Shown here: one piece after another, positions 1 through 64,000 of the stretch
Layout: each line of letters starts with the position of its first letter
Numbering within the stretch: the stretch's first letter is position 1
Source: Bacillota bacterium
GTDB taxonomy: Bacteria > Bacillota > UBA5301 > Bu52
Direction of reading: 5' to 3'
DNA: 64,000 bases
Assembly (NCBI GenBank): GCA_014896355.1
Contig: JADBKO010000006.1
Span: 1 to 64,000 of the forward strand
Made by a program: the position numbers and the translations under genes
Notes under the pieces: model-generated
What the model was told of the DNA's origin: nothing
Database searches by the model: none
What the model saw: the letters and a program-made list of their open reading frames with translations, nothing else

Positions 1-179
1 TTGCCGAATTCCCCGAACACCGTCAGGTCCTTGCGCACCTGGGCCGGGGTCAGGCCCGTGCGCTCCCCCAGCTCCTGCGAGGAAATGTGGGTCCGGCCCT
101 TCTCATCCAGCTCGTCCAAAACGCGCAAATAAAGGGGCAGGCGGCGTACCACCACGTCCGGAATACGCGGCCGTCGCAT
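1..179 (-). CDS. rex: Redox-sensing transcriptional repressor Rex, N-terminal part (runs off the left edge)
   Basis: Reading the minus strand from an ATG at 179 gives a protein beginning [19 protein letters not shown], followed by a winged helix with the segment [19 protein letters not shown]. This is the DNA-binding N-terminus of Rex, the NADH/NAD+-responsive repressor of fermentative and anaerobic redox genes. Only about 59 codons are in the window; the Rossmann NADH-binding domain lies beyond base 1. The ribosome site AGGAGG sits 7 nt before the ATG at 179. A second ATG at 185 is too close to it. The gene starts 13 nt after the stop of the polyprenyl synthase and so appears to be the last member of the hdr-flx operon. 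A Rex-type operator lies at the head of that operon (8470-8487), which suggests autoregulation. The family call is firm for the visible part. Confidence 0.88.
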
Positions 180-192
180 GGGCATTCCTCCT

Positions 193-1212
193 CTAGCGTC
201 CCCGCTCCAAGACATACCGGGCCACCTGGGCCAGATGCTCCCGGGCTGGGCTGGGCGGCAACTTCTCCAGCTGGGCCAGCGCCGCGTCCACGTAGCGGCC
301 GGCCAACTGCCGGCTGTAGTCCAGGGACCCTTCCTCCCGCACCCAGGAGATGATCGTCTGTAGATGCTCCGCCGACAGGTCCTGCTCCTGGATCCAGCGG
401 CGCAAAGACTCCCTTCGGTGCGGCTTGGCGCTGCGCAAGGCATGCAACACCGGCAAGGTCAGATTGCCCTCCCGTAGGTCTTCGGCCACAGGTTTGCCGA
501 TGGCATCGGGGTCGGCCACGTAATCGAAAAGGTCATCCACGATCTGAAACGCGATGCCCATCTGGAGCCCATAGGTGGACAGGGCCTCCATTTGTTCCTG
601 GCCCGCACCGCCTGCCAGAGCCCCCAGTTCGCAGCAGGTGGAAAAAAACAGCGCCGTCTTGCGTTCGATGCGGGCCAGATACTGCTTCTCCGTGACCTCC
701 ACATCAAACGCATGGGTCAGCTGCATGATCTCTCCTTCGCCCATGCCGCTGATCATCTGCAGGACCCGGCGCAGGTAACGGAAATCCTGCAGGCCCACCA
801 AAAGGTGAAAGGCCCGGGCGAAAATAAAATCCCCGGCCAGAACCGCCACCTTGTTTCCCCACAAGGCGTGCAGTGTGGGCTGGCCGCGCCGAAGGGGGGA
901 GCGGTCCACCACGTCGTCGTGAACCAGGGTGGCTGTGTGCACCAGCTCGGCGCAGACAGCCACCGTCAGCGCCGGCTCCAGGGCCGGGCTGAAGCACTGG
1001 CCTGACAAGAACACCAGCAGCGGGCGGATGCGTTTGCCCATAGACCGCCGCACCGGGTCGAACACCTGCTGCACCAAGGGATCCTGGGAGGAGATGATCT
1101 CCGCCATGCGGGCATCCAAGGCCGCAAACTCCCGGGACAGGCCGGACATAATCTTTTCCATGACTTCCCGTCCACCTACCTGGTGATTCCGGATCGGCCT
1201 GGCCTCCTGCAT
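193..1212 (-). CDS. Trans-polyprenyl diphosphate synthase (heptaprenyl/octaprenyl type)
   Basis: A 339-residue all-helical prenyl elongase that condenses isopentenyl diphosphate onto allylic diphosphates, usually to make a quinone side chain. The first aspartate-rich motif is DDVVD and the second is DDLFD, and GKRIRPLL is the substrate-binding N-terminal motif; length is normal for the family. The ATG at 1212 is preceded by GGAGGAGG at 7 nt; an internal ATG at 1161 also has a weaker site. It lies 42 nt after flxA and 13 nt before rex, in the redox operon. That placement fits a menaquinone or other electron-carrier role, but product chain length cannot be read from sequence. The other subunit of a HepS/HepT-type enzyme is not in the window. 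Confidence 0.88.
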
Positions 1213-1254
1213 GCCGTAATCCTCCTCCGCACCTCCGGCCGGCGGTACACTGGC

Positions 1255-2127
1255 CTAGTATTCAGCGGGCAGTTGCGCCAGTTCCGCCGCCGTGAACACC
1301 GGGCCGTCCACACAAACGTATTTTCCGCCGATGTTGCAGCGGCCGCATTTCCCCACCCCACATTTCATCTTCATCTCCAGGGTGGTGATGACCCGCTCCG
1401 GCGGAAAGCCCAACTTGCTCAAGGCCTGCAGCACGAACTTGATCATGACGGGCGGACCGCAGGTGATGACCGTAGTGCCTTCGGGCGCCGGGGCCAATTC
1501 TTCGAGATAGGCCGGGACGAAGCCCACATGCCCCTCCCAGGAGGCGTCCCCCTTGTCCACCGTGAGGTGCAGGCTCACGTGCGGGAGCGCAGCCCAGGTG
1601 TGAAACAGCTCCTCTTTGAACACCAGGTCTTCCGGCGAGCGCGCCCCGTAGATGATCGAGACCGGGCCAAATCGGTCCTTCTCATCTATGACATAATTGA
1701 TGAGCGAACGCAAGGGGGCCAGTCCGATGCCGCCCCCCACAAACAGGAGTTTCCTCCCCTCCATGAGCGGCAAAGGGAAGTGGTTCCCGTAGGGCCCCCG
1801 CACGCCGATCTGATCCCCGGGCTCCAACTCGTGCAAAGCCGAGGTAAATATGCCGACCTTTTTGACGGCGAATTCCAAGAACCCCCTCCGCGTCGGCGAA
1901 GAGGTGATGGAGATCATGGCCTCGCCGCTGCCCGGCAGCGACAGCATACAACACTGGCCAGGAAGGTAGGCGAAGTCCTCTGTCACCCCGGGATCCTCGA
2001 ACACCACCTGGAATGTTTTGACGTCGGGCGTTTCTTCGGTCACCCGCCGGATGGTCGCCACCTGCGGCACCAGAACCGAAGGCTCCGCCACGGCTGCGGA
2101 GGCGCCCCCAGCCATCATTTCAGACAT
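1255..2127 (-). CDS. flxA: FlxA-like FAD/NAD(P)H-binding oxidoreductase subunit
   Basis: A 290-residue ferredoxin-NADP reductase-fold subunit related to the gamma subunit of sulfhydrogenase, AsrB and PyrK. An FAD-binding barrel lies at about residues 20-120 and the nucleotide-binding part begins with GGGIGLAPLR at about 131-140. Four cysteines near the C-terminus (about 256, 261, 264 and 272, KCGVGKCGRCN) form the [2Fe-2S] site seen in PyrK-type proteins. In the characterised Flx-Hdr complex this subunit takes electrons from NADH. The ATG overlaps the flxB stop by 8 nt, indicating translational coupling. It closes the flx gene set and is followed after 42 nt by the polyprenyl synthase. Family assignment is strong; the name FlxA rests on the full flxDCBA-hdrABC context. 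Confidence 0.85.
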   Translation of the reverse strand: MSEMMAGGASAAVAEPSVLVPQVATIRRVTEETPDVKTFQVVFEDPGVTEDFAYLPGQCCMLSLPGSGEAMISITSSPTRRGFLEFAVKKVGIFTSALHELEPGDQIGVRGPYGNHFPLPLMEGRKLLFVGGGIGLAPLRSLINYVIDEKDRFGPVSIIYGARSPEDLVFKEELFHTWAALPHVSLHLTVDKGDASWEGHVGFVPAYLEELAPAPEGTTVITCGPPVMIKFVLQALSKLGFPPERVITTLEMKMKCGVGKCGRCNIGGKYVCVDGPVFTAAELAQLPAEY

Positions 2128-3223
2128 TCGCCCATTCCCCGCCTTTCACCCGCAGGATGACCTCGGTAATATCCAGATGCACCGGGCATTGCTCCACGCA
2201 ACGGCCACATCCCACACAGGCAACGGCGCCATAGCGATCCACAAAATACAGGAGTTTGTGCAGAAACCGCTGGCGTATCCGCTCCTTTTTGGTGGGACGG
2301 GGATTGTGGCCGCCGGCCATCAGTGTAAAATCCCTGAAGCTGCAGGAATCCCAGCACTTGAACCGCAGTCCCTCTTGGCCTCGCTGCCAATCTGCGATGT
2401 CAAAACAGTGGCAGGTGGGGCACACGAAGGTGCAAATCCCGCAGCCCAGGCAACGGGCGGAGAGCTCCTCCCACATGGAGTCGTCAAAACGTTGGCGAAG
2501 CCGGTCCGTGACTCCCTCCATATCCAACTCTAAAGGGTGGGCATTCGCCATCCCTGCCGCCGTCTCCTGCCAGGCCTCCACCTGACCCGCCTGGGCGCGT
2601 GCCAGGTAATCCATGCCAGATTCCAGCCAAGACTGCCCTCGTTGGGTCTGTGCCCATACCAGGTACTGCATTTCGGAGCCCGGCTCTCTTTGGTGCGGGG
2701 CCTGTTCGGAACCCTGTGCCGGGCGACTCTCGCGGGGCAGCGGCGCAAACATCACGTCCGCCTCTGGCGCCGTTGTGGGGTCCACCCCTACGCTCTGGCA
2801 AAAACAGGTGGGGCGGGGATGATCGCAGGCCCAGGCCACCAGGAGGGTTGCGGCCCGGCGGGCCTGGTACTGGCTGTCCGCGAACGGCCCGCCGAACACC
2901 TTGTCCAGCAGGGCCAGACTACGGGCATCACAAGGGCGTATCCCGAAAAGTACCCGCTCCCGGACAGCCTCCGCCACAGGTTCGATGTTCAGCTTGCCCT
3001 CCTCCCGCCGGAAGCGGAAGAGCGGGTCTGTCTGTGGGAAAAAGGCTCCTTTGGCGGGCAGCAGGGGATTGGCGCCGTCCCAGCCGATGGCCAGGCCCGC
3101 CTCCAGGGGCAGGAAAGCCCATACACCGGAGCGGGCTGCAGGAACCAACACTTCCTGCTTCTGCGTCAGACCCCGCAGCCAGGCTTCCGCCCGAGGCCTG
3201 TCTATGACCCAGTATTGCGTCAT
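2120..3223 (-). CDS. flxB: FlxB-like 4Fe-4S dicluster subunit
   Basis: A 367-residue iron-sulfur protein of the sulfhydrogenase-beta / AsrA type. Two ferredoxin-like clusters are visible: CLGCGICTFVCPTCHC from about residue 258 and CVGCGRCVEQCP from about residue 336. Upstream is an RPCDA motif near 97-101, typical of this family. It should carry electrons between the flavin subunit FlxA and the HdrA-FlxD part of the complex in the cytoplasm. The stretch at about residues 145-190 is poorly ordered and proline-rich compared with the rest. AAGGAG lies 9 nt before the ATG at 3223. A 92-nt gap separates it from flxC, the longest gap inside the flx half of the operon. Confidence 0.83.
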   Translation of the reverse strand: MTQYWVIDRPRAEAWLRGLTQKQEVLVPAARSGVWAFLPLEAGLAIGWDGANPLLPAKGAFFPQTDPLFRFRREEGKLNIEPVAEAVRERVLFGIRPCDARSLALLDKVFGGPFADSQYQARRAATLLVAWACDHPRPTCFCQSVGVDPTTAPEADVMFAPLPRESRPAQGSEQAPHQREPGSEMQYLVWAQTQRGQSWLESGMDYLARAQAGQVEAWQETAAGMANAHPLELDMEGVTDRLRQRFDDSMWEELSARCLGCGICTFVCPTCHCFDIADWQRGQEGLRFKCWDSCSFRDFTLMAGGHNPRPTKKERIRQRFLHKLLYFVDRYGAVACVGCGRCVEQCPVHLDITEVILRVKGGEWANV

Positions 3224-3315
3224 GGCAACTTGCTCCTTCGCATTCGGCTTCCGGAAGCCGGGCTCCGCAGCGGTGCCGGCAGGCCGGCTGCTGCCTGGGC
3301 CCGATCGACCCGGGC

Positions 3316-4365
3316 CTAGTCAAACTCGTCGGGATCGTTGAGGCGGAAGCGGGTCAACGCCCATTCCGCTTTCTCCAGCCCGGCCGCAGCCCCTTCCGCG
3401 GCCCCGGCCGCAGCCTTGCCTTCCTGCGGTGCCGGCATCTCCACGGGGCCAAACAACTCTTCCAAATCATGGGACAGTTTGCGGTATAACACCGTCAAGG
3501 GTAACCCCACGGGGCACGCTTCCTCGCACTGGCCGCAGCCCACGCACCGCCCAGCCACGTGCATGGCCCGCGTCAGGTGGAAGAACTGATTTTCCGCCAG
3601 GTTCACAGCCTTCCCCAGCCAACGGGTCTGGGCGTCGTCCAGCACACACTCCCGGCAATCACACACCGGGCAGACGTTGCGGCAGGCAAAACAACGCAGG
3701 CAGCGGCTGAATGCCTCCTCCCAGAAGCGGCCGCGTTCCTCCACGCTCATGGCCTCCAAAGCCGCCACGTCGCCGTAGAGCTGATCGGGGCTGGGATGCC
3801 GTTCCGGTGCCGGTTCGCTGAGCCAGACATCGGGCTCCAGCGCCGCAGGAACGTTGGGCTGCCGGCAGCGGACACATTGCGGGCGCAGCCCCGCGGAGCG
3901 GGACACGGGCTTGCCGTTGAGCTCGAAGCCGTCCGCCCCGGGCTCCGCTGCCGCGGCCACCTGGGCCAAAGCCGCGTCCCAGGCGCCGTCCGGCAGGCCT
4001 GCCGCGTCGGCCACCCGGCCGGCGTCCAGCATGCCGGGGCAGCCAACGGCCAAGACCACCAGGCGTTGCCGGGGAAACTGCTGGTCCCCGATGATGCGCG
4101 CCAGCGCCGCCCCGTCGCAACCCTTGGCCACCACCGCGATTTTCCCGTCCCCAACCCGGTAATCTAACACGTACTTTGCCAGATTGGCACCGCAGAAGGC
4201 GTTCCATACCAACCGGTCCGCGTCTTCCGCTCTGCGGATGAAGGCCGGCCGCGGCTGGCCCGGAAAGCGGCCATCCTCAAAGCCGATGACCACTCCCACC
4301 TGGCCGGACTGCAGCAGGTCCCTGGCCGTCTGCCGCAGCTTTTCCGTGACTGCGTTGACTGTCAC
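3316..4365 (-). CDS. flxC: FlxC-like 4Fe-4S protein
   Basis: A 349-residue cytoplasmic iron-sulfur protein. The N-terminal half resembles the electron-transfer domain of FrhB-like and other 4Fe-4S accessory subunits. The C-terminal half has two cluster motifs, CLRCFACRNVCP at about residues 222-232 followed by more cysteines (VCDCREC), and CVGCGQCEEACP at about 274-284. It starts at GTG 4365, which overlaps the flxD stop as GTGA. The C-terminal 60 residues are alanine-rich and probably flexible. Position and cluster content match FlxC of flxABCD-hdrABC loci. The exact electron path through this subunit is not known from sequence. Confidence 0.78.
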   Translation of the reverse strand: MTVNAVTEKLRQTARDLLQSGQVGVVIGFEDGRFPGQPRPAFIRRAEDADRLVWNAFCGANLAKYVLDYRVGDGKIAVVAKGCDGAALARIIGDQQFPRQRLVVLAVGCPGMLDAGRVADAAGLPDGAWDAALAQVAAAAEPGADGFELNGKPVSRSAGLRPQCVRCRQPNVPAALEPDVWLSEPAPERHPSPDQLYGDVAALEAMSVEERGRFWEEAFSRCLRCFACRNVCPVCDCRECVLDDAQTRWLGKAVNLAENQFFHLTRAMHVAGRCVGCGQCEEACPVGLPLTVLYRKLSHDLEELFGPVEMPAPQEGKAAAGAAEGAAAGLEKAEWALTRFRLNDPDEFD

Positions 4366-4913
4366 TGCACATCCCTCGCATCCCGCAGCATACGGTTCGG
4401 ACCCAGCCGCCGCACTTCTTGCGTGATCTCCGTCATCACCTGGGCGAACTTGGGGCCTTCAGAGCCAGAGATCCAGCGGGCGTGGAAACGCCCCGGCTCC
4501 ACGCCGATGAACTCCAGCAGCCGGCGGAAAAGGAGAAAACGGCGCCGGGTGAAGTAGTTGCCGGTGGAGTAGTGGCAGTCCCCCGGGTGGCACCCGGCCA
4601 CCAACACGCCATCCGCGCCGCTCTGAAACGCCTTGACGATAAAAAGCGGATTCACACGGCCGGAACAGGGGACCCGGATCACCCGCACATTCGGGGGGTA
4701 CCCCAGCCGGCTGGTCCCTGCCAGATCTGCACCGGCATAACTGCACCAGTTGCAGCAAAAAGCCACGATCAGAGGCTCCCACGCCTGGGGCGCAGGGGCG
4801 CCTGCAGCCGCAGGCTGGCTCGCCTGGTGCGCCTGCCGGCGGGCCTCCGCGGGCCCCAGCACCTCTTCCGCTTCGGCCGTCTGGGATCCGGCCGCCGCAG
4901 CCCTTATAGACAC
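4362..4913 (-). CDS. flxD: FlxD / MvhD-like hydrogenase iron-sulfur subunit
   Basis: A 183-residue MvhD/VhuD-family protein that docks on HdrA and passes electrons to its bifurcating flavin. The conserved cysteine pattern is present: CCNWCSYAGAD, then VPCSGRVNP, then GCHPGDCHY. I place the start at GTG 4913. It lies inside the last codons of hdrA and has GGAGGT 8-9 nt upstream; the longer open frame starting near 5012 is only the hdrA 3' end read out of frame. Compared with a typical MvhD of about 140 residues, there is an extra N-terminal segment of about 45 residues rich in Ala, Gln and Pro. Its stop overlaps the flxC start. Confidence 0.85.
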   Translation of the reverse strand: MSIRAAAAGSQTAEAEEVLGPAEARRQAHQASQPAAAGAPAPQAWEPLIVAFCCNWCSYAGADLAGTSRLGYPPNVRVIRVPCSGRVNPLFIVKAFQSGADGVLVAGCHPGDCHYSTGNYFTRRRFLLFRRLLEFIGVEPGRFHARWISGSEGPKFAQVMTEITQEVRRLGPNRMLRDARDVQ

Positions 4914-6886
4914 AGCGCTTCCACCTCCGCCAAAATCTGTTGGTGGGTGTATCCCTTCAAATCGATGCAGCCTGTGCGGCAGGCCGCGGTGCAAGCGCCG
5001 CAGCCCTGGCACAAACCCTCGTTGACGCTGGCCACCTGCCGGGAGATGGCCTTGCCGCCCACCCTCTCTTGGATGGTTTCCGGCCGGATGGCATGATAGG
5101 GGCAGACCGGCTCACAGAGCATGCAGCCGGCGCAGCACGCCGGATCCACCTGGGCGGTCATGGGATTCGTGGCCATCTGATCCTTGGAGAACAGGGCCAC
5201 CACCTTGGCTGCAGCGGCGCTGGCTTGAGCCACCGTTTCCGGAATGTCCTTGGGCCCCTGGCATACCCCCGCCAGGAACACCCCCGCCGTGTTGGTCTCC
5301 ACCGGCGCCAGCTTGGGATGGGCCTCGGTGAAGAAATGATGGCCATCGTAGGAGAACCCCACGCTGCGGGCCACCTCCGCCGCGTCGTGGCGGGCCACCA
5401 CCGCATTGGCCAGCACCACCAGATCCGCCTCAATCTCCACCGGCTTGCCCAGCAGTGTATCCTCGCCCCGCACCACCAGCTTGTCGCCCCGCGGGTAGAC
5501 CTTGGAGACCCGGCCCCGGATGTAGGTGGCGCCGAATTCCTCCGTGGCCCGCTTGTAAAACTCCTCATAGCCCTTGCCGGCGGTGCGGACGTCCATGTAA
5601 AAAACGTAGGGGTGGGCGCCGGGCACATGCTCCGCCAGCAAAATGGCATGCTTGGCCGTATACATGCAGCAGATCTTGGAGCAGTAAGACACGCCCTTGG
5701 CCTCGTCCCGGGAGCCCACACATTGAATGAACACCACGTTCTTGGGCTCCTTGTGGTCGGAAGGGCGGACAATGTGGCCGCCCGTGGGCCCCGAGGAATT
5801 GACCAGCCGCTCGAAATGCAGGCCGGTGATCACGTCCGGATAGCGGCCATAACCATATTCGCTGTAAAGCGCCGGATCGAACAGGTCATACCCGGTGGCC
5901 ACCACAATGGCGCCCACGTGCAGGGTCACCCGCTGGTCCTGCTGCTCGTAATCGATGGCGCCCCGTGGGCAGAAATGGGCGCAGACCCCACATTTGCCTG
6001 TTTTGAATTTCAAGCAATGTTCCCGGTCAATAACCGGCTTGTTCGGCACCGCTTGGGGAAATGGGCGATAGATTGCGGTGCGCCTCCCTAAACTCATCTC
6101 GAACTCACTGGGGATTTTCTTGGCCGGGCACTTTTCCATGCAAAGCCCGCAGCCCGTACACTTGCTGTGATCCACATAGGCCGCTTTGCGCCGCACGGTC
6201 ACCGTAAAATTACCGATATACCCCTCCACCTTCTCCACTTCGGAGTACGTCAGGAGGGTCACCTTGTCGTGGCGGGACACGTCCACCATCTTGGGGGTCA
6301 AAATACAGGCCGAACAATCCAGGGTGGGGAAAGTCTTGTCCAGCTGGGCCATGCGGCCGCCGATGGACGGCTCCCGCTCCACCAGCACCGTTTCGTAACC
6401 GGATTCGGCGATGTCCAGCGCCGCCTGGATGCCGGCGATGCCTCCGCCGATGACCAGAGCCCGCTTCTCCACCGGGATGTGGCCCTGGTGCAGGGGATGG
6501 TTGCGGGCCACCTTGGCCACGGCAGCGCGTACCAAGTCGATGGCCTTCCGGGTGGTGGCCTCCTCCCGCGGATGCACCCAGGAGCAGTGTTCCCGCAGAT
6601 TGGCGACCTCCAGGAGGTAGGGATTGAGGCCCGCAGATTCCACGGTCTTGCGGAAGGTTTTCTCGTGCATGCGCGGGCTGCAGCTGCCGATGACCACCCC
6701 GGTCAGATGTTGCTCCCGGATGGCGTCCTTGATCATCTGCTGCCCGGGCTCGGAACAGGTGTATTTATAATCCGTGGCGTACACCACGCCGGGCATGGAC
6801 CGGGCCGCTTCCGCCACCTTCTCCACGTCCACGGTGCCGGCGATGTTGGAGCCGCACCAACAGATAAATACGCCGATTCGCTTCAT
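4904..6886 (-). CDS. hdrA: HdrA, FAD-containing electron-bifurcating heterodisulfide reductase subunit
   Basis: A 660-residue HdrA. The N-terminal domain has the cysteine-containing CSEPGQQMIKDAIRE segment, followed by a flavin-binding Rossmann domain with GGGIAGIQAAL and then EREPSIGGRMAQLDKTFP. An inserted ferredoxin motif CTGCGLCMEKCP follows, and the C-terminus has two more [4Fe-4S] motifs (CAGCMLCEPVCP and CQGCGACTAACR). In known complexes the HdrA flavin splits an electron pair between low-potential ferredoxin and a disulfide reduced by HdrB. I prefer the ATG at 6886 (MKRIG), which has GGGGGAG at about 8 nt; the ATG at 6892 is only 2 nt from it. A 112-nt gap separates it from hdrB. Confidence 0.93.
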   Translation of the reverse strand: MKRIGVFICWCGSNIAGTVDVEKVAEAARSMPGVVYATDYKYTCSEPGQQMIKDAIREQHLTGVVIGSCSPRMHEKTFRKTVESAGLNPYLLEVANLREHCSWVHPREEATTRKAIDLVRAAVAKVARNHPLHQGHIPVEKRALVIGGGIAGIQAALDIAESGYETVLVEREPSIGGRMAQLDKTFPTLDCSACILTPKMVDVSRHDKVTLLTYSEVEKVEGYIGNFTVTVRRKAAYVDHSKCTGCGLCMEKCPAKKIPSEFEMSLGRRTAIYRPFPQAVPNKPVIDREHCLKFKTGKCGVCAHFCPRGAIDYEQQDQRVTLHVGAIVVATGYDLFDPALYSEYGYGRYPDVITGLHFERLVNSSGPTGGHIVRPSDHKEPKNVVFIQCVGSRDEAKGVSYCSKICCMYTAKHAILLAEHVPGAHPYVFYMDVRTAGKGYEEFYKRATEEFGATYIRGRVSKVYPRGDKLVVRGEDTLLGKPVEIEADLVVLANAVVARHDAAEVARSVGFSYDGHHFFTEAHPKLAPVETNTAGVFLAGVCQGPKDIPETVAQASAAAAKVVALFSKDQMATNPMTAQVDPACCAGCMLCEPVCPYHAIRPETIQERVGGKAISRQVASVNEGLCQGCGACTAACRTGCIDLKGYTHQQILAEVEALCL

Positions 6887-7004
6887 TGCCATCGCTCCCC
6901 CATTGCCCCGTCATCCCCGGCCCGTACACGGTTCCCTGGCACCGGGGGCACCGCCTGAACCCGCGCTCCGGCGGCCCACACCAGCCTGTCCCCTCCGCGC
7001 CTCC

Positions 7005-7871
7005 TTACACCGCCTGGGACCAGCCGTGCTGGGCCAAAAGCTGCGTTCCGTCGATGCTGTGCTTGCCGATGCCCAGTTCGGCGGCGCTGTGGCCAAAAGC
7101 AATGCCCAAAAGCTCCGTGAAATAGTACACCGGCAGCGGCGTCGCCCCGGGAGCCGTCTCCTGCCGCATATCCAGATTGCTGTGGCAGAGCGGACAGGCG
7201 GTAACAATGGCTTCCGCCCCGGCAGCCTGGGCCCCGTCCACCAACTGCGCCACCAGGCGGGTAACCACCTCTGTGTGATCCGTCAAGGCGAAGCTGGCGC
7301 CACAGCATTCCGTCTTGAACGGCCATTCTACCGGCTCGGCGCCGGCTGCGGCCAGAATGCGGTCCAACCCCTGTGGGTTCTCCGGATCGTCGGGCTGCAG
7401 AATACCCGCTGGGCGCACCAGGAGGCAGCCGTAATACGCCGCCACCTTGAGGCCCCGCAAAGGGCGCCGGGTGCGCTGGCGCACCGCTTCCTCGCCCACG
7501 GAAGCCACCAGGTCCACCAGGGAGCGTACCGCCGCCCTTCCGGTGTAAGGCCGGCCCAGCAGCTCCTCGACCTCCTGGCGCAGCTTCGGATCGTGGGCCA
7601 GCTCGTGGCGGGTCACCTGCAGGCGGTTGTAACAAGCGGCGCAGGGAGCCGTCACATCCAGGCCCAGGTCATCCGCCAGCGCTAAATTGCGGGCAGGCAA
7701 AGCCAAGGCCAACACATGGTCGGTGACGTGGGCGGAACTGGCACCGCAGCAGGTCCAGTCCGGCAACTCTTGCAGTTCGATGTCCAGGTCCTGACACACC
7801 CGCCGGCCAGACAAATCATACTCGATGCCGGTGCTATGCAACGAGCAACCTGGATAATAGGCGATTTTCAC
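7005..7871 (-). CDS. hdrB: HdrB, heterodisulfide/disulfide reductase catalytic subunit
   Basis: A 288-residue HdrB with two complete CCG domains. The first has Cys9, Cys41-Cys42 and Cys77/Cys80; the second has Cys149, Cys189-Cys190 and Cys226/Cys229. These bind the non-cubane [4Fe-4S] clusters that reduce the disulfide substrate. The GTG at 7871 overlaps the hdrC stop (GTGA) and has GGGAGG 10 nt upstream. In sulfate reducers the partner is thought to be DsrC trisulfide and in methanogens CoM-S-S-CoB; neither dsrC nor a methanogenic gene is visible here, so the physiological disulfide is unknown. Confidence 0.93.
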   Translation of the reverse strand: MKIAYYPGCSLHSTGIEYDLSGRRVCQDLDIELQELPDWTCCGASSAHVTDHVLALALPARNLALADDLGLDVTAPCAACYNRLQVTRHELAHDPKLRQEVEELLGRPYTGRAAVRSLVDLVASVGEEAVRQRTRRPLRGLKVAAYYGCLLVRPAGILQPDDPENPQGLDRILAAAGAEPVEWPFKTECCGASFALTDHTEVVTRLVAQLVDGAQAAGAEAIVTACPLCHSNLDMRQETAPGATPLPVYYFTELLGIAFGHSAAELGIGKHSIDGTQLLAQHGWSQAV

Positions 7872-8440
7872 GGCTTACGGGCCTCCCACCGGGCGAAGAT
7901 CTGTTGTACTTCGGCGGCGCCACTGGTTTTCTCCGGCAAAACCCTGATCTTGCCCTTGAGGAACAGAGCCGGGGCCTTGGCGGCATCCTTGAAGAGCTGG
8001 CCGCTGCGCAGGTTATAGCCCAGGACCAGCCGTAGCTCGTCCAAGCGGCCACCGCGGCGCACACCGGCCAGGAACAGGCGGTGGAAAAGATAAACCCGCC
8101 GTTCCTTCACCCGGCCGCGACGCACGGCAATCTGGCGCAACGCATCCATGATGCGGGGCAAATCCACTTCACGGGGGCAGCGGGCTACACAGGTCATGCA
8201 GGAGGCACAAAGCCAGATGGTGGAGTTGTTCAGGGCCTCCTCCTGCAAGCCCAACTGAAGGAAGCGTAAGATCTGCCGGGGTGCCACATCCATATCTGCG
8301 GCCATGGGACAGCCGGCCGTGCACTTGCCGCACTGGTAACAGCTGGCCACCTTCTGGCCACTCAGCCGCTCCACTTCTCGCACAAACCCGGCGCCGTTCG
8401 CCCAAGCGCGGGTCAGTTCCGTCGCGGCGCTCACACCCAT
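7868..8440 (-). CDS. hdrC: HdrC, iron-sulfur electron-transfer subunit
   Basis: A protein of about 190 residues with two ferredoxin motifs, CYQCGKCTAGCP and CASCMTCVARCP, followed by a helical C-terminal half as in HdrC. It hands electrons from HdrA to HdrB. The open frame extends to 8497, but the upstream part (MLEFVKLC...) overlaps the Rex-type operator and has no ribosome site. I place the start at ATG 8440; GTG 8434 is also possible because the only purine-rich stretch (GTGGGGG) is immediately before the ATG. It is the first gene of the hdrCBA-flxDCBA-prenyl synthase-rex operon. Confidence 0.9.
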   Translation of the reverse strand: MGVSAATELTRAWANGAGFVREVERLSGQKVASCYQCGKCTAGCPMAADMDVAPRQILRFLQLGLQEEALNNSTIWLCASCMTCVARCPREVDLPRIMDALRQIAVRRGRVKERRVYLFHRLFLAGVRRGGRLDELRLVLGYNLRSGQLFKDAAKAPALFLKGKIRVLPEKTSGAAEVQQIFARWEARKP

Positions 8441-8469
8441 CCCCCACTTCGTCGGAACATTCGGCGCTA

Positions 8470-8487
8470 CTGTGCACAGTTTCACAA
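8470..8487 (-). promoter_or_regulatory. Candidate Rex operator upstream of hdrC
   Basis: On the minus strand the site reads TTGTGAA-ACTG-TGCACAG. Against the widely conserved Rex consensus TTGTGAA-N4-TTCACAA it matches 12 of 14 fixed positions, one half perfectly. It lies 30 nt upstream of the chosen hdrC start in an AT-rich patch within the leader or promoter of the operon whose last gene is rex. I see no convincing -35/-10 pair around it. The match is visible directly; Rex binding is inference. Confidence 0.7.
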
Positions 8488-8642
8488 ATTCAAGCAAAAA
8501 ATAAGAGGCCTTGCTGTTCCCTGCTATAGGTTACCACGAAAACAGAACCGGTGCAACCGCCGGAAGGCGGCCGGCTGGCAAAAGCACGGGACCCGGCCGG
8601 GGCACCGCGCCCCGGCCGCCAGTACGCGCTGGCCTGCCAGGC

Positions 8643-8675
8643 GGCGGCCATTCCGGGCCGGGGCCGGTGGCCGCC
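8643..8675 (-). terminator. Hairpin after the ROK kinase gene
   Basis: GGCGGCCA and TGGCCGCC form an 8-bp perfect stem with a 17-nt GC-rich loop, directly after the kinase stop codon. There is no U-tract, so factor-independent termination is doubtful. It separates the kinase from the hdr operon. Confidence 0.35.
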
Positions 8676-8677
8676 GC

Positions 8678-9679
8678 TCAGCGCGTTGCGACTGCCGCCG
8701 GCTCCCTGTCCTGCCCTAACGCCACCTGGACGGCACCGATCACCCCTGCGTCGCCGCCCAGAGCCGCAGGCACTACTTCCACTGCGCTGGCCACCGCAGC
8801 CAGCGCCCTCTGGCTCAACACCTGGCGCACGCGCGCGAAGAGCGGCTCCCCCATCTTGGCCACGCCGCCGCCGATGATGATCATCTCGGGGTCCAGCAGA
8901 TTGGCGACATTGGCCACGCCCAGCCCCAGGTAATAACCGGTCCGCTCCACCAGCTCGCGGCAACCTTCGTCCCCCTGCTGCGCCGCCTGGGCTACAGTTT
9001 CGGCGTTGACCTTCTCCGGGTCCTGCTCCACCAGCTGCGCCAAAATCGGCGTCCGGCCGGCGATCATCATGCTGCGCCCATCCCGGGCCATGGCGGTGCC
9101 GGAAGCCACGGCCTCCAGGCAGCCTCGGTTGCCACAGCCGCATACAGGCCCGCCGGGTTCAATGGTCATGTGGCCGATCTCTCCGGCAAAGTCGTGGGCG
9201 CCCCGGTAGATCCGGCCGTCGATGATGATGCCCCCGCCGATGCCGGTACTCACCGTGATGTACACCACATGGCGGCGGCCCTGGCCGGCTCCCAGCCGGG
9301 CCTCGCCCAGGCCGGCGGCATTGGCGTCATTTTCCAGGAAGACCGGGACGTGAAATTCCTGCTGCAGGATGTCCGTCACCGGCACATTGCGGAACGGGAG
9401 ATTGGGCGCGAACACCACCACGCCGCGGCGGGTGTCCAGGGGGCCGGGGGAGCCGACGCCGATGCCGATCAACTGGGCCGGGCTGGCGTCCACGTCCTCC
9501 AAGAGCTGGCGGATGCCCGCCTTGATGCGATCCATGACCGCCTCGGCGCCGTCCTCCCCGCCCGTTGGAAAGGTATGTTTGGACAGAATGTGGCCTTCCG
9601 CGTCGGCGATGGCGCTGGCCACCTTGGTCCCTCCCAGATCCACGCCGATGGCAAAGCGCTGTTTCGCGGGTGTGATCAT
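8678..9679 (-). CDS. ROK-family sugar kinase (probable glucokinase)
   Basis: A 333-residue ROK kinase. DLGGTKVASAIAD near the N-terminus is the ATP phosphate loop, LENDANAAGLGEA contains the catalytic aspartate, and CGCGNRGCLEAVASG is the zinc-binding and ROK signature. The intact length and lack of a helix-turn-helix make it an enzyme rather than a ROK repressor. It follows the phosphoglucose/phosphomannose isomerase gene by 26 nt, which favours a hexokinase/glucokinase role feeding that isomerase. GGGGGGAGG lies about 11 nt before the ATG. Confidence 0.88.
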   Translation of the reverse strand: MITPAKQRFAIGVDLGGTKVASAIADAEGHILSKHTFPTGGEDGAEAVMDRIKAGIRQLLEDVDASPAQLIGIGVGSPGPLDTRRGVVVFAPNLPFRNVPVTDILQQEFHVPVFLENDANAAGLGEARLGAGQGRRHVVYITVSTGIGGGIIIDGRIYRGAHDFAGEIGHMTIEPGGPVCGCGNRGCLEAVASGTAMARDGRSMMIAGRTPILAQLVEQDPEKVNAETVAQAAQQGDEGCRELVERTGYYLGLGVANVANLLDPEMIIIGGGVAKMGEPLFARVRQVLSQRALAAVASAVEVVPAALGGDAGVIGAVQVALGQDREPAAVATR

Positions 9680-9705
9680 GGCTGCCGATCCTCCCCCCGG
9701 CGGAC

Positions 9706-10767
9706 TCAGACTGTGGCCAACTGGCTCTTCAGGAAATCGATGACCCGTACCGGGAAGGGATCGATTCCATACATGATGGCCAGATAATAGGTGGTGAAGT
9801 CACCCACGTAAACCAGGGACAGCAGCCGTGCCAAAGGCGAGGTGCCCACGGACCAGACCTCGTTGATCCCGGCCACATGCGGACGCATGATCTGAGCCGT
9901 CACGTCCATGCGTTTGCTGATTTTAACGGAATCTTCCCGGTCCCGCAGAAGCACGACCTGCACCTCTTGCGTCAGACGCTCCGGCGCCTCCCAGCCCACG
10001 GTCTCATTGTGGTTCAGCTCCGGGAAAGCGTTCCAGAAGCCCAGGGCTTTGGCGTTTTCATTCAGCTGGGTTTTCCAGCGCATGGCCGCCACGCCGCGCC
10101 ATTTCTCACCCCCGTACACCAGGGGGATCTTGCCGAAAAACAGCTCCGCCAGCTGCTTGGCCCGGTTCTGAGCCGTCGGCACCGCGGGCCCCAGTTCGTT
10201 GCGCTGGTCCTGCAGGACCTGGATGGCCTCGTCCACCCAGTTGCTGTGATCAGCCACCAGGCCCATGCGCCCCATCATCACAAAAAGTGGCACCATGGAA
10301 TAGCCCAAAGCTGCCCGGGGCGGCAACCCCGCCGGGATGAGGCACAGAGGAACGCCGTCCCGTTTGGCCCGCTCCGCCAGCTTTCCGCCGGTGGTGATGG
10401 CCACCACTTGCGCCCCCCGCTGGCGGGCTGCATCATATCCGGAGAGGGTTTCTTCCGTATTGCCGGAGTAGCTGGACGCCACCACCAGCGTATCCTGGTT
10501 CACCCAGGCAGGCAGGTCATAATCCCGGTTCACCTGCATGGGAACCTTCAGCTCACCCTCCAGCAGGGAGCGGACCAGATCCCCGCCGATGGCGGACCCA
10601 CCCATCCCCAGCACCACGGCGTTGCGGGGCTTGAACTGGGCAGGCCAAGCCACCTTCTCTGCAATCTCCCGCGCCTCCTGGCACTGCTCCGGCAGCCGGA
10701 AGATCAACTCTCCCATTCCCTGGGGATCTCCGGCCCGCAAAGTCTCCATATTATCCAACTTGCTCAA
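9706..10767 (-). CDS. Bifunctional phosphoglucose/phosphomannose isomerase
   Basis: A 353-residue SIS-fold isomerase interconverting glucose-6-P or mannose-6-P with fructose-6-P. Key segments are GMGGSAIGGDLVRSLL, SSYSGNTEETLSGYDAA (phosphate binding) and ELNHNETVGWEAP (the catalytic Glu/His region of the archaeal-type PGI/PMI family). I place the start at TTG 10767, with AAGGAAGG about 9 nt upstream. The longer open frame to 10860 runs into the terminator hairpin of the preceding gene and is unlikely. It forms a two-gene unit with the downstream ROK kinase. Confidence 0.88.
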   Translation of the reverse strand: MSKLDNMETLRAGDPQGMGELIFRLPEQCQEAREIAEKVAWPAQFKPRNAVVLGMGGSAIGGDLVRSLLEGELKVPMQVNRDYDLPAWVNQDTLVVASSYSGNTEETLSGYDAARQRGAQVVAITTGGKLAERAKRDGVPLCLIPAGLPPRAALGYSMVPLFVMMGRMGLVADHSNWVDEAIQVLQDQRNELGPAVPTAQNRAKQLAELFFGKIPLVYGGEKWRGVAAMRWKTQLNENAKALGFWNAFPELNHNETVGWEAPERLTQEVQVVLLRDREDSVKISKRMDVTAQIMRPHVAGINEVWSVGTSPLARLLSLVYVGDFTTYYLAIMYGIDPFPVRVIDFLKSQLATV

Positions 10768-10850
10768 CGCCAGTTCCTTCCTTTCACTGGGATGCGCCAC
10801 CGCCTCCCGTAATTTCGCGGCACGTCCTAGTTTTCCTCCCTGGCTACAGG

Positions 10851-10885
10851 CACAAAACAACGGCCGGGGAAAACCCCCAGCCGTT
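10851..10885 (-). terminator. Rho-independent terminator for the porin-like gene
   Basis: On the minus strand AACGGC and GCCGTT close a stem that continues with GGGG/CCCC around a four-base loop, then TTGTTTTGTG follows. It lies between the barrel-protein gene and the isomerase gene. Confidence 0.75.
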
Positions 10886-10915
10886 GCTGCCCCTGGTTGA
10901 TCCGCAACCGGCTGC

Positions 10916-10952
10916 GCCGGCCGCCCGGGCTTTGTGGGCCCGGGCGGCCGGC
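10916..10952 (-). terminator. Perfect 15-bp GC hairpin after the porin-like gene
   Basis: GCCGGCCGCCCGGGC and its exact complement are separated by 7 nt, 19 nt past the porin stop codon. There is no U-run; it probably works with the U-tailed hairpin just downstream at 10851-10885, or protects the 3' end of an abundant transcript. Confidence 0.6.
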
Positions 10953-10970
10953 GCTGGCCTTACCGGCGTC

Positions 10971-12230
10971 TCAGAACGTCATCTTCAGGCCGGCGCTGGC
11001 GCTGGCCGTCCCATTCGCATAGTTCAGGCCGAAGTCCATGCCGTTGGGGGCGGTGTAGTCCGCGCCGATGCTGTAGCTGGTGACGCGCTGAGTGTTGAAC
11101 TGCAGGTCGCCGCTGAACTTGATGTTGGGCAGCTGCGGGATCACGTTGAGGGTGGTGTCCGCAGACAGCTCGTTCGTCAGCGCCTGGTTCTCATAGGTGC
11201 CCGTGTACTTGCCGTTGATGGCCAGGCCCGCCACGTTCACCGTGGTGCCGAGAGAGCCCACGATCTTGTGGAGTTCCAGACTCTGATCATAGGAGGCCGT
11301 CACCGGCAAGCCCATGATCTGCGTCTCGGCGCCCAGGCTGAAGCCCAGGTCCGTGGCGGGGCGGGTGTCATCGGTGGCCGCGTAGTACGGTTTGAAGTCC
11401 TTCGAGCCCTGGCCCCGCACACCAGCGGTCAGCTTCACATTGGGAAGGGTGGTCACGGTAGCGTCCAGACGGGCGCCCCAGTGATCCGCCGGAGCTGCCT
11501 GGAAGTTCTCATCGCCGGCCACCAGGCCCTTGAGTTCCACACCCGGCAGCACGGTGGCGGTGGCGCCTGCATCCCAAGCATACTTCCCGGCATTGTTGAT
11601 AACAGTGCCGTTCAGGCCAATGCCTGCCACGTTGGCCTTGGCAGCCACGCCCATCACGCGGGCGGTGGTGGAAGGCCAGGTGTAGAACAGGTCAGCCGAT
11701 ACGGGGCCAACGGGGACGCCTTCCACCATGACCGCCTTCTGGGTGCCCAGAGCGGCCACCAGAGGATCCTTGCTGATCTCCACGTCGCCGATGCTGGTGG
11801 TCAGGACCGGCCCACCCATCCAGAAGGAGCCCACGGTCTGCAGATACGCCTGGTCAATACGGAGGCCACCCATGATCGGTTGGCCGTTCGCATCGTTTTT
11901 CTGACCGTTGTTGGGCTCCGTCACCGGGGTCAGGCCGGCGAAGTTCGTGCCGTCCGGCAAACCGTCGCCGTTGGCGTCGTCCATGCCGATGGTCCACGGA
12001 GAAAGCTTCAGGACCGCCTTGACCTGCTGGTTGGCAATCTCGGTGCCCAGGCCCAGGCTGAGCCAGCCCAGGCTGTTGTACTTGGCAGGCTGCTGGCCAG
12101 CGTTGAGCTGCTGGCTGACGCTGAACTGGGTGCCCATTTCGCCGCTGATGGTCACGTTGGACGCTGCCAAAGCAGCGCCGCTCAGTGCCAGGACGAGGGC
12201 CGCAGATAGCGCGATTGCCCACTTCTTCAT
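10971..12230 (-). CDS. Secreted porin-like beta-barrel protein, probable outer membrane
   Basis: A 419-residue protein with a clear signal peptide (MKKWAIALSAALVLALSGAALA, cleavage near residue 23). The mature chain alternates polar and hydrophobic residues and has Gly/Asn-rich turns throughout, with no soluble enzyme motif. It ends SASAGLKMTF; the C-terminal aromatic residue after an amphipathic strand is the usual recognition signal of BamA-inserted barrels. An acidic loop DDANGDGLPDG near residues 83-93 may bind calcium. I do not recognise a named family and saw no SLH domain, so it is not an OmpM-type protein. AAGGGGG lies 11 nt before the ATG. Strong terminators at both downstream hairpins and a 660-bp upstream region suggest a highly expressed single gene. 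Confidence 0.75.
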   Translation of the reverse strand: MKKWAIALSAALVLALSGAALAASNVTISGEMGTQFSVSQQLNAGQQPAKYNSLGWLSLGLGTEIANQQVKAVLKLSPWTIGMDDANGDGLPDGTNFAGLTPVTEPNNGQKNDANGQPIMGGLRIDQAYLQTVGSFWMGGPVLTTSIGDVEISKDPLVAALGTQKAVMVEGVPVGPVSADLFYTWPSTTARVMGVAAKANVAGIGLNGTVINNAGKYAWDAGATATVLPGVELKGLVAGDENFQAAPADHWGARLDATVTTLPNVKLTAGVRGQGSKDFKPYYAATDDTRPATDLGFSLGAETQIMGLPVTASYDQSLELHKIVGSLGTTVNVAGLAINGKYTGTYENQALTNELSADTTLNVIPQLPNIKFSGDLQFNTQRVTSYSIGADYTAPNGMDFGLNYANGTASASAGLKMTF

Positions 12231-12891
12231 ACTGTGAATGTCCCCCTTAGTTGTTGCGATGCGTTGTGCATTGTTGAACCGTGTTTGCTATGAAGAGATG
12301 TTGCGAATAATCGCTTCGTGCAGTGCTGCCTCTGGGGAACCGGGTAGTTTCCAGGTTGCCTGCCCTTTTCCCCTGTTGCGTCTCTTGCTGCGATGTATTA
12401 CCACTCCCGCAGTCTCCGGGGTCTGCTGGGGGAGGCACCTCCTTCCGCACCCCGCTGCAGGATGTGATAACCGAGATGGGCCTGCTGCAACCGAGTGCTG
12501 CCAACGAGCTATTCCGCTGTCAAGGTACAGCCCGGCTGCGCCGGCTGGCAACGGCGGAAAAGGCGGCGTAGGGGCGGTCTCCAGATCTTTTCCTGGAAAT
12601 CAATGTCACGTAACTTGTAACATGACCGCTCCAACGTGGCCCTTGCCGCCGTTGTTCGCTGCTATATTTCTCGGCGCTTTGTGTCATTCCTGCCGGGGTT
12701 GTGTTACAACTTCTACCAAACCAGGAAATCAGGAGGGTATAGATTGGAACAGAAGGTTATCTGTAGCTTGAAATGGAAGGTTATGGGACCCGGACTAAAT
12801 TTCGTGGTCCGCCTCACCTCCGCCGCAGGCGGAATCGAGGCCCGCTCCCCCCGGTGGCGCCCAGCAGCTTCTCGACGCAGCCGCCGGGGCC
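12231..12891. other. 661-bp non-coding region upstream of the porin-like gene
   Basis: No convincing gene on either strand. It is less GC-rich than its surroundings and must contain the porin promoter, but I find no clean -35/-10 pair. The octamer TTGTAACA occurs on the plus strand at 12615-12622 and inverted at 12702-12709, where it forms a 13-bp palindrome GTTGT-GTT-ACAAC (12699-12711). A TCCGCC/GGCGGA hairpin sits near 12818-12832, 3' of the HAD gene, without a U-tract. A small plus-strand frame from TTG 12743 has a good GGAGG but no similarity I recognise. Confidence 0.5.
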
Positions 12892-13746
12892 TCAGCCCAG
12901 GATGTACTTTTCCACTGCCTCCGCCACCCCGTCGTGGTCATGATCCCCCGTGACCCGGCCTACGGCCTCCTGAACCGCCGCCGGCGCGTTCCCCATGGCC
13001 ACGCCGAGGCCGGCGTAGCGCAACATCTCCATATCGTTGTAGCTGTCGCCCAGGGCCATGACCTGTTCGGGCTGCAGCCCCAGGGTCCCTGCCAGCCACG
13101 CCAGGGCCTCCCCTTTGTCTACGCCCGCGCTCATCATTTCCACAAAACGGGACTTGGACCCCGTCACGTGGGCGGCGCCACCGGCGACCTCCTGGAAAAA
13201 GCGCCGCCAGAACGGCGCCTTCCCTTCCGGCACCACGCACAAGAGCTTATCCGGGTCCTGGCCCCGGGCCTTCAGGCAGGCAGCCACGTCCCCCACGACC
13301 TGGGCCTTGACGCCGGCCACCCGCTCATAGTAGCGGACCGCCTCGCCCTCCTCCGCCACCAGAAGATCGTCATGGATGTAGGCATGAATGTCGATGGAGC
13401 GCCGCTGAGCCTCACGCACCAGCTTCAGCGCCAAAGGCAGGGGCAGGGGCCGGCGCCGCAGAATCCTGCCGTCCCCCACCCCGCGTACCGTGGCCCCGTT
13501 ATAGCAGATCATGGGCCCGTCCAGACCCAGCAACCGGGCGAACGGCAGCGCGGAGATGAACATGCGGCCGGTGGCCAAAACCACCTGCACCCCCCGCTCC
13601 CGGGCCCGCCGTAAAGCCTGCTGGGACCGGGGGGAAATCCGCAGATCCGACGTCAGTAGTGTATCATCCAAATCTACAGCCAAAAGGCGGATGGGCTGTT
13701 CCCATCCGCCTGGAATGCGTTCCATCCCGGCCTGCCATGACTGCAC
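12892..13746 (-). CDS. Cof-type HAD-superfamily phosphatase
   Basis: A 284-residue HAD hydrolase of the Cof subfamily. Motif I is DLDDT near the N-terminus, motif II is LATGR, motif III is a lysine in the region following the cap domain, and motif IV is GDSYNDMEML. These enzymes dephosphorylate small phosphorylated metabolites; the substrate cannot be read here. It starts at GTG 13746 with GGAGG 10 nt upstream. It is 106 nt downstream of the YvlD-like gene on the same strand and could be co-transcribed with that operon. Confidence 0.85.
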   Translation of the reverse strand: MQSWQAGMERIPGGWEQPIRLLAVDLDDTLLTSDLRISPRSQQALRRARERGVQVVLATGRMFISALPFARLLGLDGPMICYNGATVRGVGDGRILRRRPLPLPLALKLVREAQRRSIDIHAYIHDDLLVAEEGEAVRYYERVAGVKAQVVGDVAACLKARGQDPDKLLCVVPEGKAPFWRRFFQEVAGGAAHVTGSKSRFVEMMSAGVDKGEALAWLAGTLGLQPEQVMALGDSYNDMEMLRYAGLGVAMGNAPAAVQEAVGRVTGDHDHDGVAEAVEKYILG

Positions 13747-13852
13747 GTTACGTATTCCTCCATGCGGCGGTCCGTCCCCGCCCAGCAGATCCCGTCCCCC
13801 GCCAGCGGGCTGTACCCCGGTAGCCGCCGCGCTTTGTCAACGCCCTTGCCGG

Positions 13853-14206
13853 CTAGCGTTCCTGGTCCCGGACCAGGGACGTCAGCACCGCACTGATGAT
13901 GGACAACAAAATGGATCCCCAGAACGCGGCCCAAAACCCCAGCACCTCGAAGCCCGGGGTTACCGCATCCACCATCAGGAGGATCAAGGCATTGAGCACA
14001 AACGTGAACAGCCCCAGGGTTAGAACATTGAGGGGCAGCGTCAAAAGCCGTAGCACCGGCCGGATCAAGGCATTGACGATGCCTAGGATAGCCGCTGCCA
14101 CCAGTGCTGCTCCAAAGCCTTCAATGCGGATGCCGTGGACAATCTGCGCCACCAACAAAAGTCCAAGAGCATTCGTCACCCAGCGGAAAATCAGCCCAGG
14201 TACCAT
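13853..14206 (-). CDS. YvlD-like small membrane protein (phage holin family 4)
   Basis: A 117-residue protein with four hydrophobic segments; the motif IVNALIRPVLRLLTLPLN, followed by a long hydrophobic FTFVLNALILLMVDA stretch, is the signature of the PF04020 family that includes B. subtilis YvlD. It is unrelated to phage lysis in practice. The start is ATG 14206 with GGGGGAG at 5-6 nt. As in yvlABCD, it is the last gene of the envelope operon, after a PspC and a DUF4097 gene. Function is unknown beyond membrane-stress association. Confidence 0.82.
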   Translation of the reverse strand: MVPGLIFRWVTNALGLLLVAQIVHGIRIEGFGAALVAAAILGIVNALIRPVLRLLTLPLNVLTLGLFTFVLNALILLMVDAVTPGFEVLGFWAAFWGSILLSIISAVLTSLVRDQER

Positions 14207-14297
14207 CCTTGCTCCCCCGCTTCCTCGGGCAGGCTCTGGCCGGCCGGACGATCTCTCCAGCCAAACCGTTGACGGCCCCGGGAAACACGGCGCCGGC

Positions 14298-14501
14298 TCA
14301 GGCCGGGCCGTCCCCTTCGGGCACCACCAACCACCAAAGGACATAAAGCAGAATACCGACTCCGAAATGAAAAGTCAAGATGCTGAGCCCCGCCCAGGCC
14401 AACCGGATCCAGGTGGGGTCCACGCCTACATATTCGCCCAACCCGCCACAAACCCCTGCCAGCATGCGGTTCCGCCGGCTCCGGTAGAGGCGCCCTCGCA
14501 T
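14298..14501 (-). CDS. PspC-domain membrane protein (YvlC-like)
   Basis: A 67-residue PspC protein. RLYRSRRNRMLAGVCGGLGE, followed by a GVDPTWIRL motif, is the diagnostic PspC N-terminus, then one hydrophobic membrane segment ending in WWLVVPEG. The start is ATG 14501 because AAGGGGGAGAG lies about 7 nt before it; the open frame to 14537 lacks such a site. PspC proteins act at the inner membrane in phage-shock or envelope-stress responses; in Bacillus the homologue is YvlC. Confidence 0.87.
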   Translation of the reverse strand: MRGRLYRSRRNRMLAGVCGGLGEYVGVDPTWIRLAWAGLSILTFHFGVGILLYVLWWLVVPEGDGPA

Positions 14502-14692
14502 GTGCCTCTCCCCCTTCTGCCCTACGGCCGGTTTCATTGTACGTGAAGGTCCCGCGGGGCGTCAAACGGGGCCGGCGCCACCCCTCCGCGCCACGACCCC
14601 GTGTTCTATCTTTGTGTGCTGAACGGCGCCCTCCCGGGCCTGGGCCCGGCAACCGGGGACTCCAGGGCCCCCCGGCCTGCCGTTCGCGCGGG

Positions 14693-15058
14693 TCACTCCA
14701 CATAGATTTCGACCTTGGCCCCTTCCGCATCCACGTCCACGATCTTGCCCTCAGCCCCCTCCTGGATGGCTTTCAGGATATCGTCCAAATCCAGATTCTG
14801 CTCTTCCAGATTCTTCATGACCCCCTTAGGGATGAACTTGAAGGCCATGCGGGCCAGGGAGAGCGGAATGTTGACATTCACGCGGCTGTTTTCTCCGTCG
14901 TCCACCCGGATGCGAAGAAAATGGGCACGGGCATTGCTCTGGGCCGCCGGACGCTCCGCCGCGGGGGGTTCCAGCGTATCCAAAAGCCGCGCAGCCTCTT
15001 CCACCGAAACCTTGCCGTCTTTCAGCATCTCCAGAATCTGGCGACGTTCTTCTTCCAT
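14693..15058 (-). CDS. SHOCT-like domain protein of the yvl-type operon
   Basis: A 121-residue soluble protein. The first 30 residues (ILEMLKDGKVSVEEAARLLD) are the short helical-pair module that also begins YvlB/LiaX proteins and ends the DUF2089 protein of this operon. The remainder contains a strand-rich part (ARAHFLRIRVDDGENSRVNV) and a helical part resembling the conserved C-terminal unit found with these domains. GGGAGG lies 9 nt upstream of the ATG. Role unknown; it probably interacts with the DUF4097 protein encoded just before it. Confidence 0.72.
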   Translation of the reverse strand: MEEERRQILEMLKDGKVSVEEAARLLDTLEPPAAERPAAQSNARAHFLRIRVDDGENSRVNVNIPLSLARMAFKFIPKGVMKNLEEQNLDLDDILKAIQEGAEGKIVDVDAEGAKVEIYVE

Positions 15059-15148
15059 CGTGGGTCGCCTCCCTTGCGCTTTGTTCTCTCTCCTGAGGCC
15101 CTCGCATTGCGTTGGCCTCGGCCTCAGTGCTCCAGATTGTTCCCCGCC

Positions 15149-16384
15149 TCACTCCCCAACGCTCACAGAGAGATCCCCGCTGGTGGTGCGGGCCGTGATC
15201 GTCAGCCCGCCACCAGCGCCCACCTGGCCCCGCCGGCGGCGCGAAGTGGCCTCCTCCACCTGGCCGTCCTGCGGAACCCACAGATCCCCCGAGGCGGTAC
15301 TCAGGTCGTAGGTGAAGGATGCGCCTACAGGCACGTGGATCCGGATGTCACCGCTGGTGGTGCTGGCGCTGATCTGGCCGGATTCCGCCCGCTCCAGGCG
15401 CAGCGTGATATCGCCGCTGCTGTCGCTGGCGGAGAGTACCTGCTGGGCCGCGCCTTCAACCCGGATGTCCCCGCTGACGGATCGCAGGTGTGCCTCCCGG
15501 CACTGCACTTGCCGCAGCCCCAAATCCCCGCTGAGGGTATATACGTCCAACTTTTGCCCGCGCACGTTTTCCACCGTGACGTCACCGGACTTGCACTCCA
15601 GAAGCAGATCTGTTTCGAAAGGGACATATACTTCCCAGTCACAGTCGCCGCGGATATGGTCCGGAGGATCCCCGGACCGGCCTGGATAGAGGGCCAACTC
15701 CATGGTGGACTGGTTTCCGGGCTGCGGGACAGCGGCGATCTGCCACTCCTCCGGTGCCGGCCCCAGCCAGCTCACGAACATGCCGCCACTACGGGCCGTC
15801 ACCTCTGCGTACGGTTTGTCCCAGCCCTGCACCCGGATATCGCCGCCCAGGGTGGAAATCCGCAGAGTTTTGCCGGCCATGTCCGGCAAAGTCTTATGCC
15901 AGGCGCCGCGGCCCCGGACCACCGTCCAGCTCCAGGCGGCGCCGGCGGCAGGGGCCCCAGGCCCGCTCCCGGACACCCCGTCCTGTTGGTCCATGGCGGG
16001 TTCCCTGCCGGATTTCAAGCCCGCCAGCGTTTCCTGGACCGCTTGCTCCACGATCTCGCCTATGCGGACGCCGATATCCGGAGTGAGCCGTTCCAGGCGC
16101 GAAAGGTCCTTGAGGCGCCGCAGCCCCCGCAGACTGGCGCGTAGCCCTCGCAGGCTGGCGCGCAGCTCCGCTGCCCGATCCAAAGGCTCCCGCGGGGACG
16201 CTTGCGGCGAAGACGGCGCGGCCGGCGCGGCCTCCGGCGGCTCGGCCAATGCGGCCTCCGGCGCCTGTACCGGTGGCTCCTCCGGTGGCGAGCCTTCCAG
16301 TGCGGCCAGCAGCTGTTCGGCTTCCTCGGGCGTCAGCCGCCCTTCCGCCACCATCTTGAGAATCAGAAGCCGTTCCTCATTCAT
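15149..16384 (-). CDS. DUF4097 beta-repeat protein with SHOCT-like N-terminus (YvlB/LiaX-like)
   Basis: A 411-residue protein. Residues 1-30 are the SHOCT-like module (ILKMVAEGRLTPEEAEQLL), then a low-complexity Pro/Ala/Glu linker to about residue 75 and a helical part. The C-terminal 220 residues are a right-handed strand repeat in which SGD/GDI recurs (SGDVTVENVRG, SGDIRVEG, SGDITLRLE, SGDIRIHVP, SGDLWVPQ, SGDLSVSVG), diagnostic of DUF4097. Homologues in Bacillus (YvlB) and Enterococcus (LiaX) sense or signal envelope stress. It begins 18 nt after the DUF2089 stop. Confidence 0.85.
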   Translation of the reverse strand: MNEERLLILKMVAEGRLTPEEAEQLLAALEGSPPEEPPVQAPEAALAEPPEAAPAAPSSPQASPREPLDRAAELRASLRGLRASLRGLRRLKDLSRLERLTPDIGVRIGEIVEQAVQETLAGLKSGREPAMDQQDGVSGSGPGAPAAGAAWSWTVVRGRGAWHKTLPDMAGKTLRISTLGGDIRVQGWDKPYAEVTARSGGMFVSWLGPAPEEWQIAAVPQPGNQSTMELALYPGRSGDPPDHIRGDCDWEVYVPFETDLLLECKSGDVTVENVRGQKLDVYTLSGDLGLRQVQCREAHLRSVSGDIRVEGAAQQVLSASDSSGDITLRLERAESGQISASTTSGDIRIHVPVGASFTYDLSTASGDLWVPQDGQVEEATSRRRRGQVGAGGGLTITARTTSGDLSVSVGE

Positions 16385-16402
16385 CCTCCCCCAGCCTCCC
16401 TT

Positions 16403-16792
16403 CTAGTGTTTCAGCTGCTTGAGGGCCTGTTCCGTATCGATCTCTCCGCGGCTCAAAGCCTCCAAAATGGCTTTGCGCCGCGCAGCTTGTGCTTCAGCGT
16501 CCTTGGCCTCGCTCTCCCGCTCCACCCGGTAACCTAAAGCCTCGATCACCTGGTCCAGGCGGCTGCGCACAGTAGGATAAGACATTCCCAGGACCCGCTC
16601 CACCTCTTTGATGTTCCCGCGGGAGGTCAGAAACACTTCCACAAAGCGCTGCTGCTCCCGATTGAGCTGGCAGAACCGGCAAGGCCGAAACTGCCCTTCA
16701 ATGGCTGTCCCACACTGTGTGCATCGCAGGCGCGTCACTTCCAGCGGCCCGTCACAAACGGGGCAGCGCCCCGGCGCCCCATACCGCGCCAT
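16403..16792 (-). CDS. DUF2089 zinc-ribbon/HTH regulator heading the yvl-like operon
   Basis: A 129-residue protein. An N-terminal zinc ribbon (CPVCDGPLEV, then CTQCGTAIEG, and a further CRFC), a helix-turn-helix similar to sigma region 4 (GNIKEVERVLGMSYPTVRSRL) and a C-terminal SHOCT-like helical pair (AILEALSRGEIDTEQALKQL) together define DUF2089. It is the first gene of the operon and the natural candidate for its regulator. AGGAGG lies 7 nt before the ATG and immediately after a 9-bp hairpin. Confidence 0.85.
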   Translation of the reverse strand: MARYGAPGRCPVCDGPLEVTRLRCTQCGTAIEGQFRPCRFCQLNREQQRFVEVFLTSRGNIKEVERVLGMSYPTVRSRLDQVIEALGYRVERESEAKDAEAQAARRKAILEALSRGEIDTEQALKQLKH

Positions 16793-16808
16793 GGTTCAAC
16801 CTCCTCTC

Positions 16809-16847
16809 AAAGGGGGCCTCCTCGAACGCCCCCTTTCTCTTGAAAGG
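16809..16847 (-). promoter_or_regulatory. Mutually exclusive leader hairpins before the DUF2089 gene
   Basis: In the transcript, CCUUUC-AAGA-GAAAGG (16847-16832) can form a 6-bp hairpin. AAAGGGGGC and GCCCCCUUU (16836-16809) can form a perfect 9-bp hairpin with a loop containing GAGGAG. They share the bases GAAAGG/AAAGG, so only one can exist at a time. The 9-bp stem ends just before the true ribosome site AGGAGG. This geometry suits translational or attenuation control but has not been tested. Confidence 0.5.
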
Positions 16848-17035
16848 CCCGGCCGGTCATGCTGCTCCTGGATTTCAGGCTGGGGCTCCCCTCCAAACCC
16901 CGTCCGCCCATGTTCCCTCCAGGTGGCCCCGCGGGCCGCCTGTCCGAGGCGGCAGCCCGCCGGCCCGGAGAGGGACAAGCCATGTCTACTTAACATTCAT
17001 GCGGCAGCAGTGAATACGTTTGCCCCTTCGCCTTG

Positions 17036-17065
17036 ATGATAGCTCAGGGGCATCAATAATGTCAA
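17036..17065 (-). promoter_or_regulatory. Sigma-A promoter of the yvl-like operon
   Basis: Minus-strand TTGACA at 17065-17060 and TATCAT at 17041-17036 with an 18-bp spacer, in a locally AT-rich stretch. The -35 is a perfect consensus match and the -10 is 5 of 6. Confidence 0.75.
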
Positions 17066-17156
17066 TATGGATGTTAATATTTTTAAGCCGAGGCCCAAAT
17101 CTGTTTCAGGTGCGGGACAAATCAGCGGCACAAACGGGCTGGCGAACCGGCACCTT

Positions 17157-19433
17157 CTAGCGGGTGCTGTCGGACGGCACCCCTGCGGCAGAAGCCTCTG
17201 CCGCCGTCGCCGCGTCCGGTGGCGGAGCACCAGCGGCCTCCGGCCCCGCGGCACCGGGGCGACGGGCTGAGGCTGCGCCGCCCTCCGCAGGGTATTCCTT
17301 CACACAGCGCTCCCAGAGGGCCTCCGCCAGTTTGCGGCTCATGCCCGGCACGGCCGCCAGCTCCTCAATGCTGGCCTGAGCCATGCGCCGCACGGAGCCG
17401 AAGCGCCTGAGGAGCTCTTTCTTGCGCTTGGGCCCGATGCCCGGCACGTCGTCCAGGAAGGACTTCACAGCCCGCTTCCCCCGCAGCCTGCGGTGATAGG
17501 TGATGGCGAAACGGTGGGCTTCGTCCCGCACCTGCTGGAGGAGATAAAGAGCCGGTGAATGGGGGGAAAGCCGCAGGGGCTGCGGCCGGTCCGGCAGGTA
17601 GATCTCCTCGAACTGTTTGGCCAGGCCCAGGACGGGCACGCGCACTCCTGCTTCCGCCATGCCGGCGAGGGCTGCGTTGAGCTGCCCGCGTCCGCCGTCG
17701 ATGAGGACCAGGTCCGGGAAGCGGGCGAAACGCGGGCGCCGCCGGGAAGCCCATGCTTCCGGCAGCTGCGGCGCAAGCCCCGGCTCAGGGCCGGACTCCG
17801 CTGCGCCCTCCCTCGGCCCCTGAGGCGCGGGGGTGTCGTCTGGCCCCGCCAGGCGGCCCTGTTCCTGCAGGAGGGCCCGTTCCTCCAGGCCATGCTGAAA
17901 CCGGCGGCGCACCACCTCTTGCATGGAGGCGAAGTCATTGGGACCCTCCACGGTCTTGATGCGGAAGCGCCGGTATTCCGCAGGCTGTGGATGCCCCCCT
18001 TCCAGCACCACCATGGAGGCTACGCTTTCCGCCCCCTGGGTATTGGAGATATCGAAGGCCTCGATGCGCACAGGCAGGCGCTCCAGCCCCAGTTCCCGCT
18101 GCAGCTCCGCCAGGCCTTCGCGGATACGCTGGGCCTCCAGGTCCCGCTGGGCAGCGATCTCCTTCAGGGTGAGGCGGGCGTTCTCCGCCACCATGGCCAT
18201 GAGATCTGCCTTTTCCCCCCGCTGGGGCACATGGAGATGCACGGCCCCGCCGCGGCGCCGGGCCAGCCATTCCTCCACCACCGCCGGAGATTCCACCGGA
18301 TACTGAAGCAGGATCTGGGGCGGCACGAACGTGGCGTCCCGGTAGTACTGTTGCACGAAGCCGCTCATGATCTCCTCAGGCGGCGTGCCATTGGCTTCCT
18401 CCACCAGGAAATGCTCGCGGCCCACGATCTTGCCGCCCCGCACAAAAAACACCTGCACGCAGGCCAGGTCCAGGCCCGTGTCCACCGCCAGCGCCACGGC
18501 ATCCCGGTCCGCCAGATCATGCGTGACGATCTTCTGCTTCTCCACCACCTGCTGCAGGGCCTGGATGCGGTCTCGCAACACCGCCGCCCGCTCGAACTGC
18601 AGATCGGCCGCTGCCTGCTCCATCTCCCGGCGCAACTCGGCGATGATCTGATCCTGGCGCCCCTCCAGGAACAGAACGACCTGGCGGATCATCTCCCCGT
18701 AGCTTTGGCGGTCGATGAGGCCGGCGCACGGCCCGGGACAGCGATGAATGTGGTACTCCAGGCACGGCCGCAGACGCGTGTTTTCGTCGATGGGCAGGCG
18801 GCAGGTGCGGACGGGAAAATACTTGCGCAGAAGGGTGATGGTCTCCCGCACGGCGCCAGCGTGGGGGAAGGGGCCAAAATAACGGGCTCCGTCCGGCTTG
18901 GCCCGCCGCACGATGGAAAGCCGCGGGAACGGCTCCTCCAGCGACACCCGCAGGTATGGGTAGTGTTTGTCATCCTTGAGCCGCACGTTGAAGCGGGGGG
19001 AGTACTCCTTGATCAGGTTGGACTCCAGGATCAAGGCTTCCACTTCGGAATCCGTGACGATGTAGTCGATACTGGCGATGTGGGCGACCATCCGCCGCGT
19101 GCGGGGTGGATGGGCGCGGCTGGACTGGAAATAGCTGCGGACCCGGTTGCGCAAAGACATGGCTTTGCCCACGTAGATGACCTCGCCGGCGGCGTTTTTC
19201 ATCAGATAAACGCCCGGCCGCGTGGGCAGGCGGGACAACTCCTCGCGCAAGGCCTGCAGCCGCCCGGGGTCCCGGGCCAGTTCCGGCACGAGCTCGGCGG
19301 GGAATTCCTCCGAGAACTCCTCGTCATCCACCGCCTGCTGCGGGGACAAGGCTTCCTCCTGCCCGCAGGGCGGCTGCTCCGCCCGTTCCCGCTGCTCCCG
19401 GGACTCCGGATCCCGCGGTACCCGCTTTCCCAT
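17157..19433 (-). CDS. uvrC: UvrABC system protein C (excinuclease subunit)
   Basis: A 758-residue UvrC that makes the 3' and 5' incisions in nucleotide excision repair. The GIY-YIG nuclease begins GVYLMKNAAGEVIYVGKA at about residue 75; the UVR motif, the RNase H-like nuclease (EAFDISNTQG and DLVLIDGGRGQL) and the helix-hairpin-helix repeats (VPGIGPKRKKELL and VPGMSRKLAEAL) are all present. It is longer than the usual 600 residues because of an acidic N-terminal extension of about 70 residues, a Pro/Gly-rich insert of about 50 residues inside the RNase H-like domain, and an Ala-rich tail. The start is ATG 19433 with GGGGG 9 nt upstream. It lies 36 nt after uvrA. Confidence 0.95.
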   Translation of the reverse strand: MGKRVPRDPESREQRERAEQPPCGQEEALSPQQAVDDEEFSEEFPAELVPELARDPGRLQALREELSRLPTRPGVYLMKNAAGEVIYVGKAMSLRNRVRSYFQSSRAHPPRTRRMVAHIASIDYIVTDSEVEALILESNLIKEYSPRFNVRLKDDKHYPYLRVSLEEPFPRLSIVRRAKPDGARYFGPFPHAGAVRETITLLRKYFPVRTCRLPIDENTRLRPCLEYHIHRCPGPCAGLIDRQSYGEMIRQVVLFLEGRQDQIIAELRREMEQAAADLQFERAAVLRDRIQALQQVVEKQKIVTHDLADRDAVALAVDTGLDLACVQVFFVRGGKIVGREHFLVEEANGTPPEEIMSGFVQQYYRDATFVPPQILLQYPVESPAVVEEWLARRRGGAVHLHVPQRGEKADLMAMVAENARLTLKEIAAQRDLEAQRIREGLAELQRELGLERLPVRIEAFDISNTQGAESVASMVVLEGGHPQPAEYRRFRIKTVEGPNDFASMQEVVRRRFQHGLEERALLQEQGRLAGPDDTPAPQGPREGAAESGPEPGLAPQLPEAWASRRRPRFARFPDLVLIDGGRGQLNAALAGMAEAGVRVPVLGLAKQFEEIYLPDRPQPLRLSPHSPALYLLQQVRDEAHRFAITYHRRLRGKRAVKSFLDDVPGIGPKRKKELLRRFGSVRRMAQASIEELAAVPGMSRKLAEALWERCVKEYPAEGGAASARRPGAAGPEAAGAPPPDAATAAEASAAGVPSDSTR

Positions 19434-19469
19434 CCCTCGTATCCCCCGCAATTTCAGCCCCTGCTGGGT

Positions 19470-22382
19470 TCAAATGCGCCCCGCCGCAGCGCCCGCCTCC
19501 GCCCGGCCCGGCAAGGGCATCCCCAACAGGGGCGCCAGGTATTGGCCGGTATACGAAGCCGGGTAGGCGGCCACCTCCTCCGGGGTGCCGGTACAGACCA
19601 CGCGGCCCCCCTGCTCGCCCCCTTCGGGCCCCAGGTCGATGATGTAGTCCGCGGTCTTGATCACATCCAAATTGTGCTCGATGACCACCACCGTGTCTCC
19701 CGCGTCCACCAGGCGGTGCAACACTTCCAGCAGCTTCTGGATGTCCGCCAGGTGCAGGCCGGTGGTCGGCTCATCGAGAATGTACAAGGTACGGCCGTCG
19801 CTGCGCCGGGAAAGCTCCGCGGCCAGCTTCACCCGCTGTGCCTCTCCGCCTGAAAGCTCCGTGGCCGGCTGGCCCAGCTTCATGTAACCCAGCCCTACAT
19901 CATACAATGTCTGCAGCTTCCGTTCAATGCGCGGCAGGGCGGAAAAGAAATCCAGGGCTTCCTCGATGCGCATGTCCAGCACGTCCGCGATGCTCTTGCC
20001 CCGGTAGCGGATTTCCAGGGTCTCCCGGCTGTAGCGGCGGCCCTGGCACACTTCACAAGGCACATACACGTCGGGGAGGAAGTGCATCTCGATCTTGATG
20101 ATGCCATCGCCCTTGCAGGCCTCGCAGCGCCCTCCCTTTACATTGAAGCTGAAGCGTCCCGGCGTGTAGCCCCGGGCCCGGGCATCCGGGGTGAGGGCAA
20201 AAACCTCCCGGATGAGGTCGAACACCCCGGTGTACGTGGCGGGATTCGAGCGGGGCGTACGGCCGATGGGTGACTGGTCGATGGCGATGACCTTGCCCAG
20301 CTGGTCCATTCCCAGGATGGCCGTGTGGGCGCCGGGGCGGGTCGCGGCGTGGTTCAGGTCATGAGCCAGGCGCTTGTACAGGATGTCATTGATAAGGCTG
20401 CTTTTGCCGGAACCGGACACGCCCGTCACACACACGAACAGCCCCAACGGAATGCGGACGTCGATGTTTTTCAGATTGTGCTCGCGAGCGCCGCGAATCT
20501 CCAGCCAGCGGCCGTTGGGCTGACGGCGCCGGGCGGGGACCTCGATGCGGCGCTTGCCGCTGAGGAACTGGCCCGTGATGGATTCCGGGCAATTCATCAC
20601 GTCCTGCAGAGTCCCCGCCACCACCACCTGCCCGCCGTGGGCGCCGGCTCCCGGGCCGATATCCACGATGTAATCCGCAGAGCGGATGGTGTCTTCGTCG
20701 TGCTCCACCACGATGACGGTGTTGCCGAGGTCCCGCAGATGCTCCAGAGTGGCCAGCAGGCGGTGGTTATCCCGCTGGTGCAGGCCGATGCTGGGTTCAT
20801 CCAGGATGTAGAGGACCCCCACCAGGCCGGAGCCGATCTGCGTGGCCAGCCGGATGCGCTGCGCCTCCCCGCCGGAAAGGGAGCCGGCGGCGCGGTCCAG
20901 GGTCAGGTAGCCCAGGCCCACGTCCTCCAGGAAGCGCAGGCGGGCCCGGATTTCCTTCAGGATTTGGTGGGCAATCCACTGTTCCCGCTCGCTGAGGGTC
21001 AGGCCTGCGAAAAACCTGCCTGCCTCCGCCACCGACATGCGGGTCACGTCCACAATGGATTTCTCCCCCACGGTGACGGCCAGGCTTTCGGGCCGCAGCC
21101 GGGCGCCGTGGCAGGCCGGGCAGGGGTGGGAGCTCATGAACGCTTCGATCTCCTCCTGCACGAACTCCGACTGGGACTCGCTCATGCGCCGCTGCAAATA
21201 GGGGATCAGGCCTTCAAAGGGCACCTCAAAGGTGCGCCGCCGCCCTTCCCGGTTCTCATAGTCAAAGCTCACCGTCTCGGTGCCGGAGCCGTACAGCAGC
21301 ACCTGACGGGCTTCCGGGCTTAGCTCCCGCAGGGGCCGGTTGGGGTCCACGTGCCAGCGGCGCATAAACCCCTGCAACATGCCCTGGTACCATTGGCTTT
21401 GGCTACCCCGCCAGGGTACGATGCCCCCTTCGTTGATGGAAAGGCTGTCGTCCAGGATCAGCTCCGGGTCGAACTCCCGCTTCTCCCCCAGGCCCGTACA
21501 CTCCGGACAGGCACCGAAAGGACTGTTGAAGGAAAACATGCGGGGGCTCAGCTCCTCGAAGCTGATGCCGCACTCCGGGCAGGCCAGTTTCTCACTGAAC
21601 AGCATCTCATGGCCATCCTCTTTGTCGGCCGCGCCGCCTGCGGCAGGAGAAGCATCGGGCGATGGCAGCACCTGGACAATGACCAATCCCTGGCCGATCT
21701 TGAGGGCGGTCTCCAGGGAATCCGCCAGCCGGGTGGCGATACCCGGCCGCAGGATCAGCCTGTCCACCACCACTTCAAGGTCATGCTTGCGCTTTTTGTC
21801 CAAAAGGATCTCTTCCGACAGGTCGCGCACCTCCCCATCGACCCGCACCCGCACAAAGCCATCCCGGCGGATCTGCTCCAAGACCTTGCGGTATTCCCCC
21901 TTGCGGCCCCGCGCCACCGGTCCCAAAATCTGCAGGCGGGTCCGCTCCGGCAGCGCCAGCACTTGGTCCACAATCTGCTGCACAGTCTGGGAGGCGATGG
22001 GCCTGCCGCACTGGGGGCAATGGGGATGCCCTACGCGGGCATACAGCAGCCGCAAATAATCGTAGATCTCGGTGACCGTGCCCACGGTGGAGCGTGGATT
22101 GCGGTGGGTGGTCTTCTGATCGATGGAGATGGCCGGAGAAAGGCCGGAGATGAAGTCCACGTCCGGTTTGTCCATCTGGCCCAGGAACTGCCGGGCATAG
22201 GCCGACAGAGATTCCACGTAGCGGCGCTGCCCCTCAGCGTACAGGGTATCGAACGCCAGCGAGGACTTGCCCGAGCCGCTCAAGCCCGTGAAAACCACCA
22301 ACTTGTCACGGGGGATCTCCAGGGAGATGTTCTTCAGATTATGTTGCCTGGCCCCTTGAATGACGATTTTGTCCTTGCTCAA
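19470..22382 (-). CDS. uvrA: UvrABC system protein A (damage-sensing ATPase)
   Basis: A 970-residue UvrA of normal length with two ABC ATPase halves. The first Walker A is [14 protein letters not shown] and the second [13 protein letters not shown]; the signatures [12 protein letters not shown] and [12 protein letters not shown] precede two Walker B/D-loop segments ([14 protein letters not shown] and [14 protein letters not shown]). Zinc-binding [16 protein letters not shown] and CEACKGDG modules are intact. It starts at TTG 22382 with AAGGAG 10 nt upstream and overlaps the uvrB end by 44 nt. The order uvrB-uvrA-uvrC forms one operon. Confidence 0.97.
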
Positions 22383-24531
22383 GCCGCACTGACTCCTTCC
22401 GTTCCGGAAGCTCCGCCCCTTCCTTGACGAGCAAAAGCTCCCTCCGCAAGGCCATGATCTCGTCGCGGACCTTGGCCGCCTCTTCGAACTGCAGGTCCCG
22501 GGCCAGGGCGTGCATGACCTTCTCCCGTTCCTTGATGTAGCGGGCCAATTCCAGCGGGCTCATGCGCTCCAGCCGCTGGCGCAGGCGGGCTGCCTCCTCC
22601 GGGCCTCCAAGCCCGGCCGGTACGCCGCCCATCCCATCCAGGCCGGGGCTGAGGGCAGAGACTGCGGCGCCGGCGCCCCCTGCTGCCACGCCTGCACCGG
22701 CGGCGCGGACATCGTACGCTCCCGCTCCTTCCGCCACGGCTTCCACGTGGATGCTGTCGCGGATGGCCTTCTGCACCGTCTCCGGCGTGATGCCGTGCTC
22801 CCGGTTGTACGCCATCTGGATGGCCCGGCGGCGATTGGTTTCCTCGATGGCCTGCCGCATGGAATCCGTGATGGTGTCCGCATACATGATCACGGTTCCG
22901 TGTACATTGCGGGCAGCCCTGCCGATGGTCTGGATCAGCGAGGTGGTGGAGCGCAGAAACCCCTCCTTGTCGGCATCGAGGATGGCCACCAGCGAGACCT
23001 CGGGCAGATCCAGCCCTTCCCGGAGCAGATTGATCCCCACCAGCACGTCGAATTCGCCCAGGCGCAGCCCGCGCAGGATGTCCACCCGCTCCAGGGCTTC
23101 GATCTCCGAATGCAGATAGCGCACGCGCACGCCGACTTCAGCCAGGTACTCCGTGAGATCCTCGGCCATCTTCTTGGTCAGAGTGGTCACCAGCACCCGC
23201 TCGTGCGCCTCCACCCGGCGCCGGATCTCATGCAGCAAATCGTCCACCTGGCCCTTGACCGGGCGCACCAGGACCTCAGGATCCACCAGCCCGGTGGGGC
23301 GGATGATCTGTTCCACCACCTGCTGGCTCTTGCGCATCTCATAGGGCCCGGGAGTGGCAGAGAAAAAGATGACCTGGTGCAGGTGCTGCTCAAACTCATC
23401 AAAGCGCAGCGGCCGGTTGTCCAGGGCTGAGGGCAGGCGGAAGCCATATTCCACCAGGACTTCCTTACGGGAACGGTCGCCTGCATACATTCCCCCCACC
23501 TGGGGGATGGTCTGGTGCGACTCGTCAATCAGCATGAGGAAATCCGGCGGGAAATAGTCCAGCAGGGTGGCGGGAGGCTCCCCCGGCTGGCGCCCGGAAA
23601 GATGCCGCGAGTAGTTCTCGATGCCCTGGCAATAGCCGATCTCCGCCAGCATCTCCAGGTCGTAGCGGGTCCGCTGTTCCAGGCGCTGGGCAGCCAACAG
23701 GTCGCCCTTGGCCCGCAGCTCCGCCAGGCGCTGCTCCAGCTCCTGCTCGATGGACTGCAACGCCGCCTTGCGCTTGTCCTCGGTGGTGACGTAGTGGCTG
23801 GCCGGATAGATCTTCACTTCCTCCGGCTGGCCCACGATCTCGCCGGTGACGGGGTCCAACTCCTGGATGCGCTCGATCTCATCGCCGAAAAACTCAATGC
23901 GCAACACATTCTCGCCGTAAGCCGGCACGATCTCCAGCACATCCCCCCGCACGCGGAAGGTGCCGCGGCTGAAGCCGTAGTCGTTGCGGACGTACTGGAT
24001 GCCCACCAGGCGCCTGAGAATACGGTCCCGGTCCCGGACATCGCCGGGCTTCAGGGACAGCGTGAGGCCCACATAGTCCTCGGGCGCCCCCAGGCCGTAG
24101 ATGCACGAGACACTGGCAACAATCAGCACGTCCCGGCGCTCGAACAGGGAGCTGGTGGCGGCGTGGCGCAGCCGGTCGATCTCGTCGTTGATGGAGGCGT
24201 CCTTCTCGATGTAGGTGTCTGTGGTGGGCACGTACGCCTCGGGCTGATAATAGTCGTAGTAACTGATAAAATAGTGCACCGCGTTATGCGGGAAAAACTC
24301 CTTGAATTCGCTGTACAGCTGGGCGGCCAGGGTTTTGTTGTGGGCCAGCACCAGGGTCGGCTTTTGCACCGCCTGGATGATATTGGCCATGGTGAAGGTC
24401 TTGCCTGTGCCCGTGGCGCCCAGGAGAGTCTGAAAACGCAGGCCCCGCCGCAGCCCGTCCACCAGCCGCGCGATGGCTTGCGGCTGGTCGCCGGTGGGCT
24501 CATACGGGGCCACCAGTTGAAACGAAGGCAT
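22339..24531 (-). CDS. uvrB: UvrABC system protein B (helicase-like damage verifier)
   Basis: A 730-residue UvrB. It has [20 protein letters not shown] at the N-terminus, Walker [14 protein letters not shown], the beta-hairpin region [12 protein letters not shown], helicase motif VI (QTIGRAARN) and a C-terminal UVR motif ([16 protein letters not shown]) for UvrC. A Gly/Ala-rich linker of about 45 residues before the UVR motif is longer than usual. The start is ATG 24531; the open frame continues to 24756 through the promoter and is not coding there. Expression is probably SOS-controlled, see the LexA-type box at 24602-24615. Confidence 0.97.
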
Positions 24532-24579
24532 AGCCGTACCTCTCCCTCGGCGCAACACGCCAGCGGTAAATCCGCATCT

Positions 24580-24615
24580 ATTATAGCATAGGCGCCGGGA
24601 AAAACATACGTTCGC
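24580..24615 (-). promoter_or_regulatory. uvrBAC promoter with LexA (SOS) box
   Basis: A perfect -10 TATAAT lies at 24585-24580 on the minus strand. Upstream, 24615-24602 reads CGAACGTATGTTTT, matching the Gram-positive LexA consensus CGAACRNRYGTTYC at every specified position but the last. The box covers where the -35 would be, so LexA would block polymerase directly. No good TTGACA is present; a weak -35 is normal for SOS promoters. The box touches the stop codon of the yibQ-like gene. Confidence 0.78.
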
Positions 24616-24616
24616 T

Positions 24617-25705
24617 TTACTTTCCTGCGCGGGGCGCACGGCCCGGGAGCGGGGAAGCCGGATGGCGCAGAGTGTGCAGCCAGGCCCGGTAGCGCGTCCA
24701 GGCCGCCGCGTCTGCGGCCACCTGGGACACCGGGACCAGCCGGATGCCCTCCGCAACCAGCCTGGGAAGTGTGTTCTGCAGGGCCCGCAGGGTGTCCGGG
24801 CGCAGATGCCCGATCCCTACGGCGACACCCCAGCGGCGGGCGGACACCGCCAGCTCCTGCAGCCTGCGCTCTACAGCGGCCACGCCGGGCTGGCTGTCCA
24901 GGAAGCCTTGATTGATGACGCAGGGGACGCCGTAACGCCAGGCCGTGTCGGCAGCCACGGAAAACGGAGTGGTGCGGGAATCCAAGAAGAACAGGCCTCT
25001 GCCCGCAAAGACGGAGAAGAACCGCTCCATGACCGCCCGATTGGCAGTGGCCAGGGACCCCATGTGGTTGTTGGCTCCCACGGCCATGGGGATCTCCTTC
25101 TGCGCAGCGTCCAGAAGGGCGGCGATCTGTCGAACGCCGCTGGCCAGCGTCACCCCGGCCCCACCCATGGGCCGGCCGTCCGCAGGCTGCATGGGGATGT
25201 GTAGGATCACCTGCCAGCCGTGGGCCTGCCCCAGGCGAGCCTGGAGGGCGCTTTCCGGCAACCCGGGCAACACCGACATGGTGAGGGGATACGGGAGGTC
25301 TAAGAAACCGGCAGCCTCCGGACGGGGATAGCCCCAGTCATCAATGATGATGGCCAGGCGCGGCTGCCGGGCCGGCGGTGGCCCGGGGAATCCCGTGCCG
25401 GGAGCCGCCGGCTCCGGGGCGGAAGGCGGCTGCGGCGCAGCTGGAAGGCCTGTAGGCGCCGGCGGGCGCTGGCCCGGTTGCACGCCGGCCGCCGGGCTGG
25501 TCTGGACAGCGTCCACCCGGACCCGGTGCGACAAGGCCGGTTCCGCAGGCCCGGGGTTGGAGGTCCGGAGCCAGGCCGCGTCGCTCGACACCCGGCCGTC
25601 CTCCGCCAGACCCCGGGCATAAGCCCACAACGCAACCCCGGTCACGGAAACCCAAGCAACGAGCGCGATGCCGGCACAAACTGCCGTGGCGACCTCACGC
25701 CGCAT
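24617..25705 (-). CDS. Divergent polysaccharide deacetylase family protein (YibQ-like)
   Basis: A 362-residue protein with an N-terminal membrane anchor or signal ([19 protein letters not shown]), a proline-rich linker to about residue 120 and a PF04748 domain. Family motifs are [47 protein letters not shown] and [14 protein letters not shown], which contain the metal-binding Asp/His residues. It should act on cell-wall or other extracytoplasmic polysaccharide. The ATG at 25705 lies inside the ctpA stop region (11-nt overlap), indicating coupling. In E. coli yibQ follows envC; here ctpA intervenes. Confidence 0.87.
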
Positions 25706-27185
25706 GGTCCCCCCAGCCCGCCGCCACATCCTTCTGACCGGCCCAGGACCCGATCCAGGCCACCTGCTTATGGGCCAGCTTCGCCTTCAGGATCTCCAGG
25801 GCCTTGTCGAGCTGGGGATCAGGCTGCTGCGTGCCCGCCCCGGGCTGCGCCGGAGCCGCCGGGGTCTGTCCCGGGGTGCCGGGCTGAGCCGGAGCCTGGC
25901 CTTGAGCCGGGGACTGCGCCGGAGGCTGCCCGGCCCCCTTCTGCTCCGTGCCCGTCCCGCCCTTGGGGCCTGCCGTCTGCCCGCCCTTGCCGGACGGTGC
26001 GCCCTGGCCTGCCTGGGCGGTGGAGCCGCTCTGCAGGCTTCGCAGCTCCTGCTCCATCTCCCGGTCGCCGGGGTTGTAGACGACCACATCGGGCTGGACG
26101 CCCACCTTGTGGATGGAGTGGCCCCCCGCCGTGAGGTAGCGTTGGGTGGTGACGGCCACGGCGCCGCCGTTCCCCAGCGTGAACACCGTCTGCACCAGGC
26201 CTTTGCCGAAGGTGCGGGTTCCCACCAGCGTGGCCCTGCCGGTGTCCTTCAAAGCGCCGGAGACGATCTCCGATGCGCTGGCGCTGCCCATGTTCACCAG
26301 GACCACCATGGGATAATCGGGATGGGTGCCGCTGCCGGAAGCGTAGATGGCCTGTTTCTTGCCATCCCGGCCTACGATGTACATGATGGGGCCCCGGCGG
26401 ATGAAATCATTGGCGATCTGAATGGCTGCCGGCAAATAGCCGCCGGGGTTGAACCGCAGATCGAGAATCAGCCCCTTCATGCCCTGGCTCTCCAGGTTCC
26501 GCAGGGCTTTCTCCATCTCCTCAGGGCTGGTTTCGCCGAAGAGGTCCAGCTTGATATAGCCGATGCGGCCGGCCATGAGCTTGCTTTCCACGCTGGGCGG
26601 CTGAATGATCTCCCGCACCATGCGCACACGGATGAGAGCCTTCACTCCCGGCCGCTCGAGCTCCAACTCCACCGCCTTGCCCGCCGGCCCTCGCATGAGG
26701 CTCACCGCTTCGTCCACGCTCATGTTCGCCGTGGAACGGCCGTCTACAGCCCGGATCTTGTCACCGGCCTTGACGCCGGCGCGGTCCGCCGGAGTGCCAC
26801 GGATGGGTGCCACCACCGTGATGGCATCCCCCTGCATGCCCACGTACAGGCCAATCCCCCCGTACGCCTTCCCGGTCTCGATCTGCATGTTCTCATAGGC
26901 CGCCGGGCTCATATAGCGGGTGTAAGGGTCATCCGGCAGGGTCTTGCGCAGCATGCCGTTAATGGTCCCGGCATGTACGTAATTGTTGGCCAGAACCAGC
27001 AGGCTCACGGGATCCACGTATTGCGATTTCACCAGCGTCATGACTTCCAGCGCGCTGGCCAGGCTCTCCCCCGTGCTGCTGTCGGCATGGCCGGGCCGTG
27101 AGGCCGCGGCCAGAAACCCCACAGCCACCACGGTGGCCAAGACCAGCACCACGGCCCAGATGCGCCGGTTCGAGCTCCTGTTCAT
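25695..27185 (-). CDS. S41-family C-terminal processing peptidase (CtpA/CtpB-like)
   Basis: A 496-residue exported protease. A membrane-anchor signal (IWAVVLVLATVVAVGFLAAA) is followed by a PDZ domain (GIGLYVGMQGDAITVVAPIR) and the S41 core with the LRFNPGG, GSASASEI (catalytic Ser) and TFGKGLVQ (catalytic Lys) motifs. The last 120 residues are a Pro/Gln/Gly-rich low-complexity tail ending in a short helix. The start is ATG 27185 with AAGGAAGG 11 nt upstream. In ftsEX operons such proteases often regulate peptidoglycan hydrolases; here it directly follows an EnvC-type gene. Confidence 0.93.
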   Translation of the reverse strand: MNRSSNRRIWAVVLVLATVVAVGFLAAASRPGHADSSTGESLASALEVMTLVKSQYVDPVSLLVLANNYVHAGTINGMLRKTLPDDPYTRYMSPAAYENMQIETGKAYGGIGLYVGMQGDAITVVAPIRGTPADRAGVKAGDKIRAVDGRSTANMSVDEAVSLMRGPAGKAVELELERPGVKALIRVRMVREIIQPPSVESKLMAGRIGYIKLDLFGETSPEEMEKALRNLESQGMKGLILDLRFNPGGYLPAAIQIANDFIRRGPIMYIVGRDGKKQAIYASGSGTHPDYPMVVLVNMGSASASEIVSGALKDTGRATLVGTRTFGKGLVQTVFTLGNGGAVAVTTQRYLTAGGHSIHKVGVQPDVVVYNPGDREMEQELRSLQSGSTAQAGQGAPSGKGGQTAGPKGGTGTEQKGAGQPPAQSPAQGQAPAQPGTPGQTPAAPAQPGAGTQQPDPQLDKALEILKAKLAHKQVAWIGSWAGQKDVAAGWGDHAA

Positions 27186-27324
27186 CCAGGCATCAACCTT
27201 CCTTCCCCGCCCCACTGTTCAAACCTATGCCGGCAATGGTCCCGTATACCCGGGCTGCGCCTGCAGGTTTTCCGGGGGCTGCGGCACAGGCCCGCGGCGC
27301 AGGGGGGCGGCGGCATCGGTTGCC

Positions 27325-28626
27325 TCACGGCAGCCAAGGCAGCGGGTTTTCCGGCGCGCCGTTGCGCCGCACCTCGAAATGAACGTGCGGTCCGGTGGCC
27401 AAACCCGTGGCCCCTGCCCGGGCAATCACTTCCCCTTGCTGGACCTGTTCCCCTGCCTGGACCAGCAGAATGGAATTATGCCCGTACAGGGTGGAGATTC
27501 CGTTCCCGTGGTCGATGACGACCGTCTTCCCGTAGCCGTTGACCCAGCCGGCCATGACCACGTCTCCGGCGGCCACGGCCCGCACCGGGGTTCCGTAGGG
27601 GACCGCGATGTCGATCCCGGTGTGGAGGATGGCCCGGCCCAATATGGGATGGACGCGGTAGCCGTACGGTGAGGTGATGGGTCCCTGCACCGGCCAAATG
27701 AAAGGCTGCAGCCCGCCGGGCACAACCCGGCTCTTACGCTGCTGCAACATCCGCTGGATCTGCTCGGACGAGCGTTGCAGCGCAGCCAGATCCTCTTCTA
27801 TGGCGGCCCGTTCCGAGCGGACGCTGGCCAGAGCAGACCGCTGCGAGGCAATCTGGCGGTTCAGATCTGCGATGGCCTGGTTGGTCTGATCCTGCAGCTG
27901 CGCCAGCCTCTGGCGCTGGGAATCCAGGGCCGCCTGGCGGGCTTCCAGATCCTGCCGGGCCTGGGCCACCTGCTGCTGAGCCTGAGCCAACTGGCGTAGC
28001 AAAGACAGATCGTAACGCAGAATGTAACCCAGGTATTCCGCCCGGACCATCAGGTCATCGAGGCTGCGGGCATTGAACAGAAGCTGGAAATAGCTCACGC
28101 CGCTCAGCTGGTAGATGCTGCGCAACCGGGTGCCCATGACGTCCTGCCGCTGGATCAGCTGCTGCTGCAGGCGCTCCTCGCGTGCGCGGGCCTCGGCAAT
28201 GGCCTGCTCCGTCTGGCGTATCTGCGTCTTGACCGCGAAAAGCTGCGATTCCAGCTGATCCAGGCGGGCCTGGGTCCGCTGATAGGCCTGCTGCGTGCCT
28301 TGCAGAGTCTGGGCGATACGGCTTTCCTCGCGCTTCTTGCCCATCACCCGCTCCTTGAGGGCGCGGATCTGCTGCGTGATCTCCTGCAGCTGCTGGTAGG
28401 GGTCCTTGGATGCAGCCAGCACCGTATTGGACGTCAGAGGGACCCCGTCCCGCACCAGGCTGAGCCGGAATGCGCCGCTGGCCAGAACAAACGCTGCAGC
28501 CAGTAGGACAACCACCGCCAGCGCCGCACCACGGGCGGGGAAGGAGGCGCGGCTCCGCGTGGCCCGGCATCCGGGGCCCGGTCTATGGCTGGACAGCCGT
28601 TGTCGGGGAGTCTGTTCAGGATTCAA
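27325..28626 (-). CDS. EnvC-like murein hydrolase activator with coiled coil and M23 domain
   Basis: A 433-residue protein with an N-terminal membrane segment, a long coiled coil (about residues 75-290, rich in Gln/Arg/Leu heptads) and a C-terminal LytM/M23 domain. HTGIDIAVPYGTPV and HVHFEV keep the HxxxD and HxH metal ligands, so it may be an active endopeptidase rather than a degenerate EnvC. It should act in the envelope under FtsEX control at division. It starts at TTG 28626 with GGAGGAG about 7 nt upstream, 12 nt after ftsX. Confidence 0.9.
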   Translation of the reverse strand: MNPEQTPRQRLSSHRPGPGCRATRSRASFPARGAALAVVVLLAAAFVLASGAFRLSLVRDGVPLTSNTVLAASKDPYQQLQEITQQIRALKERVMGKKREESRIAQTLQGTQQAYQRTQARLDQLESQLFAVKTQIRQTEQAIAEARAREERLQQQLIQRQDVMGTRLRSIYQLSGVSYFQLLFNARSLDDLMVRAEYLGYILRYDLSLLRQLAQAQQQVAQARQDLEARQAALDSQRQRLAQLQDQTNQAIADLNRQIASQRSALASVRSERAAIEEDLAALQRSSEQIQRMLQQRKSRVVPGGLQPFIWPVQGPITSPYGYRVHPILGRAILHTGIDIAVPYGTPVRAVAAGDVVMAGWVNGYGKTVVIDHGNGISTLYGHNSILLVQAGEQVQQGEVIARAGATGLATGPHVHFEVRRNGAPENPLPWLP

Positions 28627-28638
28627 CCGGTGCTCCTC

Positions 28639-29523
28639 CTACGTCCGCAAGTACCGGCGGATCGCCACAAGCCCTGCCAGGACGCCGATGAACGCCCCGG
28701 CCGCCACCAGCGCCAACAGGGCGTTCCCCAGCATGGGACCGTTTCCCAGCAATGGCAGCACCGGCAGGGCCTTTTCCAGGCGGGTGGCCAGGGCCAGATA
28801 GGCCTGCCGTAGAGCCACAGCCGATAAGGCGGCTGCCGCCAGGGAGACGGCGAAACTCTCGAACACGAAAGGAAGGCGGATGTAGCCGCTGCTGGCGCCC
28901 ACCAATTGCATGATCTCGATCTCGCGGCGCCGCGCCAGGATCGTCAGCCGCACGGTGTTCACGATCAGAAAGAGAACCCCCACCGCCACCATGGCCAAAA
29001 CGGCCAGCGCCCCTACGCTCAGGGTCCGGGCCAGCTGCAGCAGCCGATCCAGCCAAGCTTTACCGTAGTCCACCTTGTCCACGCCGGCCAGACCTTCGAT
29101 GCGGTGTGCCAGCTTCTCCAGCTGCTCCGGGCGCTCCGCCCGCACCCGCAGAGCGTCCGGCAGGGGATTGCGGGGCAGCCCCGCAGCCAGGGCATCCCCC
29201 ACCCCGGTCAGGTTGGACATCATGGCCAGGGCTTGCTCCTTCGTCACCAGCTGCACGCTTTTGACTCCAGGCAACCCGCGCACCACGGCGGCCAGCTCCA
29301 GGGCCTGCTGGCGCGTGGCATCCGGCTGCAGATACACCCGGGCTTCCAGCTGGCCCAGGAAAACCTGGCTGGCATAAGAAAGGTTCATTACAAATAAGAC
29401 AGAAGCCCCTAGCATAAAAAATGTAATAAACGCGCTGGTGAACGTGATGAAGGTGGCGGTCCAATTCCGCGCCAGATTCACCAGACCTTGGCCACACAAG
29501 CGCCCGATGGTGCTAATCCGCAT
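28639..29523 (-). CDS. ftsX: Cell division permease FtsX
   Basis: A 294-residue FtsX with one N-terminal transmembrane helix (after RNWTATFITFTSAFITFF), an extracytoplasmic domain (VYLQPDATRQQALELAAVVR) and three C-terminal helices; AIVNTVRLTILARRREIEIM-like sequence (VNTVRLTILARRREIEIMQL) is the cytoplasmic signature. The ATG at 29523 overlaps the ftsE stop by 11 nt. It couples FtsE ATP hydrolysis to the coiled-coil M23 protein encoded next. Confidence 0.93.
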   Translation of the reverse strand: MRISTIGRLCGQGLVNLARNWTATFITFTSAFITFFMLGASVLFVMNLSYASQVFLGQLEARVYLQPDATRQQALELAAVVRGLPGVKSVQLVTKEQALAMMSNLTGVGDALAAGLPRNPLPDALRVRAERPEQLEKLAHRIEGLAGVDKVDYGKAWLDRLLQLARTLSVGALAVLAMVAVGVLFLIVNTVRLTILARRREIEIMQLVGASSGYIRLPFVFESFAVSLAAAALSAVALRQAYLALATRLEKALPVLPLLGNGPMLGNALLALVAAGAFIGVLAGLVAIRRYLRT

Positions 29524-30199
29524 AGCTGTAGACGCCCCGCTGCTCGTCGCGCATAATACGGCCATCTTCCAGAGCCACCACCCGTTTCTTCATGCGGTTC
29601 ACGATCTCCCGATTGTGGGTCGCCATGAGAATCGTGGTCCCGCGGCGGTTGATTTCCAGAAGGAGATCCATGATCTCCCAGGAGGTGTCCGGATCCAGGT
29701 TCCCGGTAGGTTCGTCCGCCAGCAACACCAGCGGGCTACCCACCACGGCCCGGGCCAAAGAAACCCGCTGCTGCTGCCCGCCGGACAGCTCGTGCGGGAA
29801 CGCGTGGGCCCTGTCCGAGAGACCCACCAGCTCCAGGACCGAAGACACCCGGCGGTGGATTTCCCTGCGCGTCATATCCAGCACTTCCAAGGCAAAGGCC
29901 ACGTTCTCAAAGACCGTCCGGTCCGGCAAAAGCTTGAAATCCTGAAAAATGTATCCCACGCCGCGGCGTAGGGCAGGGAGATCCCTGGGCCGGAGGCGGG
30001 CGACGTTGTGGCCGTTCACATTCACCTGGCCCACCGTGGGCGTCTCACGGCGAACGATGAGGTTCAGAAGCGTCGATTTGCCGGCCCCACTGGGTCCCAC
30101 CAAAAAGACGAAATCGCCCTTCTCCACATAGAAACTGACGTCCTTCAGTGCCTTCACTCCATTGGCGTAGATCTTGGTGACATGAAGGAACTGAATCAT
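29513..30199 (-). CDS. ftsE: Cell division ATP-binding protein FtsE
   Basis: A 228-residue ABC ATPase of normal FtsE length. Walker A GPSGAGKSTLLN, Q-loop YIFQDFKLL, signature LSGGQQQRVSLARA and Walker B VLLADEPTGNLDP are intact. The start is ATG 30199 with GGGAGGT about 8 nt upstream; the longer frame to 30388 runs back through the promoter. It is the first gene of ftsE-ftsX-envC-ctpA-yibQ. Confidence 0.95.
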   Translation of the reverse strand: MIQFLHVTKIYANGVKALKDVSFYVEKGDFVFLVGPSGAGKSTLLNLIVRRETPTVGQVNVNGHNVARLRPRDLPALRRGVGYIFQDFKLLPDRTVFENVAFALEVLDMTRREIHRRVSSVLELVGLSDRAHAFPHELSGGQQQRVSLARAVVGSPLVLLADEPTGNLDPDTSWEIMDLLLEINRRGTTILMATHNREIVNRMKKRVVALEDGRIMRDEQRGVYSYAD

Positions 30200-30266
30200 C
30201 CCGCTGACCTCCCTGAAACCTGGCTTGGCAAGGCAATATTTCCCTGTGCCATAGTGGCTCGTCCAC

Positions 30267-30296
30267 ATTATAGACCGGCCTTGCACGGCCCCGCAA
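30267..30296 (-). promoter_or_regulatory. Sigma-A promoter of the ftsEX operon
   Basis: Minus-strand TTGCGG at 30296-30291 and perfect TATAAT at 30272-30267, spaced by 18 bp. The start of transcription would be about 60 nt before ftsE. Confidence 0.65.
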
Positions 30297-30408
30297 CCCG
30301 CCGGGCTCCTGTCCTCTGCTTTTGGCGCTGCCGGTTTCTGCCAGACCCTCCAGACGCGGTTGCGGCACGCGCAAACTGCGGGCGCCAACCCGCACGGGCC
30401 GCGGATGT

Positions 30409-30445
30409 CAGCCTGCGCAGGCCGCTGCCCGGTCTGCGCAGGCTG
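30409..30445 (-). terminator. 12-bp hairpin after the transketolase genes
   Basis: CAGCCTGCGCAG and CTGCGCAGGCTG form a perfect 12-bp stem with a 13-nt loop, 26 nt past the transketolase C-subunit stop. It has no U-run but is the only strong structure between this gene and the ftsE promoter. Confidence 0.5.
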
Positions 30446-30470
30446 CAGGGCCCGGCGCCCGGCGCGTCCC

Positions 30471-31493
30471 TCAGCGGCCTTTGCGGGCCACGACCTGGCG
30501 GGCGGCGGCTTCCACGTCGGCGGCGGTCAAACCGTATTCTTCCAGCAATTCCAAGGGCTTGCCGGATTGGCCGAAACGGTCCTGCACGCCCACCAGGGCC
30601 ATGGGCACCGGCCTGCGCTGCACGACCACCTCGGCCACGGCGCTGCCCAGGCCGCCCAAGACGTTATGCTCTTCCGCGGTCACCAAGGCGCCGCATTCCC
30701 GGGCGGCGGCCTCGATCTCCTCTGCATCGATGGGCTTCACGGTGCTCATGTTGATGACCCGGGCCTCGATCCCGTCCCGGGCCAGGCGGTCAGCAGCCTC
30801 CAGCGCCGCCGCCACCATGACGCCGTTGGCGATGAGGGCCACATCCCGGCCTTCGCGCAACCGCACGGCCTTGCCGATCCGGAAGGGATACCCCTCGTCG
30901 AACAGCACGGGGACGTCCAGGCGCCCCAGGCGCAAATAGACGGGGCCCTCCCACGCCGCTGCCGCCTTCACAGCCAGCCGGGTTTCCGTGGCATCGGCGG
31001 GTACCACCACCGTCATGTTGGGAATCGACCGCATGAGCGCCACATCCTCAATGGCTTCATGCGAGCCCCCGTCCTCGCCCACGGTGATGCCGGCGTGGGT
31101 GGCGGCGATTTTTACATTCAACGCCGGATAACAGATGGTGTTCCGCACCTGATCGAACGCCCGGCCCGTGGCAAAGATGGCGAAACTGCTGGCGAACACC
31201 GTCTTGCCGCAGAAAGCCAGGCCGGCGGCGGTTCCCATCATATCCTGTTCGGCGATGCCCATGTCGAAGAAACGTTCCGGGAACTCTTTGGCAAAAGCCC
31301 CCGTGTGGGTGGACTTGGACAGGTCCGCGTCCAGAACCACCACTTGCGGATTCTCCCGGCCCAGCTCCAGCAGGGCCTTTCCGTATGCCACGCGGGTGGC
31401 CTCTTTCTGGCTGCGGTCCCGCCGCAAAAAGGCGGGGCCGCCCTCCGCCTGTCCGCGCCGATCCTGCGCCTCGTCGATCTGCTCCAGATTCAC
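30471..31493 (-). CDS. Transketolase, C-terminal (pyrimidine/transketolase-C) subunit
   Basis: A 340-residue half transketolase: the pyrimidine-binding domain (LDADLSKSTHTGAFAKEFPE and DMGIAEQDMMGTAAGLA, with the catalytic Glu) plus the C-terminal domain. It needs the neighbouring N-subunit to make the ThDP enzyme that moves two-carbon ketol units in the pentose phosphate pathway. It starts at GTG 31493, inside the stop region of the N-subunit (GTGA overlap) with AAGGAGG 10 nt before it. The longer frame to 31577 is out-of-frame N-subunit sequence. Confidence 0.94.
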   Translation of the reverse strand: MNLEQIDEAQDRRGQAEGGPAFLRRDRSQKEATRVAYGKALLELGRENPQVVVLDADLSKSTHTGAFAKEFPERFFDMGIAEQDMMGTAAGLAFCGKTVFASSFAIFATGRAFDQVRNTICYPALNVKIAATHAGITVGEDGGSHEAIEDVALMRSIPNMTVVVPADATETRLAVKAAAAWEGPVYLRLGRLDVPVLFDEGYPFRIGKAVRLREGRDVALIANGVMVAAALEAADRLARDGIEARVINMSTVKPIDAEEIEAAARECGALVTAEEHNVLGGLGSAVAEVVVQRRPVPMALVGVQDRFGQSGKPLELLEEYGLTAADVEAAARQVVARKGR

Positions 31494-32401
31494 GCTTGGG
31501 CAGCCTCCTTCCCACCGGCACCCAACTGCGCCAACGCCTCTTTGGCCTGATCCGGTTTGGGCGCCGTGCCGTGCCATTCGACCTGGTCTTCCATGAAGGG
31601 CACACCCTTGCCCTTGATGGTGTGGGCCACAATGAGGGTGGGCCGGCCCTTGGTGCGCTGGGCATCCTGCACAGCCGCATGGATGGCGTCCAGGTCATGC
31701 CCGTCGATCTCCAAGACGTGCCAGCCGAAGGCGGCAAAGCGCCTGCCCACGTGGGTGAGGGATTTGATATCCGTGACACGGCCGTCGATTTGCAGCTGGT
31801 TATAATCCACAAAGGCCGTCAAATTGTCCAGGTGCCGGTGCACGGAGGTCATGGCTGCTTCCCAGACCATGCCTTCCTGGATCTCTCCGTCCCCCATGAG
31901 GACGTAAACCCGGTAGTCCCTGCCATCCAGCTTACCTGCCAGCGCCATGCCATTGCCGATGGAGAGGCCCTGGCCCAGGGAGCCGGTGGACGCCTCCACG
32001 CCGGGAAGCTTGCGCATGTCCGGATGCCCCTGCAGGGGGGAATGCAGCCTGCGCAGAGTTTGCAACTGTTCGCGGGGAAAGTAGCCGGCCTCGGCCAGCG
32101 CCGCGTACAGGACAGGCGCCGCGTGCCCTTTGGAAAGCACGAACCGGTCCCGGTCCGGCCAGTGCGGGTCCTGGGGCCGGTGCCGCAGGATGGAAAAATA
32201 CAGGCAGGTCACGATGTCTGCCGCGGACAACGACCCCCCCGGATGGCCGGACTGGGCCGCCGCCGTCATTTCAATGATGTCCCGCCGCAGAGTCAGGGCG
32301 ATGCCCTGCAGCCGGTTGCGCTCCTCCGCGCTCAACACCGGCTGCGCCGGGCGAAACGCATATTCCGGATCCAGCAATTGGGTGCTCAACTGAGTGCTCA
32401 A
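31490..32401 (-). CDS. Transketolase, N-terminal (ThDP-binding) subunit
   Basis: A 303-residue half transketolase carrying the diphosphate-binding domain. SGHPGGSLSAADIV, HAAPVLYAAL and GDGEIQEGMVWEA (the GDG...N ThDP motif, ending in a later YNQLQIDG) are present. It starts at TTG 32401; a second in-frame TTG lies four codons on, and the repeated segment LSTQLSTQLL leaves the exact start open. Split transketolases are common in Bacillota and archaea. It follows yitT by 61 nt. Confidence 0.94.
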   Translation of the reverse strand: MSTQLSTQLLDPEYAFRPAQPVLSAEERNRLQGIALTLRRDIIEMTAAAQSGHPGGSLSAADIVTCLYFSILRHRPQDPHWPDRDRFVLSKGHAAPVLYAALAEAGYFPREQLQTLRRLHSPLQGHPDMRKLPGVEASTGSLGQGLSIGNGMALAGKLDGRDYRVYVLMGDGEIQEGMVWEAAMTSVHRHLDNLTAFVDYNQLQIDGRVTDIKSLTHVGRRFAAFGWHVLEIDGHDLDAIHAAVQDAQRTKGRPTLIVAHTIKGKGVPFMEDQVEWHGTAPKPDQAKEALAQLGAGGKEAAQA

Positions 32402-32462
32402 CGGGATTCCTTGGCTCCTTTCCCGGGTCCTTCTCTATCTTTATCTTTCTACCCCGACGGAG

Positions 32463-33362
32463 CTATTTGACACCTGTTCTCCGCATTCCTCTGAATCCTT
32501 CCCCCAAGACCTCGTGGGTATCGCTGATCACCATGAAGGCATCGGGATCCAGCTCGCTGACGATTCTCTTCAGCTCCGCGATCTCCGCCCGGGCCACGAT
32601 AATAAAGAGAACCGGCCGTTCCTGCTGGGTGTACATCCCGACGCCATGAAAGGCCGTGACTCCTCGTTCCAACTGAGTCATGACCGCCTGGGCGATGGCC
32701 TCCGCGCGGTCAGTGATCACATAAGCGGCCTTGGCATAAGGCAGGCCCTCCTGGACCACGTCCACCGCCCGGGAGCTGATGAACAGCGAAAGCAGCGCCC
32801 ACAGAGCCAACTCCGGGCTGAACACCACCCCGGACAGGGTGATGATGCCGAAATCCACGATGAGCAGGGACCAGCCCACGCTGCTTTTTCGGTAATAAGT
32901 CCACAGCAGGGCAGCCAAATCCGTTCCACCCGTGGAGCCGCCCCACTTAAACGTGATCCCCAGGCCGATGCCGGAGAGGACGCCGCCGTAAAGAGCGGCC
33001 AATAAAGGATCGTGGGTCAGAGCCCGGGTATACGGCGCCAGCAGATCGGTGAAAAGCGACAGCGCGACCGTGCCGATAATGCTTTTTATGCCGAATTCGT
33101 GCCCCAGCACGCGCACAGCCGCCAGAAAAAGCGGCACATTCAGCGCCAGCATGACCAGGCCCACGGGAAGGCCCCAAAGATAGTAGGTGATGGTGGCCAA
33201 GCCACTGATGCCCCCGGCAGCGATGCGATTGGGCACCGTAAACCAATCCAGGGACAGCGCCGTGATCAGGGCGCCTACCACCACGGCGCCGTAGCCTTCC
33301 AGCACATACAGAACCCGGCGCACCCTGCTGCTGGAAAAAATGCGGAAACGCAGCGGCCTCAC
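32463..33362 (-). CDS. YitT-family membrane protein with DUF2179 domain
   Basis: A 299-residue protein with five or six hydrophobic segments and motifs typical of YitT (NRIAAGGISGLATI and GGSTGGTDLAALL), followed by the soluble C-terminal DUF2179 domain (ERGVTAFHGVGMYTQQER and DPDAFMVISDTHEVLGEGF). Function of the family is not established. The GTG at 33362 directly follows GGAGG, so translation may really begin a few codons later. It lies 30 nt after the csaB-tagA fusion. Confidence 0.9.
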   Translation of the reverse strand: MRPLRFRIFSSSRVRRVLYVLEGYGAVVVGALITALSLDWFTVPNRIAAGGISGLATITYYLWGLPVGLVMLALNVPLFLAAVRVLGHEFGIKSIIGTVALSLFTDLLAPYTRALTHDPLLAALYGGVLSGIGLGITFKWGGSTGGTDLAALLWTYYRKSSVGWSLLIVDFGIITLSGVVFSPELALWALLSLFISSRAVDVVQEGLPYAKAAYVITDRAEAIAQAVMTQLERGVTAFHGVGMYTQQERPVLFIIVARAEIAELKRIVSELDPDAFMVISDTHEVLGEGFRGMRRTGVK

Positions 33363-33392
33363 CCTCCAAATTCGTCTTGCAAGAAAAGATTC

Positions 33393-35429
33393 TTAGCCCC
33401 GCCGGCGGCGTTTTTCCCGCCACACGGTCCAGACGAAGCGGGGCAAAGCCAACCCCCGGCGCCAGCGGCGCGGGTCCCGCGCCAACCGGTAGAGCCACTC
33501 CAAATGCCAGCGTCGGAAAAGCTCCGGAGCCCGGGGAACCTTCCCGGCCAGCACATCCAGGGATCCCCCGACGCCGATCCCCACGGGCACCCGCAGCTCC
33601 CCCAAATGTGCATCGAGCCAAAGCTCCTGCCGGGGCGCTCCCAGGGCCGCCACCAAAATGTCGGGACGGGCCTCGCGAATGGATGCCAGCAGCGCCGGCT
33701 CGTCCCGGGAGCTGAAATATCCGTGATGGTGGCCACAGACCTGCAGCCCGGGATAACGCGCCGCCAGATGCAGCGCCGCACCTTCCGCCACTCCCGGCTC
33801 GGAGCCCAGGAAGTAAAACCTCCAGCCGGCGCCGGCCCCTGCGGCACACAGGGCGGTCAGCAGATCGATGCCTGCCACCCGCTCCGGTACTCCGCTGGCC
33901 AGCTGGCGGGCGGCCCAGACCAAACCGACCCCGTCGGCGGTGACCAGAGCGGCCTTGCGGATGGCCCGCGCCACCTCAGGCCGGCGGTGGGCCTGCAGGA
34001 CGATCTCCGGGTTGGCCGTCACGATCAGGTGGGGCTCGACGGGGCCGGCACCTGGCCGCCGGGCTTCCCGGATCCAGGCTGCCACCCGGTTCACGGCCTC
34101 GTCCTGCGTGACGCGGTCCACGGGGATGCCCAGGACTTCCACGCGATCCTCGGCAGCCGGAGGGGCTTCGCCCGGCAGCGGGCCCGCCGCGCTCCGGCGT
34201 ACTGTGGTCTTTTGCCGGGCCTGGGCCAGATGCAAGACCCGCTCCGCCAGATCCGCCGCCGCCTGCTGCCAATCTGGCGCCTGCTCCCGCAAGTGTTGGG
34301 ATAGGCTGGCACGTCCGTTCCAGGCTTGCTGCAACGCTTGCCGAAGGCCGTCTGCCTGGAGCTCCGCCACCGGTCCAGCACTGGGCAGGCCCACTTGACG
34401 CGCGAAACTCCGCACCTTGGGGTCATACTCGATGGCCAGGGCCGGCACCGCCGCCCTGGCTGCCAGGATGAGGCTGTGCAGCCGCATCCCCAGCAGCAGA
34501 TCCAGGTTCGCCACGGCGGCGGCGGCTTCCCGGAGACGTAGGGGACCCTCCTTCTCCAGCCAGCGGGCATCAATCTGGCTTTTCGGCAGACCCTCTGCCA
34601 CCAGCGCAGATCGGAGTTCCCGCGCCAAAGGAGCGTCCACTGGGGCATGGAATGGCAGCAGGACCACCTGCCATCCGCCTTCCCGGGCCAGCGGTGCCAC
34701 CGCTTCCGAGACTGCGCTGACCAGGTTGCCGGCCTCCGCCCAAGGCCGCAAAGCCAGCCCTATCCGGGCCGGTCCTGCCCCGGCCCGCTCTCCGGTCCGG
34801 CCCGCATTCCCACCCCCGGCGGCGGAATACCCTTGCCCGGGGCCCGGTGCAGCGGCGGCCGCGTCCGCAGTGGGCAGCCTCCGCTCCTCCTGCCAGGCCA
34901 GAACCGGATCCACCGCCAACTCCACCTGGGCCAGGGCCCTGCCGCTCAGTTCCGCCAAAAGGCGGGCGGACTCCGCATCCCGGGCGCTGAGCAACGCGGC
35001 CCTGCCGGCAGCTATGGCCGTCAGCCGGCGCGATATACGCCGCTGCAACGGGCCCACGCCTTGGGCGTAAAACACCACGGGGCATCCGGCCCAGGCGGCC
35101 AGCAAGGCCAACGCCGCATAGTAGGCCACGCTGCGGACGCTGGTGGCATCCTGAAAAAGGCTCCCGCCTCCCAAAAGGAAGGCATCGGCCCGGCGGATCT
35201 CTTTCCGGAAGGCCCTCCAGTCCATGCGGCCAATAGATTCAATGCCCAGATTGCGGGAAGTCTCGCCGGGCTGCCCGGACAAAGCCACCAGGGAGAGACC
35301 TTCGTCGCCTGCAGGCGCGAGGCCGCCGCCGCTGGACGCAGCCGCCTGCAGCTGCTGGACCATGGCCTCCAGGATGGCGTCATCTCCCAGGTTTCCCATG
35401 CCGAAATATCCGGCCAGCAACAGACGCAT
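33393..35429 (-). CDS. CsaB-TagA fusion: polysaccharide pyruvyl transferase plus WecG/TagA glycosyltransferase
   Basis: A 678-residue two-domain protein. Residues 1 to about 370 are a CsaB-type pyruvyl transferase (LLLAGYFGMGNLGDDAILEA, RADAFLLGGGSLFQD, and a C-terminal GMRLHSLILAARAAVPALAI motif). It transfers ketal pyruvate to cell-wall polysaccharide, the ligand that SLH domains bind. A linker of about 60 residues is followed by a WecG/TagA/CpsF domain (TADGVGLVWAARQL, GAPRQELWLDAHL, GVGGSLDVLAGKVPRAPE), which adds N-acetylmannosamine to a lipid-linked GlcNAc. Joining both steps in one chain suggests coordinated synthesis of secondary cell-wall polymer. It starts 10 nt after the DUF5693 stop. 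Confidence 0.9.
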   Translation of the reverse strand: MRLLLAGYFGMGNLGDDAILEAMVQQLQAAASSGGGLAPAGDEGLSLVALSGQPGETSRNLGIESIGRMDWRAFRKEIRRADAFLLGGGSLFQDATSVRSVAYYAALALLAAWAGCPVVFYAQGVGPLQRRISRRLTAIAAGRAALLSARDAESARLLAELSGRALAQVELAVDPVLAWQEERRLPTADAAAAAPGPGQGYSAAGGGNAGRTGERAGAGPARIGLALRPWAEAGNLVSAVSEAVAPLAREGGWQVVLLPFHAPVDAPLARELRSALVAEGLPKSQIDARWLEKEGPLRLREAAAAVANLDLLLGMRLHSLILAARAAVPALAIEYDPKVRSFARQVGLPSAGPVAELQADGLRQALQQAWNGRASLSQHLREQAPDWQQAAADLAERVLHLAQARQKTTVRRSAAGPLPGEAPPAAEDRVEVLGIPVDRVTQDEAVNRVAAWIREARRPGAGPVEPHLIVTANPEIVLQAHRRPEVARAIRKAALVTADGVGLVWAARQLASGVPERVAGIDLLTALCAAGAGAGWRFYFLGSEPGVAEGAALHLAARYPGLQVCGHHHGYFSSRDEPALLASIREARPDILVAALGAPRQELWLDAHLGELRVPVGIGVGGSLDVLAGKVPRAPELFRRWHLEWLYRLARDPRRWRRGLALPRFVWTVWREKRRRRG

Positions 35430-35439
35430 CCTGCCCGCC

Positions 35440-37800
35440 CTACCTTTGCGGCGCCTGGGGATGCGGGTGCCAGACTCTCAGCACCAGCCCCAGCAACGCC
35501 ACGACCAAACTGGCTATGACAGTCCCCAGCCAAAGCCCGTTGAACGTACGCCACAAGGAGATTTCCAGCGGTGTGTGAATGTGGCTGAACGTGTTGTTCA
35601 GGGAGACCAGCGGGATCAGGGCGCCGGACGCCGCAGCCAGCCAGAGCAGGCGCAGGGCCGTCTGGCACCACGGAGGGGCCTCGGCTGCCCACCCCCGCAC
35701 CCGCGGGCTGGCCAGCGCATACGCGGCCAGCAGAAACGCCGGATAGCCGATGAGAAACTCCTTGGTCCGGGGCCGGATGGCCAGCAGATTGGTGAGGCCG
35801 CTGCGCATGGCCTGTTCCAGGCCCGTTACGGGCACCGGCGCATCATTGCCGGTGCGCGTCAGATAGACATACACCACCACGAAGGCCACCAATCCCACGG
35901 CCAGATGCCAATACTTCAACGAACTCTTTCCCCAACGCCGGACCGTAGCGCCCAGGCTGCGAAGGGACCAGGGGGGAACCGGCAGCGGGCGGCTGATGCG
36001 CCATCCTGCCAGCAGCACCGCCAGCAGCAGGGGTAGCAGATGCGCCACCTTGACGCCGGCAAAGGGATAGATCTGGACCATGAAGCGCGTTTCGCCCAAC
36101 AAGCCCACGATGAACAGGCATCCCACCAGCGCCAGCGCCGCCGCCAGCCACATGCGGCCTACGGCCCAGAGCCAGGCCTTCCACTCGCCGGCCGCAGGGG
36201 GAACCGGCTCTGCCGCAGGGCCGGCCTGCTGCCGGCCGGCTTGGTCCGCCGGTGTTTCAGACGGTGCGCTGAGCCAGGCAACCCCGCCGGAGAGCCGCAT
36301 GAAGGCATACCACCAGGCTGAGGCAGGAAAAACCAGTGCAGCGCCCAGAGCCCAGAGCTGGCGGTCCAGCACTGTGTAGCCCTTGAGGTAAAGCGCCAGG
36401 GCCCCCAGTTCACCCAGAACCCACAACAGGGCCCACCCACCCGGTGCGCTGTAGCCGAACATCCGGGTCAGCAGCCAGATGGCCGCCGCCATCACGGCGC
36501 CCGCCATGAGCATAATGCTGGCCGGGGCCCATCGCGGCGTTACCAGAGCAGGCAAAGGCTGCGCGATGCCCGTGGTAAACCCTTCCCGGGCCAACGATTC
36601 CCGTAGCCGGCCAAGAAAGTGGAGGTTGTCCTCCCACAGCTGCCTACCGGTCTCCGGTGCCGAACCCTGGCCCTGGGGCGCCGCCGGCATCTCATCCATG
36701 CCGGCCACGGCTGTTCCGGTCTGGTCCGGGAGCGATCCTTCGGTACTGGTCCCGACCATCCCGCCGGGTGCGGAGGACGGCAAGCCCGGCGGCGCGGCAG
36801 AGCCCGGCAGTATTCCCGCCATGGCCACGGGGCGCAAATAGAGCAGGCGGATCCCCCGCTCCCGGACAGCCAGGAGATAGCGGTCCAGCAACGCAGGTGG
36901 GCTCATCTCCGCCTGTTGGGCGGGCGGAACACTATGCGCCCGAACCACCTGGTAACCCAGGCGCTTGGCGAGCCCGTTCATCCCCTTCTGCGCCGAGAAC
37001 TCCACAGTAACCAGGGGCCAGCCCCGTTCCCGCAGAGCCTTGGCCATCGGCTCCAACAAATTGGGATACCCCAAGGCCTCCCCGCCGGCAAAGATCACCC
37101 GGTCGCGACGGGACTGCGCTCCTGTGGGCCAGGTGGCGAGCCACTGGCGCAACAGCTCGGGCGTCAGTCCTGGGACGTTGGCGGTGCGCAATACTACAGC
37201 CAAGCCGGCCGAGCGGGCCAACGCCAGCTGCCGCTGGTTGACTCCCAACCCCAGAGCCAACACTGTGTCCAGATTCAGCGGGATGGCCAGCACCCTCCCG
37301 GTGTCCCGGCCCGGGCCCAACGTCTGGGCGCCGAGGATCTGTGTCCGCAGGCGCAAAGCCTCCCAGGCCTGGTTGGCTGCACCCTGGGGGGCGCCTGGGG
37401 CAACGCGGACGTAGGTGTAATCAGGATAGATATGGTTCCATCGCAATTCCTGCCAGGCCGGAGGAAGCCTGCCGCTCAACGCCTGCCATCCGGCCAGGTC
37501 CTGGCCGCTGACGGCCTGCAACACCCCGTCCGCCACATAATCGGCCACAGTCTGCTCACCGATGGCCAACGCGTTCACCCCGGCGGAGGCTACGGCCCGC
37601 ACCGCCTGCGCCACGGGCACCCCTGAAACCAGGCTCAGCTCATAGAGGGACGGGTAGTCCATCACCAGCTCGACGGTACGAGAGCGGGCCTCGCTCCGCC
37701 AGCGGTCCACCGCAACGGCCAGGGCCACGAGGGAACCTGCCAGAAAGACCAGCAACAAAAAAACCGAAAATACGCGCCATCCCCACTGCTGCTTCTCCAT
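35440..37800 (-). CDS. DUF5693 multi-pass membrane protein next to csaB
   Basis: A 786-residue protein. One N-terminal membrane segment (VFSVFLLLVFLAGSLVALAV) is followed by an extracytoplasmic domain of about 350 residues that begins with the family motif MDYPSLYELSLVSGV. A Pro/Gly-rich linker and about nine hydrophobic helices follow in the C-terminal half. DUF5693 genes are typically found directly before csaB in Bacillota, as here, and the family is presumed to act in export or assembly of secondary cell-wall polymer. No catalytic motif is evident. Confidence 0.82.
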   Translation of the reverse strand: MEKQQWGWRVFSVFLLLVFLAGSLVALAVAVDRWRSEARSRTVELVMDYPSLYELSLVSGVPVAQAVRAVASAGVNALAIGEQTVADYVADGVLQAVSGQDLAGWQALSGRLPPAWQELRWNHIYPDYTYVRVAPGAPQGAANQAWEALRLRTQILGAQTLGPGRDTGRVLAIPLNLDTVLALGLGVNQRQLALARSAGLAVVLRTANVPGLTPELLRQWLATWPTGAQSRRDRVIFAGGEALGYPNLLEPMAKALRERGWPLVTVEFSAQKGMNGLAKRLGYQVVRAHSVPPAQQAEMSPPALLDRYLLAVRERGIRLLYLRPVAMAGILPGSAAPPGLPSSAPGGMVGTSTEGSLPDQTGTAVAGMDEMPAAPQGQGSAPETGRQLWEDNLHFLGRLRESLAREGFTTGIAQPLPALVTPRWAPASIMLMAGAVMAAAIWLLTRMFGYSAPGGWALLWVLGELGALALYLKGYTVLDRQLWALGAALVFPASAWWYAFMRLSGGVAWLSAPSETPADQAGRQQAGPAAEPVPPAAGEWKAWLWAVGRMWLAAALALVGCLFIVGLLGETRFMVQIYPFAGVKVAHLLPLLLAVLLAGWRISRPLPVPPWSLRSLGATVRRWGKSSLKYWHLAVGLVAFVVVYVYLTRTGNDAPVPVTGLEQAMRSGLTNLLAIRPRTKEFLIGYPAFLLAAYALASPRVRGWAAEAPPWCQTALRLLWLAAASGALIPLVSLNNTFSHIHTPLEISLWRTFNGLWLGTVIASLVVALLGLVLRVWHPHPQAPQR

Positions 37801-37974
37801 GCCGCCTGCCCTGCCCCTCTCGAAGAAAGGCTGTTCTTCGGGGCCTTGAGCCCGCCGGCTCTTCCAGCCTCGTCAACCGCCTGTATTCTTCCACACGGTC
37901 CCAGCGATTCCTGCCCCTGGCCAGCCCACCGGCGCCCCGGCCCCTGCGTTCCGGCGCCTTTGGTGGCCCGGATT

Positions 37975-38829
37975 TCACTGCGGCGGTGCCGGCTCTGCGT
38001 GGCTGCTGACCTGTAAAACCAGCCGGCCCTCCTCCGTCTCCACAGACCGGATATAAAGAGGGATCGGCCCCTGCCACACTTGTACAGGCAGGCTCAACAG
38101 ATCCGGAAACAGTTGGTCCAAAAACGAAGCCGGCCAGGATCTCCCTGCCACCTGCAACTGGTCCACCGTGAAGTGCAAACGGTCTCCAGACACCGGCAGG
38201 AAATGCCCCTCCAGCACCAGCGGCACCGCTTTCGCCCCCGGCAGGGGCCAGCTTCCCTCCAGGCGGACCCGCCCCGGCTTCAGGCGCCAGTGAACATGCC
38301 GGCCCGGGTCCATCTGGGACCAAAAATAGTCGTTGAGCCCGGCTTCGTCCACAGTGAGTGTCCCCTGAACGCTTTGGGCGGACCGCAGAGCCTGAGTGAA
38401 CGGCGCGTGGCGCCGCAAAGCGTCTAAATCGACCACCAAGCCCGTAGCTGTCACGCGGGCCTGCGCCACCTGCAACTGCCCGTACCAGCCGTCGCGTAAC
38501 CAAATGTCCACCTGGTCCAGCCGGCCCTGCAAAAGTCTGCTGGCCGGCATGGCCTGCACCTGCACCCGGGCGTCCTGCGCCCGAGTGGCCTCCTGCAGCG
38601 CGGTACTCAGCCGGCCGGACACCCACGCCGGCAAAGCCCATTGCCCTACGGCCAGAAGCACGGCCAGCGCGCCGATGGCCACCATTCCGGCCACGGCAGC
38701 GCTTCCTGAATGTTCCCCCCGGCCCGCCCGCCGCCTTGGGCAGGCATCCCGATCCATCCACATCTTTTTCGTCCGGGTGGCCTCCGGTTCGGCAGCCTGC
38801 CGTTGACCTGCAGACTCCCCCGCGCCCAT
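37975..38829 (-). CDS. DUF2993 (LmeA-like) exported protein
   Basis: A 284-residue protein with an N-terminal membrane anchor at about residues 45-70 (MVAIGALAVLLAVGQWALPAW) and a strand-rich C-terminal domain. YGQLQVAQARVTATGLVVDL, a TVDEAGLNDYFWSQ segment and PVSGDRLHFTVDQLQVAG match the DUF2993/LmeA family, whose members bind phospholipid in the envelope. I choose ATG 38829, with GGAGGG about 7 nt before it; ATG 38835 is too close. It is 174 nt upstream of DUF5693 and divergent from the GH13 gene. Confidence 0.72.
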   Translation of the reverse strand: MGAGESAGQRQAAEPEATRTKKMWMDRDACPRRRAGRGEHSGSAAVAGMVAIGALAVLLAVGQWALPAWVSGRLSTALQEATRAQDARVQVQAMPASRLLQGRLDQVDIWLRDGWYGQLQVAQARVTATGLVVDLDALRRHAPFTQALRSAQSVQGTLTVDEAGLNDYFWSQMDPGRHVHWRLKPGRVRLEGSWPLPGAKAVPLVLEGHFLPVSGDRLHFTVDQLQVAGRSWPASFLDQLFPDLLSLPVQVWQGPIPLYIRSVETEEGRLVLQVSSHAEPAPPQ

Positions 38830-38966
38830 GTGCATCCCTCCACTTCGCGGCCGGTCCCTCCACGGCCTGGGCCTCCGTTTTGAGAAATTCCGGCCGGGCA
38901 GGGATTCCCTGGCTCCCGTGGAATATCCCTTTGCGTACAAACGATTTCACCCTGGGAGGCTTTTTT

Positions 38967-41399
38967 ATGGGAAACAATCGCCGTCGCCCGGCCTCACTCA
39001 TGCGGCAACGTTGGCACCGTCGGTTCCCAGCCTTGGTGGCAGCATTCATGTTTTTGGCCGCCTTCAGCGCGCTGGTTCTGGCGGCCTCCCGCGCCACCGC
39101 CGCCGATGTCACGTTCCGCTACGTCCCGCCAGCCGGAGAGCAGGTCACGTCGGTCTCGCTGCGCGGGAGCTTCAACAGCTGGGGCGAGACCCCTATGGCC
39201 AAAAGCCCGGATGGGAGCTGGAGCGTCACGATCCAGCTGGCACCCGGCGAATACCAGTACAAGTTCTTCATCAACGGCCAGTGGCCCCGGGACATGGCCA
39301 AAGGCCCGGATGGCAGACCCATTGATCCTGCAGCCGACGGCTATGTGGACGACGGCTACGGCGGCCAAAATGCCGTGCGCTATGTGGGCGGGGGGTCGGC
39401 TCAAAACCAAACCGTGGCCCTGGGCGATGGGAAAATCGCCAGCGGCTTTCTCCACCACGCGCCGCAGGATCTGAGCTACTCCAGCCTCTCGCCCGACGGG
39501 CAATGGGTGGTCCGGGCCAACAGCGCCGCCGGCGACGTGCAGCGGGCGGAACTGGTCTATTTCCCGGCCGGCGGCCCGGAAGCGAGCTCCGCTGCCCAGA
39601 CAGCGCCCATGCACGTGGTGGCCACTGCAGGCAAAATTGCCACCTGGGAGGCACGCCTGCCCCTGCCCGCCCTGCCTGTGAAATACTATTTCCAATTCCA
39701 GGACGGCCAAGCCACAGCTACACTGGGCCAGAAGGAACCCGCCCAGGAACACCCGTTCGAGGCCGGCGCCACGCAGCTCAACACGCAGCGCTTCCCCTTG
39801 GTCAGATGGACCCAGGGAGCCGTCTTCTACCAGGTGTTCCCGGATCGTTTCGCCGACGGGGACCCCCGCAACGACCCGGCCAACGTCACACCGTGGAACG
39901 GGCCCGTGCGCCGCGACACCTCCGGCCAATACTTCGGCGGCGACTTGAAAGGCCTGACGGACCGGCTGCCGTACCTGGCGCAGCTGGGAGTCACCGCCCT
40001 TTATCTAAACCCCATTTTTGCTGCGCAGAGTTCCCACCGCTACGACACCGTGGATTACATGAAGATCGACCCCATGCTGGGCACGCTGGACGATTTCCAC
40101 GCCTTCCTGAACGCCGCCCATGCCCTGGGCATGCGGGTCATCCTGGACGGCGTCTTCAACCACACGGGAACCGGGTTCTGGGCCTTCCAGGACGTGCTGA
40201 AAAACGGCGCCAGGTCCCCGTATGCCAAGTGGTACTACTTCAAAGGCTTCCCCGTCACCATGTCCCCGCCCAACTACGAAGGATGGGCGGGCTTGGCGTC
40301 GCTTCCCAAATTGAACCTGGAAAACCCTGAGGTGCGGGATTACATCCTGAACGTCGTGCGCTATTGGACCGCGCAAGGCATCGACGGCTGGCGGCTGGAT
40401 GTGCCCAACGAAATCCGCGCCCCCGGCTTCTGGGAAGAATTCCGGCAAACGGTGAAAGCCATCCACCCCAACGCCTACATCGTGGGCGAAATCTGGCAGG
40501 TGGCGCCGGAGTGGCTGCAGGGGACCCGCTTCGACGCGCTGATGAACTATCCCATCGGCTACTATGCCCTGCGCCCCACCTTCGCCGGCCAAGCGGGCTG
40601 GAGCCTCCGCCGCATGGACGGGGAGATCCACCGCGTGCTGGCCAGCTATGCCGATGTGGCGGATGAGATGAACTTCAATCTGGTGGACTCCCACGATACG
40701 GAGCGCATCCTGACGGCTCTGGGCGGCGGCAACCTCGGAGATACCCCGGCTCCCGCGGCCATCACCCGCCTGAAGCTGCTCACAGCCATTCAGTTCACTC
40801 TGCCGGGGGTGCCGGTGATCTGGAACGGCGACGAGCGCGGCATGCTGGGGGAAAAAGGCGATAATTGGGATGCCCAGAGGGCCCCGATCCAGTGGGATCA
40901 AAAAGACGAAGGCGTCTTCGCCTATTACCAGCGGCTGATCGCCCTGCGCAAAGCGACCCCCGCTTTGTGGGGCGCCGACTTTACCACCCTCTGGCTGGAT
41001 GACCAAGGCCAGACTTACGCGTACCAACGCGGCCTGGGGAAGGATGGCGTCATCGTGGCCCTCAACAACGGCGCCGAGACGGCACGCATTGCCGTGACGC
41101 CGGTGGGAGCCTTGGCCCAAGCCCTCCGTGCAGCGGTGGCCTCGACGCAGGTTCCGCCGACGGCGGATGCCGCTTCCGCCCCAGCGGCCCCGGCTGCGGC
41201 GGGCCCTGCAGGACTGGTGATGCGCGACCTTCTCACAGACCAGCTGGTGCCGGCCACAGCCGGAGTCGACGCCGGCGCCGGCCCGCCGGAGCCCACCGCA
41301 GCGGAAGGATCCCGGCAGGGTGCCGGAGCCAGCGCTCCTCTGGCCAGCTTGTCCTTCCTGATTCCGCCGGGAGAGGCGTTCATCCTGCAGCTGCCTTAG
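38967..41399 (+). CDS. Secreted GH13 alpha-amylase / neopullulanase-type enzyme
   Basis: An 810-residue exported glycoside hydrolase, the only clear plus-strand gene. A signal peptide (residues 18-45) precedes a CBM48/E-set domain (LRGSFNSWGETPMAKS) and a second strand-rich domain. The GH13 barrel begins GAVFYQVFPDRFADGD. Conserved regions are DGVFNHTG (I), GWRLDVPNE with nucleophile Asp478 (II), VGEIW with acid/base Glu508 (III) and VDSHDTER with Asp577 (IV). A Pro/Ala-rich stretch of about 90 residues interrupts the C-terminal beta domain. It should cut alpha-glucans outside the cell. The start is fixed by GGGAGG 7 nt before ATG 38967; the open frame further upstream is antisense to the DUF2993 gene. 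Confidence 0.92.
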   Translation: MGNNRRRPASLMRQRWHRRFPALVAAFMFLAAFSALVLAASRATAADVTFRYVPPAGEQVTSVSLRGSFNSWGETPMAKSPDGSWSVTIQLAPGEYQYKFFINGQWPRDMAKGPDGRPIDPAADGYVDDGYGGQNAVRYVGGGSAQNQTVALGDGKIASGFLHHAPQDLSYSSLSPDGQWVVRANSAAGDVQRAELVYFPAGGPEASSAAQTAPMHVVATAGKIATWEARLPLPALPVKYYFQFQDGQATATLGQKEPAQEHPFEAGATQLNTQRFPLVRWTQGAVFYQVFPDRFADGDPRNDPANVTPWNGPVRRDTSGQYFGGDLKGLTDRLPYLAQLGVTALYLNPIFAAQSSHRYDTVDYMKIDPMLGTLDDFHAFLNAAHALGMRVILDGVFNHTGTGFWAFQDVLKNGARSPYAKWYYFKGFPVTMSPPNYEGWAGLASLPKLNLENPEVRDYILNVVRYWTAQGIDGWRLDVPNEIRAPGFWEEFRQTVKAIHPNAYIVGEIWQVAPEWLQGTRFDALMNYPIGYYALRPTFAGQAGWSLRRMDGEIHRVLASYADVADEMNFNLVDSHDTERILTALGGGNLGDTPAPAAITRLKLLTAIQFTLPGVPVIWNGDERGMLGEKGDNWDAQRAPIQWDQKDEGVFAYYQRLIALRKATPALWGADFTTLWLDDQGQTYAYQRGLGKDGVIVALNNGAETARIAVTPVGALAQALRAAVASTQVPPTADAASAPAAPAAAGPAGLVMRDLLTDQLVPATAGVDAGAGPPEPTAAEGSRQGAGASAPLASLSFLIPPGEAFILQLP

Positions 41400-41465
41400 T
41401 GCCAGCGGCCAGCGCTCGCCCCGCACAGGCCGTGAGCGCCCAGCAGGGGGGCGCCTCGGCGGGGC

Positions 41466-41509
41466 AAAAAAACCGGCTGGCCCGGGTTTCAACGCCTGGA
41501 GCCAGCCGG
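41466..41509 (-). terminator. Rho-independent terminator after the zinc-ribbon gene
   Basis: On the minus strand CCGGCTGGC and GCCAGCCGG form a 9-bp stem followed by seven T. It ends transcription coming leftward from 41.6 kb and lies in the convergent gap with the GH13 gene. Confidence 0.85.
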
Positions 41510-41578
41510 AAAATCACCACAATGCCGCGGCTTGTGGTGCGTGATTTACTGCGAAAGGTCTGCGAAGCAGAGGGCTGA

Positions 41579-41755
41579 TCAGACTACCGTACGCAGATAC
41601 ACGCGCTTGGTCAGGGAATCGAGGGTCTTGCGCAGGCCCGACTTCTTCGGAACCGCTCGCCCACTGTTCTTGCCAGTGAGCTCAGCGCCGCACTTGGTGC
41701 AGTAGCTCTGCCAACTGCCGTTCTCCTGGCCGCAATCAGGGCACCGCTTACTCAT
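41579..41755 (-). CDS. Small zinc-ribbon protein
   Basis: A 58-residue protein beginning MSKRCPDCGQENGSWQSYCT and continuing KCG: two CxxC knuckles of a double-zinc-ribbon type, then a short basic tail (KKSGLRKTLDSLTKRV). The start is the ATG at 41755 with AAAGGAG 11 nt upstream; the frame continues to 41833 but without a better site. A dedicated terminator follows. Function unknown. Confidence 0.75.
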   Translation of the reverse strand: MSKRCPDCGQENGSWQSYCTKCGAELTGKNSGRAVPKKSGLRKTLDSLTKRVYLRTVV

Positions 41756-41845
41756 GGTTTCGTCGTCTCCTTTGGTTTTTCCAACCTTTTTTCTTTGTAC
41801 GGCTTCATCATAGGTCTGCCATGTTGCGGCCACTTTGACAAAAAG

Positions 41846-41860
41846 TTAACAATGTGTTAA
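41846..41860. promoter_or_regulatory. 15-bp palindrome overlapping the aldolase remnant
   Basis: TTAACA-ATG-TGTTAA is a perfect 6+3+6 palindrome in an AT-rich patch. On the plus strand TTGACA (41835-41840) precedes it, with TTAAAT 16 bp further on, resembling a promoter. It could be an operator; the regulator is not evident. Confidence 0.35.
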
Positions 41861-41916
41861 ATCTGTCCCCCGGCCACCGCCTGGGGGAGGACCTCATTCA
41901 GCGTGGCGAGCGGCAT
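41857..41916 (-). pseudogene. Remnant of a class II fructose/tagatose-bisphosphate aldolase gene (first 19 codons)
   Basis: After the SIS gene the minus strand has a good ribosome site (AAAGGAG, 9 nt spacer) and an ATG at 41916. It opens a 19-residue peptide MPLATLNEVLPQAVAGGQI and then TAA. This is what the N-terminus of class II ketose-bisphosphate aldolases looks like (MPLV-x-KEML-x-KA-x-GYAV). Nothing aldolase-like follows in any frame; the sequence changes at once to AT-rich intergenic DNA. I read it as a deletion that removed the rest of the last gene of the sugar operon. A genuine 19-residue peptide gene is the alternative. Confidence 0.6.
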
Positions 41917-41939
41917 GGTTTCGTTCTCCTTTCCTCGCC

Positions 41940-43016
41940 TCAAGCCGGCGGGTCGAGCCGGGTGACAGCCGACAGGTGGACCGGCCGGTCGGGGTCGAGG
42001 CCCTTGGCTTGGGCCAGGAAAAACCCGAGCCACTGCAGGAACGGCAAGTAAAGCGCACCGCAGGCGGGCTGGGCCAACCCCGATTCCAGCACGAGCTGGG
42101 CCTGGGGCGGTAGACCCGGCAACGGGCGCTCGGTGACCGCCAGGACCCGCGCTCCCAAACCGGCCAATTCGAGTGCCACCGGGAGTTCGAGATCCCGGCC
42201 TTCTTCCGTGGCGAGATAGACGACCAGGCTGTCCGGGGAGATCAGCGCTTTCGGACCATGTCGGAACTCCAACGGATGGTAAGCCTCTGAGTTCTGGATG
42301 GCCATCTCCTTCACTTTCAGCATCCCCTCGCAGGCCAGGCCGTAGCACGGCCCGCCGCCGAGAAAGAACACCGTGTCCGGACGGCCGGCGGCCACCGTGG
42401 TTTCAGCCAACGCCCGCCCCTGCTCTACGGCCGCGCGGCCCGTGCCGGGCAAACGCTCCAGGTCCGCCAGGACTTCCGTCCGCCCCGCCGCCGTGGCCGC
42501 TGCATACTGCGCGTAAAGCAGCATGCTGGTGAAGGACTGGGTCATGACCACACTGTCCTCGGTCACTCCCCGGAGCACGAACGCCTCAGCGCACGCCCCG
42601 GGCAATGGGGTGCCGGGAGAGCAGGTGATGGCGACGGTGCGGACGTCGCCGCGTGCCCCCAGGGCCTCGGCGGCTCGCACGGCTTCGGTCGTCTCCCCCG
42701 AGCGGGAGAAGAGCACGGCCAGATAAGGGCGGGATGATTCGAGGGCGGCCTGGGGGTACAGGAGGATCTCCGAGGCTGGGAGAGCCCGGGCCGCCCGGCC
42801 CGTGAGGAGGCGGAACCCGGACGCTGCCGCAAGGGCGAGGTAATAGGAAGTGCCACAGCCGATGAACAGCGTCTCTTCGCCGTCCCCGGCGGCGAAGACC
42901 CGCCGCAGGCGCCCGGCGTCGAGCGCCGCTCCTTCCAGCACCTGCCGCCACACCTCCGGCTGTGCGCTGATCTCCCGGCGGGTCTTGGCCCCGGGCATTC
43001 GCTCGTTCTGATTCAT
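41940..43016 (-). CDS. SIS-domain sugar-phosphate isomerase/deaminase (GlmS-isomerase/AgaS-like)
   Basis: A 358-residue protein with two SIS domains. The first has FIGCGTSYYLALAAASGFRL and a phosphate-binding VLFSRSGETTEAVRAAE; the second has FLGGGPCYGLACEGMLKVKE, then EAYHPLEFRHGPKALI. No glutaminase domain is present, so it is a deaminase/isomerase or deglycase (AgaS/FrlB-like) rather than GlmS. It starts 2 nt after the GH57-like gene with GGGGGAGG 10 nt before the ATG. Context suggests breakdown of an amino sugar or glycated compound. Confidence 0.85.
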   Translation of the reverse strand: MNQNERMPGAKTRREISAQPEVWRQVLEGAALDAGRLRRVFAAGDGEETLFIGCGTSYYLALAAASGFRLLTGRAARALPASEILLYPQAALESSRPYLAVLFSRSGETTEAVRAAEALGARGDVRTVAITCSPGTPLPGACAEAFVLRGVTEDSVVMTQSFTSMLLYAQYAAATAAGRTEVLADLERLPGTGRAAVEQGRALAETTVAAGRPDTVFFLGGGPCYGLACEGMLKVKEMAIQNSEAYHPLEFRHGPKALISPDSLVVYLATEEGRDLELPVALELAGLGARVLAVTERPLPGLPPQAQLVLESGLAQPACGALYLPFLQWLGFFLAQAKGLDPDRPVHLSAVTRLDPPA

Positions 43017-43018
43017 GT

Positions 43019-44230
43019 CTATCGTTCCTCCCCCGTCGGCCTTTTCGGCACCAGGGACAGGGCTTCACCGGCCAGGCGGGTCGCCTCCAGCGCCGCCGTG
43101 GCGACCGCCAGCTTCCGGGTCGGATGGGGGACAAAAGCCCGGCCGTCGCTGTTCTCAGCCAGCATGAGCTGGCGGCGGCCTTCCCGGAGGACCGCCTTCG
43201 CTTCGCCGGTGGCCAAGCCGAGCCGCTCCGCCAAGCGCAGGGCGTACTCCGCCGCGGTGAGCGACTGTCGGGCGGCGTCGGTCAAGACGTTCAGCCGCTC
43301 GCGGCCCTCCCCCCTGAGCCACGCATCCATCCCGGCATGCCCGGAGATATTCTCGGCGTAGACCGTCTCGGCCGGCGGATGTCCCGCCAGAAAGCTCCCG
43401 ATGGTGGTGAACTCCACTTCGGGCAACGTCTCCAGGTAAGACCAGAGTTCGTCGAGGCGGTCGGCCGCCTCCACCTCGGGCAGTGGATCGCCCCACCGGA
43501 GGCGGCCCTTCTCCCGGTAGTACTCGATCGAGGTGAAGTACAACACTTCGGCGTCCTGTTTGACCAGAAGGAGCTGGTCCCTGCCCGGCCGCCCGGCCTG
43601 CCGCAGCTCTTCGATCAGCTTGGCGAGGCGGGGCAGCCCCAGCTCGCCCCGGAGAAAGGCCTGAATCTGTTTGCCGAGGACCCGGTGGCCCAAGACCGCC
43701 GGTACAGTCGCGCCACCGGCCCCCTGGACCAAGACCGACCCAGGGAAGTCCGGCGCCTCGGCGTACTTCGGGACGATTTCCTTATAGATCGCCACCCACT
43801 TGAGTCCGGCAAGTTCCATGGCGCGGGGCAAAGCGACGTCCCAGGCGACTTCCGGCAGGAGGAAGCCGGCCGGCCGGATGCCCCAGGTGGCCTCGTCCGC
43901 CTCGAGGCCCAGGAGGATCTGCTCCACCACGTCGGCGAAGGGGATGAGCGACAACACGGGGTGGGCGTAAGTATAGGTTCCCAATCCGAACTGGCCACGG
44001 CCCAGCCCGGCCTTTACCCGCGCGATGACGTCCGAGGCGTGGTCGCGCAGGTACTCATCGGTCACGCCGGTGAAGAAGAGATCGGCCTTGAGGCGCGGGT
44101 GGCGCTCCAGCAGGTCGAGAAGCGGGCGGTGCCCCTGTTCGACCAGAAGCCGGGTCTGGTCGACCGGCATCTCGGCGAACTGCAGGTTGAAGTTGAACAT
44201 GTGGCCGATGAAAAGCTTGGGGAGACTCAT
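43019..44230 (-). CDS. GH57-like carbohydrate-active protein of unknown specificity
   Basis: A 403-residue cytoplasmic protein without a signal. LFIGHMFNFNLQFAEMPV at the start, GQFGLGTYTYAHPVLSLIPF, a GFLLPEVAWDVALPRAME motif and a C-terminal AENSDGRAFVPHPTRKL segment resemble the (beta/alpha)7 barrels of GH57 or GH38-type enzymes. The glutamate in LPE and an aspartate in KQDAEVLYF are candidate catalytic residues, but I cannot match the five GH57 motifs fully. The start is ATG 44230 with GGAAGTGG upstream; the frame runs on to 44404 over the pfkB-like gene. It sits between a sugar kinase and an isomerase in one operon. Confidence 0.55.
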   Translation of the reverse strand: MSLPKLFIGHMFNFNLQFAEMPVDQTRLLVEQGHRPLLDLLERHPRLKADLFFTGVTDEYLRDHASDVIARVKAGLGRGQFGLGTYTYAHPVLSLIPFADVVEQILLGLEADEATWGIRPAGFLLPEVAWDVALPRAMELAGLKWVAIYKEIVPKYAEAPDFPGSVLVQGAGGATVPAVLGHRVLGKQIQAFLRGELGLPRLAKLIEELRQAGRPGRDQLLLVKQDAEVLYFTSIEYYREKGRLRWGDPLPEVEAADRLDELWSYLETLPEVEFTTIGSFLAGHPPAETVYAENISGHAGMDAWLRGEGRERLNVLTDAARQSLTAAEYALRLAERLGLATGEAKAVLREGRRQLMLAENSDGRAFVPHPTRKLAVATAALEATRLAGEALSLVPKRPTGEER

Positions 44231-44253
44231 CAGGGTTCCACTTCCATTCACAC

Positions 44254-45201
44254 TCAGATTGGACGAGGTCTGGCCTCGGTCAGGAACTGCTCGACTTGGC
44301 GCAAACCGGCAAACCCCTCCGCACCGCCGACGGCCTGGACGGCCAGGGCCCCACAAGCGGCCCCCAGGCGCAACGATTCCTCCAGGCCGCGGCCGGTGAG
44401 CCAACCGTAGAGGAAACCGGCGTCGAAGGAGTCGCCTGCCCCAGTCGGGTCCACGACCTCCACCTCAAAGGCAGGGATCTGCGCCCTGTAGCCCCGTCCA
44501 ACGGCCACCGCGCCCCGCCCCCCGCACTTCACCACGGAGAGGGGCCCGGCTTGGCTCAGCCGGTCCAGGGCTTCGTCGAGAGTGGTCGAGCGGGTCAGGG
44601 CCAGCGCCTCCGCCTCGCTCGGCAGGAAAAGGTCGAGGTGGGGCAGCAGCGGATCCAGCGGCGGTGCGAACCGTTCTTCGGGGTCCCAGCCGGGGTCCAG
44701 CGAGGTGGTGAGGCCGAGGGCCTTCGCCCGGGCGAAGAGCGCGGCATAATCCTCCCGGAGGTTCCGGTGGAGGAAGTACGACGAGAGGTGCAGGTGCCGG
44801 GCTCTGAGCAGTAGATCGTCGGGGAGGTCGCCGGCGGTCAGGTCGCCCATGACCCCCGGGAATGTGAGGAGAGCCCGGTCCCCGGCGTAGGCGAGGGAGA
44901 CCGTGAAACCGGTGGGCTGGTCGGGGTGCAGCTTGACCCGGGACACGTCGACCCCGCAGCGGGTCAGGTAGTCGAGGCAGAACCGCCCGGCGACGTCCTC
45001 GCCCACATGGGCGACCAGCGCCACCGGCAGGCCGAGCTTGGCGACCCCGGCTGCACAGATGGCGGTGGAACTGCCCAAAGTCAGACGGGCGCCCCGGACG
45101 AAGACCTCCCGCCCGGGAACCGGCGGCTGTCCAAGCCCCGTGACGATCAGGTCGGGGTTCAGCTCGCCCACGGCCAAAAGAGCAAACTCCTTTTTCATCA
45201 T
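44254..45201 (-). CDS. PfkB-family sugar kinase
   Basis: A 315-residue ribokinase-like kinase. GELNPDLIVTGLGQPPVPG opens the fold, GSSTAICAAGVAKLG is the first PfkB signature region and DPTGAGDSFDAGFL is the ATP/anion-hole signature with the catalytic Asp. It would phosphorylate a sugar or sugar phosphate handled by the SIS protein. ATG 45198 has better spacing from GGAGG than ATG 45201. It follows the GntR gene by 63 nt. Confidence 0.9.
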   Translation of the reverse strand: MMKKEFALLAVGELNPDLIVTGLGQPPVPGREVFVRGARLTLGSSTAICAAGVAKLGLPVALVAHVGEDVAGRFCLDYLTRCGVDVSRVKLHPDQPTGFTVSLAYAGDRALLTFPGVMGDLTAGDLPDDLLLRARHLHLSSYFLHRNLREDYAALFARAKALGLTTSLDPGWDPEERFAPPLDPLLPHLDLFLPSEAEALALTRSTTLDEALDRLSQAGPLSVVKCGGRGAVAVGRGYRAQIPAFEVEVVDPTGAGDSFDAGFLYGWLTGRGLEESLRLGAACGALAVQAVGGAEGFAGLRQVEQFLTEARPRPI

Positions 45202-45264
45202 CCGGCCTCCGCTATCCCTTGAGCCCGGTCAGGCTCATGCCTTCCCACGTAGATGGCAGCGATG

Positions 45265-45999
45265 TCACTCCTCGGGCAGTTCGACGGAGAAGCGGCACTT
45301 GTCGCCCCGGACGATGCTGGTGCAAAACTCGACGCACCGCCCGTTGGCGGCGAAGGCGACCCGCTCGACCAGCAACGCCGGCGAGCCAGGTTTGGCTTGC
45401 AGGATCTTGGCCTGGTGGTCACGCAGCAAGACGGGCTCGAAGGACTCTCTGGCTTTGACCGGGCGGATCCCGTACTTCTCGGCCATTAGCGTGTAGAGCG
45501 GGACGTGGGCATGGTCATCGGTGAGCATCTCCGGAAACAGATCCGCCGGCAGGAAAGAAGTTTCGAGCATGACCGGCTCCTCGTCGGCCAGGCGCAGACG
45601 GGTCAGGCTGAGCACGGGCGTCTCCGGCGCCAGACGCAACTGAGTGGCGACCCTGGCGGAAGCGGGGACTTTCACCAACTTCAGGACCTGCGAGCGAGGA
45701 GTGCGGCCGAGCCGCCGCATGTTCTCGGTAAAGCTGTAGAACCTGGAGAGGCCTTGTTCCAACTTGGGCGGAGCGACAAAACTGCCCTTGCCCTGGCGGC
45801 TTACCACCAAGCCCTCGCTGGCGAGTTCGGCGATCGCCTGGCGGACCGTGGCCCGGCTGACGCCGTAGGTCTCGAGCAACTCCCGCTCCGAGGGGAGTTT
45901 CTCGTGCGGCCGCAGCCGGCCGGAGAGGATCTCCTCTTTGAGCAGCTCTTTCAACTGATGGTAGAGAGGGACCGCACCGGTGGGGTCCAGCAAGGTCAT
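45265..45999 (-). CDS. GntR/HutC-family transcriptional regulator
   Basis: A 244-residue regulator with an N-terminal winged helix (VPLYHQLKELLKEEILSGRL and YGVSRATVRQAIAEL) and a C-terminal UTRA effector domain (SRFYSFTENMRRLGRTPRS ... FCTSIVRGDKCRFSVEL). UTRA proteins usually bind a phosphorylated sugar or amino sugar. I place the start at ATG 45999 with AGGGG 9 nt upstream; the ATG at 46008 abuts it. An 11-bp palindrome CCTGT-C-ACAGG (46011-46021) overlaps the ribosome site. It heads the kinase-GH57-like-SIS-aldolase operon. Confidence 0.9.
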   Translation of the reverse strand: MTLLDPTGAVPLYHQLKELLKEEILSGRLRPHEKLPSERELLETYGVSRATVRQAIAELASEGLVVSRQGKGSFVAPPKLEQGLSRFYSFTENMRRLGRTPRSQVLKLVKVPASARVATQLRLAPETPVLSLTRLRLADEEPVMLETSFLPADLFPEMLTDDHAHVPLYTLMAEKYGIRPVKARESFEPVLLRDHQAKILQAKPGSPALLVERVAFAANGRCVEFCTSIVRGDKCRFSVELPEE

Positions 46000-46122
46000 G
46001 TCGCACATCCCCTGTCACAGGCTGGTTCGCTTAACCGGTCATCAGCTTATCCGTACCACCTAGCTTATAATTTCCACGCCAACCCGCAAAGTCCTGCCGA
46101 CCTGCGAACTGCCTGCAGCGTA

Positions 46123-46154
46123 CGACCAGACGTCGGGTTGCGACCAGACGCCGG
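46123..46154. repeat. Two 14-bp direct repeats upstream of the GntR gene
   Basis: CGACCAGACG followed by TCGG at 46123-46136 and by CCGG at 46141-46154, 18 bp apart. They lie between the gntR promoter region (TATAAG near 46066) and the end of the SprA-like gene. They may be regulator half-sites or chance. Confidence 0.3.
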
Positions 46155-46209
46155 GGAATGTTTCCGACAGCGGGATGCCTCGGTTCCAGGCCGACAGAAT
46201 GAGGGGAGC

Positions 46210-49200
46210 CTAAAAACCGGCCTGGATCATGGCCTCCGCCACATACGTCCTGTATGGCGCCTGCGGCGGCTTGCGGCCGAATACCACGCTGGTCGCGGCT
46301 GTGGCGCTCCAGACCGGGGAGAATTGGTGGGCAAGGCCGCCTCCCAGCTTCAGCTTCTGGCTGCTGTCCGGCCGGCCTCCGCTCATGCCTGCGGTCTGCG
46401 CCAACTCTCCGTCCAGCTGCAGGGACCAGGACGGGCCCAGGGCAAAGGCCACCTGCGTCTGCAGGCCATAGGTGGAGACCGCCGTTTGATCGGCCGGATT
46501 CTCCTGGCGCTGCCAAGTCAGGAGGCCCGTGGTCTGCACGGCAGGGGACAAGAGCCAGGTCAAGCGCAGACCGGAATAGGCCTCGGAACTGCCCTGCACG
46601 CCGTACTCCGGATGGGCCACCTGGCGCAGGTGGTAGCTCAGATCCAGCCCCGGCGTCAAGGCCGGCGTCAAGAGCACGCTCAGGTTGGCACTGAGGCGCC
46701 CCTCGGTCTCCAGCTTGGCATCGGCCGGCCAATGCGTGCGGGTCCAGGTCAGGGCCACGGACGGCAGGATGGTTTGGCTGCCGCCCTGCAGCGAGGCCTG
46801 GGCCCACCAGGTGCTGCGGGGATGACCGTTGGCCAGGTCCATCTCCAGCCAGCGGCCGTTCAGCGCCGGAGTCAGTCGTAGATTGCCGAGGCTCAGCCCG
46901 GGCGCAGCCAGCCCCAGGTTGGCTTCCTGGACGAGTTGGCGCCGGGAGGGCTGCGCAGGCGTCGCCCCCAGGAGCACGTTCGTCCGCTGCCGGTAAGACG
47001 CCTGGGTCCGCACCGGGCCGAGCCCCTTGCCGTTCTGGCCGCTGCCCGCGCTGTTCCAGGCCAGCCCCCAGTCCAAGGATTCATTGCCCTGCCAGGCAGC
47101 GTCCCATCCTACGTCCGCGGGCTGCGACTCGGCGGCCTGGGCCTGAACCCAACGGATCTGGAAAGGGCGGCGGTAATGGGCATCGGCCGTGAGGCCCGGG
47201 AGCAGAGCGGCGCTGATACGGGCATCCCAGGTCTGCCCCTGCCAGGTCCATGGGCCCTGCCAGCCCAGGCCCAGCTGGCCAGCGTCGTAGCCCAGGCTCC
47301 AGCGCAGCCGGTTCTCCCACCAGGAGGCGGACACGCTGGTTCCCACCGTGCTCCCCACCTCGTCGAAATCCGGGGAGCCGGTGCGGTCCAGCCGGTTGAG
47401 GGAGGCGCGGGCCCCCAGCCGGATGCCGGTGGCGCCCACCTGCCAGTCGGCGTTTACTCCGTCCGTGACGGTGCGCACGGGGCGCTCTTCCCAGGCCCCG
47501 CTCCAATCCCGCCTGCGCACGGCCTTATCGCCATGTTCCAGCGACACCTGCGCCTTCCCGTCCGCCAGTTCCAGCCGGCCGCCGGCAGACCACTGGCGCT
47601 GATCCAGGCGTTCCGTGCGGCCAATGGCCGTAAATCCGGGTTGCAGGGACTCGGCCTGCAGCCATAGGCCCAGTGGGCCCAACTTCTGTTCCAGATAAAG
47701 GCGCGCCGCCGCTCCCCGGGCGGTATGTGTGCCGGGGTCCAGATCTGCGTAAGCGCCGCTGTCTTCCAACGGCACACCGGTCTGGCTGCTGGCAAAGCGG
47801 ACAATACCCGCAGCGCCGCTGCCAGGGCCGGGGCCGGACCCGGACCCGGCGCCGTTTCCCGGCTCATAGAGCCAAAGCGGGAGATCCCCCTGGCCGTCCG
47901 GCCCGGGGCCCGCTTGGCTGCCGGCCCAAACCTGATCCGCCGGAACGTAGGGAAAGGCCGCCGTGGCCAGGGCAGTCATGGGTTGGTCACTGGGCACGCA
48001 AAGCCACCAGTCCCCGGGCCCTGCCGGCAGACCCGCCACAGTGGCATACAAGCCGGCCGTGGTGGCCGCATAGAGGCTTGTTCCGCCGCCGGAATCCAGC
48101 CAGGCCAAAGCCAGCACCGGGGCCGGCGGCGGGCTGAGGCGGCGCGTCTGGTATTCAGCCGGGCCGCCGGCGGCCGGCCGGATCTCCTCCACGCTCCACA
48201 GCTCGCCGCTGGCCAGCACCGTCGCCACGATCTCCCCGCTGCCGCCAGGCTCCGCTGGCACAGCCGGCGCCGCTCCCGGTCCCGGTACGGCCAGGGATTG
48301 CACCGCCCGCCCCGGCAGCAGGATGGACGCAGGCCCGGAACCCCCATCCTGCCAAACGGCCAAACCTTGGGGCGTTCCTGCCCATACCCGACCCCGCAGC
48401 GGATCCGCAACCAAAACAGAAACCTCTTGGGAGGGCAAGCCTGCCTGCAACCGGTGCCAGGTGCCCAGGCTGGATTCTGCCGCCCATGCCAGACCCAGTG
48501 GCGTCCCGACCCAGATCCGGCCCGTGGCCGAATCTGCCGCCACGGCGGTCACTTGGCTGGAGGGCAGGCCGTCCGCGGCATAATAGCGATTCCAGTTGAC
48601 GGCCTGGTCGAAAGGGCTGGCCCCGGGCAGGCTGGAGGCTTTGGCCACCCGGGTCAGCCCGCCGTTGGTGGCGATATACCACGCTGTCTCCGTCTGGGCC
48701 AGGGCCCGCACGTCGTTGCCGGCCAGGCCCGCAGCCAGGGTGTAAAGGCGCCACTGCCCGCCCCCGGCGCCGGCAGCCGCCTCCTGCTCCGCCGGCCCGG
48801 CGTACACCGTCAGGCCGCTGCGGTGCCCGAACAGCACGTACGGCCGCCCGTCCGGCGCCGTCCCGGCACTCACCGCCTGCACGACGTTCGGCAGATGCTC
48901 CCGTTGGTTGTCGTCAAAGGGGAAGACGTTCTGGCTGAAGGCTGCATCCACCTGGGCTGAGAGGCCCCCGGCTTGCCAACGGCCGCTGGCGCCCACCACT
49001 GTGTGGGCCCCCGGCATGACCGGCACCTTGGCGGCTTCCGCCGGCGGCAAGGGCCGCTCCGCCGCGCGCACCACATCCAGCTGCAGGCGGTGCCCGGCGT
49101 CCGGGCTCCAGCCCAGGGAACACCCGAGCACGTCTTCCTGATAATATCCCGCCACCCCCAGGGCGCCGCGAAAGTATTCATAGTCGATGCGCAGAACGTC

Positions 49201-50856
49201 CTGGGGCCCTGCATCGCGCAGGAGTACCAGGATGCCGGCCTCATAATCCAGAGTATAGTCCGTGTCCCGCTTCAGAAGGACTCCGTTCAGATACACCCGT
49301 TCCGAACCGTGCGCCACCGCCACTCCCAGGGGATAGACGTTGTCCGTCACCCGATAGCGGTACTGCACCCGCACCCGGTCCGCCGCCGGATCCCACTGGC
49401 CTGGCGGCGGAAACTGGATCCGCATCATCCCGGCGTCGTAATAGATCTGCCAGGAAAAGCCGGCGATCTGCGCCGCAGGCCGCCACAGGCCCTGGATCTG
49501 CACTTCTACCTGCTCCGAGCCCGGCTCGATCCCTTGGTTGCCGAGGTCATAGAAGCCCCAGCCCTGGCGCAGCCGCGGGTCCGGCGGCGGCTGCGGCTGG
49601 AACAACCCGGGGTCGCCGGGCGCCGGATACAGCACGCCGGCTTCGGGCCCGTCCCCTTCCGGCTGGCGGGCCACCCGCAGAAAGCTATAATCGGACAGCA
49701 GGGTGCCCAAAAATTGCGCTTCCAGCTGGGAGCCCTCCACGAACGGATAGGTCTTGGCCTCTGCCCCCCGCAGGCTATGCAAACGATTGTATTCATTGAG
49801 AATCGCCTGGATCAGCGTGCGCAAAACCGCCTCCGGCGGGCGCCGTAGAACGAGATAGCCTTGTCCCTGGTATTCCAGCGCCGCATAGGTGCCCGGGGAA
49901 ATGCGGCGCAGGGTGCCTTCCACCAGTGTCCCTTCGGTCTCGCCGCTGCTGCCGGCGCCCAGAAAGCCCAAACCATACGCCTCCAAAAACTCCTGCAATG
50001 GCCGCGACGCCGTGGGCGTGCGTCCAAAGCGCACCCAGACCCGGTGAAAGTCCGAGTCGAAGCGCGGGGCGGCCAAAGCATACCAGAATGCCCCCCGGAT
50101 GGACGCGGTGAGGGAACCGTTCTCCCGGACCGGCGCGTAGGGCCCGTCCAATCCGGAATAGACCACCTGGTCGCTGCTGGCACCCCCGGTAAAGGTTTTG
50201 CTGGCCGGGATTCCCTGGCCTTGCGCCACAAACGCCCGGCCAAACCAGGGACCCTGGTGGGCCTGCAGCTCCACCCCCCGCAAGCTGGGGCTGTAGCCCA
50301 GGTACGGGTTGGGGCTCTGCCAAAGAAAATCCCCGAAACGGGCTTGCCAGGGACCGTGGGCCAGAGTGAACGAAGCCAGCTGCAGATTGTCGGATTTGGC
50401 GTTATCCACGTGGGCATCCAAGGCCAGGACGTCGCCTACATTGCCGCCGACGTCCACGGCGATGCGCTGCTTGAGGGTCAGCTGGCCGGGGACCAGGTCT
50501 TTCCGGCCTTCCAGGCCTGCCGGGTCCCCCCAGGCGTAGCCTCCCAGCCATTCCAGATGGCCGTTGAGCTGCCAGCCCGACGCCGCCCCGGCCGCCAGTG
50601 GGGGCTCGCCCGGCGCAGATTGCGCGTCCGCTGTCCCCCCCGGTGCGGACTGCGCGGGTGCCGCATCCGAAGCGGTCTGTCCCGTGGCAGCGTGGCCGCC
50701 CAGGTCTCCGGCAGGCTCCTGAGCAAGGGCCAGGGCGGAAAAACTGAGCCCCACCCCCGCCCCGAGCAGGATCCAGAAAAACGCTGCCATGGCTAGGGCG
50801 GCCCGGAACCCCCGCCCACCGTTCCGGATCTGCTGCCATGCCCGCCGCCGGCCCAT
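46210..50856 (-). CDS. Giant exported beta-barrel/propeller protein with SprA-like motif
   Basis: A 1548-residue protein with a signal peptide (FFWILLGAGVGLSFSALALA, about residues 27-46). A Pro/Ala-rich linker precedes an N-terminal strand-rich domain. Around residues 515-560 lies GSERVYLNGVLLKRDTDYTL followed by DYEAGILVLL, closely resembling the repeated motif of SprA/Sov, the type IX translocon. About residues 660-980 form an inserted propeller (repeated GRIWVGTPLGLAW, GRVWAGTPQGLAV, WYIATNGGLTRV). The last 500 residues are long alternating strands with short turns, a likely barrel, ending AEAMIQAGF with a terminal Phe. It directly follows a PorV-family gene, the known SprA partner. It is shorter than SprA (about 2400), so a different barrel with one SprA-type domain remains possible. 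AGGAGG lies 8 nt before ATG 50856. Confidence 0.6.
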   Translation of the reverse strand: MGRRRAWQQIRNGGRGFRAALAMAAFFWILLGAGVGLSFSALALAQEPAGDLGGHAATGQTASDAAPAQSAPGGTADAQSAPGEPPLAAGAASGWQLNGHLEWLGGYAWGDPAGLEGRKDLVPGQLTLKQRIAVDVGGNVGDVLALDAHVDNAKSDNLQLASFTLAHGPWQARFGDFLWQSPNPYLGYSPSLRGVELQAHQGPWFGRAFVAQGQGIPASKTFTGGASSDQVVYSGLDGPYAPVRENGSLTASIRGAFWYALAAPRFDSDFHRVWVRFGRTPTASRPLQEFLEAYGLGFLGAGSSGETEGTLVEGTLRRISPGTYAALEYQGQGYLVLRRPPEAVLRTLIQAILNEYNRLHSLRGAEAKTYPFVEGSQLEAQFLGTLLSDYSFLRVARQPEGDGPEAGVLYPAPGDPGLFQPQPPPDPRLRQGWGFYDLGNQGIEPGSEQVEVQIQGLWRPAAQIAGFSWQIYYDAGMMRIQFPPPGQWDPAADRVRVQYRYRVTDNVYPLGVAVAHGSERVYLNGVLLKRDTDYTLDYEAGILVLLRDAGPQDVLRIDYEYFRGALGVAGYYQEDVLGCSLGWSPDAGHRLQLDVVRAAERPLPPAEAAKVPVMPGAHTVVGASGRWQAGGLSAQVDAAFSQNVFPFDDNQREHLPNVVQAVSAGTAPDGRPYVLFGHRSGLTVYAGPAEQEAAAGAGGGQWRLYTLAAGLAGNDVRALAQTETAWYIATNGGLTRVAKASSLPGASPFDQAVNWNRYYAADGLPSSQVTAVAADSATGRIWVGTPLGLAWAAESSLGTWHRLQAGLPSQEVSVLVADPLRGRVWAGTPQGLAVWQDGGSGPASILLPGRAVQSLAVPGPGAAPAVPAEPGGSGEIVATVLASGELWSVEEIRPAAGGPAEYQTRRLSPPPAPVLALAWLDSGGGTSLYAATTAGLYATVAGLPAGPGDWWLCVPSDQPMTALATAAFPYVPADQVWAGSQAGPGPDGQGDLPLWLYEPGNGAGSGSGPGPGSGAAGIVRFASSQTGVPLEDSGAYADLDPGTHTARGAAARLYLEQKLGPLGLWLQAESLQPGFTAIGRTERLDQRQWSAGGRLELADGKAQVSLEHGDKAVRRRDWSGAWEERPVRTVTDGVNADWQVGATGIRLGARASLNRLDRTGSPDFDEVGSTVGTSVSASWWENRLRWSLGYDAGQLGLGWQGPWTWQGQTWDARISAALLPGLTADAHYRRPFQIRWVQAQAAESQPADVGWDAAWQGNESLDWGLAWNSAGSGQNGKGLGPVRTQASYRQRTNVLLGATPAQPSRRQLVQEANLGLAAPGLSLGNLRLTPALNGRWLEMDLANGHPRSTWWAQASLQGGSQTILPSVALTWTRTHWPADAKLETEGRLSANLSVLLTPALTPGLDLSYHLRQVAHPEYGVQGSSEAYSGLRLTWLLSPAVQTTGLLTWQRQENPADQTAVSTYGLQTQVAFALGPSWSLQLDGELAQTAGMSGGRPDSSQKLKLGGGLAHQFSPVWSATAATSVVFGRKPPQAPYRTYVAEAMIQAGF

Positions 50857-50893
50857 GGAGTCCACCTCCTACCGCTGCCACTGTCCCGCCGGC

Positions 50894-50947
50894 GCAGGCC
50901 GGGCGAGGCGCCCTTTTCCCGTGTACGCCAGCGTCTCGCCGGCCTGC
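50894..50947 (-). promoter_or_regulatory. Intercistronic hairpin between porV-like and SprA-like genes
   Basis: GCAGGCCGG and CCGGCCTGC pair, continuing with CGAG/CTCG after one bulged base, around a loop of about 25 nt. There is no U-tract, so it may set transcript stability or partial read-through between the two genes. Confidence 0.4.
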
Positions 50948-50963
50948 ATCCCAGCCTGGGGGC

Positions 50964-51881
50964 TCAGAACCGCAGTACCGCGCCCAACCGATGGGCGGCC
51001 TTGCTGACAGGATGGGCCTCAAAGGCATAATCCACCTGGATCGCCTGCCAGCGCAGGCCGAGGCCCAGGGTCAGGGCCCAGCCCGAACCGGGGTTCCAAG
51101 CTCCACAACGCAGCTCTGCGGGCCCGAAATCATAAGCAGCGCCAGTATGAACCACGGTGCCCACGGACGGCTGCGACTCCACATCTGCGGCCAGCAGCAG
51201 GTTCCCCATCTGGTAGCCGGCGCCCAGCACCCAGGTGCGCTCGAACGGATCCAGCACACCGCTGGGCTCGTACCGGACACCGCCCAACGCATTGCGGGCC
51301 ACAAGGCCCAGGCGCAGATTCTCCAGCTCATAAGCGGCGCCCACATCGGCGGTGAAACCGTGGCCTCTCGTATTTGGCAGCGTTTGGCTGAAATACTTCC
51401 CCGTGACGCCCACGGCGAAGCTGGGGGAGAAGGCCCAGCCCGCGCCGGCCAGGGAAGCCAGCTCTTCCACCCGGTACGACGGACCCGGATTGCCGAATTC
51501 GTCGGCTCCCTCGCCGCCGGCGGCCATGCGCAGGATCCCCACCCCCAGGTTGGGCCGGGCATAAGCCAGGTTCAGATAACCGAGAGCGCCCCAATTGGAC
51601 GCATAGCTGGAAACCACGCTGTTGCCGTATAGCAGGGCCAACAGGGCCGGATTGTAATAGACCGCGCTGGCGTCCGTGGCGATGGCCGCGGCAGCGCCGC
51701 CCATCCCCATGGCCCGGGCGCCCAGGCCCTGGTTGAGCAGGGCCGCGGTGTGGCTGTAGTCCTGGGCTGGCGTTTCTTCCGCCTGCACGGGCAGCAGGGC
51801 GCCCACAGCCAGCAGAATGCCGAGGGCCAGGACCACGCATCCGGCTACGGCCGGTAACGAGCGGCAAACCCTCTTTATCAT
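50964..51881 (-). CDS. PorV/PorQ (UPF0164)-family outer-membrane barrel protein
   Basis: A 305-residue protein with a signal peptide (VVLALGILLAVGALLPVQA, cleaved near residue 34). The mature N-terminus has LNQGLGARAMGMGGAAAAIA followed by TDASAVYYNPALLALL, the hallmark of the PorV/PorQ/UPF0164 branch of the FadL barrel superfamily. The rest alternates as about 14 strands and ends HRLGAVLRF with a terminal Phe. In type IX secretion PorV collects cargo from the SprA pore; here its neighbours on the same strand are a cargo-like protease and the SprA-like protein. GGAGGGAGG precedes the ATG. Confidence 0.82.
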   Translation of the reverse strand: MIKRVCRSLPAVAGCVVLALGILLAVGALLPVQAEETPAQDYSHTAALLNQGLGARAMGMGGAAAAIATDASAVYYNPALLALLYGNSVVSSYASNWGALGYLNLAYARPNLGVGILRMAAGGEGADEFGNPGPSYRVEELASLAGAGWAFSPSFAVGVTGKYFSQTLPNTRGHGFTADVGAAYELENLRLGLVARNALGGVRYEPSGVLDPFERTWVLGAGYQMGNLLLAADVESQPSVGTVVHTGAAYDFGPAELRCGAWNPGSGWALTLGLGLRWQAIQVDYAFEAHPVSKAAHRLGAVLRF

Positions 51882-51901
51882 CGGAGCCTCCCTCCAAACG
51901 C

Positions 51902-52057
51902 GCCTGCCGGGGCAGGCAAGATGGCACTGGGCCGGTCTTTCGGCAAACGGCGGGGACCAGGGCCAGGATGCGCCCGGTCCCCGTCGGAAACCAACTTTCC
52001 ATTTCGACGCAGGCGGGGCGGCTTCTGCAAACGTTTGCTGGCCTGCGAAACCGCCCC
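51902..52057 (-). promoter_or_regulatory. Three hairpins between the giant protease and porV-like genes
   Basis: The 186-nt gap holds stems at 52015-52057 (11 bp including one G-U pair), 51952-51982 (GGGGACC/GGTCCCC) and 51902-51917 (GCCTGCC/GGCAGGC). None has a U-run. The last is just before the porV ribosome site. They could attenuate read-through from the long protease gene. Confidence 0.4.
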
Positions 52058-52067
52058 AACCCTGGGG

Positions 52068-55000
52068 TTAGCGCTCGACCACCAGCTTCAGCACCGGCGA
52101 CGACCGCCCGCTGTTGGTGACCAGGACGTAGAGGTACAGCCCCGGAGCCAGCGGCGTGCCGTGGCTGTCCGTCAGATCCCAGAGGTAGTGGGTCTCGCCC
52201 TCCGCCACCTCGTGCCGGTAGGCCAGGCGTCCGGCGCTGTCGTAGACGTAGAGCGTGCCGCTCACACCTTGGGCGAAGTAGAAGGTCACGGTGCGATCGG
52301 CCGGGTTCGGGCCGGCAGCCACCAGGCCGGAGAGCTTCACGATGGTGAAGACCGGGCTGACGGCGCTGGCCTTGGCTCCCTGCGTATCCGTGACCGTCAC
52401 CTGCACTTGGTAGAGCCCGCCCTTGGGCACCACGGCTGTATCCCAGAGGTAGGTGCCATCGTTGGCCTCGCCGGCTGCGATCTCCGTCCAATGGGTGCCA
52501 TCGGCGGAGAAGGCCAGGCGGATCTGGAGGCTTTCCGCCGGATCATCGGGATCCGTGGCCGTCCACCGGATGGCCTCCTTGCCGGTCCAGACCGCACCGG
52601 CAGCCGGGGCGGTGATGCTCACCTGCGGCGGCAGATTCACGACCTCCACCTTCTGGCGGGCAGGCTCGACGCTGGGGGCGCCGGTGCTGTCCCAGACGGT
52701 GAGCGCCACCCAGTGGCTGCCTTTGGTGGTGTAGCGGTGCTGCGGGTTCTGCTCCGTACTGGTGGTGCCATCGCCGAAGTCCCAATGCCACGCCACAACC
52801 TCGCTGTCGCCCGGCTGCGACGCATCCCGGAATTGCACCGTATCCTGGATGGTCGGTTGAGCCGGGGTGAAGCTGAAGCCCGCCGTGGGCGCCACATGCG
52901 ACACCCCGGCTGCGAGGATGGCGCCGCGAAGCTGGTTCAGGCTGGGCGACGTGTCTGGGCCGATCTCCATGCGGATGAAGCCACCGTACAGGCCGCCCTC
53001 GCTGGAGTCCCGGTAAGGTACAGCGGACTGCTGGCTGACCGGCGCCCACTGCCCGGTGGCAGCGTCGAACCAGTAGAGAGCCAACCCTTGCGGATCCATC
53101 CCCTGCGGCCAGTACCAGTTGAGAACGATCCTTCCGATGCCGCTGACGCCGTCCGGGCCGGCCACAGCCTCCGTCGGTTGCAGAGCGAAGTAGGCATTGC
53201 GGCTGTTGAACAGGGCGGCGTGCGATGCCACCGGGTTGCCGCCGAAGCAGGTCAAAACGATCTCCGGCAGGTTCCCGTCGCCCGGGACCTCCGTGGGCTG
53301 CTGGGCCCGCTCATACCACAGGCGCAGGTCTTTCAGCGGATAGCCGTCAGTGACTGGCTCCATGATGAAGAGCGTACCCGTCACCGGTGCCGCCGGGCTG
53401 CCCACCACCAGGGTCTGCCAGGCCGTGCTGCTGCGGGCGCCCAGGTTATCCGTGACCCACAGCTGCACCGTGTAAATGCCACCCTGGGCGTAACGGTGCT
53501 GCGGGTTTTGGTCCAGGCTGGCGGCCCCGTCGCCGAAGTCCCAGTGCCAGGCGGCTACGCTGCCGTCCGGGTCGTGGGAACCATCGCTGAATCGCACGGG
53601 TTCTTCTGTACCCCGGCTCTCCAGGCCCGGGTGGTTGTAGGTGAAGGCCGCCACCGGCGCCTGGGTCACCGTGAATTGCGGGCTCACGACCACCGTGGAA
53701 CCGCGGTCCTTGTCGGTGACGGTGATGCGCACCTGCACCCGATCACTGGGCCCTACGCCCGCGAGATTCCAGGTGTAGCTGCCGCTATTGGGCAGGTTTT
53801 GTTTGATGCGGCTCCAGGTCTCGCCGCCATCCTTGCTGTATTCCAGGGCGACGGCGAGTTCAGTGCCGTCCTCAGGATCGCTGGCGTTCCACCGGATCTC
53901 CAGGCTGGGTGTGGTCACGATCTCTCCGCCCGCGGGTACAGTCAGTTCCACCTGCGGCGAACGATGGAGGGTGAAGTTGCCGCTCTGGGCTGTGGCGTGT
54001 TGCCCGTACGGATCCTTGACCGTCACCTGCACCTGGTAGAGATCGCCTACGGGCAGGCCGTTGGTATCCCAGTCATAGCGGCCGCTGTTCTCGGCATCCT
54101 GCACCAGCACCGTCCAGGTCTGGCCGCCGTCGCCGGAATAGGCGAGATCCACGGTCAGCGCCTGGTCATCGCGGGCCGTCCACTGGATGGGTGTCACGCC
54201 CTCGACCACCGAGCCGGCAGCGGGTTTCTGGATGCTCACCCGGGGGATGCCATTGATGGTCAGGTCCACCGGTACCACCGCCACCGGGCGATAGGGATCA
54301 TCCGCCATGACTCGGATGCCCGTGTGGTACACGCCCGGCGCCGCCGTGGGCGAGCCGAACGTCACGACGACATCCTGGCTCTTGCCCGGCAGCACCTGCC
54401 CGGAATCGGGATTCACACCCACCAGGCTGCCGATGGGCGTGAAGCCCACGGCCAAGCCGTCTTTCACGTACTGCGCGTTGTAGACCACTTCCAGGCCCAC
54501 GCTGCCACGGGCGTTCTCGATGCCCACCGTGGCGCTAGTGAGGTCTCCGCGCATGGACTGGTACTGGTAGAGAATGGTCCCGTCCGGCTTGAGAATGATC
54601 TGGAACGTATAGCCCACCTGGGCACCCCACTGCGGCACGTCTTTGAATTCCACGATGAAGCGCCGGTGAGCCTCATCGTAGTAGTAGTAGACATGGCCCG
54701 CAGCGCCGGGATCCAGATCGTCCCAAAACGCCGCCAGGATGTCATTGGGCTCGGCACTGTTGGGGATCGGCGCGTTCTCGAAAAAGCCCCGGATGCTCTT
54801 GCCGAAGGTCAGGTAGCCGTTGGAGCAGATGGCCACCTGGCTCTTGCTCTCCCCATAGAATGGGAAGGGGAACGGCAGAGGCACCGTGACTCCGGACTCG
54901 TCGTCCAGCGTCACCGGGGTCCCGATTTCGCTGATCTCCAGCCAGTCGTACGCCGGGCCGCCCTCTTGGTCACTGTCCATCCAGACGTAGCCGTAGGCGT

Positions 55001-58000
55001 CCGGGCCGCCGGCGCCATAGGTCACCGGCCAGCCGTGCAGCTCCTTGGCGAAGTCGCCTTTCCGGTAGGAGCGCTCTGCTGCAAAGCGCTGGTACTCCGC
55101 CGTCTCGCCGAAGCTGGGCGCCAGGGCCAGATGGAAGTTGAGAGGCGCCTTGCCGTCGTTGCGGATGGTCAGCGGGCGCTGATCCTGCTGCCCTTCGGTG
55201 AGGAACACGTCGAAGGCATCCGGCGTGACGCCCAGGACCGGCAGCCAACGGACTTCCACCTGTACCTTCTGGGACACTTCCACGCCGTTGGCATCCTTGG
55301 CGTGGATGCTGGCTTCGTACGTTCCCAGGTTCGGGTAGACGTGGCTCGCTGTAGGTTGATGCACGGCAGCACTGCCGTCGCCAAAATCCCACCACACGTC
55401 GACCACAGGCGCAGCACCGGCCTGCACCGTGGCGCTGAAGCGCACCTCGAGGGGCGGCTCGCCCACGGCCGGTTCGGCCTTCACATCGCTCAGCACCGGC
55501 GCAGGCAGGATGTGCACGTTGACGTCCACACCCAGCAGGGGCCGGAACGGATCATTGGTGGTGATCTCCAGGTAGTTGGTGTAGTCCTTGCCGGGCTGGC
55601 CCAGTTCACTGGCTTTCACCGTGACGGCGAGATCCTGGGTCTGCCCCGCCGGGATCGTTCCCGAGCTGGGCTCCACCTGAATCCCGCGGGAGATGGGCAT
55701 ATCCGTGTCCACCAGGTAGGCGCGGTTGTTCATGGCGACGACCCACAGATTGCCGTCCTCGTTCAGCTCCAGGCCGGCACCCTGGTACTCGCCGCCGGAC
55801 GGGGCCTGGAACTGGTACACCACAGCCCCGTGCTCCAGATCCAACCCGAAGATCATGTCCGGCGAGCCGTTATTGGACACCCAGAGGATGCCCCCCGGAT
55901 GCCAGGCCAGGCCGGCGATGCCCACCGGGAAGGACCAGGCTTCGATGACTTCGCCCGGATGGCTGTGGCTGAGACCCCGGATGTGGTAGATGATGTCCTG
56001 GTTCCAGCCGCCGATGTAGAAGGTGTCGGTGGCTGCGTCATAGGCCAGGCCGCGCTGGGAGATCCCGGTCCAGGGGCCGGAGGTGATCTTCTGCCGGACC
56101 TCGCCGGTGGCGGGGTCCAGGCCGTAGATGCCGTTGTCGCCGCCGACATTGACCTGCCAGATCAGATTGTGGTTCGGATCGTAGGCCATGTCACCCGGCC
56201 AGGATCCGGCCCACGGCGTCGCGAAGGTCTTGCCGGTGTAGACGCCCTGCGGCGTCACCAGCGAGTCCTTCTTGACCTGTGGGTCGCTGATCCAGACATT
56301 CGTCTGATCGAAGCCGGCGCCCCAGGCCAGGGTGATCGGCGACGGCACCGGCCAGGACAAGAGCACCTGGCCCACTCCGTCGGGCCGTACGTTGCCCTGC
56401 AGGCGGTGCACCTGCTCCGGTGTGAGCGGCTGGAAGAGCCCGCGGGCCGTAAGGGCGTCAGGGTCGGCGATCTTGCCGCCAGCGATGCGCTGCGGCAGCA
56501 CGATGGCCGGCGAGGCGCCGGGCCGCACCCGCACCTTGAACTGCAGCGGAGCCTTGCCCTGGGCATTGCCCACGGTCACCGTATGGACCTGGAAGCCATT
56601 GCCCGGCAGGGTGAACTCCAGCTGCGTGGGATCCACCGTGGCCCGCGGCAGATTGCGCACGTCGACGAGAATCTGCGTGCTGGCTGTGCCGCCCAGCTGG
56701 TCCACTGCGGTGAAGGTGGCCAGGAACTGGCCCTCTGCCGTGTAGACGTGGGAGGCATCCAGCGTGGGCTCGCTGCCCACGACCGGGGCGCTGCCGTCGC
56801 CGAAGTCCCACTTCACGCTGGCCAGCGGGGTTTCTGGCGCCTGCACCACCGCATGGAACTGTACCGTCAGAGGCGGCTCGCCGAGGGTCGGAGTGGCCGT
56901 GGCCTCCTGGATCACCGGTGCGGCCGCCACATGCAACTGCACCGGGACCACAATTTGCGGGTTCTCTGGGTCATTGGTGGCCAAAGAGACCGCGCCACTA
57001 TGGTCGCCGGGCCGCAGATTGCGGGCATCCACCGTCACCGTCAGCTGCTGAGAAGCCCCCGCAGTCACGGTGCCGCTGGCTGGAGCGACCTGCAGCCACC
57101 GGCCGATGGGGCCTAGGTTGGTAGCCACCAGGTACATGGTGTTGTTGCCCTGGGAAGCGACCCACAGATTCCCATTGGCGTCGAACTCCAAGCCCGCGCC
57201 GTTGTAGTCGCCGCCCGCCGGATGGGCAAACTGCGCCACAATGGCGTGGCTCTCGGCATTGACGAAGTAGAGGGCATCCGGCGCCGCATTACTGGCCACC
57301 ACCAGGATCTTCGCCCCCGGATGGTAGGCCAGTCCGGAGATGCTCACCGGCATGGACCACTGTTCCAGAACCTCGCCGGGATGATCCCAGCTCAGGCCCT
57401 TGAAGTGGTAAATGATGTCCTCGTTCCAGCCGCCGATGTAGAAGGTGTCGTCATCGGGGTTGTAAGCCAGGCCCCGCTGCGAGACTCCTGTCCACGGGCC
57501 GCTGGTGATGGAGGCCACCACCGCGCCGGTTTGCGGGTTCAGCTGGTAGATGCCGTTGTCGCCGCCGACATTGACCTGCCAGATGAACTGGCCGTCAAAG
57601 GCCATGTCCCCTGGCCACGATCCGGCCCACGGGGTGCTCCAGGAGGTGCCGGTATAGGCGCCGGCCGGAGTCACCAGGGCGTCCATCTTCTGCTGGGGGT
57701 CCGAGATGGCCAGATTGCCGCTGTTGCGGTCCACGGCCACGCCCCAGGCCAAGGTGATGGGCGAGGGCGCGGTCCAGTGGGCCAGAATCTGTCCAGCGTC
57801 CAACGGTTGGATGGCCCGGCGCTCCTGGTCCGCCAGCGGGGCGTAGAGGCCGCGGGCCGTGCGCGCCAGCGGGTCCACACCGCCAGCGCCGGCATTCGCC
57901 GCACCCACCGTGCCGCCAGCTCCTGCCGTACCCGGCCGGCCCACGGGCCCGGCCAGCCGTTTGGGCAGCTGAATGCTCTGGGACGCCGCCTCGGCGCCGA

Positions 58001-61000
58001 AGCGAAGAGCCCCCGGCCCAGCGTTGCTCAGGGTCAGCGAAGCACTCCCCGTCCGTCCCTGGGCGACGCGCAGGAAGATCTGATGCGGATCCCAGCTGGC
58101 TGCCGGCGGCTGGCCCACCTCCACCTGCACCCGGGCGGTGGCCTCATACCCGTCGTTGTCCACGGCATGGAACGTGGCGGTATAAGGACCCTCGTGCCCA
58201 TAGGTGTGGGTGGTGGTGAACTCGTGCACCGGCTGGCTGCCGTCGCCGAAGTCCCAGTACTGGTCGGCGATGCGGCCATCCGGATCCTGGGCCGCAGCCA
58301 CGAACTGGAACTGCGTCTCCACCGGGCCCCGGGCCGGATTGACCCCGGCGGCCGTGATGACCGGCGGCTGGTTCGGCAGCACATCCACGTGCACAGGCGC
58401 TGCAATTTCCGGATGCAGCAGATCATTGCTGTCCAGAACCAGGCGGCCGTCCAGGCTGCCGCTGGCGATGGGCCGCAGGTCGAAGAGCACCTGCACATCC
58501 TGGCTTGCTCCCGGCGCCACGCTGCCCTGGCTGACATTGGTCGACAGCCAGGCGAAGGGGTAGAAGAGCACCGCCAGGCCATTGTGCACGTAGGGGGCGT
58601 TGAAGACCACCTCCAGGCCATCGCTGCCGTCGGCGTTCTCGATACCCACCGTGGCACTGTTGGCTTTGCCGCCGAAATTCAGCGGCGCTTCGGGCGGCCC
58701 GTACTGGTAGAGAATGCGGCCGTCCGGGTAAAGGATGGCTTCAAAGGTCAGAGCTCCGGTATTGGGATAAAGAGGCACCTGGTACCATTCCACGACGAAG
58801 CGTTCATGGGCCGCATCGTGGTAGGTATAGACGCTGCCAGCCCGGTTGGGACTCAGGTCGTCCCAATAGACGGCCAACAGGTTGTTGGGGGTATTGTCGT
58901 CCGGAATGGGGTCGTTGCTGTAATCCCCCGTCGTGCTCCCGAAGGTCAGATACCCGTTGGAGCACACGCTCAGCGACGTATACGTCCCACCGTAGAACGG
59001 GAACGGCCACGGCAGATCCACGGACACGCCGCTGTCATCGCCCAGGTTCACCCGGTTGCCGGTGGTGGTGATATCCACCCACTCGAAGGTGGGTCCGCCC
59101 GGCTGGTCGCTGTCCAGCCAGATCATGCCGAAGCGGTCTGGCCCACCCCTCCCCAGCCGGCCTGGGCGCGGATCGGGCTGATCCTTCGCGCCGTTCCAGT
59201 CCGGCGCATCCGGGGCCACCCTGGGCACCACCTGCGCCGGAGTGCCGGCGGTCTCCGCCCGGAGCGTGAATTCCAGGGGCACATCGCCGCTGTTGCGGAT
59301 GGTCAGAGTCTCCGTACGCGTGCGGTGGGCCCGGATCGCAGCCGTAAACGAGGGCGGCGTCAGCGATGCCGAGGGCTGTGGCCGCGCCACGATGTGGATC
59401 GTGCGGGTGGCCCGCAGGCCCTCGTCGTCGATTACCGTCAACGTGGCGTCATACTCGCCCTCCGTTTCGTAGGTGTGGCTGGTGCGCAGCTGGCCATCGG
59501 AAGGCGCGCCGCCGTCCACCGGGGCGCTGCCGTCCCCGAAGTTCCACTGCGAGGCCACCACCCGGCCGTCCGTGTCCCCGACCTCGGCCGCGAACTGCAC
59601 CGTCAGCGGCGTCTTGCCGGCGAAGGGCTGCGCCGTGAAGCTGCGGATCACCGGCGGGATGAGGGCATTCACATGCAGGAAGGCCTCCACGTTGATGGCC
59701 GGGGTATCCGGGTCATCGCTCTGAACCACCAGCGTGGCCGGATAATCCCCTTCCGGCCGTTGGCCGGCCTTGAAGGTGACTGCCACATCGGCACTGGCCC
59801 CCGGGGCCACCGTACCCTGGCTCGGCTCCACCGCCAGCCAGAACGGGTAAAACTCCACCGCCAGATTGTCATGCAGATAGGCCTGGTTGAAGGCCACCTG
59901 CAGGCCATCGTTGCCGGCGGCATTTTCGATACCCACTGTGGCTTGGTTCAGGGTTCCCCGCATGGTGAGATACTGGAATTTCACCGTACCGTCCTTCCGC
60001 AGGATGACCTCGAAGGTGTTGGGCGTGCTGCTGCCCCAGCGCGGCACGTTCTTGTATTCCACCACGAAGATTCCGGCAGCGGCGTCCCCGTAGTAGAGGA
60101 TCCGGCTGCCGCTTCCCGGGTTCAGATCGTCCCAGAAGGGCGCGATCAGGTCATTGGGCTGGCTCGGGTTGGGGATCGGGTCGTTGCTGTAATCGTCCCC
60201 GTTGGTCCCGAAGGTGAGATAGCCGTTGGAGCCGATACGCACCTGGGTTTTCTGCTGCCCGTAGAACGGGAAGGCAAAGGGCAGGTCCACCAACGCGCTG
60301 GCGTCATCCCCCAGGTTCACGGGAGTCCCGGTGGAGGTCAGATCCAGCCATTCAAACGCGGGCCCGGTCGGTGCGTCGCTGTCCGCCCATTGGTAGCCGG
60401 AGTGGTCCGGGCCACCGGCGCCCTCCGCCACCGGCGGGCCTTGACGCGGATCCACCTGCCCCTTGGCCACCTGCAGATCGGGGATAGCGGGAGCAGCACC
60501 CGCCGGAGCGCTGCCCGGGATGGCCAGCCCGCAGCTGTAGTGCAAATCCCCCTGGCCGCTGTTGGTGATGGTCAGGTGCTGGGTCTCTTCCTGACCCCAG
60601 TCCAGGGAAGCCTGCAGAGACGTGGGGTTCACGCCGATATGCGGCGGGAAGAACACGTGGATCCGGACCGTGGCCACAGATTCCAGGCCAGCGTTGTCCA
60701 CGGCGTGGAACTTGGCCTCGAACCATCCCTGCGCCGTGTAGGTGTGCTGCGCGTTCGCGGCATGGAGCGGCGCGCTGCCATCGCCGAAATCCCACCACAT
60801 ATCGGCGATGGAGCCGTCCACGTCGTGGGCCGCGGCCTCAAAGGTCACGGCCAAGGGCGGTTCGCCCTGGGTCGGCGTGGCCGTGGCCCGCTCGATGACC
60901 GGCGGCAGCGAGGCCGCCAGGGCGTTGGCGGCATTCAGGCGCCCGCCCGTGACGCACTTCCCCGCCAGGGCCGGTTTGCGATCTACCGTATCCAGAATCA

Positions 61001-62510
61001 GGCTTTTCACCGACGGGCTGCCCTCGGTCCACCCCGGGGCTCCGGGATAGAGAGGCAGAGTGGGGTACTGGCTCATGACCAGGGCTGCCACGCCCGAAAC
61101 ATGGGGCGTGGCCATGGACGTGCCGTAGAAGAAGGCGTAGGCTTCTTCCGGCGGCTGGCCGGGCCCCGGCGGCGGATCCGGCGGCACGGTGGAAAGAATG
61201 TAGCCGCCGGGAGCGAACAGATCCACCGAAGTGGCGCCATAGCAGGTGCTCCACCAACCCGGATAGCTCGCGGGCTCGTCGTTTTGCATGGTGGCCGCCA
61301 CGGCAATGATGTTTGGTGAATCGTAGCTGGAGGGATAATGCGGCGTGGCGTCATTGTTGGTGCCGCTGTTGCCAGCGGCAGCCACGAAGAGCATGCCCGT
61401 GCCTTCAATGGCGTCCTTCAGGGCTTGGCTGTAAGCGCCGCCGCCCCAGCTGTTGTTGGTGAGCTTGGCGCCGGCCTGGGCCGCATACTGCAGGGCCAGG
61501 ATGGCGTCCGAGGTGAAGCCGCCTTCCGGCCCGAGGAACTTGAGGATGATGATCTTGATGTCCCAGCTGATGCCGGCCACGCCCATGGCGTTATCGCTCA
61601 GGGCGCCGATGGTGCCGGCCGTGTGGGTCCCGTGTTCATCCGCGAGATAACCGTATTGGTCCCGCTGATCCGGGTCCCACACGGTGTTGTCGCCGTCGTA
61701 GAAATCCCAGCCGTGGATGTCGTCGACGTAGCCGTTGCCGTCATCGTCGATGCCGTTGTCCGGGATCTCCCCCGGGTTGGTCCAGATGTGGGCCGCCAGG
61801 TCCGGGTGATCGACGTAGGCCCCCGTATCGATGAGGCCCACGATCACCTCCGGCGAGTCGGTGCGGATGGACCAGCCCTCCGGCATGTCGATATCCGCGT
61901 CGGCCACGGCCGGGGCGCTGAGCTCCGGGTCATCGGCCTGAGGCGGCATCTGGCTGGCGCCGGGGTTATGCAGCCCCCACATCAGGTTGAAATACGGATC
62001 ACTGGGAAAAACGGGAGCGCCGTCCCGATATACTTTATAATCGGGTTCGGCATAAAGGATCTCCGGCCGCCGGGACAACTCCGCCGCTTCTCTGCGGACG
62101 TCTGTCCCCTTGGGCACCTTCACGATGTGGATGTCCAGACCCCGCGGGAAACGCTTGCTGGGCCCGAAATGAGCAGTCTTTTCCAGCTGCAGCCCCAGGG
62201 CCTGGAAACGTTCTGCTGCGGCTTGTACCGTATTGACGGAACTGCTGTCCTTGAACCGCACGAGAATGCGCTCCGGGTTGACCTCTACGGGCCCCGCCTG
62301 CCACCCGCCGTGGAATTTGCCAGGCGGCGGCGCCGCTGCCGCGTTGCCAGCCATCCAGACCAACCCACCCACGACCAGGAAGACCACGAGGGCTGCCAAC
62401 AACACGGCCGCCCGCCGAGCTGGTCCTGCACAGCCAGCGCCGTCTGCGGGCCACCGCGCTGCCGTCGCACCCCGTGCGGGCCGTTCCGCCCTCCCATGGT
62501 ACCTTCTCAT
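52068..62510 (-). CDS. Giant modular secreted subtilisin-like (S8) protease with PKD, nidogen-like, propeller and FlgD/T9SS-type domains
   Basis: A 3480-residue exported protein. A membrane/signal segment (about residues 33-58) is followed by an I9-type propeptide (ILVRFKDSSSVNTVQAAAER) and an S8 catalytic domain with Asp228 (GLIDTGAYVDH), His293 (DEHGTHTAGT) and Ser465 (YGTSMATPHVSG). The remainder is a mosaic: seven PKD domains (WDFGDGSAP type), three nidogen-like domains (SNGYLTFG), two NHL/propeller-like units (SQRGLAY...FYIGGWN), HYDIN/ASPM-like Ig units and bacterial Ig-like units. The last 85 residues (AAGPNPADRTVTFYFAQG ... LAPGLYLYVLV) are a FlgD Ig-like/T9SS-type sorting domain. The start is ATG 62510 with GGGAGGG 8 nt before it; the frame runs on to 62957 over the leader. 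It is the first gene before porV-like and SprA-like. Confidence 0.88.
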   Translation of the reverse strand: MRRYHGRAERPARGATAARWPADGAGCAGPARRAAVLLAALVVFLVVGGLVWMAGNAAAAPPPGKFHGGWQAGPVEVNPERILVRFKDSSSVNTVQAAAERFQALGLQLEKTAHFGPSKRFPRGLDIHIVKVPKGTDVRREAAELSRRPEILYAEPDYKVYRDGAPVFPSDPYFNLMWGLHNPGASQMPPQADDPELSAPAVADADIDMPEGWSIRTDSPEVIVGLIDTGAYVDHPDLAAHIWTNPGEIPDNGIDDDGNGYVDDIHGWDFYDGDNTVWDPDQRDQYGYLADEHGTHTAGTIGALSDNAMGVAGISWDIKIIILKFLGPEGGFTSDAILALQYAAQAGAKLTNNSWGGGAYSQALKDAIEGTGMLFVAAAGNSGTNNDATPHYPSSYDSPNIIAVAATMQNDEPASYPGWWSTCYGATSVDLFAPGGYILSTVPPDPPPGPGQPPEEAYAFFYGTSMATPHVSGVAALVMSQYPTLPLYPGAPGWTEGSPSVKSLILDTVDRKPALAGKCVTGGRLNAANALAASLPPVIERATATPTQGEPPLAVTFEAAAHDVDGSIADMWWDFGDGSAPLHAANAQHTYTAQGWFEAKFHAVDNAGLESVATVRIHVFFPPHIGVNPTSLQASLDWGQEETQHLTITNSGQGDLHYSCGLAIPGSAPAGAAPAIPDLQVAKGQVDPRQGPPVAEGAGGPDHSGYQWADSDAPTGPAFEWLDLTSTGTPVNLGDDASALVDLPFAFPFYGQQKTQVRIGSNGYLTFGTNGDDYSNDPIPNPSQPNDLIAPFWDDLNPGSGSRILYYGDAAAGIFVVEYKNVPRWGSSTPNTFEVILRKDGTVKFQYLTMRGTLNQATVGIENAAGNDGLQVAFNQAYLHDNLAVEFYPFWLAVEPSQGTVAPGASADVAVTFKAGQRPEGDYPATLVVQSDDPDTPAINVEAFLHVNALIPPVIRSFTAQPFAGKTPLTVQFAAEVGDTDGRVVASQWNFGDGSAPVDGGAPSDGQLRTSHTYETEGEYDATLTVIDDEGLRATRTIHIVARPQPSASLTPPSFTAAIRAHRTRTETLTIRNSGDVPLEFTLRAETAGTPAQVVPRVAPDAPDWNGAKDQPDPRPGRLGRGGPDRFGMIWLDSDQPGGPTFEWVDITTTGNRVNLGDDSGVSVDLPWPFPFYGGTYTSLSVCSNGYLTFGSTTGDYSNDPIPDDNTPNNLLAVYWDDLSPNRAGSVYTYHDAAHERFVVEWYQVPLYPNTGALTFEAILYPDGRILYQYGPPEAPLNFGGKANSATVGIENADGSDGLEVVFNAPYVHNGLAVLFYPFAWLSTNVSQGSVAPGASQDVQVLFDLRPIASGSLDGRLVLDSNDLLHPEIAAPVHVDVLPNQPPVITAAGVNPARGPVETQFQFVAAAQDPDGRIADQYWDFGDGSQPVHEFTTTHTYGHEGPYTATFHAVDNDGYEATARVQVEVGQPPAASWDPHQIFLRVAQGRTGSASLTLSNAGPGALRFGAEAASQSIQLPKRLAGPVGRPGTAGAGGTVGAANAGAGGVDPLARTARGLYAPLADQERRAIQPLDAGQILAHWTAPSPITLAWGVAVDRNSGNLAISDPQQKMDALVTPAGAYTGTSWSTPWAGSWPGDMAFDGQFIWQVNVGGDNGIYQLNPQTGAVVASITSGPWTGVSQRGLAYNPDDDTFYIGGWNEDIIYHFKGLSWDHPGEVLEQWSMPVSISGLAYHPGAKILVVASNAAPDALYFVNAESHAIVAQFAHPAGGDYNGAGLEFDANGNLWVASQGNNTMYLVATNLGPIGRWLQVAPASGTVTAGASQQLTVTVDARNLRPGDHSGAVSLATNDPENPQIVVPVQLHVAAAPVIQEATATPTLGEPPLTVQFHAVVQAPETPLASVKWDFGDGSAPVVGSEPTLDASHVYTAEGQFLATFTAVDQLGGTASTQILVDVRNLPRATVDPTQLEFTLPGNGFQVHTVTVGNAQGKAPLQFKVRVRPGASPAIVLPQRIAGGKIADPDALTARGLFQPLTPEQVHRLQGNVRPDGVGQVLLSWPVPSPITLAWGAGFDQTNVWISDPQVKKDSLVTPQGVYTGKTFATPWAGSWPGDMAYDPNHNLIWQVNVGGDNGIYGLDPATGEVRQKITSGPWTGISQRGLAYDAATDTFYIGGWNQDIIYHIRGLSHSHPGEVIEAWSFPVGIAGLAWHPGGILWVSNNGSPDMIFGLDLEHGAVVYQFQAPSGGEYQGAGLELNEDGNLWVVAMNNRAYLVDTDMPISRGIQVEPSSGTIPAGQTQDLAVTVKASELGQPGKDYTNYLEITTNDPFRPLLGVDVNVHILPAPVLSDVKAEPAVGEPPLEVRFSATVQAGAAPVVDVWWDFGDGSAAVHQPTASHVYPNLGTYEASIHAKDANGVEVSQKVQVEVRWLPVLGVTPDAFDVFLTEGQQDQRPLTIRNDGKAPLNFHLALAPSFGETAEYQRFAAERSYRKGDFAKELHGWPVTYGAGGPDAYGYVWMDSDQEGGPAYDWLEISEIGTPVTLDDESGVTVPLPFPFPFYGESKSQVAICSNGYLTFGKSIRGFFENAPIPNSAEPNDILAAFWDDLDPGAAGHVYYYYDEAHRRFIVEFKDVPQWGAQVGYTFQIILKPDGTILYQYQSMRGDLTSATVGIENARGSVGLEVVYNAQYVKDGLAVGFTPIGSLVGVNPDSGQVLPGKSQDVVVTFGSPTAAPGVYHTGIRVMADDPYRPVAVVPVDLTINGIPRVSIQKPAAGSVVEGVTPIQWTARDDQALTVDLAYSGDGGQTWTVLVQDAENSGRYDWDTNGLPVGDLYQVQVTVKDPYGQHATAQSGNFTLHRSPQVELTVPAGGEIVTTPSLEIRWNASDPEDGTELAVALEYSKDGGETWSRIKQNLPNSGSYTWNLAGVGPSDRVQVRITVTDKDRGSTVVVSPQFTVTQAPVAAFTYNHPGLESRGTEEPVRFSDGSHDPDGSVAAWHWDFGDGAASLDQNPQHRYAQGGIYTVQLWVTDNLGARSSTAWQTLVVGSPAAPVTGTLFIMEPVTDGYPLKDLRLWYERAQQPTEVPGDGNLPEIVLTCFGGNPVASHAALFNSRNAYFALQPTEAVAGPDGVSGIGRIVLNWYWPQGMDPQGLALYWFDAATGQWAPVSQQSAVPYRDSSEGGLYGGFIRMEIGPDTSPSLNQLRGAILAAGVSHVAPTAGFSFTPAQPTIQDTVQFRDASQPGDSEVVAWHWDFGDGTTSTEQNPQHRYTTKGSHWVALTVWDSTGAPSVEPARQKVEVVNLPPQVSITAPAAGAVWTGKEAIRWTATDPDDPAESLQIRLAFSADGTHWTEIAAGEANDGTYLWDTAVVPKGGLYQVQVTVTDTQGAKASAVSPVFTIVKLSGLVAAGPNPADRTVTFYFAQGVSGTLYVYDSAGRLAYRHEVAEGETHYLWDLTDSHGTPLAPGLYLYVLVTNSGRSSPVLKLVVER
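54430..60380 (-). repeat. Internal domain duplications in the giant protease gene
   Basis: Three nidogen-like coding units lie at about 60380-59830, 59140-58560 and 54980-54430. Two propeller-like units lie at about 57780-57110 and 56340-55680; these two are close copies (for example FYIGGWNEDIIYH versus FYIGGWNQDIIYH). The copies are protein-level duplications with diverged DNA, not a tandem DNA repeat. Confidence 0.75.
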
Positions 62511-63187
62511 CCGGCGTCCCTCCCTCGGAATACCTGCCGGGTCTTTCCAAGAACTGCCGAAGTCTCCGAAGCCTTGCTGAAGGCTGAAGTCTCGCAGCCC
62601 TGCACCATTCAGGCCGGTGTCGTCCCGGTTTCCTCCGGGCTCCCCTGCTGCCCGCAGGCCTTTGCGCTCCCCTCCTTTCTGCGTGGCTCTGCCTTGCGGC
62701 CTTCGGCCTTCCCAGATGAAGGCGCGGGGCTGCCGGGCCGCCTTCACGTCCGACCCAGTTGGTTCCATCTTTGCCGAGACCTGACTCCGGCAAGACATAT
62801 CTAGCAAATCTTGCGGGAAAATTATGTCGAAACTTCTCGAAAGCGGCCATAATGAATATGTAGCTATCAGGAATAATCCCAGGACGAGTCCTTGATCTTG
62901 CAGCATTTCTATGAAGAGGAGAGACAAATATGTCTCCAGGTGCCGGCGTGTTGCCACGTTTGTCCGAGGGCCTGGATTGACCGGGGTTTAGGCAGGAAGC
63001 CGGAGGCAGAGAAAACGAAAAGGCAGGCCCCTGCAGCCGGCGGGGAGTTTCCCTACCGGCCGCAGGCACCTGCCCAGTAGCCACACCGCGACAGAGCCTC
63101 GCCCGGCGCGGCGCGGTACACCGCATGCTCCGTGCGGAGGAACCGAAAGGAGCTCAAAGGCCAAGAAAGGCTGGGAGGCCGGACGGC
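62511..63187 (-). other. 677-bp region with the leader/promoter of the giant protease and the prfB terminator
   Basis: From 62511 to about 62780 the minus strand is GC-rich and rich in short inverted repeats with GGCAAAG and GCGCAAAG segments; it could fold strongly but I cannot match it to a known riboswitch. From about 62800 to 62950 it is AT-rich (CATAAT at 62827-62832 region, several TAT/ATT runs) and must hold the promoter, though no consensus -35 is paired with it. The prfB terminator occupies 63012-63074. I see no gene. Confidence 0.45.
63012..63074 (-). terminator. Rho-independent terminator after prfB
   Basis: A 19-base arm (ending GGCCGG) pairs with a 19-base arm (starting CCGGC) with two or three mismatches, followed on the minus strand by TTTTCGTTTTC. 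It lies 114 nt past the prfB stop. Confidence 0.8.
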
Positions 63188-64000
63188 TTACGCCACGCCT
63201 GCCGCCTTGCGCTGGCGCAGAAAAGCCTCGATGAACGGATCGAGTTCCCCGTCCATGACGGCCGTGACGTTGCCCGTCTCTTCCTCCGTGCGGTGGTCCT
63301 TCACCATCTGGTAGGGCGCGAAAACATAGGAACGGATCTGGTTCCCCCAGGCGATCTCGCCCTGCTCGCCCTGCAGCTCGCTGAGTTTTTCCTTCTGCTC
63401 CTGGATCTTCAGCTGCATCAGACGGGCCCGCAAGAGCTTCATGGCCGCCTCCCGGTTGGAGTGCTGCGACCGCTCCGTCTGGCAAGAGACCACGATCCCC
63501 GTGGGGATGTGCGTGATCCGGATGGCGGACTCCGTCTTGTTCACATACTGGCCACCGGCGCCGCTGGAACGATAGGTGTCAATCTTCAAATCCTCCGGCC
63601 GGATCTCCACTTCGGCGTCGTCTTCCACCTCGGGCAACACATCCACCGAAGCGAACGACGTGTGGCGGCGCGCATTGGCATCAAAGGGCGAAATCCTGAC
63701 CAGCCGGTGCACCCCCCGCTCGGCCTGCAGATATCCGTAGGCATACGGCCCCTTGATGAGCAGTGTGACGCTCTTGACCCCCGCTTCTTCGCCGGGGAGC
63801 AGATCCATGGTTTCGACCTGGTAACCGCGGCGCTCCGCCCAGCGCATGTACATACGCATGAGCATCTGCGCCCAGTCCTGGGCCTCGGTGCCCCCGGCGC
63901 CGGGGTGGATGGAGAGGATCGCGTTGCGCGCATCGTATTCCCCCGAGAGCATCATGGACAGCTCAAAGCGGTCGAGATCCGCGCGCAGGCTGGACAATCC
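63188..64000 (-). CDS. prfB: Peptide chain release factor 2 (RF2), C-terminal part (runs off the right edge)
   Basis: About 270 residues of a class I release factor that reads UGA and [19 protein letters not shown] opens domain 2; [15 protein letters not shown] contains the SPF tripeptide that marks RF2 rather than RF1, and [19 protein letters not shown] carries the GGQ that triggers peptidyl-tRNA hydrolysis. The C-terminus is complete. The N-terminal domain, and the programmed frameshift site if present, lie beyond base 64000; the frame continues to the edge, so the apparent TTG start at 63997 is not real. Confidence 0.95.

Follow-up and report, generated by a model that had tools for sequence, protein, structure and literature searches.

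In E. coli, the aga/gam cluster contains the gene agaS, whose SIS-domain product was proposed to be a galactosamine-6-phosphate deaminase/isomerase, and downstream of it kbaY, which encodes a tagatose-bisphosphate aldolase of class II (PMC3668189). We analysed a similar arrangement on the minus strand of a 64,000-nt stretch of DNA from a member of the Bacillota (the window). Here, too, a SIS-domain gene is followed by a reading frame resembling the start of a class II aldolase gene. Unlike in E. coli, however, this frame is a stub of 19 codons, and the neighbouring genes encode a GntR/UTRA regulator, a PfkB kinase and a GH57-like protein. The PfkB protein is a putative sugar-phosphate kinase as expected of an AgaS-type amino-sugar operon; of the expected bisphosphate aldolase, only the stub was found.

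Gene content of the operon

In its own direction, the operon starts with the gene of the GntR/UTRA regulator (247 aa, 45265..46008), followed by those of the PfkB-family sugar kinase (315 aa, 44254..45201; match to PfkB, 9.3e-49), the GH57-like protein (403 aa, 43019..44230) and the SIS-domain protein (358 aa, 41940..43016), and ends with the stub. The four genes upstream of the stub are all still open, and those of the regulator, the kinase and the SIS protein are intact. Promoter and terminator scans across the operon gave signals near background.

The SIS domain was recognised at 7.5e-23. The protein is similar to members of the GlmD, GlmS and AgaS families, although it remains under every curated cut-off; its match to agaS_fam (E 3.9e-30) reaches 105 bits, whereas the cut-off is 529, and the match to GlmD has a higher score. 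We describe it as a putative AgaS/GlmS/GlmD-like sugar-phosphate isomerase or deaminase.

The GH57-like gene was absent from the account of the operon in the sequence-only reading. Its product has no NCBIfam match and may be a so far uncharacterised enzyme of the pathway, of a deacetylase- or glycosidase-like type. It is 46% identical over nearly its full length to the product of positions 3003-4214 of locus L032 in genome G390, and in these two distant genomes both genes are located near SIS genes. Since a search of 119 other relatives yielded no homolog at E <= 1e-15, the GH57-like protein was of no use for locating the operon elsewhere, and G390 itself was found via its SIS gene.

A stub resembling the N-terminus of class II aldolases

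The stop codon of the SIS gene (TGA, 41942-41940) is separated from the ATG of the stub at 41916 by a gap of 23 nt (41917..41939), which contains the ribosome site AAAGGAG. The frame encodes the peptide MPLATLNEVLPQAVAGGQI and ends directly after it with TAA (41916-41857, minus strand), in agreement with the proposal that a well-placed ribosome site and an ATG open a peptide of 19 residues.

The proposed similarity of this peptide to the start of class II ketose-bisphosphate aldolases was evaluated with a position-specific profile, built from 29 distinct gap-free N-termini of class II aldolases from the same phylum and from SIS-linked loci. A simple criterion combining ribosome site, ATG and distance was used to pick the start codons of these references, which introduces error. 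The first 18 residues of the stub scored 11.4 bits, the highest value among 5732 start-codon 18-mers taken from the window and from two additional stretches of this genome; the second-best 18-mer reached 5.3 bits and the mean of all was -32. Shuffled versions of the stub peptide reached this score in three of 200,000 cases. True members reach 16-52 bits in a leave-one-out comparison, and the stub is below all of them. As judged from its sequence, the stub is thus diverged, yet a clear outlier when compared to the other start 18-mers. It matches the nearest aldolase sequences at 9 of 18 positions and can be aligned gap-free to the profile over positions 1-17, so that the N-terminal motif MPLVT..ELL..A..GGYAVGAFN is recognisable at the start codon. 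The YAVGAFN part of the motif is lost, and the aldolase signal is confined to 18 residues.

Because the frame ends after 19 codons, the full-length PF01116 domain (approximately 277 positions, including the zinc ligands) is not present. A tblastn search with two full aldolases as queries did not reveal the rest of an aldolase within the window; therefore, the approximately 260 remaining codons are absent and not frameshifted. A frameshift or a point mutation leading to a stop codon was ruled out as an explanation, since there is no aldolase sequence downstream in any frame. The presumed deletion junction is located at approximately 41857-41865. The sequence-only reading had the frame run into AT-rich DNA, and indeed the GC content is 20% across the 20 nt from 41860 down; however, this AT-rich part at the beginning of the interval separating the stub from the following gene (41774..41856) comprises only about 20-30 nt and is followed by sequence with about 50% GC. 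At third codon positions, the stub has a GC content of 0.80, compared with 0.83-0.87 for the genes of the operon and 0.76 for the downstream zinc-ribbon gene; with 20 codons, the value of the stub says little on its age, although the sequence-only reading described the loss as recent-looking.

Aldolase genes near SIS genes in related genomes

When 60 relatives, the closest of which belong to the same class, were searched at the DNA level for this region, no homologous stretch was revealed. We examined 17 loci, each harbouring a relative of the SIS protein. A bisphosphate aldolase gene was found nearby in 15 of them, nine times of class II (L004, L029, L030, L031, L032, L033, L034, L036 and L037) and six times of the LacD-like type (L003 and L005-L009). 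The fetched stretches of L035 and L038 contained neither a class II nor a LacD-like aldolase gene, and the link in L036 is loose, with the aldolase gene approximately 6 kb away on the opposite strand. Since class II aldolase genes are mostly present in one to a few copies per genome, this clustering of SIS and aldolase genes would be far above chance. Together with the N-terminal profile, it supports the view that the stub at the end of this GntR/PfkB/SIS operon is of class II aldolase type.

A similar arrangement was found in L004, from a Bacillota metagenome-assembled genome (JAJYTO010000045.1), where the SIS protein is 37% identical to that of the window and a full class II aldolase gene (PF01116, E 3.9e-99) begins 31 nt downstream of the SIS gene, in the same orientation. 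In contrast to the window, the aldolase gene of L004 is intact, the kinase encoded upstream looks ROK-like, and no homolog of the GH57-like gene was found. In L032, genes for a GH57-like protein, a SIS protein (34% identical) and a class II aldolase are located on one strand, but the aldolase gene is intact, the gene order is different and other genes are interposed. The loci L003 and L005-L009 carry a SIS gene (product 28-40% identical to that of the window) in the vicinity of a gene for a bisphosphate-type aldolase, and the PfkB protein of L003 is 40% identical to that of the window; however, their aldolases belong to the DeoC/LacD family and not to class II. Judged by these gene contents, the alternation between class II and LacD-like genes beside SIS genes of this kind looks like a non-orthologous aldolase swap in the same pathway. 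The finding that such SIS genes are usually accompanied by a gene for a bisphosphate-type aldolase, from either of two families, may aid the annotation of such operons.

Other aldolases in the genome

Following the suggestion to look for an aldolase elsewhere in the genome, we detected one PF01116 gene, which is intact and located on contig C103, and no fragment of a second one on any contig. Its N-terminus differs from the stub, and therefore the stub is not a copy of the start of this gene. The genome also harbours a PF01950 gene (553 bits), a family which we take to be that of the bifunctional fructose-bisphosphate aldolases/phosphatases, and a DeoC-family gene whose sequence, judged by eye, looks like that of a deoxyribose-phosphate aldolase. 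The pathway of the operon may thus be broken, or it may be served in trans by other aldolases. The intact class II gene and the gene of aldolase/phosphatase type weaken the claim that the loss is functionally meaningful.

Origin of the stub

We consider it probable that the stub is a deletion remnant of the class II aldolase gene of this operon. According to this explanation, the last gene of the operon would formerly have encoded a class II aldolase of the tagatose- or fructose-bisphosphate type, and a deletion would have removed all but approximately its first 18 codons. The remnant would have been joined to the upstream region of the small zinc-ribbon gene, so that translation of the stub would halt at once. 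The deletion event, the original substrate and the compensation for the lost step by other aldolases encoded in this genome are what we infer from the present gene content. Alternatively, the aldolase gene could be intact in some or all cells, with a wrong sequence joined after codon 18 by an assembly error or by the collapse of mixed strains. The genome is present in 128 contigs with a completeness of 94.7%, and the junction is marked by an abrupt drop in composition; both observations speak for this alternative. However, the site is in the middle of a contig of 81 kb, and a search of the genome with the junction sequence gave short GC-rich matches only and no strong repeat, which makes a repeat-driven misjoin less likely; moreover, no orphan aldolase fragment was found on any contig. 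Altogether, we regard an artificial junction or a mixture of strains as rather unlikely.

It is improbable that the frame after the SIS gene was never part of an aldolase gene and resembles one by chance. The comparison of only 18 residues and the score of 11.4 bits, as against 16-52 bits for true members, would be compatible with a chance resemblance, but the stub is the best of the 5732 start codons, has a ribosome site and directly follows a SIS gene, the relatives of which are usually accompanied by an aldolase gene. If the short frame had a function of its own, for instance in translational coupling or as a leader to the zinc-ribbon gene, this would be in line with the intact ribosome site and with the nearly identical leader of that gene; since the resemblance to aldolases would then be accidental or secondary, and no known RNA element was found at the site, we consider this quite improbable. 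The candidate RNA element was rejected, as there were two weak matches only, far under the gathering scores. A combined scenario, in which the aldolase step was passed to the class II enzyme encoded on C103 or to the PF01950-type enzyme, while the stub with its twin leader became a coupling frame for the zinc-ribbon gene, seems highly improbable to us.

Taken as a deletion remnant, the stub provides a small and clean case of pathway erosion, in which the genes of the isomerase/deaminase, the kinase and the regulator are open while only the initial codons are left of the gene for the last enzyme. Most likely, this is ordinary gene decay of low wider importance.

Twin leaders of the stub and the zinc-ribbon gene

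The next gene downstream, on the same strand as the stub, encodes a small zinc-ribbon protein (41579..41752, in a frame starting with an ATG at approximately 41755). On the minus strand, its leader AAAGGAGACGACGAAACCATG (41753-41773) differs from the leader of the stub, AAAGGAGAACGAAACCATG (41914-41932), solely by an indel of 2 nt, and the two are 161 bp apart. No other occurrence of GGAG with a spacing of at most 6 nt before ACGAAACCATG was found in the 2.6 Mb genome. When 171,188 pairs formed by other start contexts were compared, only three scored as high as the twin leaders, and all three are GC-rich. Based on this sequence comparison, a common origin of the two leaders is likely. An ungapped repeat search of the region 41400-42100 yielded no repeat of at least 12 nt, and is blind to the twin leaders owing to the 2-nt indel.

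Further downstream, a perfect inverted repeat of 9 bp (CCGGCTGGC/GCCAGCCGG, 41473-41509, minus strand) with a T-run on the minus-strand side was observed, which is a possible terminator after the zinc-ribbon gene.
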